Position numbers and translations under genes: made by a program
DNA from: a bacterium
GTDB lineage: Bacteria; UBP13; UBA5359
NCBI GenBank assembly: GCA_028685295.1
Contig: JAQUEL010000006.1
Span: 1-42,808, forward strand
Length of the DNA stretch: 42,808 bases
Direction of reading: 5' to 3'
Shown here: in pieces, positions 1-42,808 of the stretch
Position numbering within the stretch: the stretch's first letter is position 1
Layout of the letters: every line of letters begins with the position of its first letter
Notes under the pieces: generated by a model
The model's input: the letters and a program-made list of their open reading frames with translations, nothing else
Databases searched by the model: none
What the model was told of the DNA's origin: nothing

Positions 1-190
1 GCTGACCAATTGCTTTTTTACCAGTCCTTCCCTATGCCGAAATTGTGGCTGAGCATCTGTACTATTTTTTTAAGATACCTAAACAAGTAATATTCTGAAG
101 CATTATCGTCGCAAATACTGCATAGCGGCCGTAACAAACGGGCCTGAAATCCCGTCGCTTTACCGCCTTTAACTGCACACGCTATATCTA
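1..190. other. Gene-free left edge of window
   Basis: I see no convincing reading frame, RNA gene or strong hairpin here. It lies downstream of the minus-strand glycosyltransferase that ends at 191, so it may hold that operon's 3' end. No T-rich terminator is evident. Confidence 0.4.
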
Positions 191-1318
191 CTATCCTATT
201 GCCTGCTCATAAGCCTCAAACGTCTCTGCGGCTGTCTTCTCCCAGGAGAATTGCAAGGCACGCTCAAGTCCGCGGGCAATCATTCTTTCGGCCAAAGCGG
301 AATCGGTCAGGACGGTGACAATTCCTGTTGCTATGGAGGCCGGGTCATGCGGGTTCACCAAGAGCGCAGCCTTGCCGGCAACTTCTGGCATGGATGAAAC
401 ACAACTCGTCAACACGGGTATGCCGCTGGCCATCGCCTCCAGCACAGGTAAGCCGAATCCTTCATATAGGGAAGGATAGATAAAAAGAGCAGCTGCTGCA
501 TAGAGATCGGCCAGCTGATTATCTGTGAGGTAGCCGGTAAAGAATAAATGCCTGCTGATGCCCAGAGTCTCGGCCTTATGTTGCAGATTTTCACGCCCCC
601 ACCCTTCCTTGCCCACTAAAACCAAAGGATATGATGAGCGCAGATCATCAGGCAGCTCGGCATATGCCGATAAAAGCAAGGGTATATTCTTTCTGGGTTC
701 GAGCGTACCAACAGATAGAATATATCTGTCGGGTATACCAAGTGAGCGCAATGTCTGTTTTACAGCTTCCGGAGCACGCGGATGAAAAACTCTGTCAGCA
801 GCCAGGTGGGTAACCCTTATCTTCCGCTCATCTATGCCCAAATAACGCTCTATTTCAGCAGCAGCGCTATGGGAGATGGTAATGACAATATTGGCCTTTT
901 TAGCAGAAGGCGGTATAAAATGCTTGAAGTATACCTGCTTCATGAATTCATGTTTATCGGAGTGACTGAAAAAAGTCATATCGAAGATAGTTAGCACTGA
1001 AGGGATCATAGCGGCTAAAGGCAGCACAAAACCGGGAGCATGAAGTATATCGGCCTTCAACCGTCTTATAAAACTTGGTAGGACCATCTGCTCCCATATT
1101 ATTCTTGTCGGCCTGGATATGGTTGCCGGGCCGCAGTCCATCAATGATACATGATACTTTTCAATATCCTGAAAATGGCATTTATTATCTCTATTGACAA
1201 GCACACTTATACGGCTGCCGTTCTCCATACGGCTTATGGCACGTATCAGATTAATCATGTATACGCCGCCGCCGGTTTTGCAGGCAGGCAGCGCCAGGGC
1301 ATTGAAGACTATATGCAT
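191..1318 (-). CDS. Glycosyltransferase family 4 (GT-B fold)
   Basis: This 375-residue protein is a retaining GT-B glycosyltransferase that transfers a sugar, often mannose or glucose, from a nucleotide donor to a lipid-linked or polysaccharide acceptor at the cytoplasmic face. The N-terminal acceptor domain has the Gly-rich [10 protein letters not shown] loop. The C-terminal domain begins near [17 protein letters not shown] and holds the E-x7-E donor motif in [17 protein letters not shown]. Length and order match the family. The ATG follows a purine-rich AAGAGAG stretch. It lies 9 bases downstream of the GT2 gene and is probably cotranscribed with it. The donor and acceptor cannot be read from the sequence. 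Confidence 0.92.
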
Positions 1319-1327
1319 ATTTCTCTC

Positions 1328-2038
1328 TTAATCGAATATTCGGTAATATATCAGAGCTTTTAACGCTGATAAGCCGTCTTTCCAGGTTATCTTCTTTCCT
1401 TGCCGGTATTCTCTACCGTTATATGATATAGGGACCTCATATATACGATATCCGCGCTTCAGCAACCTGGCAGTCAACTCCGGCTCTATCTCAAAACGAT
1501 TGGAGCGTAACCGCATGCCTTTGATCGCCTCTTTTGTAAAACATTTATAGCAGGTTTCCATATCTGTAAGAGTGGTGTTATAAAGAATATTGGTAACAAA
1601 AGTAAGGAACTTATTCCCAACCTGATGCCAATAGAACATAGCCTTATGCTCGCCTAAAAAGCGTGAGCCGTAAACAACTTCGCTCCTGCCGGAAAGAATG
1701 GGCCGCAAAAGCTTTGAATAATCATCCGGATCATACTCTAAATCGGCATCCTGCACAATGATTACATCGCCACGGGCTGCTTCCAGGCCGCTTCTTACAG
1801 CCGCGCCCTTACCGCGATTGACAGGATGCTCAATAAGCCGTATATCATCAATCCAGGGCTTGAAATATTTTTTATCGCGAGCGTTCAGAAGATCGTGCAG
1901 AAGATTTACCGTTCCATCTGTTGAACCATCATCGATAATGATAATCTCCTTCTCCAAAGGGTTGGAAGTTACGAGCTCGAGAATATCTCTAACGGTTTGA
2001 GCCTCGTTATATACAGGCATAACTACGGTTATCAGCAT
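1328..2038 (-). CDS. GT2 glycosyltransferase, polyprenyl-phosphate hexose synthase-like
   Basis: This GT-A protein of the DPM1/GtrB type would transfer mannose or glucose from its nucleotide donor to a polyprenyl phosphate. Visible motifs are VVMPVYNEAQTV at the N-terminus, DDGSTDGT and the metal-binding QDADLEYDPDDY. There is no C-terminal membrane domain, as in soluble DPM1-like enzymes. I chose the ATG at 2038 (MLITVV) because AAGGGGAG lies 6 bases upstream. A longer frame to 2068 would add ten residues without homology. The divergent membrane glycosyltransferase at 2313 is the kind of enzyme that uses polyprenyl-phosphate sugars, so the two may act as donor maker and user. That pairing is inference. 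Confidence 0.9.
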   Translation of the reverse strand: MLITVVMPVYNEAQTVRDILELVTSNPLEKEIIIIDDGSTDGTVNLLHDLLNARDKKYFKPWIDDIRLIEHPVNRGKGAAVRSGLEAARGDVIIVQDADLEYDPDDYSKLLRPILSGRSEVVYGSRFLGEHKAMFYWHQVGNKFLTFVTNILYNTTLTDMETCYKCFTKEAIKGMRLRSNRFEIEPELTARLLKRGYRIYEVPISYNGREYRQGKKITWKDGLSALKALIYYRIFD

Positions 2039-2312
2039 GTTTACTCCCCTTGTAAAATAATCATGCAAAAGCTATACTTCAATTATCATGGTTACTCTAT
2101 CACACTTAATGACGGATCACAACAATTTCAGAAAAGGCAAAAAGAAACGGAGGAAACCATTATATTAGTAATAGCTGCTGCAAAAGAGGGTTCTCACTAT
2201 TCCCAAGATCACTCTTTCGGCGTTGCTCTAGCTCTTCTTATTTGGGCGGCAACTATAATACTTATCTATATTTACCTCTATAGCAGCGCTCTACTTCCCT
2301 GAGGAGGCCAAA
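2039..2312. promoter_or_regulatory. Divergent intergenic region between GT2 and GT-C genes
   Basis: This AT-rich 274-base region must hold the divergent promoters of the GT2/GT4 pair and the plus-strand membrane glycosyltransferase. No -35/-10 pair stands out. A GAGGAGG ribosome-binding site at 2301-2307 serves the plus-strand gene. Part of the region is covered by a possible small reading frame at 2063-2302, listed separately. Confidence 0.4.
2063..2302 (+). CDS. Possible small single-pass membrane protein
   Basis: A 79-residue frame starts at ATG 2063 and ends in a TGA that overlaps the ribosome-binding site of the next gene. It has a charged middle (QFQKRQKETEE) and one convincing membrane segment near its C-terminus (VALALLIWAATIILIYIYLY). 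A GGAGG at 2150-2154 sits inside the frame just before ATT/ATA codons, so a shorter product with an unusual start is possible. I recognise no family. The stop-over-SD arrangement would allow translational coupling to the membrane glycosyltransferase. No good ribosome-binding site precedes ATG 2063, and the frame overlaps sequence that may belong to the opposite gene, so it may be chance. Confidence 0.3.
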   Translation: MQKLYFNYHGYSITLNDGSQQFQKRQKETEETIILVIAAAKEGSHYSQDHSFGVALALLIWAATIILIYIYLYSSALLP

Positions 2313-4187
2313 TTGCACGATATAGCGGCATTCACAGCATTGATTATCGCATCCTTCGGGCCCGGGTTTCTTATAACCGAACATCTTCTTGGAAAAAAGA
2401 TGCCGGATTTAGCCACGGTTGTTTATTCATCGGCCATCGGTTTCGGCGTATTCATTTATATCCTGCTGGGAATGAGCTATGCAGGGATCATGACAGCCGG
2501 CGCCATTCATACAGCCATGCTCATTCTCCTTGCGCTGACCTTTCTGCTGATCGCACGAAGGGTCATAGAGATACGGAAGCATAAACCCATAGATATAAAG
2601 AACGGCTCTCGGTGCAGGGAGCTACTATCCAAAATCGGCAGCTATGATTTGCGATCTCTGCACTGCGATCAGTATTCCATATTTGTAGGCTGTGCGGCAC
2701 TTTTCCTTGTCATGGCTATAGCCTTGAATTTTCTGGCTGCTTTGTCGCCATCGCTTTACTGGGATGAACTATCCTATCATCTCCCTTTGGCCAGAGATTA
2801 TCTCACTCACGGCCACATGATATCGTATAAGTATATACCTCATTCCTATATGCCTGAAGGGGCAGAGCTGCTCTTTTCCGCCGGTATGGCTCTGAGTAGC
2901 GATAAAGTGCCCAACCTTATTCATTTTTATTTCGGGCTTCTGCTGGCGGCTGCCATCATTGCTTTTGCCGTAAGAGCAGGTAGGCCGGGAGCGGGAGTTA
3001 TAGGCGCATCTTTCTTTTATAATATGCCCGTTGTAACCTGGCTTTCCTCTCTGGCATATATAGACCTGATTGCCGGGGCTTTTGCCTTTCTGGCATTGCT
3101 GGCGGCTATCTCTGCTAATGAAGACGCCTCTGCGGGTAATTGGTTGCTCTGCGGATTATTATCCGGCTTCTGCGTATCGGTAAAATACAGCGCCGGAATA
3201 TTTCCCGCACTGATCTTCCTCTTTTTACTCTTCAAGTGGCTTCGACATAGAACACATGCCGGGCTCATCTCCTTGCTCTCCTTTTCTATGCCAGCAGTAA
3301 TGCTTACCCTTCCATGGATGGCACGAAGCTACTTTTTAACAGGAACACCATTATGGCCATATCTCTCATCCATAATCCCCAATCCTTTTATTGCCCGAGA
3401 GGCTGAAGCATTCCGAAATACTTTTACCGCATTTTCCCAGGCATCCAGAACTTTAGCCGGATTTCTGCTCCTTCCATTTAACGCTCTCTTTGCCAGCCGC
3501 CAATTCGATGCCGCTATCGGTCCGGTTCTGCCGGCCTTTCTGCCCGGATACTTTATCCTGCGCCAAGCAAGGCTCTCATCGGTTAATAAAATGCTTGTTT
3601 TTGCTCTGCTCTTCACTGCCATATGGTATTTCAGCGGACCACAAATGCGCTTTGCACTTCCAGCTCTGGCCGTTTTTTCACTAGCAGCGGGATTGGCTGC
3701 ATCCACTTTATTAAAGAGAGTATCGCTAAAAACAATAGCGGGCGTTATACTCCTTCTGGCTCTGACAACCTCCTTCTTTTATGCCGGGCACTATTCTCGT
3801 GAGCGTGCGCAACTGGCCCGTCCGGATAAAGTGAGGATCGGCCTGGGATTGATTGATGATGAGAGCTATTACAACTGCCTGGATATCTACCGCGTGGCTT
3901 CTTATGCCAATGCACATGCCCGGCCGGAAGAGAGAATTCTGGCTATCAATGAGAACAGAGGCTATTTTTTTAAAAATGAATTCATCTGGATGGCGGATTG
4001 GCTGCTTATACAGGGCCTTAGGTCTCTGCCGGATATCGATTACCTTATAAAAAAGGATATCAAATGGATAATGGTAACGGGAACACCGGCAGCAGAAATA
4101 AAATGGCTTGATAATGGAATTAACAGTGGCAGACTGAAGCCGGCATGTCTATACGGTTCAGCAGCGCTCTTTCATATTCTGGAATAG
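2313..4187 (+). CDS. Multi-membrane-span GT-C glycosyltransferase (GT39/ArnT-like)
   Basis: This 624-residue integral membrane protein has about a dozen hydrophobic segments. An acidic pair sits in the first large outer loop (Asp151-Glu152 in SLYWDELSYHLPLARDYL), the catalytic signature of GT-C enzymes that take sugar from a polyprenyl phosphate carrier. It probably adds a sugar to a glycan or protein on the outer face of the membrane. The C-terminal 120 residues look like a soluble domain. The start is TTG, supported by GAGGAGG with a 5-base spacer. It is the only plus-strand gene in the left 38 kb and converges on the SDR gene with a 17-base gap. Acceptor and sugar are unknown. Confidence 0.85.
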   Translation: MHDIAAFTALIIASFGPGFLITEHLLGKKMPDLATVVYSSAIGFGVFIYILLGMSYAGIMTAGAIHTAMLILLALTFLLIARRVIEIRKHKPIDIKNGSRCRELLSKIGSYDLRSLHCDQYSIFVGCAALFLVMAIALNFLAALSPSLYWDELSYHLPLARDYLTHGHMISYKYIPHSYMPEGAELLFSAGMALSSDKVPNLIHFYFGLLLAAAIIAFAVRAGRPGAGVIGASFFYNMPVVTWLSSLAYIDLIAGAFAFLALLAAISANEDASAGNWLLCGLLSGFCVSVKYSAGIFPALIFLFLLFKWLRHRTHAGLISLLSFSMPAVMLTLPWMARSYFLTGTPLWPYLSSIIPNPFIAREAEAFRNTFTAFSQASRTLAGFLLLPFNALFASRQFDAAIGPVLPAFLPGYFILRQARLSSVNKMLVFALLFTAIWYFSGPQMRFALPALAVFSLAAGLAASTLLKRVSLKTIAGVILLLALTTSFFYAGHYSRERAQLARPDKVRIGLGLIDDESYYNCLDIYRVASYANAHARPEERILAINENRGYFFKNEFIWMADWLLIQGLRSLPDIDYLIKKDIKWIMVTGTPAAEIKWLDNGINSGRLKPACLYGSAALFHILE

Positions 4188-4204
4188 CGATCCCAGGCCT
4201 GCTT

Positions 4205-5167
4205 TTATAGCCGTTGTAAATAACTATTCCAGTAAGCCAACAGATCGGCCAGGGTCTTATCTAACGGAATCTTCGGCATCCAACCGATATGCTCCCTGCA
4301 CTTTCCATTATCTCCATAAATAATCGGCATATCAACAGGCCTGAAGCGTTCCATGTCAATCCGAATGTCCGCTTCCACTCCGGCTAATTCCAGGAGCCTG
4401 ATAAGTATTTGCTTTATGCCGACGGCTCTGCCGCTGCAGACATTATATGCCTCTCCCGAAACACCCTTTTCAAGAAGCAGATAATATGCCCTTACCACAT
4501 CCCTGACATCTGTGAAATCACGCTCTGCTTCCAAATTGCCGGTCTCAATAAGAGGAGCCCTCCTTCCTTCGGCTATCTCGCTTACCTGGCGAGCAAAACC
4601 CGAACAGACAAATCTGTCGTCTTGTCTCGGGCCCGTATGGTTAAAAGCACGTGTTCTGATAATTCTCATGCCGTAAGAACGATAATACTGGTAGCCCAGC
4701 ATATCCTGAGCTACCTTACTGACTGCATACGGATTACCCGGTCTGAAAGGGGAGGTTTCGCTAACAGGCAATTCCTGCCGATCGACTATTCCATATTCCT
4801 CACCGGTACCGCATAGTAGCAGGGATGGCGTTTTTCCCATTTTCCTGGCGGCTTCCAGGATATTCAGCGTTCCTTTTATGTTTACATCCATCGTTAAATA
4901 TGGGTCTTTGAATGACAGCGGTACAAAGCTCTGAGCTGCCAGATGATATACCCTTTCCGGCAAAATACTATCAAAAGCAGCAGCCATCATCCTGCTGTCC
5001 GTTATATCGCCTGTCAGCAATTCAACCCTATTCATGAGGCATTCGAGGTTTGCCAATCCATCGTTAGGATGACAGATGCCGTAGACCTTGTTATCTGGGT
5101 TCTCTATCAGCAGCTCTGCCAGGTGACTGCCGACAAATCCCGCTATTCCGGTTATCAGTATATTCAT
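4205..5167 (-). CDS. GDP-mannose 4,6-dehydratase / GDP-6-deoxymannose reductase-like SDR
   Basis: This extended short-chain dehydrogenase has the NAD(P)-binding GxxGxxG in TGIAGFVGSHLAELL, a threonine-containing LLCGTGEEYG and the catalytic YxxxK in NPYAVSKVAQD. The stretches RTRAFNHTGPRQ, ERDFTDVRDVVRAY and YNVCSGRAV are typical of GDP-mannose dehydratase and its partner reductase Rmd. At about 320 residues it fits either enzyme, and no second such gene is in view. The product would be a GDP-deoxyhexose such as GDP-rhamnose or its 4-keto precursor. I prefer ATG 5167 over GTG 5173, with GGGGTG just upstream. It follows the UDP-glucose dehydrogenase gene in the same operon. Confidence 0.88.
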   Translation of the reverse strand: MNILITGIAGFVGSHLAELLIENPDNKVYGICHPNDGLANLECLMNRVELLTGDITDSRMMAAAFDSILPERVYHLAAQSFVPLSFKDPYLTMDVNIKGTLNILEAARKMGKTPSLLLCGTGEEYGIVDRQELPVSETSPFRPGNPYAVSKVAQDMLGYQYYRSYGMRIIRTRAFNHTGPRQDDRFVCSGFARQVSEIAEGRRAPLIETGNLEAERDFTDVRDVVRAYYLLLEKGVSGEAYNVCSGRAVGIKQILIRLLELAGVEADIRIDMERFRPVDMPIIYGDNGKCREHIGWMPKIPLDKTLADLLAYWNSYLQRL

Positions 5168-5194
5168 AATCACCCCAGCGCTTTAATCCAATCC

Positions 5195-6526
5195 TCAGTT
5201 GCCGGCAACGCTATCTTGCAGCAACCGGTTTCCAGGCCGGCCCATCGATATATAGTTGAAGCCGTAAGTGGACATACGCTCTATATCATAAATATTTCGC
5301 CCATCGATAATAACAGGCTTATGCATGCGCTCTTTGAGTTTGATGAAATCGAGCTCCAGAAATTCGTTCCATTCGGTCAAGATCAGCAACACATCCGCAT
5401 CAAGAGCAGCTTCATATGGATTAGCAGCCCGGATCAGACCCGTAATCATACTTGAAGCACTTTCAAACGCCATCGGATCGTAGGCGCAAACAGCAGCACC
5501 GGCTGCAATCAATTCGTTTAAAATAGGCACAGAAGGAGCCTCGCGCATATCATCGGTATTTGGCTTAAAGGCCAGCCCCAGTACGCCTATTTTTTTTCCG
5601 GATAATACCCCTAATTCCTCTTTGACCTTGGAGAGAAAGAGTTCACGCTGATAACTGTTTATTCTCTCTGCTTCACGCAATATCGGTAATTCTATCCCGT
5701 TTCTTTCAGCGGTTGCAATCAACGCTTTAACATCTTTGGGAAAGCAGGACCCGCCGTATCCTAAACCGGCATTAAGAAATAGCGGGCCTATCCGGGAATC
5801 CAACCCCATGCCGCGAGCTACTGTAGTAACATCGGCACCTATACGCTCACATAGATTGGCAATTGCATTTATAAAGGATATCTTGGTGGCAAGAAAGGAG
5901 TTGGATGCATACTTAATCATTTCCGCGGTGCGTAAATCAGTTATCAATACCGGTGCATTAAGGGGTTTATAAAGTTGCGTGACCTTTTCCGCAGCGGCAT
6001 TATTGTCGCTGCCTATAATAATGCGTTCCGGCTTCATGGTATCACTGACGGCGCTCCCCTCTCTGAGGAACTCCGGATTGGAAACAACATCAAAGGATGC
6101 CTCCTTATCAACCTGGTGCTCTCGAATCGTCCTGCCTACTAATTCACCGGAGCCGACCGGTACCGTGCTCTTATTTATTACAACCTTATGCCCTTTCAGA
6201 TTACGACCGATATCCGCCGCTACCGAGAGGACCTGGCTCATATCAGCCTCACCGTTATCAGCTTGCGGCGTGCCGACAGCAATGAATACAACCTCGGAGC
6301 TTTCAATTGCTGAATCCAGATGAACAGTAAAGGAGAGACGTCCAGCCTGAACATTCTTAAGCAGCAGTTCCTTGAGACCTGGCTCATATATCGGCATTTT
6401 CCCCCTCTTTAGATTTTCAATCCGGAGAGGGTCCCTATCAACACAAATAACATCATTGCCCAGCTCCGCCAGACATACACCGGTAGGAATGCCCACATAT
6501 CCGGTGCCCACTACAGCAATGTACAT
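5195..6526 (-). CDS. ugd: UDP-glucose 6-dehydrogenase
   Basis: The enzyme oxidises UDP-glucose twice with NAD to UDP-glucuronate, a precursor for acidic polysaccharides and for arabinose-type sugars. The N-terminal Rossmann motif is VVGTGYVGIPTG. The catalytic cysteine is Cys261 in GYGGSCFPKD, and the NSFLATKISFINAIAN helix carries the conserved lysine. The C-terminal UDP-binding domain starts near GVLGLAFKPNTDDMREAPS. The length of 443 is usual. A GDP-sugar enzyme follows 27 bases downstream, and a flippase-like small membrane protein precedes it, so the operon seems devoted to envelope glycan precursors. UDP-N-acetylmannosamine dehydrogenase is a less likely alternative. Confidence 0.95.
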   Translation of the reverse strand: MYIAVVGTGYVGIPTGVCLAELGNDVICVDRDPLRIENLKRGKMPIYEPGLKELLLKNVQAGRLSFTVHLDSAIESSEVVFIAVGTPQADNGEADMSQVLSVAADIGRNLKGHKVVINKSTVPVGSGELVGRTIREHQVDKEASFDVVSNPEFLREGSAVSDTMKPERIIIGSDNNAAAEKVTQLYKPLNAPVLITDLRTAEMIKYASNSFLATKISFINAIANLCERIGADVTTVARGMGLDSRIGPLFLNAGLGYGGSCFPKDVKALIATAERNGIELPILREAERINSYQRELFLSKVKEELGVLSGKKIGVLGLAFKPNTDDMREAPSVPILNELIAAGAAVCAYDPMAFESASSMITGLIRAANPYEAALDADVLLILTEWNEFLELDFIKLKERMHKPVIIDGRNIYDIERMSTYGFNYISMGRPGNRLLQDSVAGN

Positions 6527-6562
6527 ATACTCCTCCCATAAATCCCCATTAGTATTGCTTTC

Positions 6563-6922
6563 TCAGCTTCTGGCTATCAATGCCACGCCAAGGCAAATTA
6601 TACATACGCCGGCCCAACGGACCATGCTAACGTGTTCCTTGAATACCAACCAGGATATCAACAGCACCGCCACATAACTCAACGATATCAGCGGGTAAGC
6701 AAAGCTGAGCTCGACCCTGGACAATACCAGCAACCAAATAAGAGTGCTTACAATATATAGGCCAAGACCTGCCCATACATAGGGCATCATGAATATTTTT
6801 ATCAACCTGGTGGTCACCAGGCTATCCGATGCCACATCGGCCCTCATTACACCCGACTTGATAAATACCTGTCCCAAAGCCCCAAGTAGAACCGAAATCA
6901 CTATCTGCTGCAAGGGTTTCAT
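6563..6922 (-). CDS. Small four-helix EamA/SMR-type membrane protein, ArnE/F-like
   Basis: This 119-residue protein has four hydrophobic helices and the SMR/EamA half-transporter pattern: a GQVFIKSGV turn in helix 1, SRVELSFAYPLISLSYVAVLL in helix 3 and a final GVCIICLGVALIAR helix. The closest described relatives are ArnE and ArnF, the subunits said to flip undecaprenyl-phosphate aminoarabinose. Its position between a polyprenyl phosphoribosyltransferase/WecG block and ugd supports flipping of a lipid-linked monosaccharide. Such proteins act as dimers, and only one copy is visible here. A drug/metabolite transporter role cannot be excluded. Confidence 0.8.
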   Translation of the reverse strand: MKPLQQIVISVLLGALGQVFIKSGVMRADVASDSLVTTRLIKIFMMPYVWAGLGLYIVSTLIWLLVLSRVELSFAYPLISLSYVAVLLISWLVFKEHVSMVRWAGVCIICLGVALIARS

Positions 6923-6946
6923 TCTTCCACCTCACAATTAGCGTTA

Positions 6947-8713
6947 TTATTTTCTCTTTTCCTTTAGCTGTACATCAGTATGCCTTGCCCAGAGCGCCAG
7001 CAAAAGAAACTGCGGTATGGAGAGAATACGGCCGATCCTCTTCGGTTCTCGTGCTACGCGATAGACCCATTCAAGGCCACAACGCTGCATCCATGCCGGT
7101 GCCCGCTTCAAGCGTCCGGATATGACGTCAAAGCTCCCCCCTACGCCCATGCAAACCGGAACGCCCAGAGCATCCTTATAACGATCGATCCATTTTTCCT
7201 GCCTGGGAATACCAAAGGCCACAAAAAGAATATCCGGAGAAGCCTTTACAACATCACCAACTACGATTGCCTCTTCATCTTCGGGGTAGTACCCGTCACG
7301 AATACCGGCAACTTTAAGTCCGGGATACCGAGCCTTCAGCTTGTCAGCAGCCTCAAGGGCTACACCAGGCTTGGCACCCAGCAAATATATCGAATAACCC
7401 TTGTCGGCCGCCATTTTACATATAGCATTCAAAAGGTCAATCCCAGCCACTCTATCCTGAAGAGGATCCTGTAAGAGCCTTGATGCCAGCAAGACGCCCG
7501 CACCATCAGGCGTAACCAGGTCGGCATTGTTGATTATATTTTTCAACTGTTGATCTTCCCTGGCCTGCATAATAGCCGGCGCATTGGGTGTAACGACTAC
7601 GTGCGGGCGCTTTGTCCTGATAAAAACCTCAACCTGATGAAGCGCCTCATCCATATTCACATGGCTTACCTTGACATCCATTATCTCTATTGTGCTCCGG
7701 CCGGCCATGCGCTTTATAATTTGTCGGGGGGCAAGAAGAAGAACCAGAACAAAGAGCAGATAACCTACGATTATTCCGCCGACCAAAAACAAGAGCTTGA
7801 GCCATAACATCCATGTCACATTAGCAACGATTATAAGCGCCAGCAGACAGAGATAGGCTGTAGATACGGTCATCAAGAGAATAACCGCCTTCTCGGATAT
7901 ACCTGCGTCCAACATAAAACGATATAAAAATGCTGCTGGTGTGTCTATGCTCATGGAAGACCGCTCATGCTTTATAGTAAAGGGATAAGCGCTGTTTACC
8001 AAAGGAATGCCCAGTACCATAACAGGTAGTAGGAATACCAATGAAGCAGTATATTTTAGTGCCCCGATAATAGCTATGCTTCCCAATAGATACCCCGGCA
8101 AAAGGCTTCCTCCGGCTGCTAAAACACCTCCTTTTCCATTATATCCAAGGAGCATGCCCAGAGAACATCCGGCCAACGCAAGAGACATAGCCATGGTATA
8201 AAAGATCTCCTGGCGCTGTATCAAAGCTGCCGCCGCAAAAGTCAAAGCGGATACCGCAGTCAGCCTTAAAGAGAGTCCCGGCAATTTATCGGTGCTCTCA
8301 TATATTTTTGAAGATAAAAGCAACCAGATAACCGTTACAGGCAGGGCATACCAGCCCAGGTTTATTCCTGTATCGACAGCGCTGGAATAAATACTCTCAA
8401 TACGTATACCATAGTAAAAAGCAACCGTTGCCATGAGGGCCGGTATGATAAATGTATAAATATCCTTTACTCTTCGTAAGCTGCGTACATATCCTAAAAT
8501 AACAATTATTCCGGAGCTGATGAGAAGACCGGTAAGCCTGTCGCCGACCCCCCCCTTGCCATCCAGAAGCAATGTCAAAGCAAAGGCCAGAAAGAGCACG
8601 GCTTCTCCGGACAAACGAAACTTTCCAGCGCACGCTGCGGAAAATTTCACCAACAGAAAAGAAAAGAGCATGCCTGCCGGAACATACATAACGCCTTCCC
8701 AAAAGCCGGACAC
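6947..8713 (-). CDS. Fusion: degenerate PNPT (TagO/WecA-like) membrane domain + WecG/TagA/CpsF glycosyltransferase
   Basis: Residues 1-330 form about ten membrane helices that track the TagO/WecA/MraY fold, for example GGSLLPGYLLGSIAIIGALK (family: GDtGSlflGf) and MLDAGISEKAVILL (family: Ld.GlS...av). Residues 340-575 are a WecG/TagA/CpsF transferase, with VVVTPNAPAIMQA, ADLVTPDGAGVLLA, GYSIYLLGAKPG and FVAFGIPRQEKWI all present. The membrane half has lost the key residues: the DD after the lG motif reads YV (75-76), the NxxNxxDGxDG block keeps only Asp142, the GDxGS Asp is Ala200, and the HxHH motif reads FLYR (262-265). I infer an active cytoplasmic N-acetyl-aminosugar transferase tethered to a non-catalytic scaffold, possibly one that binds lipid carrier. 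The ATG overlaps no neighbour and lies 2 bases after the UbiA gene. Confidence 0.85.
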   Translation of the reverse strand: MSGFWEGVMYVPAGMLFSFLLVKFSAACAGKFRLSGEAVLFLAFALTLLLDGKGGVGDRLTGLLISSGIIVILGYVRSLRRVKDIYTFIIPALMATVAFYYGIRIESIYSSAVDTGINLGWYALPVTVIWLLLSSKIYESTDKLPGLSLRLTAVSALTFAAAALIQRQEIFYTMAMSLALAGCSLGMLLGYNGKGGVLAAGGSLLPGYLLGSIAIIGALKYTASLVFLLPVMVLGIPLVNSAYPFTIKHERSSMSIDTPAAFLYRFMLDAGISEKAVILLMTVSTAYLCLLALIIVANVTWMLWLKLLFLVGGIIVGYLLFVLVLLLAPRQIIKRMAGRSTIEIMDVKVSHVNMDEALHQVEVFIRTKRPHVVVTPNAPAIMQAREDQQLKNIINNADLVTPDGAGVLLASRLLQDPLQDRVAGIDLLNAICKMAADKGYSIYLLGAKPGVALEAADKLKARYPGLKVAGIRDGYYPEDEEAIVVGDVVKASPDILFVAFGIPRQEKWIDRYKDALGVPVCMGVGGSFDVISGRLKRAPAWMQRCGLEWVYRVAREPKRIGRILSIPQFLLLALWARHTDVQLKEKRK

Positions 8714-8715
8714 AT

Positions 8716-9642
8716 TTACCTCCCGTTAAACTGCATAATGATGATCGCCAGAATCGACCATATTATGAAGTTGATTATCATCGGCTTATCCGTAAACATC
8801 TGTTCAGGAGCACCGCCGATATCCCTATTATGCGTCAAATAAAGGTATCTGAAAAGACCGTAAATTACAAAGGGTATAGTCAACATAAGCATAGGACTGT
8901 GTCCCGTATAAAATGTATAAAGCGAATAAGCCATAATTATGGTGGACATAGTGACGGATATCAGCTGATCCAACATCTCGATGCTGTACATCTTTAAAAC
9001 GATTCGATGCATACCGGAACGCTCACCTAAAAGCTGAAGCTCATGCCGCCTCTTGCAAAGCGCCAGAAATAACGCCAGCAGAAGCGAGCAAATAACAATC
9101 CAGGGTGATATATCGGGAGCTACAAGAACACATCCGGCTATGACCCGTAGAACGAAACCTCCCGCGATCGTCAGAATATCGACAAAGATTATATTTTTCA
9201 AAGTTATGGAATATAGGACTGTCAGTAGATAATAGCAAGCCGCTGTTAAGGCAAAGCGCAATCCAAGCGAGAATAAAATCATACCTGCGCCAGCCAGGAC
9301 AACCATTAGCAATGCATATACATAAGCAGCTGCTATACTTATTCGGCCGGAAGCCAGCGGACGGTAAGCTTTCTGGGGATGCCGGCGATCCTTCTCAAGA
9401 TCAATGATATCATTTATGATATATGCCGACCCGGACAGCAAACAAAAAACAGAGATCGCCGAGAAAACCTTTATCAGCATATGAAGGTTCGTAAAGTTAC
9501 CGGAAAAAATCAACCCGGCCGCCAGGAATATGTTTTTAACCCATTGATGCGGTCTTATTTCCAGCAACAGGTCCTTCAGCTTACTGTTAAATACAGCCTG
9601 GCGACTGGAGTATGCTCTCGATTGCTTCTCTAAGATTGTCAT
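8716..9642 (-). CDS. UbiA-family polyprenyl-phosphate phosphoribosyltransferase-like
   Basis: This 308-residue protein has eight or nine hydrophobic helices and the first UbiA metal/diphosphate motif as NDIIDLEKDRRHPQKAYRPLASG (residues about 77-99). The second region is YSITLKNIIFVDIL. The LLLEIRPHQWVKNIFLAAGLIFSG start is characteristic of the branch containing decaprenyl-phosphate phosphoribosyltransferase (mycobacterial Rv3806c), which makes decaprenyl-phosphoryl-5-phosphoribose from PRPP. A quinone prenyltransferase role is less likely. The ATG follows AGGTGA and overlaps the end of the aroKB gene by 56 bases. No later in-frame start fits, so the overlap seems real. The DprE1/DprE2 epimerase genes that would turn ribose into arabinose are not in the window. 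Confidence 0.85.
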   Translation of the reverse strand: MTILEKQSRAYSSRQAVFNSKLKDLLLEIRPHQWVKNIFLAAGLIFSGNFTNLHMLIKVFSAISVFCLLSGSAYIINDIIDLEKDRRHPQKAYRPLASGRISIAAAYVYALLMVVLAGAGMILFSLGLRFALTAACYYLLTVLYSITLKNIIFVDILTIAGGFVLRVIAGCVLVAPDISPWIVICSLLLALFLALCKRRHELQLLGERSGMHRIVLKMYSIEMLDQLISVTMSTIIMAYSLYTFYTGHSPMLMLTIPFVIYGLFRYLYLTHNRDIGGAPEQMFTDKPMIINFIIWSILAIIIMQFNGR

Positions 9643-11194
9643 CGTTCACCTGTTTTACAATGCCGACCTTTCCAATCCCTTCCGCCAGGATGAAACTGGG
9701 CACGGAATCCACACATTTCTTATCTCTGGAGAGGGCGGCCAGCACATCAGATATTTTTTCGGACGCATATTTCAAAGATAATCCAAACCTGCTGATTAAA
9801 CTGTTTTGCCGCCATTCGTCTTCACGGGATAAAAGCCCCTCAAGCACCGATAGCCTGGCGGCGGCGGCCATACCTGCGGCCACAGCCTCACCATGAACTA
9901 TTGAGCTATAGCCGCCTGCATACTCCAGCGCATGACCAATAGTATGTCCGTAATTAAGAATTGCTCTTTGGCCTTCTTCGCGTTCATCTTCGGATACCAC
10001 CAGCGATTTTATCAAACAGGATTTATTGATTACTTCGGTAATCGTATCAGGCTGCAACGCGAGTATCTGCGGCGCTGATCGCTCTAAAAATCTGAAAAAG
10101 CAAGTATCGTAAATGATACCATATTTAATTACCTCTGCCAAACCGGCCCGTATCTCACGCATCGGTAAAGTTCTGAGAAAATTCGTTTCCGCTATAACCA
10201 GGCGCGGCTGATAAAAAGCACCTATCAGATTTTTGGTCAGAGGATGATTAACAGCAACCTTACCGCCGACACTGCTATCCACCTGCGCCAATAGAGTGGT
10301 CGGAGCCTGAAAGAAGGCCAGCCCCCGCATATATGTTGAAGCTACAAATCCGGCCAGATCACCTACCACGCCTCCGCCAAGCGCCAACACACCGGATGAC
10401 CTATCAAAACCGTATTGCAGCAATACATCGTATATCCGCTCTGCCTCAGAGAGTGTCTTAGAAGCTTCTCCAGCTTTCAATACAATAGGATATACGGCAT
10501 AAGTGCCTTTCAAATCATCGGATACCCTATCCAAATAGAGCGGCGCAACATTATCATCCGTAATAAGAGCTAATTTTCCTTCAAAGCCGGTAGCTGCAAT
10601 TCTCTCATGCCAGGCATCAATCCGCTCTGAAATGAGAATCTCATATGATCTTTTCTTCAGATCGACAGTCACGGATGATTCATGAAGCATGGAAGACGAG
10701 CTTAATCTATCAAAAATTGCCTTTGCAACATCCTGAGGAGAGAGGTTATCGGTCTCGATAAAGATATCGGCCTTACCATAGCCCGCTTCTCTTTCAGCCA
10801 TGAGAGCCGCCAGTTTTTCTCTATCGCCATCTATCTTGTTAAGCAGGGGGCGACCCGGAGCATCAGCCAGCCTCACCGCCGCCGTTTGCGGAGATACTCT
10901 CAGGACTATTAACAGCCCCTTTTTTTTGAGGACATGGATATTTTCGGTATTGACAAGGGCCCCTCCACCAATGGCAATTACCTTGTCCTCACCCTTTATG
11001 CCGGCCAAGACCGAGCTTTCAAGCTCTCTGAAGAAACCCTCTCCTTCATCACGAAAGATACTATCTATCGATTTACCGGCCTTGGTCTCTATCAGGCTAT
11101 CGGTATCTAGAAAGTCAATTCCCATCATACGTGCCAGAAGAGGTCCCACGCTGCTCTTGCCGCTTCCCATAAATCCCGCAAGAATGATATTCAT
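9587..11194 (-). CDS. aroKB: Bifunctional shikimate kinase / 3-dehydroquinate synthase
   Basis: Two shikimate-pathway enzymes are fused in one 535-residue chain. Residues 1-165 are shikimate kinase, with P-loop GFMGSGKSS (7-15), substrate-binding DTDSLIE and IAIGGGALV. Residues about 180-535 are 3-dehydroquinate synthase, with GGGVVGDLAGFVAS, TTLLAQVDSSVGGK and the metal-binding NYGHTIGHALEY. The linker near SSSSMLHESS is short and polar. Such fusions are known, for instance in Thermotoga. The order of catalysis is not adjacent: AroB makes the first ring compound and AroK acts three steps later. It sits 14 bases after aroC and overlaps the following UbiA gene. Confidence 0.95.
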   Translation of the reverse strand: MNIILAGFMGSGKSSVGPLLARMMGIDFLDTDSLIETKAGKSIDSIFRDEGEGFFRELESSVLAGIKGEDKVIAIGGGALVNTENIHVLKKKGLLIVLRVSPQTAAVRLADAPGRPLLNKIDGDREKLAALMAEREAGYGKADIFIETDNLSPQDVAKAIFDRLSSSSMLHESSVTVDLKKRSYEILISERIDAWHERIAATGFEGKLALITDDNVAPLYLDRVSDDLKGTYAVYPIVLKAGEASKTLSEAERIYDVLLQYGFDRSSGVLALGGGVVGDLAGFVASTYMRGLAFFQAPTTLLAQVDSSVGGKVAVNHPLTKNLIGAFYQPRLVIAETNFLRTLPMREIRAGLAEVIKYGIIYDTCFFRFLERSAPQILALQPDTITEVINKSCLIKSLVVSEDEREEGQRAILNYGHTIGHALEYAGGYSSIVHGEAVAAGMAAAARLSVLEGLLSREDEWRQNSLISRFGLSLKYASEKISDVLAALSRDKKCVDSVPSFILAEGIGKVGIVKQVNDDNLREAIESILQSPGCI

Positions 11195-11208
11195 TATACC
11201 CGCACCCG

Positions 11209-12384
11209 CTATCTTTTGGATATCATTTGCTTGTAAGCATTATAATTGGCCTGCAGTTCCGCCATAGAATCACCGCCATGTTTTTCAAGCAAAGCTCTGG
11301 CTATAACAAGACAGACCTCGGCTTGGGCTACAACAGAGGCTGCCGGAACCGCACAAACATCTGCTCTCTCGGCATGTGCGCTGACTGAAGATTTATCATT
11401 CATGTCAACGCTCTCCAGCGGCTGCATCAGCGTGGGTATGGGTTTCATAGCTGCTCGAAGAATCAAATCTTCGCCGTTAGACATACCCCCCTCAATGCCG
11501 CCGGCATTATTGCTGGTATGCGTGTACACATGATGTACAGAATCATACTTTATCGGATCATGCACCTTACTGCCGGGCTGCCCGGCAACGGCAAATCCCT
11601 GCCCTGCTTCCACACCTTTTACAGCCGGTATTCCCATGATAGCCTGGGCAAGTTGAGCATCAAGGCGCCTATCCGCCTGAACATGACTGCCTATTCCTGG
11701 ATAGAGCCCGCGAACACGCAACTCAAAGATACCTCCCAGCGTATCGCCCTTACTCCGGGCAGTGTCTATCTCCTTAATCATAGCACCTTCAGCCGCAGCA
11801 TCAGCACAGAAAAGGCAGGAATTGCTTATGGCTTCTTCATATAGCCAGGGATCGATCCCATCTTCAGCATAAATACCGCCTATGGAAATAACATGCGCCG
11901 CAACCGCTATCTGCAATTCATCAAGCAGCCTTCCAGCTACCGAACCCAATGCTACAGAAACGGCAGTGCTCCTGGCGCTGCTTCTTTCCAGTATATTCCT
12001 TATGTCCGGTTGATTATATTTCAGACTGCCGGCCAAATCGGCATGCCCGGGACGAGGCCTGGATATGGAGCAATCGCCCTTGCTGCAATTACCTGAGCCG
12101 AAGATAGGAGAAGGAGACATCTTTTCCCGCCAATTCTCCCAATCCAAATTCCTAACGATAAGAGCTATCGGCGAACCCAGCGTCATGCCGTGCCGCACCC
12201 CGGAAAGGATCTCCACGCTATCCCTCTCAATAGACATCCGAGCACCTCTGCCATAACCCTTCTGTCTTCTTGCCAGATATCTATTGATGTGTTCAACTTC
12301 CAGGCGAAGCCCGGAAGGAATTCCTTCAATTATTCCTGCCAATGCCGAACCATGCGATTCGCCGGCAGTCAGCCAGCGTAACAT
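11209..12384 (-). CDS. aroC: Chorismate synthase
   Basis: This enzyme converts 5-enolpyruvylshikimate-3-phosphate to chorismate using reduced FMN. The signatures GESHGSALAGIIEGIPSG at the N-terminus, the central RPGHADLAGSLKY and the C-terminal NNAGGIEGGMSNGEDL are all present. The length of 391 fits the long bacterial form. The ATG follows AAGGGGGGA, and a perfect palindrome (12405-12430) separates the gene from the upstream secretin gene. Together with aroKB and aroE it gives most of the second half of the shikimate pathway. aroA is not in the window. Confidence 0.97.
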   Translation of the reverse strand: MLRWLTAGESHGSALAGIIEGIPSGLRLEVEHINRYLARRQKGYGRGARMSIERDSVEILSGVRHGMTLGSPIALIVRNLDWENWREKMSPSPIFGSGNCSKGDCSISRPRPGHADLAGSLKYNQPDIRNILERSSARSTAVSVALGSVAGRLLDELQIAVAAHVISIGGIYAEDGIDPWLYEEAISNSCLFCADAAAEGAMIKEIDTARSKGDTLGGIFELRVRGLYPGIGSHVQADRRLDAQLAQAIMGIPAVKGVEAGQGFAVAGQPGSKVHDPIKYDSVHHVYTHTSNNAGGIEGGMSNGEDLILRAAMKPIPTLMQPLESVDMNDKSSVSAHAERADVCAVPAASVVAQAEVCLVIARALLEKHGGDSMAELQANYNAYKQMISKR

Positions 12385-12404
12385 AGCCGTCCCCCCTTAA
12401 AGCA

Positions 12405-12430
12405 ACGATGACACCTTAAGGTGTCATCGT
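12405..12430 (-). terminator. 26-bp perfect palindrome between pilQ and aroC
   Basis: The two arms ACGATGACACC and GGTGTCATCGT flank a TTAA centre and are exactly complementary. As RNA this gives an 11-bp stem with a 4-base loop, 24 bases after the secretin stop. The downstream transcript continues TGCTTTAAGGGGGG, which lacks a proper U-run, so it is either a weak terminator or 3'-end stabiliser for the pilus message, or a dimeric DNA-binding site upstream of aroC. Confidence 0.5.
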
Positions 12431-12454
12431 CAGCATCTTATCCTTATCCGTAGT

Positions 12455-13969
12455 TTAATACGGCAGTATACGCGGCGTCAAGAATATTACCAGTTCGGAT
12501 GCCTTATCATTTTTATTCTTGTTTTTGAAGAGGTTGCCCACCAGCGGCAGGTCACCCAGCAATGGTATTTTATATTCCGAATCGTTCTGAGTTTTCTGCG
12601 CCAGGCCGCCAATAACTATCGTTTCGCCGTCACGCACGCGAATAGTGGTCAAAGCAGTCCTTCTCGCCATATTTGGCGGAGCGTCGATCGTTGCCTGGCC
12701 CGTAAGAGTGCTTACTTCCGGCATAATCATGGTAGTTACCATACCGTTGGGATGTACCTGAGGTATTACCGTCAAGGCAATACCAACCTGAGCCGTCTCC
12801 CATACCGTTTCCGTAATAGTCCTGTATGTTGTAGAGTTACCGCTGGTTATCGGTTCCTCTCTAACCCGATTTATCTTGTAATTATAATCTTCGGCCAGCA
12901 ATATGCGCGCAGCCTGGTTATTGATGGCGGCAATCTTAGGACTGGTAAGTATCTTGGCCTTGTTCTCGCTCACCAGTGCATTAAGAGCGGCAGTAAAGAC
13001 ATTCGGCATTACAGTGCCGTACTGGATTCCTCCACCGGTATTGTACTCCGTACTCTTCTTGCCGTCCACCTCCGATGTCATAGGAGTATGAAGGTCCACT
13101 CCCAACTTCCCGCTGCCCAGCTGCCAAGAAACATTGAAATTATTGGCGATCCCGGCTTGCATATCGACAAACTGTGCCTCTATAAGCACTTCCGGCGGGG
13201 CTACATCTATAGCTTCCAGTATCTTCCGTACCTGAGCTCTCTTTTCGGGCTTACCCATAATAATAACGGAGTTCAGCGGCGGATAAGCACGGATCTGGAT
13301 CTGATCCAAAATAGTCGCCAAAGCTGCTCCGCTCGTGCCGCCGGTAGCTCCACCGGCAGCTACGCCACCCGCCATAAATGGATTCACTCCCGTTGTTGTT
13401 CCCGTTGTTGTTCCCGTTGTTGTTCCGGTAGTGCCCCCGGTGGTCGTAGTGGCTCCGAAAAGACCTATTCCTGTACTTGCAGAGGAGGTTCCGGTAGTGC
13501 CACGCAGGCCGCCATAGGATGTAACGCCTGTGGTAAAGGCAGAGTAGCCGTAAAGGCTGGCGGCAGCCGAAGGCACAAAAAAACCTAAAAAGGTCCCTAC
13601 ATCCTCCATACGAGCATATTTCAATCGGTAAAACTCGATGTCGCCCGCCGGCTTCAACTCATATATTATATAGGGGGTCTCCTTCTTCTCCCAGGTTAAC
13701 GTCGGCAGAGATTTGACGATAAGGTCGAGGACATCCTCCAACGGCATATCGTTTACTGAAAGCGTTACCCTTCCTTCAACACCATCAGCAATGACAATAT
13801 TAGCTCCACTACTGGTAGCCAGCAATCTTACAACTTCCTCGACTTTCAACCCTTTTACATCCAGGGATACGGTGCTTTGCTCATTTGCCGCTAACTGAGA
13901 GCATAGCAATACAATTACTGTTATGAGCAACAACCCCCGGCTGAGGATCCTTTTCAATGTTATCATCAA
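12455..13969 (-). CDS. pilQ: Type IV pilus secretin (PilQ/GspD family)
   Basis: This 504-residue protein forms the outer-membrane ring through which the pilus exits. A signal peptide (residues about 1-28, ending QLAANEQ) precedes an STN-like domain with the pattern VRLLATSSGANIVIADGVEGRVTLSVNDMPLEDVL. An N-domain follows (RAYPPLNSVIIMGKPEKRAQVRKIL). The C-terminal secretin core has VLIEAQFVDM, KILTSPKIAAINNQAARI, RDGETIVIGGL and IPLLGDLPLVGNLFK. Between the N-domains lies a Gly/Thr-rich stretch (about residues 145-220) with repeats of GTTT. It lacks the N-terminal AMIN domains of proteobacterial PilQ, so it is short. Its presence implies an outer membrane. Confidence 0.93.
   Translation of the reverse strand: MMITLKRILSRGLLLITVIVLLCSQLAANEQSTVSLDVKGLKVEEVVRLLATSSGANIVIADGVEGRVTLSVNDMPLEDVLDLIVKSLPTLTWEKKETPYIIYELKPAGDIEFYRLKYARMEDVGTFLGFFVPSAAASLYGYSAFTTGVTSYGGLRGTTGTSSASTGIGLFGATTTTGGTTGTTTGTTTGTTTGVNPFMAGGVAAGGATGGTSGAALATILDQIQIRAYPPLNSVIIMGKPEKRAQVRKILEAIDVAPPEVLIEAQFVDMQAGIANNFNVSWQLGSGKLGVDLHTPMTSEVDGKKSTEYNTGGGIQYGTVMPNVFTAALNALVSENKAKILTSPKIAAINNQAARILLAEDYNYKINRVREEPITSGNSTTYRTITETVWETAQVGIALTVIPQVHPNGMVTTMIMPEVSTLTGQATIDAPPNMARRTALTTIRVRDGETIVIGGLAQKTQNDSEYKIPLLGDLPLVGNLFKNKNKNDKASELVIFLTPRILPY
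13389..13424 (-). repeat. 12-bp minisatellite inside pilQ
   Basis: Three identical consecutive copies of CCCGTTGTTGTT (plus strand) occur here. They encode the GTTT unit in the Gly/Thr-rich linker of the secretin. Because 12 is a multiple of three, copy-number changes would lengthen or shorten the linker without breaking the frame. Confidence 0.85.
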
Positions 13970-14131
13970 ATCTCCCCCTAGTCAGCTTTTAAGTCTGAAG
14001 CCTGCTACCTGTTAGCACATTCACGCTTCTTCAGCCTTCAATTTATCCAAGATCATATCCCCATCTGAAAGCTATCAGTCTACATTCCGACATTCCTTTT
14101 TCAGACTTTAGACTTCAGACTTCGCACCCGG
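13970..14131. repeat. Intergenic repeats in the pilQ leader
   Basis: The 162-base gap upstream of pilQ contains three tandem heptamers on the minus strand at 14122-14102 (AAGTCTG, AAGTCTA, AAGTCTG). The plus strand has an inverted partner, AAGTCTGAAG at 13991-14000, exactly complementary to CTTCAGACTT at 14113-14122. Other CTTCAG/CTGAAG-like words lie between. The arrangement could fold the pilQ leader RNA into a long stem-loop, or it may be a copy of a dispersed intergenic repeat. No promoter is obvious. Confidence 0.55.
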
Positions 14132-15028
14132 TTAAAGAGACAGGTTAATTGTCTCTTTATCCTTCTGCAGCACTACTTTGCCTGTACCGACATCAATACT
14201 CTTTATTCGCCATCCCTGTGACAACGCATCGCCAGGTTTAGCAACATAGGACTGTTTTTCATCCTCAATAACAGCCATATTGGTTTGCCCCTTTAAGATA
14301 GCCTTCAAGCTAAACTTCGGCTTGGGCTTTGGCGGTGGGGGGGGCGGCGGTGGCGGCGGTGGAGGTGGCGGCGGTTTTATAGCCTTGCCGTCCGAAGTTA
14401 CCGTGAGGACGACCGCCGGTGCCGAGACCTGCGGCACTAATCCTGCCGATACACCTATCGGCGCAAGCCCGGGCCCACTGGAAGGAATGCCCAGCATTGC
14501 GGCAGCATCACGCGATATCGGCTCCTTAGGCAATGCCGGTAAAGCCTCTTTCTCTCTCTGCTCCCACTTCCTACGCTCGGTTAAAGCAACATCGGGTTTA
14601 GGCAAATTTATTCTCTCTGTAAGTCTGCGTGGGCTGTACATACCGGCCGGCTGCCCTGTGCCTCTTCCATCATAAGCAGAACCTGTGCTGCCGGCCGGCT
14701 TAGAAAGCGGCACAAAGGGATCCTGGCGCCCTTGCGTCCAAGTAAACCTCCGTGGGGCCGCAGCCGGCACTTCAACAAAAACCTGGTTAGGTACATCAAC
14801 CGCCGTTGATGGAACGGGAGGCTTTACCTCTGCTGCCGTTTGTTGGGGGCCGGGGAGCACAGGTCCTTCTGCGCCAGGCAGTGCAGACGGTGCCTGGCCG
14901 ATTTCGGAAGGCTGATCACCTGCAATATTTGTCGACGGAGATCCTTTTAGCAGGCGAATTGCAACCAATGCCGCCAGCATAGCCAGCAATACGCATAACA
15001 GTATAATTTTTTTCTTCTTATCATCCAT
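14132..15028 (-). CDS. PilP/GspC-like pilus alignment protein with polyproline linker
   Basis: This 298-residue protein has a lysine-rich start (MDDKKKK), one membrane helix (about 8-24) and a long Pro/Ala-rich periplasmic region. It includes an unbroken run of 15 prolines followed by KPKPK. The last 60 residues (FSLKAILKGQTNMAVIEDEK ... GWRIKSIDVGTGKVVLQKD) look like the beta domain of PilP or the HR domain of GspC, which docks on the secretin. Its place between PilO and the secretin is where pilP sits in other pilus operons. It is not a lipoprotein, unlike classic PilP, so the equivalence rests on position and the C-terminal pattern. Confidence 0.7.
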   Translation of the reverse strand: MDDKKKKIILLCVLLAMLAALVAIRLLKGSPSTNIAGDQPSEIGQAPSALPGAEGPVLPGPQQTAAEVKPPVPSTAVDVPNQVFVEVPAAAPRRFTWTQGRQDPFVPLSKPAGSTGSAYDGRGTGQPAGMYSPRRLTERINLPKPDVALTERRKWEQREKEALPALPKEPISRDAAAMLGIPSSGPGLAPIGVSAGLVPQVSAPAVVLTVTSDGKAIKPPPPPPPPPPPPPPPKPKPKFSLKAILKGQTNMAVIEDEKQSYVAKPGDALSQGWRIKSIDVGTGKVVLQKDKETINLSL

Positions 15029-15073
15029 TAATTTCCACCAGCAACATTTGCTTTATATCGTTACACTACACCG

Positions 15074-15781
15074 TCAAGAGCCCGATTTTTTAATTTGATA
15101 CATCGTCAACGGTAAAGTTATATTCAACGGATAATTAGATCCGGTACCGACACCTCCAGCATTTCCTCCACTTTGTGCGACATTGCCCACTGATGATACT
15201 ATAGATAATTTATCAACAGAGAGCAACAAGGGAAACTTATTGAGATATGATATATAGCCTCTCAAAGAATCAAAATTTTTCGCACTTATAGTCAGCGGTA
15301 AGGGTGTGGGCGACCAGTCATAGCTACCGCCTCCTGCCGCTGCCGGCGCCGCCGGAGCAGGCGAACCGCCACCGGAGGCGCTTGCACCTCCTAAAGAGAA
15401 GGTTATTCCATTCTTGGAATAAGCTAAACCGCTCACCTCCACACCGGCATACCCTTCCAGATAATTCACCATTATTTGAAAGAACTCTGATGCCTGCAGT
15501 ATTGTCAACGGTATGGCTTTACTGGCATCCAACTCCTTATCAACCATTGCAGCTATCTGGTTCATAAGCATGGTCTGCCTGACTTGCAGCTCAGGGATAC
15601 GCTTTATGGTGCTTTTAGCCGACGTTATCTTTGTTTCCTGTTCCTCTATTTCATTTTTAATTTGTGCTACTTCTCCGAGCTTAGGCTTGCATATACCCAG
15701 GAAGAATCCAACACTGACAAAAAGAAATAAACTGATAATGATAGCAAAAACATGCAACAGAGATATCTTTTCAAGCTTCAT
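15074..15781 (-). CDS. pilO: PilO-like inner-membrane alignment protein
   Basis: A 235-residue bitopic protein with a short cytoplasmic tail, a membrane helix (about 9-28) and a coiled coil (IKNEIEEQETKITSAKSTIKRIPEL). A ferredoxin-like periplasmic domain follows, interrupted by a Gly/Ala/Pro-rich loop (about 130-155). PilO pairs with PilN to align the motor with the secretin. The gene overlaps pilN by four bases (ATGA), indicating translational coupling. Sequence similarity in this family is low, so the call rests on topology and gene order. Confidence 0.8.
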   Translation of the reverse strand: MKLEKISLLHVFAIIISLFLFVSVGFFLGICKPKLGEVAQIKNEIEEQETKITSAKSTIKRIPELQVRQTMLMNQIAAMVDKELDASKAIPLTILQASEFFQIMVNYLEGYAGVEVSGLAYSKNGITFSLGGASASGGGSPAPAAPAAAGGGSYDWSPTPLPLTISAKNFDSLRGYISYLNKFPLLLSVDKLSIVSSVGNVAQSGGNAGGVGTGSNYPLNITLPLTMYQIKKSGS

Positions 15782-16485
15782 TGCTCCATGCCTCCGCTGT
15801 CTGCTCCACCATCAGAAGGCATATTTCCCTGCTCCGCCTCCGCCCCGGCTTCAGGCGCCGGGGCAGCTGCCTTAGGCAAGCCTACAGGCTCCACTAATTT
15901 TAATGTCACCTTAAACGGCAACATCCCGGGAGCTGCAGAGGATGTTTGCTTACCGGCATCCTGTACAGTTGAATTGGCGGCAACGCCTTTTTTAGGTACT
16001 GTAAAGGATGTCGTATCTATAGTGACATCTTTGAACTCCTTGCAATTCATAAAGCTCAGGTTACACGTTGCGATGGACTTTGCTCCACCGAGAGTACTGC
16101 AGCTTAGGACGACACCATCCGGAGGCGCAATATCTATTGCAGTTATCCAGACATCCTTCGGCGTATGCAACCTTATAAGATCTAAAAGGGCTATCCATTT
16201 ATTATTTGCTTCCACTACCTTTGATTTGAAGTTCAATTTCTCCTCTAAATTACTTATCGCATTTCGTAAAGTGGCTACTTGCGATAATTGAGCGGAATAT
16301 CGCTGCAACTCCATTTTTTTCTGTTCAAGCTCTCTATTTACTAGTGCAATCCTGCCGCTGAGCAGAATAAAAACAACTACCAGCAAACCAACGTACATGG
16401 CGCTCATAGTTCCGAACATTATTGCTATTTGACGTATCTTCCGCCGCCTTGCTATCTCCGGCGGTAGAAGGTTGATCTTGATCAA
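15778..16485 (-). CDS. pilN: PilN-like fimbrial assembly protein
   Basis: This 235-residue protein begins with the conserved PilN motif INLLPPEIARRRKIR, which in other systems is the peptide that binds PilM. A membrane helix (about 22-46) and a coiled coil (LVNRELEQKKMELQRYSAQL) follow, then a periplasmic domain with WIALLDLIRLHTPKDVWITA. The last 35 residues are a Pro/Ala/Glu/Gly tail with no family match. It sits between pilM (19 bases upstream) and pilO (4-base overlap). Confidence 0.9.
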   Translation of the reverse strand: MIKINLLPPEIARRRKIRQIAIMFGTMSAMYVGLLVVVFILLSGRIALVNRELEQKKMELQRYSAQLSQVATLRNAISNLEEKLNFKSKVVEANNKWIALLDLIRLHTPKDVWITAIDIAPPDGVVLSCSTLGGAKSIATCNLSFMNCKEFKDVTIDTTSFTVPKKGVAANSTVQDAGKQTSSAAPGMLPFKVTLKLVEPVGLPKAAAPAPEAGAEAEQGNMPSDGGADSGGMEQ

Positions 16486-16504
16486 TTACAACCTCCACCT
16501 AACG

Positions 16505-18091
16505 TTATTTATTAAGAAATTCTCTTATTGCCAATCCGACTGCTATGGCAAACACCGGTGCGGCTTCATCAATATATTTCTTATCAAAGGCAGAGGTATC
16601 AATCATAGAAAACGGATTGGCAATCTCCGCTGGTATACCCAGTTCGACTTCCAGAAAATTATCTATGTTCTTTAACCTGGAAACGCCCCCGCTTATAATT
16701 ATACGATCGATATTACCTGAATCCTTTATCCTGCTACGAAAATAATCAAGAGAACGCCTTATCTCATTAACAATCTCCTGCAACGATGGACGTATAGCCT
16801 CCATCAGCTTTTCCTGTTCGCATTCAGAGGCATTATCCACAGTTTCCGCAAGCTTATCCTTAACTACCGATAATGATGCATCAGACGAAGACCGGTCTCT
16901 CTCCGCTTCCTGTACAGCTTCAGCCTTATTATCGACATCGGTATCGGCGGATGTTGCAGTATCCGCAGATTTTTCAGTACCGAGATCCAACGATTCGATA
17001 CCGTATAATGCCTCCAGGGATAACCCCTGATACTCGCTATCCGATTGTTTATCTTGCGAAGGAGCAAGCTCTTCTGCAATAGGTGCCTCATCATTTGATT
17101 CGATATTCTGAGTAAGAAAGCTTGTCAGATCAAGCATCTTATTCGAGGCATCAGGCGCTTCGGCGTTTGATGCCTCGCCGGTAGCATTAGAAGATTTATC
17201 ACCACCTGTATCTGTACCGCTATCCACATTATTAAGTACTCGATTGTAATCATCGACAGTTTCTGTAAGCGGCTCAACACTTGATAAGGTTTCCCCTATT
17301 TCATCAGCCTCAATAACGACATCCTGCTTCGGTATGATGGTTTGCATCAACTTTATCTGCTCTGCCTCGTCAGCACTCACCAGCAGAAAATTACTTATCG
17401 CCTGTGTTATATTCTTGCCGCCTGTGGGTATGCCGCGATTGAAACCTATATTTCCATCTTTAATTATGGTTATATCGGTCAGAGATGCACCGATATTGAC
17501 AAGCATAATATTTACAGGAGTTTCGTTATCACTATGCTTATATACATCGATAAGAGCTCTGGAGAGAGCCAAAGGCTCGATATCAATAGCTACAAGGTCC
17601 AGCCGAGCTCTATTCAGAGCCGCTATATGATTGTTGACCATCTCTTTTTTAGCGGCGACAAGAAGAACTTCCATCTGAGTAGCTTCAAGGTCCTCCGTAG
17701 GCAAGGATTTAAAATCCAGAACCACTTCTTTGGCGGGAAAAGGTATATATCGCTCAACTTCCCATTTCATGGCTTCAGCTAACTCAGCATCGCCCATATG
17801 CGGCACTTCTATAAGACGAGTGATCAGTGCCTGGCCGGCCAAAGAGGAAACGGCGGAAGATCTACTGAAGCCTTCCCTGGATATAAGCCGTATCAATGCC
17901 TCTCCAATAGACTGAGAATCCGTAATAATACTGGCCTCGATAGCTTCTGCCGGAGTATTTTCAACACCTATATTGACAAGGCGAAGACCATTCTTGGTAG
18001 TTTCTATCTCCACCATTTTTATAGAGTCTGTTCCGATGTCGACCCCGGTATATCGGTTTTGATGGCCGAGAATTTTGCTGAAGAAACTCAT
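16505..18091 (-). CDS. pilM: Type IV pilus actin-like ATPase PilM with acidic insertion
   Basis: PilM is a cytoplasmic FtsA-like ATPase that binds the PilN tail. The N-terminal half matches well: YTGVDIGTDSIKMVEIE (phosphate 1), EVPHMGDAELAEAMKWEVERYIPFP and VNIGASLTDITIIKDG (phosphate 2). The C-terminal part has EIRRSLDYFRSR and the adenosine motif IIISGGVSRLKNID. At 528 residues it is much longer than the usual 350 or so. The excess is residues about 256-428, rich in Asp, Glu, Ser, Thr and Ala, probably disordered, placed between the LVSADEAEQIK helix and EIRRSL. Codon use there looks like its flanks, so it is not an evident foreign insertion. Confidence 0.92.
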   Translation of the reverse strand: MSFFSKILGHQNRYTGVDIGTDSIKMVEIETTKNGLRLVNIGVENTPAEAIEASIITDSQSIGEALIRLISREGFSRSSAVSSLAGQALITRLIEVPHMGDAELAEAMKWEVERYIPFPAKEVVLDFKSLPTEDLEATQMEVLLVAAKKEMVNNHIAALNRARLDLVAIDIEPLALSRALIDVYKHSDNETPVNIMLVNIGASLTDITIIKDGNIGFNRGIPTGGKNITQAISNFLLVSADEAEQIKLMQTIIPKQDVVIEADEIGETLSSVEPLTETVDDYNRVLNNVDSGTDTGGDKSSNATGEASNAEAPDASNKMLDLTSFLTQNIESNDEAPIAEELAPSQDKQSDSEYQGLSLEALYGIESLDLGTEKSADTATSADTDVDNKAEAVQEAERDRSSSDASLSVVKDKLAETVDNASECEQEKLMEAIRPSLQEIVNEIRRSLDYFRSRIKDSGNIDRIIISGGVSRLKNIDNFLEVELGIPAEIANPFSMIDTSAFDKKYIDEAAPVFAIAVGLAIREFLNK

Positions 18092-18169
18092 TTACATCCC
18101 CAAATGTATTTAATCAGTATTATATTCAACGTATATACGCCCTTCTCCTTCTAACAAGCATCTTTTGCT

Positions 18170-18847
18170 TTATTTAATCATCGGCCTGGCTTTAGATGTC
18201 AGATGCAAACGATGCTCTGTTCCATCACCGTTATCTATCTTTATAGCCGTTATATCTATAGTTACAATGCCGTTTTTGCTGCAATTAAACTTTGTTTCCG
18301 TTTTAATATTGCCGACAACGGCATTTTGTCCCGATACAGTGGCAGACCCCTTGGAGTATACCTCTTTATAGAGGCGCGGGTTGGTATTGCGATCCTTGGT
18401 ATAATAATGGATTTTGTCGCCATTATTTTTATTAAGCGGATTGATCGGACAGTCTTCATCCAGAACATTCTCTGCATTGCCGTTTATATCAGTCTTTGAC
18501 GGCAACCATATCCAGAGATCGTAAACATCGCCGTCTATCACTATATTCCCTAAATCATCAATCGCATAAACATACATAGCTTCTCTTACATCTTTAAGTA
18601 TGGTCTCCATGGCGATGGCGGCATTCTGCCGTATATCGACACGCGCATCGCCTTTATGAAAATAGTCGAAGCCCACCAGCATAGGACCAATGATAAACCC
18701 CAGCAGGATAACCAGAACAGCTATAGCTATAGTTACCTCTATCAGAGTAAAGCCCTGTCTCTTTTCTGTACATACCGTTTTGTCAGGCATAAAAGCGCTG
18801 CTAGGTAGAGACACGACGGATGATAATTTAAAAAATTTAAAGATCAT
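18170..18847 (-). CDS. Type IV prepilin-like protein (minor pseudopilin)
   Basis: The processing site is KRQG-FTLIEVTIAIAVLVILL, with Gly32 at -1 and Glu37 at +5, so prepilin peptidase should cut after residue 32. The hydrophobic helix is followed by FHKGDARVDIRQNAAIAMETIL and a C-terminal beta-rich region of unknown fold. The 32-residue leader is long for a prepilin. A start at Met20 would shorten it but has no ribosome-binding site. It follows another prepilin by 7 bases and precedes pilM. It is probably a minor pilin of the priming complex. Confidence 0.85.
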   Translation of the reverse strand: MIFKFFKLSSVVSLPSSAFMPDKTVCTEKRQGFTLIEVTIAIAVLVILLGFIIGPMLVGFDYFHKGDARVDIRQNAAIAMETILKDVREAMYVYAIDDLGNIVIDGDVYDLWIWLPSKTDINGNAENVLDEDCPINPLNKNNGDKIHYYTKDRNTNPRLYKEVYSKGSATVSGQNAVVGNIKTETKFNCSKNGIVTIDITAIKIDNGDGTEHRLHLTSKARPMIK

Positions 18848-18854
18848 TTCATTG

Positions 18855-19658
18855 CTACCTGCCTATCAACGCTTGCCTGGAAATACTTTTCTTTCTATTT
18901 CGTTCCGTCCAGGAAATCTTAACCGTTGCCAATTTCATAGGCCTTGCGCTCATAGATGAAAGAAGGTAAGGCTTTCCGCTCTTCTCACCCTTCTCCACGT
19001 ATTCTACATAGACCAACCCTGTTCCATCTTCAAGCCCCTCTCTCTTTCCGGTTCCAGGATCGAAAGAATAACTGATTTTATCCTTCCATATCCTGACAAA
19101 ATAGCCTACTCTTATCATATCAGCAGCATCAGGAGCGGTTGCAAAATGTATGGTATAATCAACGACATTATCATTGGGGTCGGTATCAATCATTGAGACC
19201 TGATAATCTTTTCCCGAGCCCTCCTCCAGCGGCAAATATTCACCATTGCTATCTCTCTTTTCAACAGAGCCCAAGCCCGGACCTAATTCAAAGTGATCAG
19301 GGCATCCATTTATTGAAAAATCCTGATGCCCATCTCCGGGCGCTTCCATAACCGGCAGTTTATCATATCCCAATAATTGCAACTCTTCCAGCTGATAAGC
19401 GGCCAAAGAATCGGCCAAAGCCATAGAGTTAGTGCGCTCAATAGTGACAAAGCCCTCCGGGAATATCTTGACTACCGCCAATATGCCTATCAATAGAACC
19501 GCCATGGCAACCAGGATTTCCAGAAGGGATAACCCCGAATGGTTACCGATTGCAGGCAAAGCCCTTCTCCATAACAGCCTTGCCTCTGTCATTGAAAAAA
19601 GGCCTGAAACCTTTATATCTTTATACTCTTGTGTCTTTGCATCTCTCTTCATACTCAT
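18855..19658 (-). CDS. Type IV prepilin-like protein (PilV-like minor pilin)
   Basis: The prepilin signature is NHSG-LSLLEILVAMAVLLIGILAVVKIFPEG, with Glu at +5 after the predicted cut. MAVLLIGILAV is typical of PilV/GspI minor pilins. The open frame runs up to 19847, but that would overlap the previous prepilin by 185 bases. I place the start at ATG 19658, 4 bases after that gene's stop, which gives 267 residues with a 41-residue leader. ATG 19592 would give a more usual 19-residue leader. The mature part has Asp/Gly-rich turns (DTDPNDNVVDYTIHFATAPD). Confidence 0.8.
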   Translation of the reverse strand: MSMKRDAKTQEYKDIKVSGLFSMTEARLLWRRALPAIGNHSGLSLLEILVAMAVLLIGILAVVKIFPEGFVTIERTNSMALADSLAAYQLEELQLLGYDKLPVMEAPGDGHQDFSINGCPDHFELGPGLGSVEKRDSNGEYLPLEEGSGKDYQVSMIDTDPNDNVVDYTIHFATAPDAADMIRVGYFVRIWKDKISYSFDPGTGKREGLEDGTGLVYVEYVEKGEKSGKPYLLSSMSARPMKLATVKISWTERNRKKSISRQALIGR

Positions 19659-19662
19659 GCGA

Positions 19663-20370
19663 TCACCATCCGGCAGCGGCCGTAGGAGCACCGGATGTAT
19701 TATTACTATATTTCTCACCATGGCCATCACGATAAAGGACAAAATATGCGTTCCCGTGCTCTCCTCCGGCACTCTTGGTAATATCCGGCCCGTAATTCCC
19801 GCAAAACGGTAAAGGAGGATGAATACCGGATACGGCAACGTCGTCATAACTCGAAAGCGCTATTTTGCCATTCGGATTATCCTGATTTTCGAATTGCGTC
19901 GGATCGGCAGACAGCAGTACCCCGCTGCTGTTGCGACGGCTGCCGCTGGGCGCATAATTGTAACTTATTTTATCCCAGTGATCCTTGCTGCCCATAAAGC
20001 TCGGGTCCGGCAGCAACATGTCCCTGGTATCGTTCGGGCATTTGAACATCGCATAGCTCTCAATGTATCTACTCTTCTTAAGGGTGCCGGCCCAACTATT
20101 ATCGCCCTCCACCCTATCCGGAATTTTCTGATTGTGGTCAAGCGCGTACATTTTGATAGCGGAAGAGATGCTCTTGATATTGCTTATACAGGCAGATTGT
20201 TTTGCCTTTTCACGAGCAGAGTTGAAGACAGGGTATAACATAGCGCTTAACAAAGCTGCTATGGCCATCACCACCAACAGCTCCACTACCGTAAAGCCAC
20301 TGGGACCTCTTCTCTCAATAGATGTCGAATATAATTTTTTAAGCAATACCGTTATCCATCCCCAATTCAT
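19663..20370 (-). CDS. Prepilin with C-terminal H-X9-DG motif (DUF1559-like)
   Basis: The processing site is GPSG-FTVVELLVVMAIAALLSAMLYPVF, with Gly25 at -1 and Glu30 at +5. The next region, SACISNIKSISSAIKMYALDHNQKIP, is typical of pilin-like proteins from Planctomycetes, Armatimonadota and candidate phyla. The C-terminus has His205, nine residues, then Asp215-Gly216, an exact H-X9-DG motif. Two further cysteines (Cys111 and Cys190) could form a disulfide. No separate PilA-like major pilin is in the operon, so this is the best candidate for the main fibre subunit, though it could also be a pseudopilin. It starts one base after the prepilin peptidase gene. Confidence 0.88.
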   Translation of the reverse strand: MNWGWITVLLKKLYSTSIERRGPSGFTVVELLVVMAIAALLSAMLYPVFNSAREKAKQSACISNIKSISSAIKMYALDHNQKIPDRVEGDNSWAGTLKKSRYIESYAMFKCPNDTRDMLLPDPSFMGSKDHWDKISYNYAPSGSRRNSSGVLLSADPTQFENQDNPNGKIALSSYDDVAVSGIHPPLPFCGNYGPDITKSAGGEHGNAYFVLYRDGHGEKYSNNTSGAPTAAAGW

Positions 20371-21183
20371 CTAGAAATAAAAATTCAAATACCATGCCAG
20401 TATATGCGTGCCAACAAATGCTGCCGTTACAGCGCCAATAACCATATAAGGGCCAAAAGGGATATACTCTCTTCTAGTTTTTAATTTCGACACCAGCAGA
20501 ATTATTCCTCCTGCAGCACCGAGCACAAAAGCCAAAACAAAAGAGAGCAAGGCCAACTTCCAGCCTAGAAAAGCTCCAACAGCACCGGCAAGCTTGATAT
20601 CTCCGCCACCCAGGGCTTCGGCCTTAAATAGTGCGGAAGCGCCTGCGGCAATGATCCAAAAAAGAGCAAAGCAAACTACTGCACCAAAAATGGAACCGGG
20701 CACGGAAAGACCATTTGTAAACAACGGCAGATCAACTGTAGGCCTGGCGTATCCGGCAGAGAGCAAAGCCACATCGAGGAGGATGCCGACAGCCATGCCG
20801 CCTAATGATACCTGATCGGGTATTATTTGATGATCGATATCCGTAAAGAACGCGATTATCAGCAAAGAGAAGAATATGACGCACCCCAAGAATTCAAAAG
20901 TCAAGCCCTGTGACCGGTATAACGTTACAAAGGCTATTCCTGTCAAAATTTCCACCAGCGCGTAACGCGGCGATATCGATGATTTGCAATAACGGCACCT
21001 TCCATTGCAGGCTAAATAGCTTAACACCGGAACCAGATCAACAGGCGTTAGAAGAGTACCGCAATTTGTGCAAGCCGACCGTGGCTTGATCACTGACCTA
21101 TCAAGCGGCCAGCGATATATACAAACGTTGAGGAAACTCCCAATAAACAGACCTAGAATAAATATTACAAACGGTATGGCCAA
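20371..21183 (-). CDS. pilD: Prepilin peptidase / N-methyltransferase
   Basis: This polytopic aspartic protease cleaves prepilin leaders and methylates the new N-terminus. The N-terminal part has LFIGSFLNVCIYRWP and a zinc-binding pair of CxxC motifs (CTNCG and CRYCK) associated with the methyltransferase half. The two catalytic aspartates lie in FFTDIDHQIIPD and LGGGDIKLAGAVGAFLGW. The length of 270 is typical. It lies directly between pilC and the three prepilins it should process. Confidence 0.96.
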   Translation of the reverse strand: MAIPFVIFILGLFIGSFLNVCIYRWPLDRSVIKPRSACTNCGTLLTPVDLVPVLSYLACNGRCRYCKSSISPRYALVEILTGIAFVTLYRSQGLTFEFLGCVIFFSLLIIAFFTDIDHQIIPDQVSLGGMAVGILLDVALLSAGYARPTVDLPLFTNGLSVPGSIFGAVVCFALFWIIAAGASALFKAEALGGGDIKLAGAVGAFLGWKLALLSFVLAFVLGAAGGIILLVSKLKTRREYIPFGPYMVIGAVTAAFVGTHILAWYLNFYF

Positions 21184-21199
21184 AGATCACTCACCCATC

Positions 21200-22444
21200 C
21201 TATCCGCCACCATCGCCGCCTCCGCTCAGACCGCTGATTAGAGAGACCATGGGCATCATCATAGCGATAACGATAAAGCCCACGACGGATCCCAAAAAAA
21301 CAATCATCAGTGGTTCTAATGCAGCCGTCAGTCCTTCAACTGCCACACTGACCTCATCATCATAAAAATCCGCAATTTTGGCTAATAATTCATCTAATGC
21401 ACCGGTCTCTTCACCAACGATGATCATCTGGACCACCATTGGAGGAAAAAGCTTACTCTCTGCTAATGGAGTAGCAATGCTCTCTCCTTCCCTGATGCTG
21501 ATGCGGGCATCAGTAACAGCTTTGGAAATAATCTCGTTACCCAGCGTTCCGGCTACTGTTTCCATCGCCTGCAATATAGGAACGCCGCTGACCAGCAAGG
21601 TGTTCAAGGTTCGACTGAACCTTGCCATGGCTACCTTCTGATTTAATGGACCGAATACAGGAAACTTCAGGCGTACCCAATCCCATTGCCTGCGTCCGGA
21701 AGCAGTGCTTGTATACTGCTTGAATGCGAAAAAGCCCCCCCCGCCAAGAATGGGAAGAGCATACCAGTACTTCTTCGAGAAGTCTCCCAACTGCATAAGC
21801 ATCATCGTCATTGCCGGCATCTGGATCTCCATATCCTTAAACATTTCCATAAACTTGGGCACAATGAAGGTTATAAGGAAGAATACGATTATAACCGCCA
21901 CGCTCATGACCAATGCCGGATATGTCATGGCCCCTTTTATCTTCCGCCGCAACTCCAGATCCTTCTCAAGAAAGCCTGCCAGCCTGTCCAGAGTAGTATC
22001 CAACACACCACCGACTTCTCCGGCGCGTATCAAGCCCACGAAAAGTCCGGAGAACACCTTGGGATACTTGGCCAAAGAAGCCGATAAAGTAGAGCCGCCC
22101 TCAATCTCTTGCTGCACGCTGGATAATATCTGTTTCAAGCCGGCATTGCTGGTTTGTTCCTGAAGTATATTCAAACAGCGCACCAGAGATACACCGGCAT
22201 TTATCATGGTGGAAAACTGGCGACAGAACAACACCAAATCCTTCAAGCCTACCTTGCGTTTCCCGGGCAGCTTGATATTGATGTTCATCTTCATGCCTTT
22301 TTCGCCGCTTCCCTTGCTTATGGATGTTACATAATAGCCCATCTCCATAAGACGGCTGGCAACTGTCCTATCATCTGCAGCATCTATTGTGCCGCTTATT
22401 ACCTGTCCTGTGGCATCCTTGGCGACATAAGTATAGGCCGGCAT
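21200..22444 (-). CDS. pilC: Type IV pilus inner-membrane platform protein
   Basis: This 414-residue protein forms the platform on which PilB and PilT act. The N-terminal cytoplasmic segment starts MPAYTYVAKDATGQVISGT. Two GspF domains follow, each with the family pattern: LFCRQFSTMINAGVSLVRCL near residue 75 and MARFSRTLNTLLVSGVPILQAM near 275. Three membrane helices are visible, the last near LMIVFLGSVVGFIVIAMMMPM. The C-terminus is a Gly-rich SGGGDGGG tail. GGAGGT with a 6-base spacer precedes the ATG. Confidence 0.96.
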   Translation of the reverse strand: MPAYTYVAKDATGQVISGTIDAADDRTVASRLMEMGYYVTSISKGSGEKGMKMNINIKLPGKRKVGLKDLVLFCRQFSTMINAGVSLVRCLNILQEQTSNAGLKQILSSVQQEIEGGSTLSASLAKYPKVFSGLFVGLIRAGEVGGVLDTTLDRLAGFLEKDLELRRKIKGAMTYPALVMSVAVIIVFFLITFIVPKFMEMFKDMEIQMPAMTMMLMQLGDFSKKYWYALPILGGGGFFAFKQYTSTASGRRQWDWVRLKFPVFGPLNQKVAMARFSRTLNTLLVSGVPILQAMETVAGTLGNEIISKAVTDARISIREGESIATPLAESKLFPPMVVQMIIVGEETGALDELLAKIADFYDDEVSVAVEGLTAALEPLMIVFLGSVVGFIVIAMMMPMVSLISGLSGGGDGGG

Positions 22445-22448
22445 TCAG

Positions 22449-23552
22449 CTACCTCCTCTGCTTCGCATATTCCTGCCCTTTTTCTGCAATCATCCTTTGC
22501 AAATCAGCAGGATTCATGGCTCTACTGACAGCATCTTCATAACCGATGAGCCCGCATAGATAAAGATCCTTCAATGCTTGATCCATTGTCTGCATACCGA
22601 ATTGTGCGCTGGTCTGTATAATTGAATACATCTGATGTGCTTTAGCCTCTCTGATAAGATTTCTAATTGCAGGCGTAGCTATCATAACTTCAACAGCGGC
22701 CACCCGGCCCGGTTGCCCGGCTCTGGGAATAAGCTGCTGCGCTATAACGGCTTCCAGGTTATTGGATAGTTGCGTCCTTATCTGCTCCTGCTGATGTGGC
22801 GGGAAAACATCTATCATTCTGTCAACAGCTTGAACCGCATTATTGGTATGAAGGGTCGCCAGCACCAGGTGCCCGGTTTCTGCAATAGTAATGGCGGCGG
22901 AGATCGTTTCAAGGTCTCGCATCTCACCCACCAGGATCACATCGGGATCTTCACGCAGAGCCGCTCGCAGTGCATTAGCAAAGGATAAGGTATCCATTCC
23001 CAGTTCTCGCTGATTTATGATGCTTTTGCCGTGGCCGTGCAGATACTCCAGTGGATCTTCTATAGTTATAATATGAGCATTGCGTTCATTATTGACCTGG
23101 TTGATCATGGCCGCAAGTGTCGTAGATTTACCTGAGCCTGTAGGTCCGGTTACCAGAATAAGTCCGCGAGGCCGCCTGGTAAGCTCAACCAGAATCTTGG
23201 GCAGCCCCAATTCAGCAAGCGTAGGTATTTTGGCGGGAATAAGCCTAAAAGCGGCTGCCATAGCCCCCTTGTCACGATAGACGTTTACTCTGAATCGCGC
23301 ACGATCACGTAAAGCATAAGAGAAATCCAGTTCCATATTCGTTTCAAAACGCTTAACCTGCTCATCGGTAAGGATATCATAAAGCATGCGCTGGACATCG
23401 TCCGCCGTCATCTCTTCAAATTCCAGAGGCATAAGCATTCCGTCAAGACGCAAAATCGGAGGGATACCTGTCATGAGATGAAGATCGGAAGCACCCTTTT
23501 CATAAACGATCATCAACACCGCATCCAGCGTTAACTGATCTATCTTACGCAT
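22449..23552 (-). CDS. pilT: Type IV pilus retraction ATPase
   Basis: This hexameric secretion ATPase powers pilus retraction. The Walker A is VTGPTGSGKSTT (about 135-145). The Asp box is HIITIEDPLEYL, Walker B is EDPDVILVGEMRD and the His box is GHLVLATLHTNNA. The C-terminal IAQQLIPR is typical. The length of 367 and the short N-terminal domain (ASDLHLMTG) separate it from the extension ATPase PilB next door. It lies 9 bases after pilB and 4 before pilC, so the pilus should be retractile. Confidence 0.97.
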   Translation of the reverse strand: MRKIDQLTLDAVLMIVYEKGASDLHLMTGIPPILRLDGMLMPLEFEEMTADDVQRMLYDILTDEQVKRFETNMELDFSYALRDRARFRVNVYRDKGAMAAAFRLIPAKIPTLAELGLPKILVELTRRPRGLILVTGPTGSGKSTTLAAMINQVNNERNAHIITIEDPLEYLHGHGKSIINQRELGMDTLSFANALRAALREDPDVILVGEMRDLETISAAITIAETGHLVLATLHTNNAVQAVDRMIDVFPPHQQEQIRTQLSNNLEAVIAQQLIPRAGQPGRVAAVEVMIATPAIRNLIREAKAHQMYSIIQTSAQFGMQTMDQALKDLYLCGLIGYEDAVSRAMNPADLQRMIAEKGQEYAKQRR

Positions 23553-23561
23553 AAAACATCA

Positions 23562-25274
23562 CTACCCAATAAATACTACTCGCATAATTTCATCAAAGGT
23601 CGTCATGCCCTGCATAACCTTCTGCAATCCATCATCCTGAAGCGTTGTCATACCGCCTCTCATAGAGGCCGCCTTTATCTCATGGGCCGGGGCCCTGCGC
23701 AAGGTCAGGTTGGACATCTCTTCCGTCATGGGCATCATCTCATATATGCCTACTCTGCCTTTGTATCCGGTACGCCGGCAAAGCTCACATCCGTCTCCCC
23801 GGAAAAGCTCCATCTCTTCCTCCCCCTCTTCCACGCCTAAACGCTTTAATGCACCTACAGGCGGCTTGTAAGCTGTTTTGCACTCGGGACAGATCACTCT
23901 GGCCAGTCGCTGTGCCAGAACTCCTATCACGGATGAGGCTACGAGGAAAGGCTCTACCCCCATATCTATCAGCCTTGATATCGTAGTAGGAGCATCATTA
24001 GTATGCAAGGTACTAAGCACAAGGTGACCGGTAAGAGCAGCATGAACCGCTATCTCAGCGGTATCCAGATCACGAATCTCACCGACCATTATTATATCGG
24101 GGTCCTGCCGTAAAAAACTTTTCAAGGCGTTGGCAAAGGTCAAGCCGGCTTTATAGTTTACCTGGACCTGATTGATGCCTTGAAGCTGGTATTCAACAGG
24201 ATCCTCGATCGTTATGATATTTTTCTCAGGAGAATTGAGCTTCTGTAAAATTGAATAAAGAGTCGTCGTTTTGCCGCTACCTGTAGGGCCGGTTACCAGA
24301 ATCATGCCGTTGGGCTTGGTTATCATATCCTCAAGCAAGGCTTGTGTTTCCGTCAGAAAGCCCAGCTTATTCAAACCGATCAGAACACTGCTCTTGTCCA
24401 GAATACGCATAACTATCTTCTCACCGTATATAGTCGGCAAAGAGGATACACGAAGGTCTATATCCTTATCTGTCGTTTTAACGTGTATACGGCCGTCCTG
24501 CGGTATTCTGCGTTCAGCAATATTGAGATCAGCCATAATCTTTATTCTGGAAGAGAGCGCCGGATGAATATATTTGGGCATAGACATAACATCATGAAGA
24601 ACACCATCAACACGGTAACGAACCCTTAAAGCATTCTTCTCAGGCTCAACATGAATATCACTGGCCCTATCCTCGATGGCACGCATAATCAAGGTGTTGA
24701 CGACCCTGATTATGGGAGCCTCTTCAACCATCTCTTTTAATCTGTCTACCGAAAGAGAGAGGTCCGATTCAGTCTGAGTTACATCCAGATCTTGCTCTAC
24801 CCCTCCACCCATATCAGCCAGGGCATCTTTAACGGTATCCTCAACTTTATAGCCGCGGCTGAAAACATCCATTATGTCATCTTCGCTGGCTATTACAGGT
24901 TCGACTTCATAACCGGTTATCAACCTGACATCATCGATCGCAAAGATGTTCAGAGGATCAACCATGGCTACAGTCAGCTTGTTGCCGCGCCGGTTTATGG
25001 GAACAAGCTTATACCGCTGTGCAATATGCAGCGGCACAAGCTTAATCACACTGGGATCAACAGGATAATCTCCCATATCCACATATTCAACACCCAGTTG
25101 CTTGCCCATTGCTTCAAAAACGTTCTTCTCAGTAGCCATTCCCATATCTACCAGAACGCGACCGATAGGCTCGCCTGTTTTCTGTTTAACGGAGATGGCC
25201 TGCTGCAATTGCTTATCTGTTATAACACCGGTCTCAACCAGTATTTCTCCCAGCAGTTTTCTCTTGTTGGCCAT
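23562..25274 (-). CDS. pilB: Type IV pilus extension ATPase
   Basis: This motor ATPase polymerises pilin. An N-terminal MshEN/GspE-N domain (residues about 1-145, LGEILVETGVITDKQLQQAI) comes first. The core has ASDIHVEP, Walker A GPTGSGKTT (329-337), the Asp box IITIEDPVEYQL, Walker B DPDIIMVGEIRD and the His box GHLVLSTLHTNDA. A zinc-binding four-cysteine module (CPEC and CELC) is near the C-terminus. MshEN domains in some relatives bind cyclic di-GMP, which makes that a possible control here. GGAGG lies 12 bases before the ATG, slightly far. Confidence 0.97.
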   Translation of the reverse strand: MANKRKLLGEILVETGVITDKQLQQAISVKQKTGEPIGRVLVDMGMATEKNVFEAMGKQLGVEYVDMGDYPVDPSVIKLVPLHIAQRYKLVPINRRGNKLTVAMVDPLNIFAIDDVRLITGYEVEPVIASEDDIMDVFSRGYKVEDTVKDALADMGGGVEQDLDVTQTESDLSLSVDRLKEMVEEAPIIRVVNTLIMRAIEDRASDIHVEPEKNALRVRYRVDGVLHDVMSMPKYIHPALSSRIKIMADLNIAERRIPQDGRIHVKTTDKDIDLRVSSLPTIYGEKIVMRILDKSSVLIGLNKLGFLTETQALLEDMITKPNGMILVTGPTGSGKTTTLYSILQKLNSPEKNIITIEDPVEYQLQGINQVQVNYKAGLTFANALKSFLRQDPDIIMVGEIRDLDTAEIAVHAALTGHLVLSTLHTNDAPTTISRLIDMGVEPFLVASSVIGVLAQRLARVICPECKTAYKPPVGALKRLGVEEGEEEMELFRGDGCELCRRTGYKGRVGIYEMMPMTEEMSNLTLRRAPAHEIKAASMRGGMTTLQDDGLQKVMQGMTTFDEIMRVVFIG

Positions 25275-25337
25275 AATATCTTATATCCTCCATCTACCCC
25301 TAAGTCGGTTGCAGTCCACACCCCACCTGAAGAAAAG

Positions 25338-26222
25338 CTATGTCCCCCGTCCCAGATAATTTAAAAGCGATTGCTTCATTATCTTTGCAGGAGCCTCCTT
25401 GTTAAGCCATATCCTCATGGATTCAGCTCCCTGGTAAACCAGCATGCCCAGGCCATCCATAACTATGGCCCCTTTTTCAGCAGCTTTACACAGCAATACT
25501 GTAGGAGAAGGTGCATATATCAGATCATATACCAGCATACCTCTCTCTATTATATCATAACCGCAAGCATTCAGAGGTGATGAATTATCACCTAATCCCA
25601 CAGACGTCGCATTAATAAGACCATCGATACAGCCGGTCAGAATATTAATATCTCTCAGAGAGAGAGAATGCAGACGTCCTCCGGCAACGGCTTCAAAATC
25701 AAGGCATACTTCCTCAGCTCTGGAAACCGTACGATTGATCAGATAAACCTTATCGGCTCCGCCGATAAGCAAAGCATATACAACGGCCCTGGCAGCTCCC
25801 CCGGCTCCCAAAACGACATATCGCTCACCCGATACAGCGCGGCCGGCATCTTCCTTCAGCGCCCGCAATATTCCCGGCACATCGGTATTATGGCCTATCA
25901 TTCTGCCGTCATTAACGGCTATAGTATTGACAGCACCGACGGCAGCGGCGGTAATCGACAGCTCATTCATAAAAGAAAGAGCCTTTTCCTTATGCGGTAT
26001 AGTGAGATTGATCCCGGATACGCCTGATCGAAAGAGTCCCTCAATCGCCCGGAGAAGAAATTCCGGCTTGACATCAAAGGCCATATATCTGGCATCCGCA
26101 CCGACATAAGAAAGTGCCGCATTCTGCATTACAGGTGAAAGGGAATGCGACACAGGACATCCCAACAGAGCAAACAGTTTTGTCTTGCCGGTTATTACCT
26201 CTTTCATATCCCTTCGCACCAT
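25338..26222 (-). CDS. aroE: Shikimate dehydrogenase (NADP)
   Basis: The enzyme reduces 3-dehydroshikimate to shikimate. The substrate-binding motif is VSHSLSPVMQNAAL, with the catalytic lysine in NLTIPHKE. The nucleotide-binding motif is VLGAGGAARAVVYAL, followed by INRTVSRAEE, whose Asn-Arg-Thr suits NADPH. The C-terminal YQGAESMRIWL is typical. An internal ATG (Met6, 26207) is a possible alternative start. It lies just upstream of pilB, as in several Firmicutes where aro and pil genes are interleaved. Confidence 0.95.
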   Translation of the reverse strand: MVRRDMKEVITGKTKLFALLGCPVSHSLSPVMQNAALSYVGADARYMAFDVKPEFLLRAIEGLFRSGVSGINLTIPHKEKALSFMNELSITAAAVGAVNTIAVNDGRMIGHNTDVPGILRALKEDAGRAVSGERYVVLGAGGAARAVVYALLIGGADKVYLINRTVSRAEEVCLDFEAVAGGRLHSLSLRDINILTGCIDGLINATSVGLGDNSSPLNACGYDIIERGMLVYDLIYAPSPTVLLCKAAEKGAIVMDGLGMLVYQGAESMRIWLNKEAPAKIMKQSLLNYLGRGT

Positions 26223-26259
26223 GTTCGATATGCTAATAATAAATTCAACGCAACTCTCC

Positions 26260-26811
26260 CTATTCCTCCATCGGCAGTTTTGTAAATAGTACCAGTCGAC
26301 CTGCCGCAGCCAGATGGTTCATTATTCTCTTCTCTATAATACGCATAAAACGCGTAGCAACAAAATCTCTCTCACTTAGAGGTGATACCAGTATGGTATG
26401 AAGCCCAAGACGATTGCCTCCCAGGATATCGGTAAAGAGCTGATCCCCTACAACGGCTGTATTATCCGTTTCTGTTCCGAGAATACGCATTGCTTTGAGA
26501 AAAGAAGGCCTGAAAGGTTTTGCCGATCTGCAGAGCATAGGTATGGAGAGATCATCGGCAATGGCCTGTACCCTTTCGATATTACTGCTATTGGAAGCTA
26601 TGCAGATCCTGATTTGCGCTTCTTTGAGCAAAGAGATCCATTCTCTTACACTCTCTCTCAGAAAGTTATCGTTCCAGATTACAATAGTATTATCCAGATC
26701 GATAATAACGCCTTTAATACCCCTGGCGAGTAGCAAACACGGAGTTATTGTTTCAACCCTAGGGTGATAATCATCAGGGGTTAAAAAATCAATAATTCGT
26801 CTTTTCAGCAT
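26260..26811 (-). CDS. yqeG: YqeG-family HAD (class IIIA) phosphatase
   Basis: A 183-residue HAD hydrolase with the nucleophile motif IIDLDNTIVIWND, a threonine/serine-type second motif (ICIASNSSN) and the acidic third motif VGDQLFTDILGGNRLG. The YqeG branch in Firmicutes is related to mitochondrial phosphatidylglycerophosphate phosphatase, so that is a plausible activity, but it is not proved by the sequence. The start overlaps the mltG stop (TAATG) with GAGGTG 7 bases upstream, so it is translationally coupled. Confidence 0.9.
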   Translation of the reverse strand: MLKRRIIDFLTPDDYHPRVETITPCLLLARGIKGVIIDLDNTIVIWNDNFLRESVREWISLLKEAQIRICIASNSSNIERVQAIADDLSIPMLCRSAKPFRPSFLKAMRILGTETDNTAVVGDQLFTDILGGNRLGLHTILVSPLSERDFVATRFMRIIEKRIMNHLAAAGRLVLFTKLPMEE

Positions 26812-27788
26812 TAACGGGCACCTCTTCTGATCCTGGATATGGCTTCAAGATGTTCCTGATAGGTGCGACTGAATACATGGCGTCCCCCGGACCCGGCGAC
26901 ATAAAAGAAATAATCGGTTTTAGCAGGCTGCAAAGCAGCCTTTAAGCTAGCCAGGCCGGGATTAGCTATTGGACCGGGAGGTAATCCGGCATTCCGATAG
27001 GTATTGTAAGGTGAATCTATTTTCAAATCCGTATAAAGCACTCTCTCTTTATGTTCAGGCATAATATATTGCACGGTGGCATCACATTCCAACCTCATAC
27101 CCATCGATAAACGGTTATATATCACTGAAGCAATCACTCTTCTGTCATCCGGCACTGCGGCCTCTTTCTCAATAAGTGAAGCTATAGTAAGCAAATCATG
27201 AGGAGTCAAGCCTCTTTGGGCAGATACCCGCACCATATCAAGCGGCGCCGTTACCTCGTTAAAGCGCCTGTTCATCATACTCACTATCGCCGGTTCTTTC
27301 ATGCCGGCTGGTATCCTATAAGTATCCGGAAATAAATAGCCTTCCATGGCATAGAGCACGGCAGGCCGGGAGCGATTTCCGATGCGGGCCGCAGCCCTGA
27401 ATTGCGCTTCGTTACCAGCACCGCTCTTTTGGAGTAAGTCCGCTATTTGTGATACCGTATACCCTTCGGGAACAGTAATGATATGATAATTAACCCGACC
27501 CTCGGCAAGATATTTCAGTACCTGCCACTGATTACGGCGCCCGGAAAGATCATATTCGCCTGCCTTGATATCTCCTGCCGTGCCGGTTAACTTAATAAGC
27601 GCCCGAAAGCTTAGAGATGAAGCGATAACACCTTTTTCCTCCAATCGTACTGCCACCGCTCTAGCGGACATACCCTGATCGGCGACAAATGCAGCCGCCC
27701 GACTATTGTGAGGGGTTAAAACTACGACTAGGAAGCCTGCCGCCGATGCAAGCAGAAGCAGCAAAAAGGAAAAGAAATATTTTACCAT
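26811..27788 (-). CDS. mltG: Endolytic peptidoglycan transglycosylase MltG
   Basis: MltG cuts nascent glycan strands at the outer face of the inner membrane and ends chain elongation. A single N-terminal membrane helix (YFFSFLLLLLASAAGFLVVV) is followed by a LysM-like region (VPEGYTVSQIADLLQKSG). The YceG catalytic domain has the conserved Glu in SLIEKEA, VIYNRLSMGMRLECDATVQY and AGLPPGPIANPG. I prefer ATG 27788 because AAGGAGG lies directly upstream. A frame to 27812 adds MHAARRRA without a ribosome-binding site. The mre genes 6 kb upstream point to the same envelope role. Confidence 0.94.
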   Translation of the reverse strand: MVKYFFSFLLLLLASAAGFLVVVLTPHNSRAAAFVADQGMSARAVAVRLEEKGVIASSLSFRALIKLTGTAGDIKAGEYDLSGRRNQWQVLKYLAEGRVNYHIITVPEGYTVSQIADLLQKSGAGNEAQFRAAARIGNRSRPAVLYAMEGYLFPDTYRIPAGMKEPAIVSMMNRRFNEVTAPLDMVRVSAQRGLTPHDLLTIASLIEKEAAVPDDRRVIASVIYNRLSMGMRLECDATVQYIMPEHKERVLYTDLKIDSPYNTYRNAGLPPGPIANPGLASLKAALQPAKTDYFFYVAGSGGRHVFSRTYQEHLEAISRIRRGAR

Positions 27789-27847
27789 GGCCCTCCTTCT
27801 AGCAGCATGCATTTCAAATATTCCAGAGATCGTTTTTAAAGCTATCG

Positions 27848-28108
27848 CTACTCACCTACATCAAAAATTTCATATTCGCCTGTTTTTTCAAAGGCATCGA
27901 TGGCCTGCTGCAACTCCTCCTCCTCGAGAGGACGAAAATTATCATCTTCTACAGCATAGACGACAACATCATCCTCCTCCCCGTCTTCAGGATGCAACAG
28001 AGCATAGGTTTTATTATCAACATCGATTATATCTATGATAGTGAATTGCTCTTCGTTGCCTTCTTCATCCTCTAATACAAGCCTTTCCATTTTTTCATTT
28101 TCGGCCAT
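27848..28108 (-). CDS. DUF1292 small acidic protein (YrzB-like)
   Basis: An 86-residue, strongly acidic protein that matches the DUF1292 pattern: LEDEEGNEEQFTIIDIIDVD, then YALLHPEDGEEDDVVVYAVEDD. The family is found mainly in Firmicutes between ruvX and mltG, as here, and has no established function. GGAGGT with a 5-base spacer precedes the ATG, and the leader is very AT-rich. Its position is a marker for Firmicutes-like gene order. Confidence 0.9.
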   Translation of the reverse strand: MAENEKMERLVLEDEEGNEEQFTIIDIIDVDNKTYALLHPEDGEEDDVVVYAVEDDNFRPLEEEELQQAIDAFEKTGEYEIFDVGE

Positions 28109-28157
28109 ACCATACCTCCATTATATTTATATTATATTATTCACTTCTTTATATATG

Positions 28158-28610
28158 CTAATCAGCACTATGCTCGGGCATATTGCGCAGCCTGTCTATA
28201 AAAACCTGAAGTATCCCTGCTGCTGCTAAAGCATCTATATGCTGCCGTCGTTTCTTTCTTCTCACTCCGGCATCTATCATAACCCGTTCAGCCATTGATG
28301 TCGATAATCGCTCATCAATAGTCTCAACCGGTATATCCAGACGTTTTTTGAGCTTCTCCACAAACTGTTGTACCTTCTCAGCCTGCCTGCCTACAGTTCT
28401 ATCGAGCATCAGAGGCATGCCTACCACTACCAGACGCACATCATACATATCGGCCAGCTTCGCTATACTCTCCAGATCATTTTCCAAAAGAGCCCTATGA
28501 ATAACTTCAACCGGTTGTGCAGTCAGCATTAACTCATCGCTTACGGCTACGCCTATCCTTCTATCACCGATATCCAGGCCGAGAATACGCTTTTCTTTTT
28601 TCAAGTTCAA
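28158..28610 (-). CDS. ruvX: RuvX/YqgF RNase H-fold nuclease
   Basis: A 150-residue protein of the YqgF family, whose members act as a Holliday-junction resolvase and/or in pre-16S rRNA end processing. The RNase H-fold signature is ILGLDIGDRRIGVAVSD at the N-terminus, then VVVGMPLMLDRTVGRQAEKV and the acidic DERLSTSMAERVM. The start overlaps the alaS stop by four bases. The small ireB gene that usually lies between alaS and ruvX in Firmicutes is absent. Confidence 0.94.
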   Translation of the reverse strand: MNLKKEKRILGLDIGDRRIGVAVSDELMLTAQPVEVIHRALLENDLESIAKLADMYDVRLVVVGMPLMLDRTVGRQAEKVQQFVEKLKKRLDIPVETIDERLSTSMAERVMIDAGVRRKKRRQHIDALAAAGILQVFIDRLRNMPEHSAD

Positions 28611-31267
28611 CTCCGATGTGCCAGTAATTGCATCACTATTTCCCGGCCCTTTTCAACAGCTTCATCGATACGATCTCCATCCGGGCCGCCTGCCTGGGCC
28701 ATATCAGGTCTGCCCCCGCCACCGCCGCCGACCACTTTAGCCATCTCTTTTACTATCTTGCCGGCGTTAGCACCACGCCCCCGAGCTTCTTCGCCAATGC
28801 TGGCGACCATCTGGGCACTGCCGTCGCTAACGCTTCCCAGAATAATAACCCCATCATCAATCCGCTGCTTGAGATTGTCGACCATTGCTCTAAGGCCCAC
28901 CGCATCCGCATCTTTAAGAACGGCAGCTACAACTTTTATGCCGTCAATATTTATAGCTGAAGAGAGCAGATCGGAAATGCCCGCCAGAGCAAGGTCGGCA
29001 CGCAGACTCCTGATGGTTCGCTCCGCTTCCTTTCCACTCTCAACAAGGCTTGTTATTCTTCCCGGCAGATCCTTAGGCCCTGCTTTTAACATGGCGGATA
29101 AAGCCGTTATCACATCCACCTGTTCATTGATATAATTAAATGAATTACGTCCGGTCAATGCCTCTATACGCCTTATGCCTGAACCGATACTGCTCTCGGA
29201 AAGAATCTTGAAACAGCCCAGTTCACCGACAGACCTCACATGCGTTCCGCCGCAAAGCTCCAGACTGAAATCATCAATCCTGACCACTCTGACCCGGCCC
29301 CCGTATTTCTCACCAAAGAGCGCTATCGCCCCCATATCCCTGGCAGCGGTAAGATCGGTTACAACAGTATCCACGGGCGTGTTGAGCCAGATCTGTTCAT
29401 TGACCATAGCCTCTACGGCTGCCAGTTCCTCTTTTGAAGGAGCGGAAAAATGAGAAAAATCAAAGCGCAACCTCTCTGCGTCCACCATTGACCCTGCCTG
29501 GGCTACATGACACCCCAGAACCCGACGTAATGATGCATGCAATAAATGAGCCGCAGTATGGTTCCTGGCTATATCGGCCCTTCTGCCGGCATCAACAACA
29601 GCACGAACCTCCTTATTCGTCTCAAGAGTGCCGGAGACGACCATTACAGAATGAAAAATAACTCCGCCCGCACCCTCACGCAAGCCGTTAACTTTCGCCT
29701 CACCGCCGGGCCAATGCAGAGTTCCCGTATCGGATACCTGGCCGCCCTTCTCCACGTAAAAGGGAGTCATCGCCAGCACGATTTCAGCATCATGCCCGCT
29801 GGAAAGCTCGGACACAACGCTCCCATGCTTCAGTATGGCCTTTACCGCAGTTGCCAATTCAAGCTGTGAGTATCCGATAAACTCCGTCTTGCCCCATTCT
29901 GAAGCCAACCCGCTCTCTAATTCCTGAACCTCTGCGGTTGCTTTGCCGGAATCTGACGATAACGCTGCCATTCTGGCTTTCCTGGCTCTGACTTTCTGTT
30001 CATCCATCAGCCTTTCAAAGCCCGTGCCATCGACTATCAAGCCTCTATCCTCAGCAATCTCCCTGGTTAATTCCACCGGATAACCGTAGGTATCGTATAA
30101 CTTAAAAGCGGTCGCTCCGGATATCACGTTATCACCGGCCATACTCAAACGAGTAATTTCCTCATTTAATAGCGCCTCTCCCTGTTCGATTGTGGAACGG
30201 AAGCGTTCCTCCTCAATCGAACAGACCCTTTCAATGGTGTCCCGACGCTCGCGCAGTTCATGATAGTGTCCTCCCATATCAGCTATAATAATAGGCAATA
30301 TGCGAGATAGAAAGGGCTCGTTTATTCCAAGAGTTCGACCCGTTCTGACAGCACGTCTTATTATGCGGCGTAGCACATAGCCACGCCCTTCATTTGAGGG
30401 AATAATGCCATCCGCTATTAGAAAAGCCATTGCCCTGATATGATCAGCAATAATCCTTTTAGCTATTATGCGTTTCTGTTCCTCATTATCTTCGCCGGTT
30501 GATAGAGCATCTATGGCTTCCATCACCGGAAGAAAAAGATCCGTTTCAAAATTACTGTCTGCGCCCTGTAATACCGAAGCCAGGCGCTCCAGCCCAACAC
30601 CCGTATCTATATTCTTTCGAGGCAACGGTGATAAATCACCGTTCTCATCCCGTTCATATTGCATGAAGACCAGATTCCATATTTCCAGATAACGCCCACA
30701 ATCACACTCAATATTGCATTCATCACGACCACAGCCATATTCCGGCCCTTTATCTATAAATATCTCGGAACACGGACCGCAGGGCCCGGTAGGCCCTGCC
30801 GCCCAGAAATTACTCTCATCTCCCAGACGATATATTCTATTATCGGGAACGCCTATCTCTTTATGCCAGATATCGTAACTCTCTTCATCATCCTTGTAAA
30901 TCCCTATATGTGCCTTCTCCGCCGGCAGTTCCAGCCTCTTAAAGAGAAACTCCCAGGCCCATGAGATGGCTTCTCGCTTGTAATAATCACCGAAAGAAAA
31001 GTTGCCGAGCATTTCAAAAAAGGTGTGATGCCGTGCAGTATACCCCACTCTATCTATATCATTGGTTCTGATACATTTTTGAGCAGTGGTAGCTCTGCTA
31101 AAAACCGGTTCCTGCTTTCCCTGAAATATAGGCTTAAACGGCACCATGCCGGCGATAGTAAATAACAGTGTCTGATCATCCGGTATTAAGGAAGCACTGG
31201 GCAGCTCCTTATGCTGCTTTTCCTTAAAAAAATCCAGAAACGCTCTTCTGATCTCATTGGATGTCAT
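28607..31267 (-). CDS. alaS: Alanyl-tRNA synthetase
   Basis: This 886-residue class II synthetase is full length. The catalytic domain begins EIRRAFLDFFKEKQHKELPS, with motif 2 near RTNDIDRVGYTARHHTFFEM and the GVGLERL segment. The editing domain has the zinc-site pieces HTAAHLLHASLR and LCGGTHVRSVGELGCF. The C-Ala/DHHA1 domain ends with GRPDMAQAGG. A T-box leader, common upstream of synthetase genes in Firmicutes, is not apparent in the 100-base gap to the sigma-factor gene. That gap holds a hairpin at 31323-31352. Confidence 0.98.
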   Translation of the reverse strand: MTSNEIRRAFLDFFKEKQHKELPSASLIPDDQTLLFTIAGMVPFKPIFQGKQEPVFSRATTAQKCIRTNDIDRVGYTARHHTFFEMLGNFSFGDYYKREAISWAWEFLFKRLELPAEKAHIGIYKDDEESYDIWHKEIGVPDNRIYRLGDESNFWAAGPTGPCGPCSEIFIDKGPEYGCGRDECNIECDCGRYLEIWNLVFMQYERDENGDLSPLPRKNIDTGVGLERLASVLQGADSNFETDLFLPVMEAIDALSTGEDNEEQKRIIAKRIIADHIRAMAFLIADGIIPSNEGRGYVLRRIIRRAVRTGRTLGINEPFLSRILPIIIADMGGHYHELRERRDTIERVCSIEEERFRSTIEQGEALLNEEITRLSMAGDNVISGATAFKLYDTYGYPVELTREIAEDRGLIVDGTGFERLMDEQKVRARKARMAALSSDSGKATAEVQELESGLASEWGKTEFIGYSQLELATAVKAILKHGSVVSELSSGHDAEIVLAMTPFYVEKGGQVSDTGTLHWPGGEAKVNGLREGAGGVIFHSVMVVSGTLETNKEVRAVVDAGRRADIARNHTAAHLLHASLRRVLGCHVAQAGSMVDAERLRFDFSHFSAPSKEELAAVEAMVNEQIWLNTPVDTVVTDLTAARDMGAIALFGEKYGGRVRVVRIDDFSLELCGGTHVRSVGELGCFKILSESSIGSGIRRIEALTGRNSFNYINEQVDVITALSAMLKAGPKDLPGRITSLVESGKEAERTIRSLRADLALAGISDLLSSAINIDGIKVVAAVLKDADAVGLRAMVDNLKQRIDDGVIILGSVSDGSAQMVASIGEEARGRGANAGKIVKEMAKVVGGGGGGRPDMAQAGGPDGDRIDEAVEKGREIVMQLLAHRS

Positions 31268-31322
31268 GATTAGCCCCCGTAAAACTACTCAAGCAGAGAG
31301 AAATCCGGCTTTCAACCTTTGC

Positions 31323-31352
31323 CTACCTGAACAATAGTAACTATTCAGGTAG
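31323..31352 (-). terminator. Hairpin between sigma factor gene and alaS
   Basis: Arms CTACCTGAA and TTCAGGTAG pair over 9 bp around a 12-base loop, 16 bases after the sigma-factor stop. The minus-strand sequence that follows (ACAAAGG-like, purine-rich) has no U-run, so intrinsic termination would be weak. It most likely marks the end of the rsbV-rsbW-sigma message and leaves about 55 bases for an alaS promoter. Confidence 0.4.
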
Positions 31353-31368
31353 TCTACTTCACAAAGGT

Positions 31369-32157
31369 CTATACGTCAATATCCACATCGTCAAGATTGA
31401 GGCGCAGCTTATCAAGGGCCTTATGCTGTATTCTGGATACATGCATCTGTGACATTCCCAAACGTTTGGCTATTTCAATCTGTGAGAGGTTCTCATAAAA
31501 GCGAAGGTAAATTACTATACGTTCACGCTTGGTAAGCTCCATCATCGCTTCTTTAAGATTAGTTATATCGCCAATTCTCTCTAGTTGGGGATCCTTTTCA
31601 CCGATATAATCGAGTAGTGAAAAGCCGTTCTTCTCGCTATCGACATTTACCTCTGCTTCCAGAGAAAGGACATTATATACCTGCCCCATTTCAGCGGCTT
31701 CAAGCACCTCTTCCTCCGTAACAGAGAGCGCTTTGGCTATCTCTGCAGGTGTAGGCGAATGCCCTAATCGGCCGGCAAGCTCCTCTGATTTTCTGGAAAC
31801 CAGCATGTTAAGTTCCTGAAGGCGCCGCGGCACTTTCAGTGCCCAGCCTTTATCGCGAAAGTATCTCTTAATCTCCCCGACAATCGTAGGAGTAGCATAG
31901 GTGGAAAACTCCACTCCCCGCCCAAGATCATACCGGTCGATAGCCTTGATAAGGCCTATCGTTCCTACTTGCACCAAATCCTCAAGTGCCTCGCCTCTAT
32001 AGGCAAACTTCTTAGCCAGAAAATGCACAAGATTAAGAAATAAAAGTATGAGGCGGTCTCTAAGCTCATTGTCGCCGGTTGTCTTGTAAGCGATAAACAG
32101 CTCTCGGATCGCCTCTTTATCCTCAGTCTGATAATCCTCTTTACCAGTCGACGCCAT
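31369..32157 (-). CDS. SigB/SigF-type alternative sigma factor
   Basis: A 262-residue group 3 sigma factor. Region 2 has FLAKKFAYRGEALEDLVQVG, IGLIKAIDRYDLGRGVEFSTYATPTI and VGEIKRYFRDKGWALKVPRRLQ. Region 3 follows (LGHSPTPAEIAKALSVTEEEV). Region 4 has LTKRERIVIYLRFYENLSQIEIAKRLGMSQMHVSRI, the helix-turn-helix that binds -35. The order rsbV, rsbW, sigma is the same as in the spoIIA and sigB operons. It starts 3 bases after rsbW with GAGGTGA upstream. In Bacillus relatives the class controls stress or sporulation genes, and no spore gene is in view here. Confidence 0.95.
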   Translation of the reverse strand: MASTGKEDYQTEDKEAIRELFIAYKTTGDNELRDRLILLFLNLVHFLAKKFAYRGEALEDLVQVGTIGLIKAIDRYDLGRGVEFSTYATPTIVGEIKRYFRDKGWALKVPRRLQELNMLVSRKSEELAGRLGHSPTPAEIAKALSVTEEEVLEAAEMGQVYNVLSLEAEVNVDSEKNGFSLLDYIGEKDPQLERIGDITNLKEAMMELTKRERIVIYLRFYENLSQIEIAKRLGMSQMHVSRIQHKALDKLRLNLDDVDIDV

Positions 32158-32160
32158 CGT

Positions 32161-32586
32161 TCACCTCAACAGGTTTTTGACCATTCTGATACATTCGGTG
32201 CCATCTTCCATCTCAGCATAGCTGACGTCATCCATCAGGCTCTCGATAAGGAAGATGCCCAGGCTGCGTGCATTCGCGACATCGCCGGTCTTCACCCCCT
32301 CCTTAAACGCTCCCCTTCCGCTCCCAATGCTTATTGCCAGATGAGAATCATCAAAGATGCAGAGTATCCTTATCTCATTGGTTACGACAGCCTTGCTCTG
32401 AATAGCATGTGTACAAGCTTCGGCGACGGCTATCTTTATATCCTCGATATCCTCATAGCTGAACGAAAGGCGGCTGGCGACACCCGACACAGTTAATCTG
32501 GCGACCGCAACAAATTCAGGCCTACGCGGTATCCTTAACTCAACGTTACCTAAACCCGCACCCGCTGCACTATTATTTAATGCCAA
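32161..32586 (-). CDS. RsbW/SpoIIAB-like anti-sigma factor with degenerate ATP site
   Basis: Length, position and the motif PEFVAVARLTVSGVASRLSFSYEDIEDIKIAVAEAC identify an RsbW-family GHKL protein, which normally binds the sigma factor and phosphorylates RsbV. The N-box here reads EACTHAI: Glu56 is kept but the Mg-binding Asn is His60. The G1 box reads ISIGSGRGAF, with Gly88 where Asp binds adenine. The G2 box reads RSLGIFLIESLMDDV, with one glycine changed. I infer weak or absent kinase activity with sigma binding possibly kept. It starts at TTG 32586, overlapping rsbV by ten bases, with GGAGG upstream. Confidence 0.88.
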   Translation of the reverse strand: MALNNSAAGAGLGNVELRIPRRPEFVAVARLTVSGVASRLSFSYEDIEDIKIAVAEACTHAIQSKAVVTNEIRILCIFDDSHLAISIGSGRGAFKEGVKTGDVANARSLGIFLIESLMDDVSYAEMEDGTECIRMVKNLLR

Positions 32587-32921
32587 TCCTTTATTGCCTC
32601 CCCCACATTACTTTTAATCTCCAGTATTTTATTCAATCCGGTTATATCCAGTACCTTTTGCACTTGCTTGGTTACGCCAACAATCTTCAGATCGCCCTCT
32701 TTCTCACGAACTCTTTTCAATATGCTTATGAGCAATCCGAGTCCCGTACTATCTATATACGTTACTCCGCCAAGGTCCATAATAATGAACCGCCTTCCGG
32801 AATCTATAACTTCCGTTACCTTCTTTTTTATGGCCGGTGATGTAAATACGTCCATCTCGCCGCCGATTTCGACTACCGCAATTACCTCGTCGACACTTAT
32901 AACTTCGACCTTGATGTCCAT
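32577..32921 (-). CDS. RsbV/SpoIIAA-like anti-sigma factor antagonist (STAS)
   Basis: A 114-residue STAS protein that would free the sigma factor by binding its anti-sigma partner. The strand pattern AVVEIGGEMDVFTSPAIKKKV and the phosphorylation loop TYIDSTGLGLLISILKRV are intact, with Ser58 at the phosphorylated position. That contrasts with the altered ATP site of the kinase encoded next to it. AAGGGTGA precedes the ATG. Confidence 0.93.
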   Translation of the reverse strand: MDIKVEVISVDEVIAVVEIGGEMDVFTSPAIKKKVTEVIDSGRRFIIMDLGGVTYIDSTGLGLLISILKRVREKEGDLKIVGVTKQVQKVLDITGLNKILEIKSNVGEAIKDWH

Positions 32922-32943
32922 AACATCACCCTTTCACAGCTGC

Positions 32944-33417
32944 TTAGCTATCGCCCGCCTCTTCAGCAGAGCTCTCATTATCCTTTGCGTCCTCAGACGA
33001 CACAGCTTTTTTAACTTCTTCAGCAGCCTTCATACCGAAGTCTGCACGTTTTTCCGCCAGGATATCTTTACCCTTGGCAACCGTATCCTTCATGCGGTCC
33101 ACGGCCTTGCCCATGCCATCCTTAACCTTGCCGGATATCTCCGTAATGTCCCCTTGCAGGTGGGCAGCCTGGTCCGTTGCATTTTTCTTGACTTCAGCAG
33201 CCTTCTTCTGAAGTTCCGCTGCCTTTCCCTTAAGCTCGTCCACCTTCTCCTTCAGGGCCTCTTCAGTCCCTGCAGCCTTTTTGGCTAAATCCTCCCTGGT
33301 CTCTTTACCGGCTTTCGGCGCAAAGAGCACTCCGGTAATTCCACCGATCAACGCACCTAATGACAAAGCTGCAATAATTTTGCCCAAAACCCCTCTTTTC
33401 TCTTCCATACCGGTCAT
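32944..33417 (-). CDS. YtxH-domain membrane-anchored coiled-coil protein
   Basis: The N-terminal half matches YtxH proteins: one membrane helix (IIAALSLGALIGGITGVLFAP) followed by KAGKETREDLAKKA. After it comes a Lys/Glu/Ala-rich amphipathic stretch (LKEKVDELKGKAAELQKKAAEVKK), likely a coiled coil or LEA-like region, and an acidic tail. YtxH genes often respond to general stress in Firmicutes, which fits the adjacent rsbV-rsbW-sigma genes, but no promoter for that sigma factor can be recognised. The start is ATG 33417, since AAGGAGG lies 8 bases upstream. The frame extends to 33459 without support. Confidence 0.85.
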   Translation of the reverse strand: MTGMEEKRGVLGKIIAALSLGALIGGITGVLFAPKAGKETREDLAKKAAGTEEALKEKVDELKGKAAELQKKAAEVKKNATDQAAHLQGDITEISGKVKDGMGKAVDRMKDTVAKGKDILAEKRADFGMKAAEEVKKAVSSEDAKDNESSAEEAGDS

Positions 33418-33484
33418 CTTATTTTCCTCCTTGCCGTTTGATATGTAATTATCGATCATTTACAATCATTTATTACCTTTGTCG

Positions 33485-33988
33485 CTAACCTTCTAAGCAG
33501 ACCCCTCCTTTTCGATCAATACCGTATCGCCGCAATAAGCCTTCCATAAGTATATTAAACAAAAGGGCACAGATAATTGTCGGCAATATACCGGCCGAAA
33601 TACTTCCAACGTGCTTATGCCATATATAACCGGCAATAATCCCGCCGAGTTTCGTTATGGCATATATAGCCGATACCAATAGAGCAGGCAGAAGCTTGTG
33701 CTCAAAAAAAGCCATATCTTTTATATAGGCGGATATCATTGAAATAAGAAAGAATGAAATTATCATCAACCGGCCCGGCCCCGATAGATAAAGGGCATAC
33801 CATAGTCCTGCAAAGAGGCCCAACCATACCATATGACGTGCCTCGCATCTTATTAAGAGTATGACGACCACCGCTACGAAGATATCCGGTCGTAAAAAAC
33901 TCGGAATGAAGATGCTACCCATTATAAGTTGCATCACCACAGCAGCCAGATATATCAATTGGGCATTGATAAGCACAGCCTCCTTCAC
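33485..33988 (-). CDS. mreD: Rod shape-determining protein MreD
   Basis: A 167-residue protein with about five hydrophobic helices, typical of MreD, which bridges MreC and the elongasome in the inner membrane. Primary sequence conservation in MreD is low, so the call depends mainly on topology and on the order mreB-mreC-mreD. It overlaps mreC by four bases. No rodA or PBP2 gene follows. The operon runs instead into the YtxH gene. Confidence 0.85.
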   Translation of the reverse strand: MKEAVLINAQLIYLAAVVMQLIMGSIFIPSFLRPDIFVAVVVILLIRCEARHMVWLGLFAGLWYALYLSGPGRLMIISFFLISMISAYIKDMAFFEHKLLPALLVSAIYAITKLGGIIAGYIWHKHVGSISAGILPTIICALLFNILMEGLLRRYGIDRKGGVCLEG

Positions 33989-34761
33989 CTCCTCAAGACC
34001 ATTACTTCCTCCAGCAATTCAGCCCTGGAAGCAGAAGCAACAACGGCTTTTTTCATCATGGTGTGTTTATCCTCGGCTATGGAAAGGATATGTCCCAGCA
34101 TAAGCCCGCGCGGATAAATACCGCCAATTCCCGAGGTCAGTATGCCTGAACCGACAGCAGCAGCGCTTTCAATCGGCAGATATAGTAGCTCGGCCTTTCC
34201 TCCGCCCATACCATGCATTACACATGGATGTCTATCTTGCGAAACTATTGCACCCACATAGCTACGTTCATCGGTAACACCCATTACTTTTGCTCCTGTG
34301 GGATATACTGCAATAACGTGCCCAACTACAGCTCCTTCCGGAGATACGACGACCTGATCGGCCCTTACTCCCTTTTCACGCCCCTTATCAATATACATTA
34401 TCTGCCCGTCACGCCCGACAACCGTAGTATAAATAGTAGCCGTTGCCGGTATAGAAAGATCCATCATCTTTCTAAGGTTTATATTGTCAAGATAAGCACC
34501 CTCATACATTATCAACGCTGTTTGCAGAGCCTCGTTCCGGCGCCTGAGCTGACGATTCGTCTCCAGCAGATACCGCTTATCGGCAAAGCAAGCGGCAAAG
34601 CCTTCTGTTAATCTGCCGGCAATGACGTTGCCCCCTTTAACCAAAGGCTTTATCGCCAAATAGCCGATCCCTCCAACGTTATCCGCAATATCGCTATGCC
34701 CGATAAAAATCAGTAGAACAGTCCCGGCCAGCAATGAGTATAATAAAGTCCTTGCTTTCAT
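33985..34761 (-). CDS. mreC: Rod shape-determining protein MreC
   Basis: A 258-residue bitopic protein with a short N-terminal membrane helix (LLYSLLAGTVLLIFIGH), a coiled coil around NRQLRRRNEALQTALIMYE and a beta-rich periplasmic domain. That domain has VVGRDGQIMYIDKGREKGVRADQVVVSPEGAVVGHVI and ILTSGIGGIYPRGLMLGHI. MreC links the cytoplasmic MreB filament to periplasmic wall enzymes. It lies 6 bases after mreB and overlaps mreD by four bases. Confidence 0.94.
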   Translation of the reverse strand: MKARTLLYSLLAGTVLLIFIGHSDIADNVGGIGYLAIKPLVKGGNVIAGRLTEGFAACFADKRYLLETNRQLRRRNEALQTALIMYEGAYLDNINLRKMMDLSIPATATIYTTVVGRDGQIMYIDKGREKGVRADQVVVSPEGAVVGHVIAVYPTGAKVMGVTDERSYVGAIVSQDRHPCVMHGMGGGKAELLYLPIESAAAVGSGILTSGIGGIYPRGLMLGHILSIAEDKHTMMKKAVVASASRAELLEEVMVLRR

Positions 34762-34767
34762 TATCCC

Positions 34768-35799
34768 TTACCTGGAGCTGAACAACGCCTTACGTAAAGT
34801 GCCAATTTCCTCAAGCGCCTTGCCTGCTCCTACAGCAACACACGTCAGAGGATCATCAGCTATATATACAGGCACCTGCGTCTCTTCGCTCAATAGAATA
34901 TCCAATCCCCTTAACAGGGCCCCTCCACCGGCCAGGATAATCCCCCTTTTCATAATATCCGAAGCCAGTTCGGGCGGTGTCTTTTCTAAAGTCTGTTTCA
35001 CGGCTTCTATAATCAAAACAACAGGTTCGGATAAGGCTCCCCGTATCTCGGAATTAGTCACTGTCAGGCTCTTCGGCAATCCTGAAAAGAGATCCCGTCC
35101 TCTGATATCTATGGTCATGTCTTCGCTCTGTGGGTGAGTTGTTCCTATTTCCAGCTTTATCTCTTCAGCCGTACGCTCACCGATAAGTACATTATAGCTC
35201 TTCTTAATATGCTGAACAATCGCTTCATCGATCTCATCGCCGGCAACCCTGATGGACAGGCTGGTAACGATGCCCCCAAGCGATATCACCGCTACTTCCG
35301 TAGTGCCGCCGCCTATATCCACTATCATGCTGCCCATCGGCTCCGATATCGGCAACCCGGCGCCGATGGCGGCCGCCATCGGCTCTTCTATTAGATGTGC
35401 TTCCCGAGCTCCTGCCCTCAGAGTAGCATCTATAACCGCACGCCTTTCAACTTCAGTAACACCTGAAGGTATGCTGATAATGACCCTGGGGCCAACAAGC
35501 GCCCGGCGCAGATGCACTTTATGAATGAAATGGCGTAACATGGCCTCTGTAATATCAAAATCAGCTATTACCCCATCCTTAAGAGGCCTGGTAGCCACTA
35601 TATGGCCCGGGGTACGCCCTATCATTCGCTTGGCCTCGGCACCCACTGCCAGAACAGTACCGCTTTCACTGTCGATGGCAACGACAGAAGGTTCACGCAG
35701 AAGCACCCCTTTGCCGCTGACATGAACCAGCGTATTGGCCGTTCCCAGATCTATGCCCAGGTCCCGGGAAAAATGAGATAGATATTTATTTAGAGCCAT
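34768..35799 (-). CDS. mreB: Actin-like rod shape protein MreB
   Basis: A 343-residue bacterial actin that directs lateral wall synthesis. The ATPase motifs are [19 protein letters not shown] (phosphate 1), [19 protein letters not shown] (phosphate 2) and [14 protein letters not shown] (adenosine). The connecting motif [15 protein letters not shown] is also intact. The N-terminal YLSHFSRDL may be the short amphipathic membrane helix. AAGGGG precedes the ATG. With mreC and mreD it predicts a rod-shaped cell. Confidence 0.98.
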
Positions 35800-35864
35800 A
35801 CCGATATACCCCTTTTAAATGCGCAATACAGAATTCCTTCTCTTGCGCTCTTACATCCGGATTA

Positions 35865-36572
35865 TTACCTGCCGCCGCCTATATCTTTCAGCATTCCCTG
35901 CGCTTTTAAACTTACATAGCTTCCATCCCCAATAACAACGTGATCCAGAACGGTTATACCTACCATAGAACCGGCCTCCTTTAATTGCCGCGTAACGTTG
36001 ATATCCTCCGGACTGGGTTGAGGATCGCCGCTGGGATGATTATGGGCCAAAATTACAGCCACCGCACCATGCTTAAGAGCGGCTCGCAACATTTCACGGG
36101 GATGAGCTAGTGAAGAGTTGGTAGTTCCTATAGACACCGTCTGAATAGAAAGGACCTGATTCTTGGTATTAAGGAGTATAGCCCTAAACTCCTCTCTATC
36201 CCCATAGCGCATTCTTGTCATCAGCAAGTTAGCTGCATCATCAGGCGTCTTGATTACCGTACGACACAGAGATACCCTTTCAGCAGACAACCGCAATCCC
36301 AATTCCACTGCACTCTTAATCTGCGCTGCCTTGGCTTTGCCTATCCCCCGTATCTCCATTAATTCCTGCACCGTAGCATCCATAAGATAGCGCAAGCCAC
36401 CCAAAGCGAGCAATCTTTCAGCCAGCCGTTTGGAGGATTCCCTGTCATTTCCCACAGCAATAATAATTGCTAATAGTTCAGCATCGGACAGCGCTTCCGC
36501 ACCATCCCTGAAGAGCCGCTCCCTGGGGCGATCTTCTTCCGGAAGCGCCTTTATAGGCATATTATAAATCAT
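35865..36572 (-). CDS. radC: RadC-family JAMM-domain protein
   Basis: A 235-residue protein with an N-terminal helix-hairpin-helix region (MEIRGIGKAKAAQIKSAVELGLR) and a C-terminal JAB/MPN domain. The zinc motif AHNHPSGDPQPSPEDI is intact. The family was named for radiation sensitivity, but a DNA repair role has not been confirmed. It is typically next to maf and mreB in Firmicutes, as here. The start overlaps the maf stop by 11 bases. Confidence 0.94.
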   Translation of the reverse strand: MIYNMPIKALPEEDRPRERLFRDGAEALSDAELLAIIIAVGNDRESSKRLAERLLALGGLRYLMDATVQELMEIRGIGKAKAAQIKSAVELGLRLSAERVSLCRTVIKTPDDAANLLMTRMRYGDREEFRAILLNTKNQVLSIQTVSIGTTNSSLAHPREMLRAALKHGAVAVILAHNHPSGDPQPSPEDINVTRQLKEAGSMVGITVLDHVVIGDGSYVSLKAQGMLKDIGGGR

Positions 36573-37167
36573 TTCTAAGCAGAGTCACCTCGTTTTCCAG
36601 CAACATCTCCTCCAGCCTGGCCAGCGGCAAGCCGACTATATTATAATAGCAGCCGCACACTCTTTTAACCAGCAATGCGCCACGTCCTTGTATGGCATAA
36701 GCTCCAGCTTTATCAAACGGTTCTCCGGATGCAAGATAGAGATCAAGCTCGGTATCGCTGAAAGATCGCATCTCCACCTCAGTTGCGACTATATCTGAAC
36801 TTATCCCCCTCCGGCCGATAACCGATAATCCGGTTAAGACCGTATGGACCCGACTTCGAAGTCCGATCAACATCTCTCTGGCTTCAGAGATATCGGACGG
36901 TTTTCTCATTATGGTTCCGTCACAAACGATCACCGTATCAGCAGCGATAATTAGAGATGAGCGAAAGAGTCCGGCTGCAAAGACCGCCTTCTCGATAGAT
37001 GCCTTTACCACAGCTTCCTGCGGCGGCAGCTTTTCAAAAAAGATATCTTCATCCACATCAGCCTTAATAATACTAAAAGGGATAGCGGTTACCTGCCGTA
37101 GAAGACCTGCTCTTCTAGGCGATGCGGAAGCCAGAACAAGCGATTTATATCTACCCAAAGATGCCAT
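36562..37167 (-). CDS. maf: Maf-family nucleotide pyrophosphatase
   Basis: A 201-residue house-cleaning nucleoside triphosphate pyrophosphatase, probably acting on modified or canonical pyrimidine nucleotides (dTTP/UTP). The substrate-binding motif is LVLASASPRRAGLLRQV. The conserved acidic and basic residues appear in VDED, PQEAVVKASIEKA and IIAADTVIVCDG. The final motif KAGAYAIQGRGALLVKRVCG is typical. It opens the maf-radC-mreBCD group. Confidence 0.96.
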   Translation of the reverse strand: MASLGRYKSLVLASASPRRAGLLRQVTAIPFSIIKADVDEDIFFEKLPPQEAVVKASIEKAVFAAGLFRSSLIIAADTVIVCDGTIMRKPSDISEAREMLIGLRSRVHTVLTGLSVIGRRGISSDIVATEVEMRSFSDTELDLYLASGEPFDKAGAYAIQGRGALLVKRVCGCYYNIVGLPLARLEEMLLENEVTLLRNDL

Positions 37168-37258
37168 TAAGTAATTATTCTATTTATATGCCGGTTATCC
37201 TGCATCTTTAATCTCTTATGCCTATAGAATCAGAGACAAACATACGCCTTTAAGGGCA
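37168..37258 (-). other. Short gap between apbE and maf
   Basis: The 91-base gap is AT-rich. A weak stem (ATGCC with GGCGT on the minus strand) lies just after the apbE stop and is followed by ATGTTTGT, which might end the apbE message. A promoter for maf-radC-mre may also lie here, but none is clear. Confidence 0.3.
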
Positions 37259-38266
37259 TCAGGGTAGGACCGCATTATCTTTTTCCTGAATAAATATCTT
37301 GCTAAGCCCGGAAGTAGCACTTATTCTGCCGCCCTTATCGATGATAATACCGTCCATACCGTTTTTGCGCAGCAATTCCAAACCCTTTTCCACACCCAGA
37401 ACGCATACGGCGGTAGCTACGGCATCAGTCTCTGCTGCATTAGCGCCTATAACCGTTGCACTCATTACCGTATCAGCCGGCCTGCCGCTTGATGGATCCA
37501 TAATGTGGCAGTATCTCTTGCCGTTTTTTATAAAAAAGCGCTGATAATCACCGGACGTGGCAATAGCAGCAGGCCTATCGATAACCAATTTGCCGATAAT
37601 ACCATCGGTACGCCTGGGATTTTGCACACCAATAATCCACGGTCTTTTTCGAGACTTTACGCCCCAGCATCTTAAATCACCCCCGGCATCGATAATTCCA
37701 TAGGGAATACCTTTGCCGGCCAGAAAATCCACCGCCCGGTCTACTATAAATCCCTTGGCTATGCCGCCCGGATCAATCCTCGTGTTCTTCGTTCTTCCGG
37801 ATACGATAAACGGCTCTGAAAGATCTATCAAACGATAATTCACTCCAGTAAGTACCCGCTCGATCTCACTATCTTCCGGAATACGATACTTCCCATCCCT
37901 GAAGCCCCAAATTTCGGACAAACGACCGCAGGTTATATCAAAGGCCCCATCGGTCTTTTTGCAGAGATCCAGCCCCGCTCTCAGCAGCTGAAAAGTAGAA
38001 GTAGAAACCTTCACAGGCTTTACCGATCGGTTGATACGTGCTATATCGCCGATAGATGAAAAGGCATTAACTTGTGAAGCAATATGGCACATTATGCGAG
38101 CCGCTTCAGAGGCAGCATCACTATGGCGAACAGGTAAAGTGATCTTCACTATGGTACCCATCATGTAATACTCCCTGCTGCAAAGAGAAAGACTGCGCCT
38201 GTAAACTATCAACAAAGCGATTATCATGACGAATACCGATAAAAAAACGGCAGTAGATCTTCGCAC
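37259..38266 (-). CDS. apbE: FAD:protein FMN transferase (ApbE)
   Basis: ApbE attaches FMN covalently to threonine in target flavoproteins such as Rnf and Nqr subunits, on the outer side of the inner membrane. An N-terminal membrane or signal helix (VFLSVFVMIIALLIVYR) precedes MGTIVKITLP. The family motifs are RIDPGGIAKGFIVDRAVDFL, GIIDAGGDLRCWG, ATSGDYQRFF and HIMDPSSGRPAD, with the metal-binding TDAVATAV. No Rnf or Nqr genes are in the window. SLSLC is not a good lipobox, so anchoring is probably by the helix. Confidence 0.95.
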   Translation of the reverse strand: MRRSTAVFLSVFVMIIALLIVYRRSLSLCSREYYMMGTIVKITLPVRHSDAASEAARIMCHIASQVNAFSSIGDIARINRSVKPVKVSTSTFQLLRAGLDLCKKTDGAFDITCGRLSEIWGFRDGKYRIPEDSEIERVLTGVNYRLIDLSEPFIVSGRTKNTRIDPGGIAKGFIVDRAVDFLAGKGIPYGIIDAGGDLRCWGVKSRKRPWIIGVQNPRRTDGIIGKLVIDRPAAIATSGDYQRFFIKNGKRYCHIMDPSSGRPADTVMSATVIGANAAETDAVATAVCVLGVEKGLELLRKNGMDGIIIDKGGRISATSGLSKIFIQEKDNAVLP

Positions 38267-38281
38267 CGAACACCTCTGAAA

Positions 38282-38578
38282 CTACATGGATAGCCTGTTC
38301 TCCAAATTATCCAGGCGCTCTTCCAGCCTGCGTATATCGGATTTAGTAGCAATGTCAGCCCGCTCTATCATACCGGTTATCTGTGCTCTGATCATATTAC
38401 CGAGCTCTTCGCGCTCCCTACGTCCGCGTTCCTCTAGTTCCCTTGCCATGCCTTGAGCATCTTCACGACTCATCTCTCCGCGTCTTACAAGATCATCCAT
38501 CAGATCCCGAACGGTATCCTGGGCTACTGCAAAGCCGCCCATACCCATCAGCAGCAAACGTTCCGTGAAAGTTGACAT
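38282..38578 (-). CDS. Phasin-like coiled-coil protein
   Basis: A 98-residue, highly charged helical protein. It resembles the small PhaF/phasin-regulator family: LMGMGGFAVAQDTVRDLMDDLVRRGEMSREDAQ is the recognisable core, followed by a heptad-rich ELEERGRREREELGNMI and a C-terminal coiled coil (LEERLDNLENRL). Its function is unknown. No polyhydroxyalkanoate genes are near, so a link to storage granules is doubtful. AAAGGAGGT with a 5-base spacer gives it one of the strongest ribosome-binding sites here. Confidence 0.82.
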   Translation of the reverse strand: MSTFTERLLLMGMGGFAVAQDTVRDLMDDLVRRGEMSREDAQGMARELEERGRREREELGNMIRAQITGMIERADIATKSDIRRLEERLDNLENRLSM

Positions 38579-38593
38579 AGCGACCTCCTTTAT

Positions 38594-38866
38594 TTATTTA
38601 TCTATCAGCCACATTGCTTTCAGGCTATCAAGCAGCTCTCTGGCCTTCTCATAATCAGGATCAATAGCCAGTGCTTTCTCCGCTTCCAGTGCAGAAGAAC
38701 CGTAATCTCCATTTTTAAAAAGCGCAGCAGCAAGATTATAATGCAATGAAGCATTCTTGGGATCATATGCAATACCCGTCATAAAGGCATCTACCGCTTC
38801 CGTATATTTGCCCGCTTTATAATGCCGCTTACCGGCTCTGTTAAATGTTGCTGCGACCTTGTTCAT
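38594..38866 (-). CDS. Small TPR-repeat protein
   Basis: A 90-residue protein made of about two and a half tetratricopeptide repeats: AGKRHYKAGKYTEAVDAFMTGIAYDPKNASLHYNL, AAALFKNGDYGSSALEAEKALAIDPDYEKA and a final helix. It has no signal peptide and is cytoplasmic. It must bind a protein partner, but none is evident beyond the adjacent phasin-like coiled-coil gene 15 bases downstream. It is the first gene of the long minus-strand run. Confidence 0.85.
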   Translation of the reverse strand: MNKVAATFNRAGKRHYKAGKYTEAVDAFMTGIAYDPKNASLHYNLAAALFKNGDYGSSALEAEKALAIDPDYEKARELLDSLKAMWLIDK

Positions 38867-39131
38867 ATTATTTACTACCTTCCATTGTTAAATATATTAA
38901 AATATTCTTATCGTGACTCTTTATTCTTTCCACAAAATCAATACCAATAATACAGTTGCATTAAATAATAGCAGTCATTAGATTCTATCACATGTTAAAA
39001 AAAGATTACAAATGTGTAGACCCGACCTGATCCGGCTCTGCAAGGAACTCCGTAGTTTAAAATCTGATAGCAGGACAAGTAATCGGTGTTGTTGAATATT
39101 AAATATGTATAACATCACAAGGAGCAGATAA
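38867..39131. promoter_or_regulatory. Divergent intergenic region
   Basis: This 265-base AT-rich region separates the minus-strand run from the plus-strand secreted pair and should hold divergent promoters. A TATAAC at 39107-39112 could be a -10 element for the plus strand, but no well-spaced -35 is evident. AAGGAG at 39119-39124 is the ribosome-binding site of the plus-strand gene. I see no RNA gene. Confidence 0.4.
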
Positions 39132-40193
39132 ATGAGAATATCATCAAAGCTATTATTCATAATTGCCGCCGTTCTCATTTCGATCATGTCTATTCTTCCC
39201 CACGGTTCATGCGCAGAACCGGAAGCAAAGCAGGCTAAGGCCACGGTAGAAGAGTGTCTTGACTACAGTGCCGCTTTTCTGGCTCAAGAAGAGTATGATA
39301 ATGGCATAGCCTGGATAGATTATGGGCTTAAAATACACCAGAATGATCCGCGTTTAGGCATTGCTCAGCAAGCCGTACGGCTACTCCATGCCAAGCCCGA
39401 AGAGAGAGATAACCTTATTGGCAGCATACGAGAGTTAATGAAGAATGCCGGTATATCAAAGCCGGATGAATCGCTAAGAGCTCTTTTGATTTATTCCGGC
39501 TTTTATCTGCATAAAATATCTGTCGATGGATTTATTATCGTTGATAAAGTAGTTTTTGAAATGCAGGAAGCACCTGTCGACGTTTTATTTGTCGGTTTTA
39601 TAAAAAAATCTGTAAAGATATCGGGAAGCAACGATCTTAAGATTAAATCAAAAAATGAATGGACCGCTTATATATTATTGAGGAACAATTCGGATATCGA
39701 TTTTGGGCGTAAAAACGCAGCCAGGCTTATTCTGGAAACAGACTCAACTCCTCCGGCAAAACCTGCAACGGAAGGCCTGGATCAGGATATGATGCTGTTG
39801 ATGCCGGGTGCCCGGGACGGCATCCCCGCTAATACCCCAAGAAAAGCTCCGGAGCGCAAAGCCATACAACGCACGCCAAAGTTTACAACCGCAGAGGAGC
39901 AACCCAGGCAACCCGATACTTTTCAGCAAGATGCTTCCGAGACTGATCTTGTCAGTCGCAACAACGAGAACATGCATTATGAAATAGACCTTACCATCGG
40001 TCCCAGAGAATTTAAACATATTATCCTTGATAAGCCGAGCTTCTTCCTTGATAACGACCTGAAGCCCGAAGGATACACGGTTACGGTTTCCTGGGTTCAA
40101 AATACCAAGGATCCATATACTTGTCAGGCCTTCACCGATACCATTGCTGTTACAGAGGATCAACTGGAAACTCAGCCGGTTAATAAGAACTAG
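39132..40193 (+). CDS. Exported protein of unknown function
   Basis: I do not recognise this 353-residue protein. It has a clear signal peptide (hydrophobic 7-22) with a likely signal peptidase I site after SCA (residue 28). The Cys is not in a lipobox. Residues 35-130 are helical and loosely TPR-like (EYDNGIAWIDYGLKIHQNDPRLGIAQQ). A beta-rich stretch (130-210) is followed by a Pro/Gln-rich linker (about 215-275). The C-terminal 80 residues (YEIDLTIGPREFKHIILDKPS ... YTVTVSWVQNTKDPYTCQ) suggest an Ig-like beta domain. AAGGAG precedes the ATG. It lies just before the ankyrin gene and is probably cotranscribed. Confidence 0.85.
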   Translation: MRISSKLLFIIAAVLISIMSILPHGSCAEPEAKQAKATVEECLDYSAAFLAQEEYDNGIAWIDYGLKIHQNDPRLGIAQQAVRLLHAKPEERDNLIGSIRELMKNAGISKPDESLRALLIYSGFYLHKISVDGFIIVDKVVFEMQEAPVDVLFVGFIKKSVKISGSNDLKIKSKNEWTAYILLRNNSDIDFGRKNAARLILETDSTPPAKPATEGLDQDMMLLMPGARDGIPANTPRKAPERKAIQRTPKFTTAEEQPRQPDTFQQDASETDLVSRNNENMHYEIDLTIGPREFKHIILDKPSFFLDNDLKPEGYTVTVSWVQNTKDPYTCQAFTDTIAVTEDQLETQPVNKN

Positions 40194-40216
40194 ACATCAT
40201 GGTAGAAAGAGGAATT

Positions 40217-42694
40217 ATGAACAGATTATTCATCTATATATTTCTACTGTTCTTTTTCTGCATGCCGACCATGGCAACGGCTTCCAATATATACGATATG
40301 ATCAATCACGGAGACCTGCAGGGCGTAAATGCGCTTATCGAAGCATCCTCCGAGCTTTTAAGCGCTATCGATAACGAGGGTTTGACACTGCTCCATTGGG
40401 CGGTAATCAAAGGGCAAACGGATATAGTCAAGTTCCTGCTTGCCAAGGGTGCGAATATAGCTGTTTATGATAAAAACGGCCTGGCCCCCTTGGACTGGGC
40501 TATAAGACTTAAGCGTAGCAACCTTGTAGAATATCTGCAAACCGTTGCCACAGAAACAACTATACACACTTTAGCAAAGAACGGTGATATTACCGGCCTA
40601 GCTGCTTTATTAAAAGCTAATCCGGCCTTCTTAAACGCCAGGGATGAGGATGGAGCAACGCCTCTTCGTTGCGCTGCCATGGCGCACCAAAGTAAAATTT
40701 TCGACTACCTTGTCGCTAATGGGGCCAGGCCAAGTTTGATCGATTATATAATCAATAGGGATATTGAGAAAGTTCAGACACTCATTAACAGTAAACCTAT
40801 GCTCGTTGAATATGCGGAGAACGGCCTATTGCCCCTGCACGCAGCCGTAAGATATTCAACAACAGAGATAGCCAATGCCTTGCTGCAACGTTCTGCCAAT
40901 GCAAATGCAAAGGATGAGAAATCGCTCACAGCTCTGCACTACGCCGCATCGGAAGGAAAACGAGCTATGGTCCTGCTTCTTCTTGATAAAGGAGCAAATA
41001 TTGAAATTAAGGATAAAACAGGCTTTACCCCTTTGCATAAAGCCGCATTTAACGGCAAAACGGAGATCGTTGAACTGCTGCTTATGCGCGGAGCTAATGC
41101 AAATTGCAGAGACAACGCCGGTGAAACGCCTTTGCACAAAGCCACCTTCTGGGGTTATCAAGATATCGCCAGAGCGCTGCTCAGCCATGCAGCCGAAGTC
41201 AATGTCGTTAATGCCAGCCAATGGTCTCCATTACATTTTGCCGCCTTATGGGGCCATATTGCCTTTGCCCGCTTACTTATCAGCAACGGCGCCAATGTTA
41301 ATGCAGTAGATAACGACGGCATGACCCCTTTACACAAAACGGCTTTTTGGGGACATCTGGATATGGCGCATCTTCTCATATCATGCAAAGCCGATATTGA
41401 CATTCTGGACAATAAAGGTTTTACCCCACTCTATTGGGCGGTTATCTGTGAACACAGTAAAGTGGCCTGGCTTCTCACCAACCAGGGTGCCGATATTAAC
41501 TCCAGAGATAAAGAGGGCTATACGGCACTTCACAAGGCAGCTCTCAGCGGTAGTGAAAAAGAGGCTACTGACCTGCTTGCCGCAGGTGCGGATATTAACG
41601 CACCTGATAATATCGGCAACACACCTCTTCACCTGAGTGCCAACAGTGATTTTCCTAATATGATCAAATGGCTTATCGATAACGGCGCAAAGGTCAATGC
41701 CGCTAACGATACAGGAGAAACGCCATTACATCTTGCCGTGGCAAAAGGCTTACAGCAAACTCAGGTCATCCTGCAGACAAAGAGTACGAAGGTAAATATT
41801 GCCGATAAGAATGGAATAACACCTTTGCACAAGGCTGCCGCACAGGATATATTGGAAATACCCAAACTACTGATAAGCTATAAAGCTAACGTGAACGCGC
41901 CCTCTATCGATAAAATCACTCCATTGCATATAGCCGTTAGAAGAGGGCATCTAAGTATAACAAACATTTTAATCGCTAATGGTGCGGATGTTGATGCAGC
42001 AAATGCAGATGGCTGGACAGCCCTGCATCTTGCCGCTTATAGCGGTTATACGGAGATTGTTGCTTCGCTGATACTCTTCGGAGCCAACGTCAACCCGACC
42101 CTCACCACGGGCATAACACCGCTTCACCTGGCTTCACTCACCGATTACAAGGAGATAGTAAGTCTCCTGATAAAGAATACAGCGAATGTTAATATGAAAG
42201 ATCTCAACGGATGGACGCCACTGCATAATGCTACCTACAAAAGCAATATAAATATTGCTGCCATGCTTCTGAACGCCGACGCCGATATAAATGCCTCGAA
42301 TAATGAAAAGCTCACACCGCTGCACTATGCAGCCAATGCAGGCAATAAAGAGATGGTAAATATCCTGCTTACTAATAAAGCAAATATTAATGCGCAGGAT
42401 GCCAAGAAATGGACTCCACTGCATAACGCGGTTTTTAACGGGTTTGATAGCATCGTCAAAACTCTTCTGGAAAAAGGCGCCGATCCAAACGCACGCAATG
42501 ACAAAGATCTCACGCCTTTACATTTTTCCGCCAATGCGGGTAATAAAAATATAGTACTCATGCTCTTGGATAAAGGAGCAACTCCGGGTATTAGAGATAT
42601 TGCCAAGCATACGCCCATGTATTACGCCATGAGAAACGGTTTTACCGACATAGTCGCCCTCCTTCAGGCTGCTGCAGATCCAGAGAAGAGATAG
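40217..42694 (+). CDS. Exported giant ankyrin-repeat protein
   Basis: This 825-residue protein has a signal peptide (MNRLFIYIFLLFFFCMPTMATA, cut near residue 22) followed by ankyrin repeats to its end. About 22 repeats carry the canonical xTPLHxAAxxG start and the LLxxGAxVNxxDxxG end. Three more in the first third lack TPLH and read like NGDLxGVxALI-type helical caps, each followed by one or two canonical repeats. From residue about 195 the repeats are a regular 33-residue array. There is no catalytic domain and no C-terminal anchor. The frame extends to 40199, but ATG 40217 follows AAGAGGA. Such solenoids bind proteins. The partner is unknown, and periplasm or outside is the likely location. 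Confidence 0.92.
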   Translation: MNRLFIYIFLLFFFCMPTMATASNIYDMINHGDLQGVNALIEASSELLSAIDNEGLTLLHWAVIKGQTDIVKFLLAKGANIAVYDKNGLAPLDWAIRLKRSNLVEYLQTVATETTIHTLAKNGDITGLAALLKANPAFLNARDEDGATPLRCAAMAHQSKIFDYLVANGARPSLIDYIINRDIEKVQTLINSKPMLVEYAENGLLPLHAAVRYSTTEIANALLQRSANANAKDEKSLTALHYAASEGKRAMVLLLLDKGANIEIKDKTGFTPLHKAAFNGKTEIVELLLMRGANANCRDNAGETPLHKATFWGYQDIARALLSHAAEVNVVNASQWSPLHFAALWGHIAFARLLISNGANVNAVDNDGMTPLHKTAFWGHLDMAHLLISCKADIDILDNKGFTPLYWAVICEHSKVAWLLTNQGADINSRDKEGYTALHKAALSGSEKEATDLLAAGADINAPDNIGNTPLHLSANSDFPNMIKWLIDNGAKVNAANDTGETPLHLAVAKGLQQTQVILQTKSTKVNIADKNGITPLHKAAAQDILEIPKLLISYKANVNAPSIDKITPLHIAVRRGHLSITNILIANGADVDAANADGWTALHLAAYSGYTEIVASLILFGANVNPTLTTGITPLHLASLTDYKEIVSLLIKNTANVNMKDLNGWTPLHNATYKSNINIAAMLLNADADINASNNEKLTPLHYAANAGNKEMVNILLTNKANINAQDAKKWTPLHNAVFNGFDSIVKTLLEKGADPNARNDKDLTPLHFSANAGNKNIVLMLLDKGATPGIRDIAKHTPMYYAMRNGFTDIVALLQAAADPEKR

Positions 42695-42808
42695 CCTCAT
42701 CTATTTGGGGCTGAAGATTGCTCTCCAAATGTAACATACGGGCTTCAAGAAACCCGCAGCCACAGTCCAGCAGTGACGTCTTGCACTACGTTGAACCAAA
42801 CCGCAAGA
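42695..42808 (+). terminator. Possible hairpin after the ankyrin gene, then gene-free edge
   Basis: ATTTGGGG at 42703-42710 and CTCCAAAT at 42723-42730 can form an 8-bp stem with one G-U pair, nine bases after the stop codon. No U-run follows, so termination here is only a possibility. The remaining bases to the window edge show no gene. Confidence 0.3.

Follow-up and report, generated by a model that had tools for sequence, protein, structure and literature searches.

TagO/WecA makes a lipid-PP-sugar and TagA/WecG extends that product, so the two are consecutive enzymes. In the window, by which we mean the whole 42,808-nucleotide stretch of a UBP13 contig (JAQUEL010000006.1) analyzed here, a single gene carries parts related to both. 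The initial annotation described its membrane part as a TagO/WecA-like domain with a lost active site, and its second part as an intact WecG-type glycosyltransferase. Why, then, would a cell keep an apparently dead copy of the first enzyme joined to a seemingly intact copy of the second?

Layout of the fusion gene

The open reading frame spans positions 6947-8713 on the minus strand, where the initial annotation had placed it, and starts with GTG; its 588 codons contain no internal stops and encode 588 amino acids. Residues 1-335 form a divergent PNPT of the TagO/WecA/MraY type, and the C-terminal half is an intact WecG/TagA. On the same strand, the PNPT-like membrane domain itself covers residues 1-300 (7814-8713) with ten helices by homology, an additional helix follows at residues 301-330 (7724-7813), and the WecG/TagA (GT26) domain with its C-terminal appendage occupies residues 340-578 (6980-7696).

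Homology of the membrane half to PNPTs

Profiles were used to analyze the origin of the membrane half. By hhalign, 50 fused N-terminal halves, 47 of which were from Armatimonadota, matched six standalone TagO-type proteins with a probability of 99.9% (E=6e-32) over 299 columns. When the PDB was searched with the profile of the fused N-terminal half, the sole matches were two MraY chains, with E-values of 1e-9 and 8e-7. PF00953 scored 37.6 bits on the window fusion, compared to a cut-off of 27, when the gene was searched within its genome; at least eight fusions were above this cut-off, and the least diverged ones reached 69 and 51 bits. The MraY model TIGR00445 gave E=0.068 on the window protein. 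The PNPT half was not detected by hmmscan with the whole protein or the N-terminal half, or by phmmer against the PDB with the single sequence. AF2 prediction of the membrane half, made with few input sequences, showed a pLDDT of about 30-45. Given the profile-profile match and the PF00953 score over the cut-off, the PNPT identity of the membrane half is settled without a structure, which bears out the original reading of about the first 330 residues as TagO/WecA-like.

Loss of the PNPT active site

Alignment showed that the catalytic motifs of active PNPTs are replaced in the window protein (coordinates on the minus strand). The DD position reads R77-S78 (8480-8485), and DGxDG reads D142-K-L-P145-G, where the first Asp (D142) is retained and Pro replaces the second (DGxD part, 8279-8290). 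The GDxGS motif reads A199-A200-G-G-S, with A200 (8114-8116) at the position of the Mg-binding Asp, and HxHH reads F262-L-Y-R265 (7919-7930). The initial annotation had identified P145, A200, and F262-L-Y-R265 correctly, but its DD position, Y75-V76, was two residues off. The cytoplasmic loop-1 motif HKxPxxGG was also absent. Acidic or His residues at shifted positions would have refuted the claimed loss; however, no Asp or His that could be realigned to the lost positions was found in the membrane half, which contains a single His, H249, that is not conserved in the orthologue L007.

Loss of key residues had been predicted for other fusions as well, and it was seen in all 52 aligned full-length members. 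Retention was calculated from 49 non-redundant fusions: none (0%) retained the second DGxDG Asp, the Mg-binding GDxGS Asp, or the last His of HxHH; of the two DD residues, the first Asp was present in 2% and the second in 59%. In standalone PNPTs (n=34), retention of the first DD Asp, the second DGxDG Asp, the GDxGS Asp, and the last His was 94-100%. The PNPT catalytic set is broken in every fusion. An intact bifunctional TagO-TagA enzyme was rejected. That the fused half has no PNPT activity is our inference, for which there are no activity data.

Many Armatimonadota fusions have the middle His of HxHH (69%), and many have the second DD Asp; the last His is replaced by Glu or Asp. The fused site in Armatimonadota may thus be remodelled rather than empty. 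These remnants (the second DD Asp in ~60% and the middle His in ~70% of the Armatimonadota fusions, with a conserved Glu/Asp for the last His) could suggest that the membrane half remains catalytic, with the DD Asp and HxH-Glu/Asp serving an altered chemistry on another nucleotide sugar or a lipid pyrophosphate. We consider this very improbable, because the GDxGS Mg-binding Asp and the second DGxDG Asp are absent in every fusion, as is the loop-1 motif that binds UDP. Furthermore, the UBP13 clade, to which the window belongs, has lost the second DD Asp and the HxH remnants too, with S or K, Y, and R instead.

A different motif change was observed in the standalone PNPTs of HRbin16-like Armatimonadota, where GTVGA replaces GDxGS (Mg-binding Asp to Thr) while DD, DGxDG, and HxHH are intact. 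These proteins (L060:603-1586(-), L061, L062:512-1477(-), L063, and L065) occur in genomes with a standalone WecG.

Conservation of the WecG/TagA half

PF03808 matched residues 397-563 of the window protein with E=2.4e-66 (223 bits, cut-off 27.4), and TIGR00696 scored 182.5 bits against a cut-off of 69. The AF2 model of this half had a pLDDT of mostly 75-95 up to residue 540 and 56-66 in the appendage. In Thermoanaerobacter italicus TagA, Thr37, Asp65, Gln167, Glu168, Arg214, Arg221, and Arg224 have been shown or proposed to be important (PMC6493773). Their equivalents are present in the window protein with unchanged spacing, namely T375 (7589-7591, minus strand), D403 (7505-7507, minus strand; equivalent of the catalytic base Asp65), Q505, E506, R552, R559, and R562. 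All seven catalytic and appendage residues were invariant in 55 of 55 fusions, and together with the PF03808 match they uphold the claim of an intact WecG half. The position of TagA Arg83 is Arg or Lys in the fusions, and that of Asn39 is Asn in the window and Asp in Armatimonadota.

The best-scoring NCBIfam model was the TarA equivalog NF041710, which stands for ManNAc transfer, yet its 204.3 bits were below the equivalog cut-off of 350. Thus, judged from model scores, ManNAc is the likely donor sugar but is not assigned. In all 32 fusion genomes tested there was exactly one WecG domain, always the fused one, indicating that these cells have no WecG-family enzyme other than the fusion.

A WecG domain was also observed at the end of a Cloacimonadota contig (L014:1440-3713(+)), in an open reading frame that combines WecG with a GT4-type glycosyltransferase and part of a bacterial sugar transferase. 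Only positions 88-178 of 179 of PF02397 are covered by the sugar transferase part, which may be what is left of another priming enzyme that was joined to WecG independently.

The added helix and predicted topology

By hydropathy, 51 of 52 fusions showed two segments after the conserved Gly, and 31 of 34 standalone PNPTs showed one. The ten-helix PNPT architecture is thus not matched by the fusions, which have ten helices by homology plus an 11th that is supported by hydropathy only. Positions conserved specifically in the fusions fall at approximately residues 287-326, where the hydrophobic segment is added after TM10. In DPAGT1, ten helices place both ends of the protein on the non-cytoplasmic side (PMC6218659). 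Because PNPTs are built in this way, an 11th helix is what a cytoplasmic TagA requires. The cytoplasmic location of the TagA half is accordingly no more than an inference from the helix count.

Distribution and selection

The initial annotation had predicted that the same fusion would exist in other genomes, and it was found in both UBP13 and Armatimonadota. All three UBP13 genomes analyzed carry it, and the window protein shares 94% identity with its orthologue L006 and 77-78% with L007. At least 53 of 201 Armatimonadota genomes have a match spanning both halves with 33-47% identity; their open reading frames are mostly 540-660 amino acids long, and a few are cut by contig ends. No match spanning both halves was present among the listed best matches in 399 sampled genomes of the phylum that includes Anaerovirgula (Bacillota sensu lato), nor in 249 sampled Pseudomonadota genomes; the phylum names of the sampled sets were taken from the titles of their central loci. 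The fused PNPT halves formed one clade with an SH-aLRT support of 100. In the WecG-domain tree, the fusions were together on one side of a branch, but its support was no higher than 41. From the trees, a single fusion event is thus likely rather than proven.

The PNPT half is under purifying selection. Its dN/dS was 0.175 compared to L006 and about 0.12 compared to L007, although dS was near saturation in the latter comparison. Between the window and L007, identity was 72% in the PNPT half and 87% in the TagA half. Such fast divergence might suggest that the membrane half has lost all function and is a remnant in decay. This is hardly credible, and the data on selection and conservation already contradict it: an open frame of ~540-660 amino acids is retained in more than 50 species, dN/dS is 0.12-0.18, and the half contains invariant positions and one conserved added helix. 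Pseudogene decay was rejected on these grounds.

Near-invariant positions in the fusions were L119-G120 at the start of TM5, W130 in the middle of TM5, and G207, K220, P230, and P237 in TM8-TM9, together with G271, and the catalytic loops of the fused half vary freely. The freely varying active-site loops would be expected if the PNPT half were only a membrane anchor without any lipid-specific role; TagA works at the membrane (PMC6493773), and fusion to many helices would hold it there. This explanation seems rather improbable to us, since one helix would suffice for anchoring and the fused half has ten. Moreover, W130, K220, P237, and G271 are near-invariant across two phyla, and dN/dS is near 0.15.

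Pathway genes and gene neighbourhoods

A separate intact TagO had been predicted to be encoded elsewhere, and the window genome indeed has a TagO/WecA-type gene with all motifs on another contig (C63), where it adjoins a WecB-type UDP-GlcNAc 2-epimerase gene, named from sequence and not by family search. MraY is encoded on contig C76. Nearly all fusion genomes have one or more intact standalone PNPTs; none was found in one fusion genome, G468, which is possibly incomplete.

The main rival to the model proposed below builds on this coexistence. It holds that the PNPT half is mainly a partner of TagO, in which it replaces one subunit of a dimer so that a TagO-TagA complex passes Und-PP-GlcNAc directly. 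PNPTs are dimeric, as known for DPAGT1 and MraY (PMC6218659), an intact standalone PNPT is available in nearly all fusion genomes, and the fused half remains constrained despite a faster divergence than that of TagA. However, the dimer surfaces differ between MraY and DPAGT1 (PMC6218659), and G468 would lack the partner. As the main role, we regard TagO pairing as unlikely, though it deserves more weight than the other alternatives; it could be compatible with a carrier-presenting role at the same time.

The window genome also encodes CsaB (TIGR03609, 262.8 bits against a cut-off of 213.1) and SLH-domain proteins that include a porin-like barrel, and thus contains TagO, UDP-GlcNAc 2-epimerase, TagA, CsaB, and SLH proteins. 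CsaB was matched in 30 of 31 fusion genomes and exceeded the cut-off in 21 of them. In P. alvei, TagO and TagA make lipid-linked ManNAc-GlcNAc for a CsaB-pyruvylated polymer (PMC6030368), and SLH porins bind such polymers in diderm Terrabacteria (PMC10628300). By analogy with these systems, the fusion product most likely leads to a CsaB-pyruvylated secondary cell wall polymer, whose identity is inferred.

The tagO-wecB pair and csaB are on contigs other than that of the fusion. The fusion's immediate neighbours, both on the minus strand, are a UbiA-family gene resembling decaprenyl-phosphate phosphoribosyltransferase (8716-9642), located upstream with a 2-base gap, and a gene for an ArnF-like small membrane protein downstream (6563-6922). 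A UDP-glucose dehydrogenase gene comes next after these flanking genes, and the order UbiA-fusion-dehydrogenase is common to the window, L006, and L007. The location of tagO-wecB and csaB on other contigs counts against our model, as do these neighbours, which point to another branch of prenyl-phosphate sugar metabolism; they may represent a branch for polyprenyl-phosphate pentose in the same envelope. No shared glycan operon was found in the gene neighbourhoods of 20 Armatimonadota fusions.

In four Armatimonadota, S-adenosylhomocysteine hydrolase is encoded directly upstream of the fusion on the same strand (L164:7806-9071, L169:7683-9002, L174:10523-11863, and L176:7481-8776), and genes of similar length are at that position in several others. 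Elsewhere in the window, a shikimate kinase-3-dehydroquinate synthase fusion (AroK-AroB, 9587-11194) adjoins chorismate synthase in a type IV pilus/secretin region. An 831-aa protein consisting largely of ankyrin repeats (40199-42694) is preceded by a 353-aa protein without a Pfam match (39132-40193).

Proposed role of the membrane half

The loss of the active site, together with the selection that retains the domain, indicates that the dead TagO copy probably holds the lipid carrier for TagA. In DPAGT1, the Dol-P groove follows TMH5 and is located between TMH4 and TMH9, and a bend in TMH9 forms the groove (PMC6218659). The positions retained in the fusions lie largely around the corresponding lipid-groove helices, which by this analogy fits a domain that still holds a polyprenyl chain. 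The initial annotation had inferred that this half is a scaffold or a module for carrier binding. Although no lipid-binding data exist, this inference agrees with the pattern of conservation and with the additional 11th helix.

We therefore favour, with some reserve, a pseudoenzyme-enzyme fusion in which the dead PNPT anchors TagA and binds and presents its lipid acceptor, possibly while paired with TagO. In this model, an ancient copy of a TagO/WecA-type PNPT gene would have been joined in frame to the cell's sole TagA. The fused PNPT would have acquired the eleventh helix, placing TagA at the cytoplasmic face. It would also have lost the residues for Mg and UDP-GlcNAc binding and for phosphosugar transfer, and then been retained by selection. 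The separate intact TagO would produce undecaprenyl-PP-GlcNAc, WecB would supply UDP-ManNAc, and the fused TagA would add ManNAc. The dead half would serve as a permanent membrane anchor with the polyprenyl chain of the acceptor still bound in the old TM5/TM9 groove, and would present the GlcNAc-PP head group to TagA, perhaps in a pair with TagO. The polymer made from this product would be the attachment for SLH-domain outer-membrane porins. A property of TagA weighs against this model: the enzyme already binds membranes through an appendage of its own (PMC6493773) and does not strictly require an anchor.

MraY, WecA, human DPAGT1, and other polytopic PNPTs are drug targets and have been well studied. 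Neither a pseudoenzyme of the polytopic PNPT superfamily nor a paper on a PNPT-WecG/TagA fusion was found in the open-access literature, which does not cover most subscription journals. We tentatively extend our model to a two-phylum family of polytopic phosphoglycosyltransferase pseudoenzymes that act as lipid-acceptor modules, whose groove would capture Und-PP-GlcNAc from TagO and feed it to the fused TagA; this broader proposal is possible but still short of probable. In a domain that dropped catalysis and retained the lipid-groove positions, recognition of the lipid would be uncoupled from chemistry, and the fusion offers a direct test of how an intermediate is handed over between consecutive enzymes of lipid-linked glycan synthesis. 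It is also the sole TagA in a substantial part of Armatimonadota, where it probably serves a polymer that tethers the outer membrane.

Comparison with known systems

The fused membrane half resembles TagO/TarO/WecA (PF00953; PNPT superfamily with MraY and DPAGT1) in its fold family by profile-profile comparison, in helix order, and in the TM5/TM9 landmarks, including the LG..W, K, P, and G positions. In contrast, its DD, DGxDG, GDxGS, HxHH, and HKxPxxGG motifs are broken in every fusion, and it has an 11th helix and is fused to TagA. Another PNPT joined to a second domain in one chain was observed in Armatimonadota (L149:373-2184(-)), where a PNPT with GDCGS, and with DNMDG in place of DGxDG, is fused to CoA_binding_3. 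Unlike the fusions described here, this PNPT scores 125 bits, retains DD and GDxGS, and has no WecG domain.

Compared to other TagA/TarA/WecG (GT26) enzymes such as T. italicus TagA, the fusion shares the catalytic Thr, Asp, Gln, and Glu and the three appendage Arg residues with identical spacing, and the C-terminal membrane appendage is common to both (PMC6493773). However, T. italicus TagA is soluble and dimeric and docks on the membrane, whereas the fused TagA has a covalent link to a membrane domain of 11 helices. As for the pathway, the window genome has an enzyme set matching the TagO-TagA-CsaB pathway of Paenibacillus alvei (PMC6030368). It differs in that the genes are dispersed, the host is of the diderm type and has OmpM-like SLH-porins (PMC10628300), and TagA is fused to a second, inactive PNPT.
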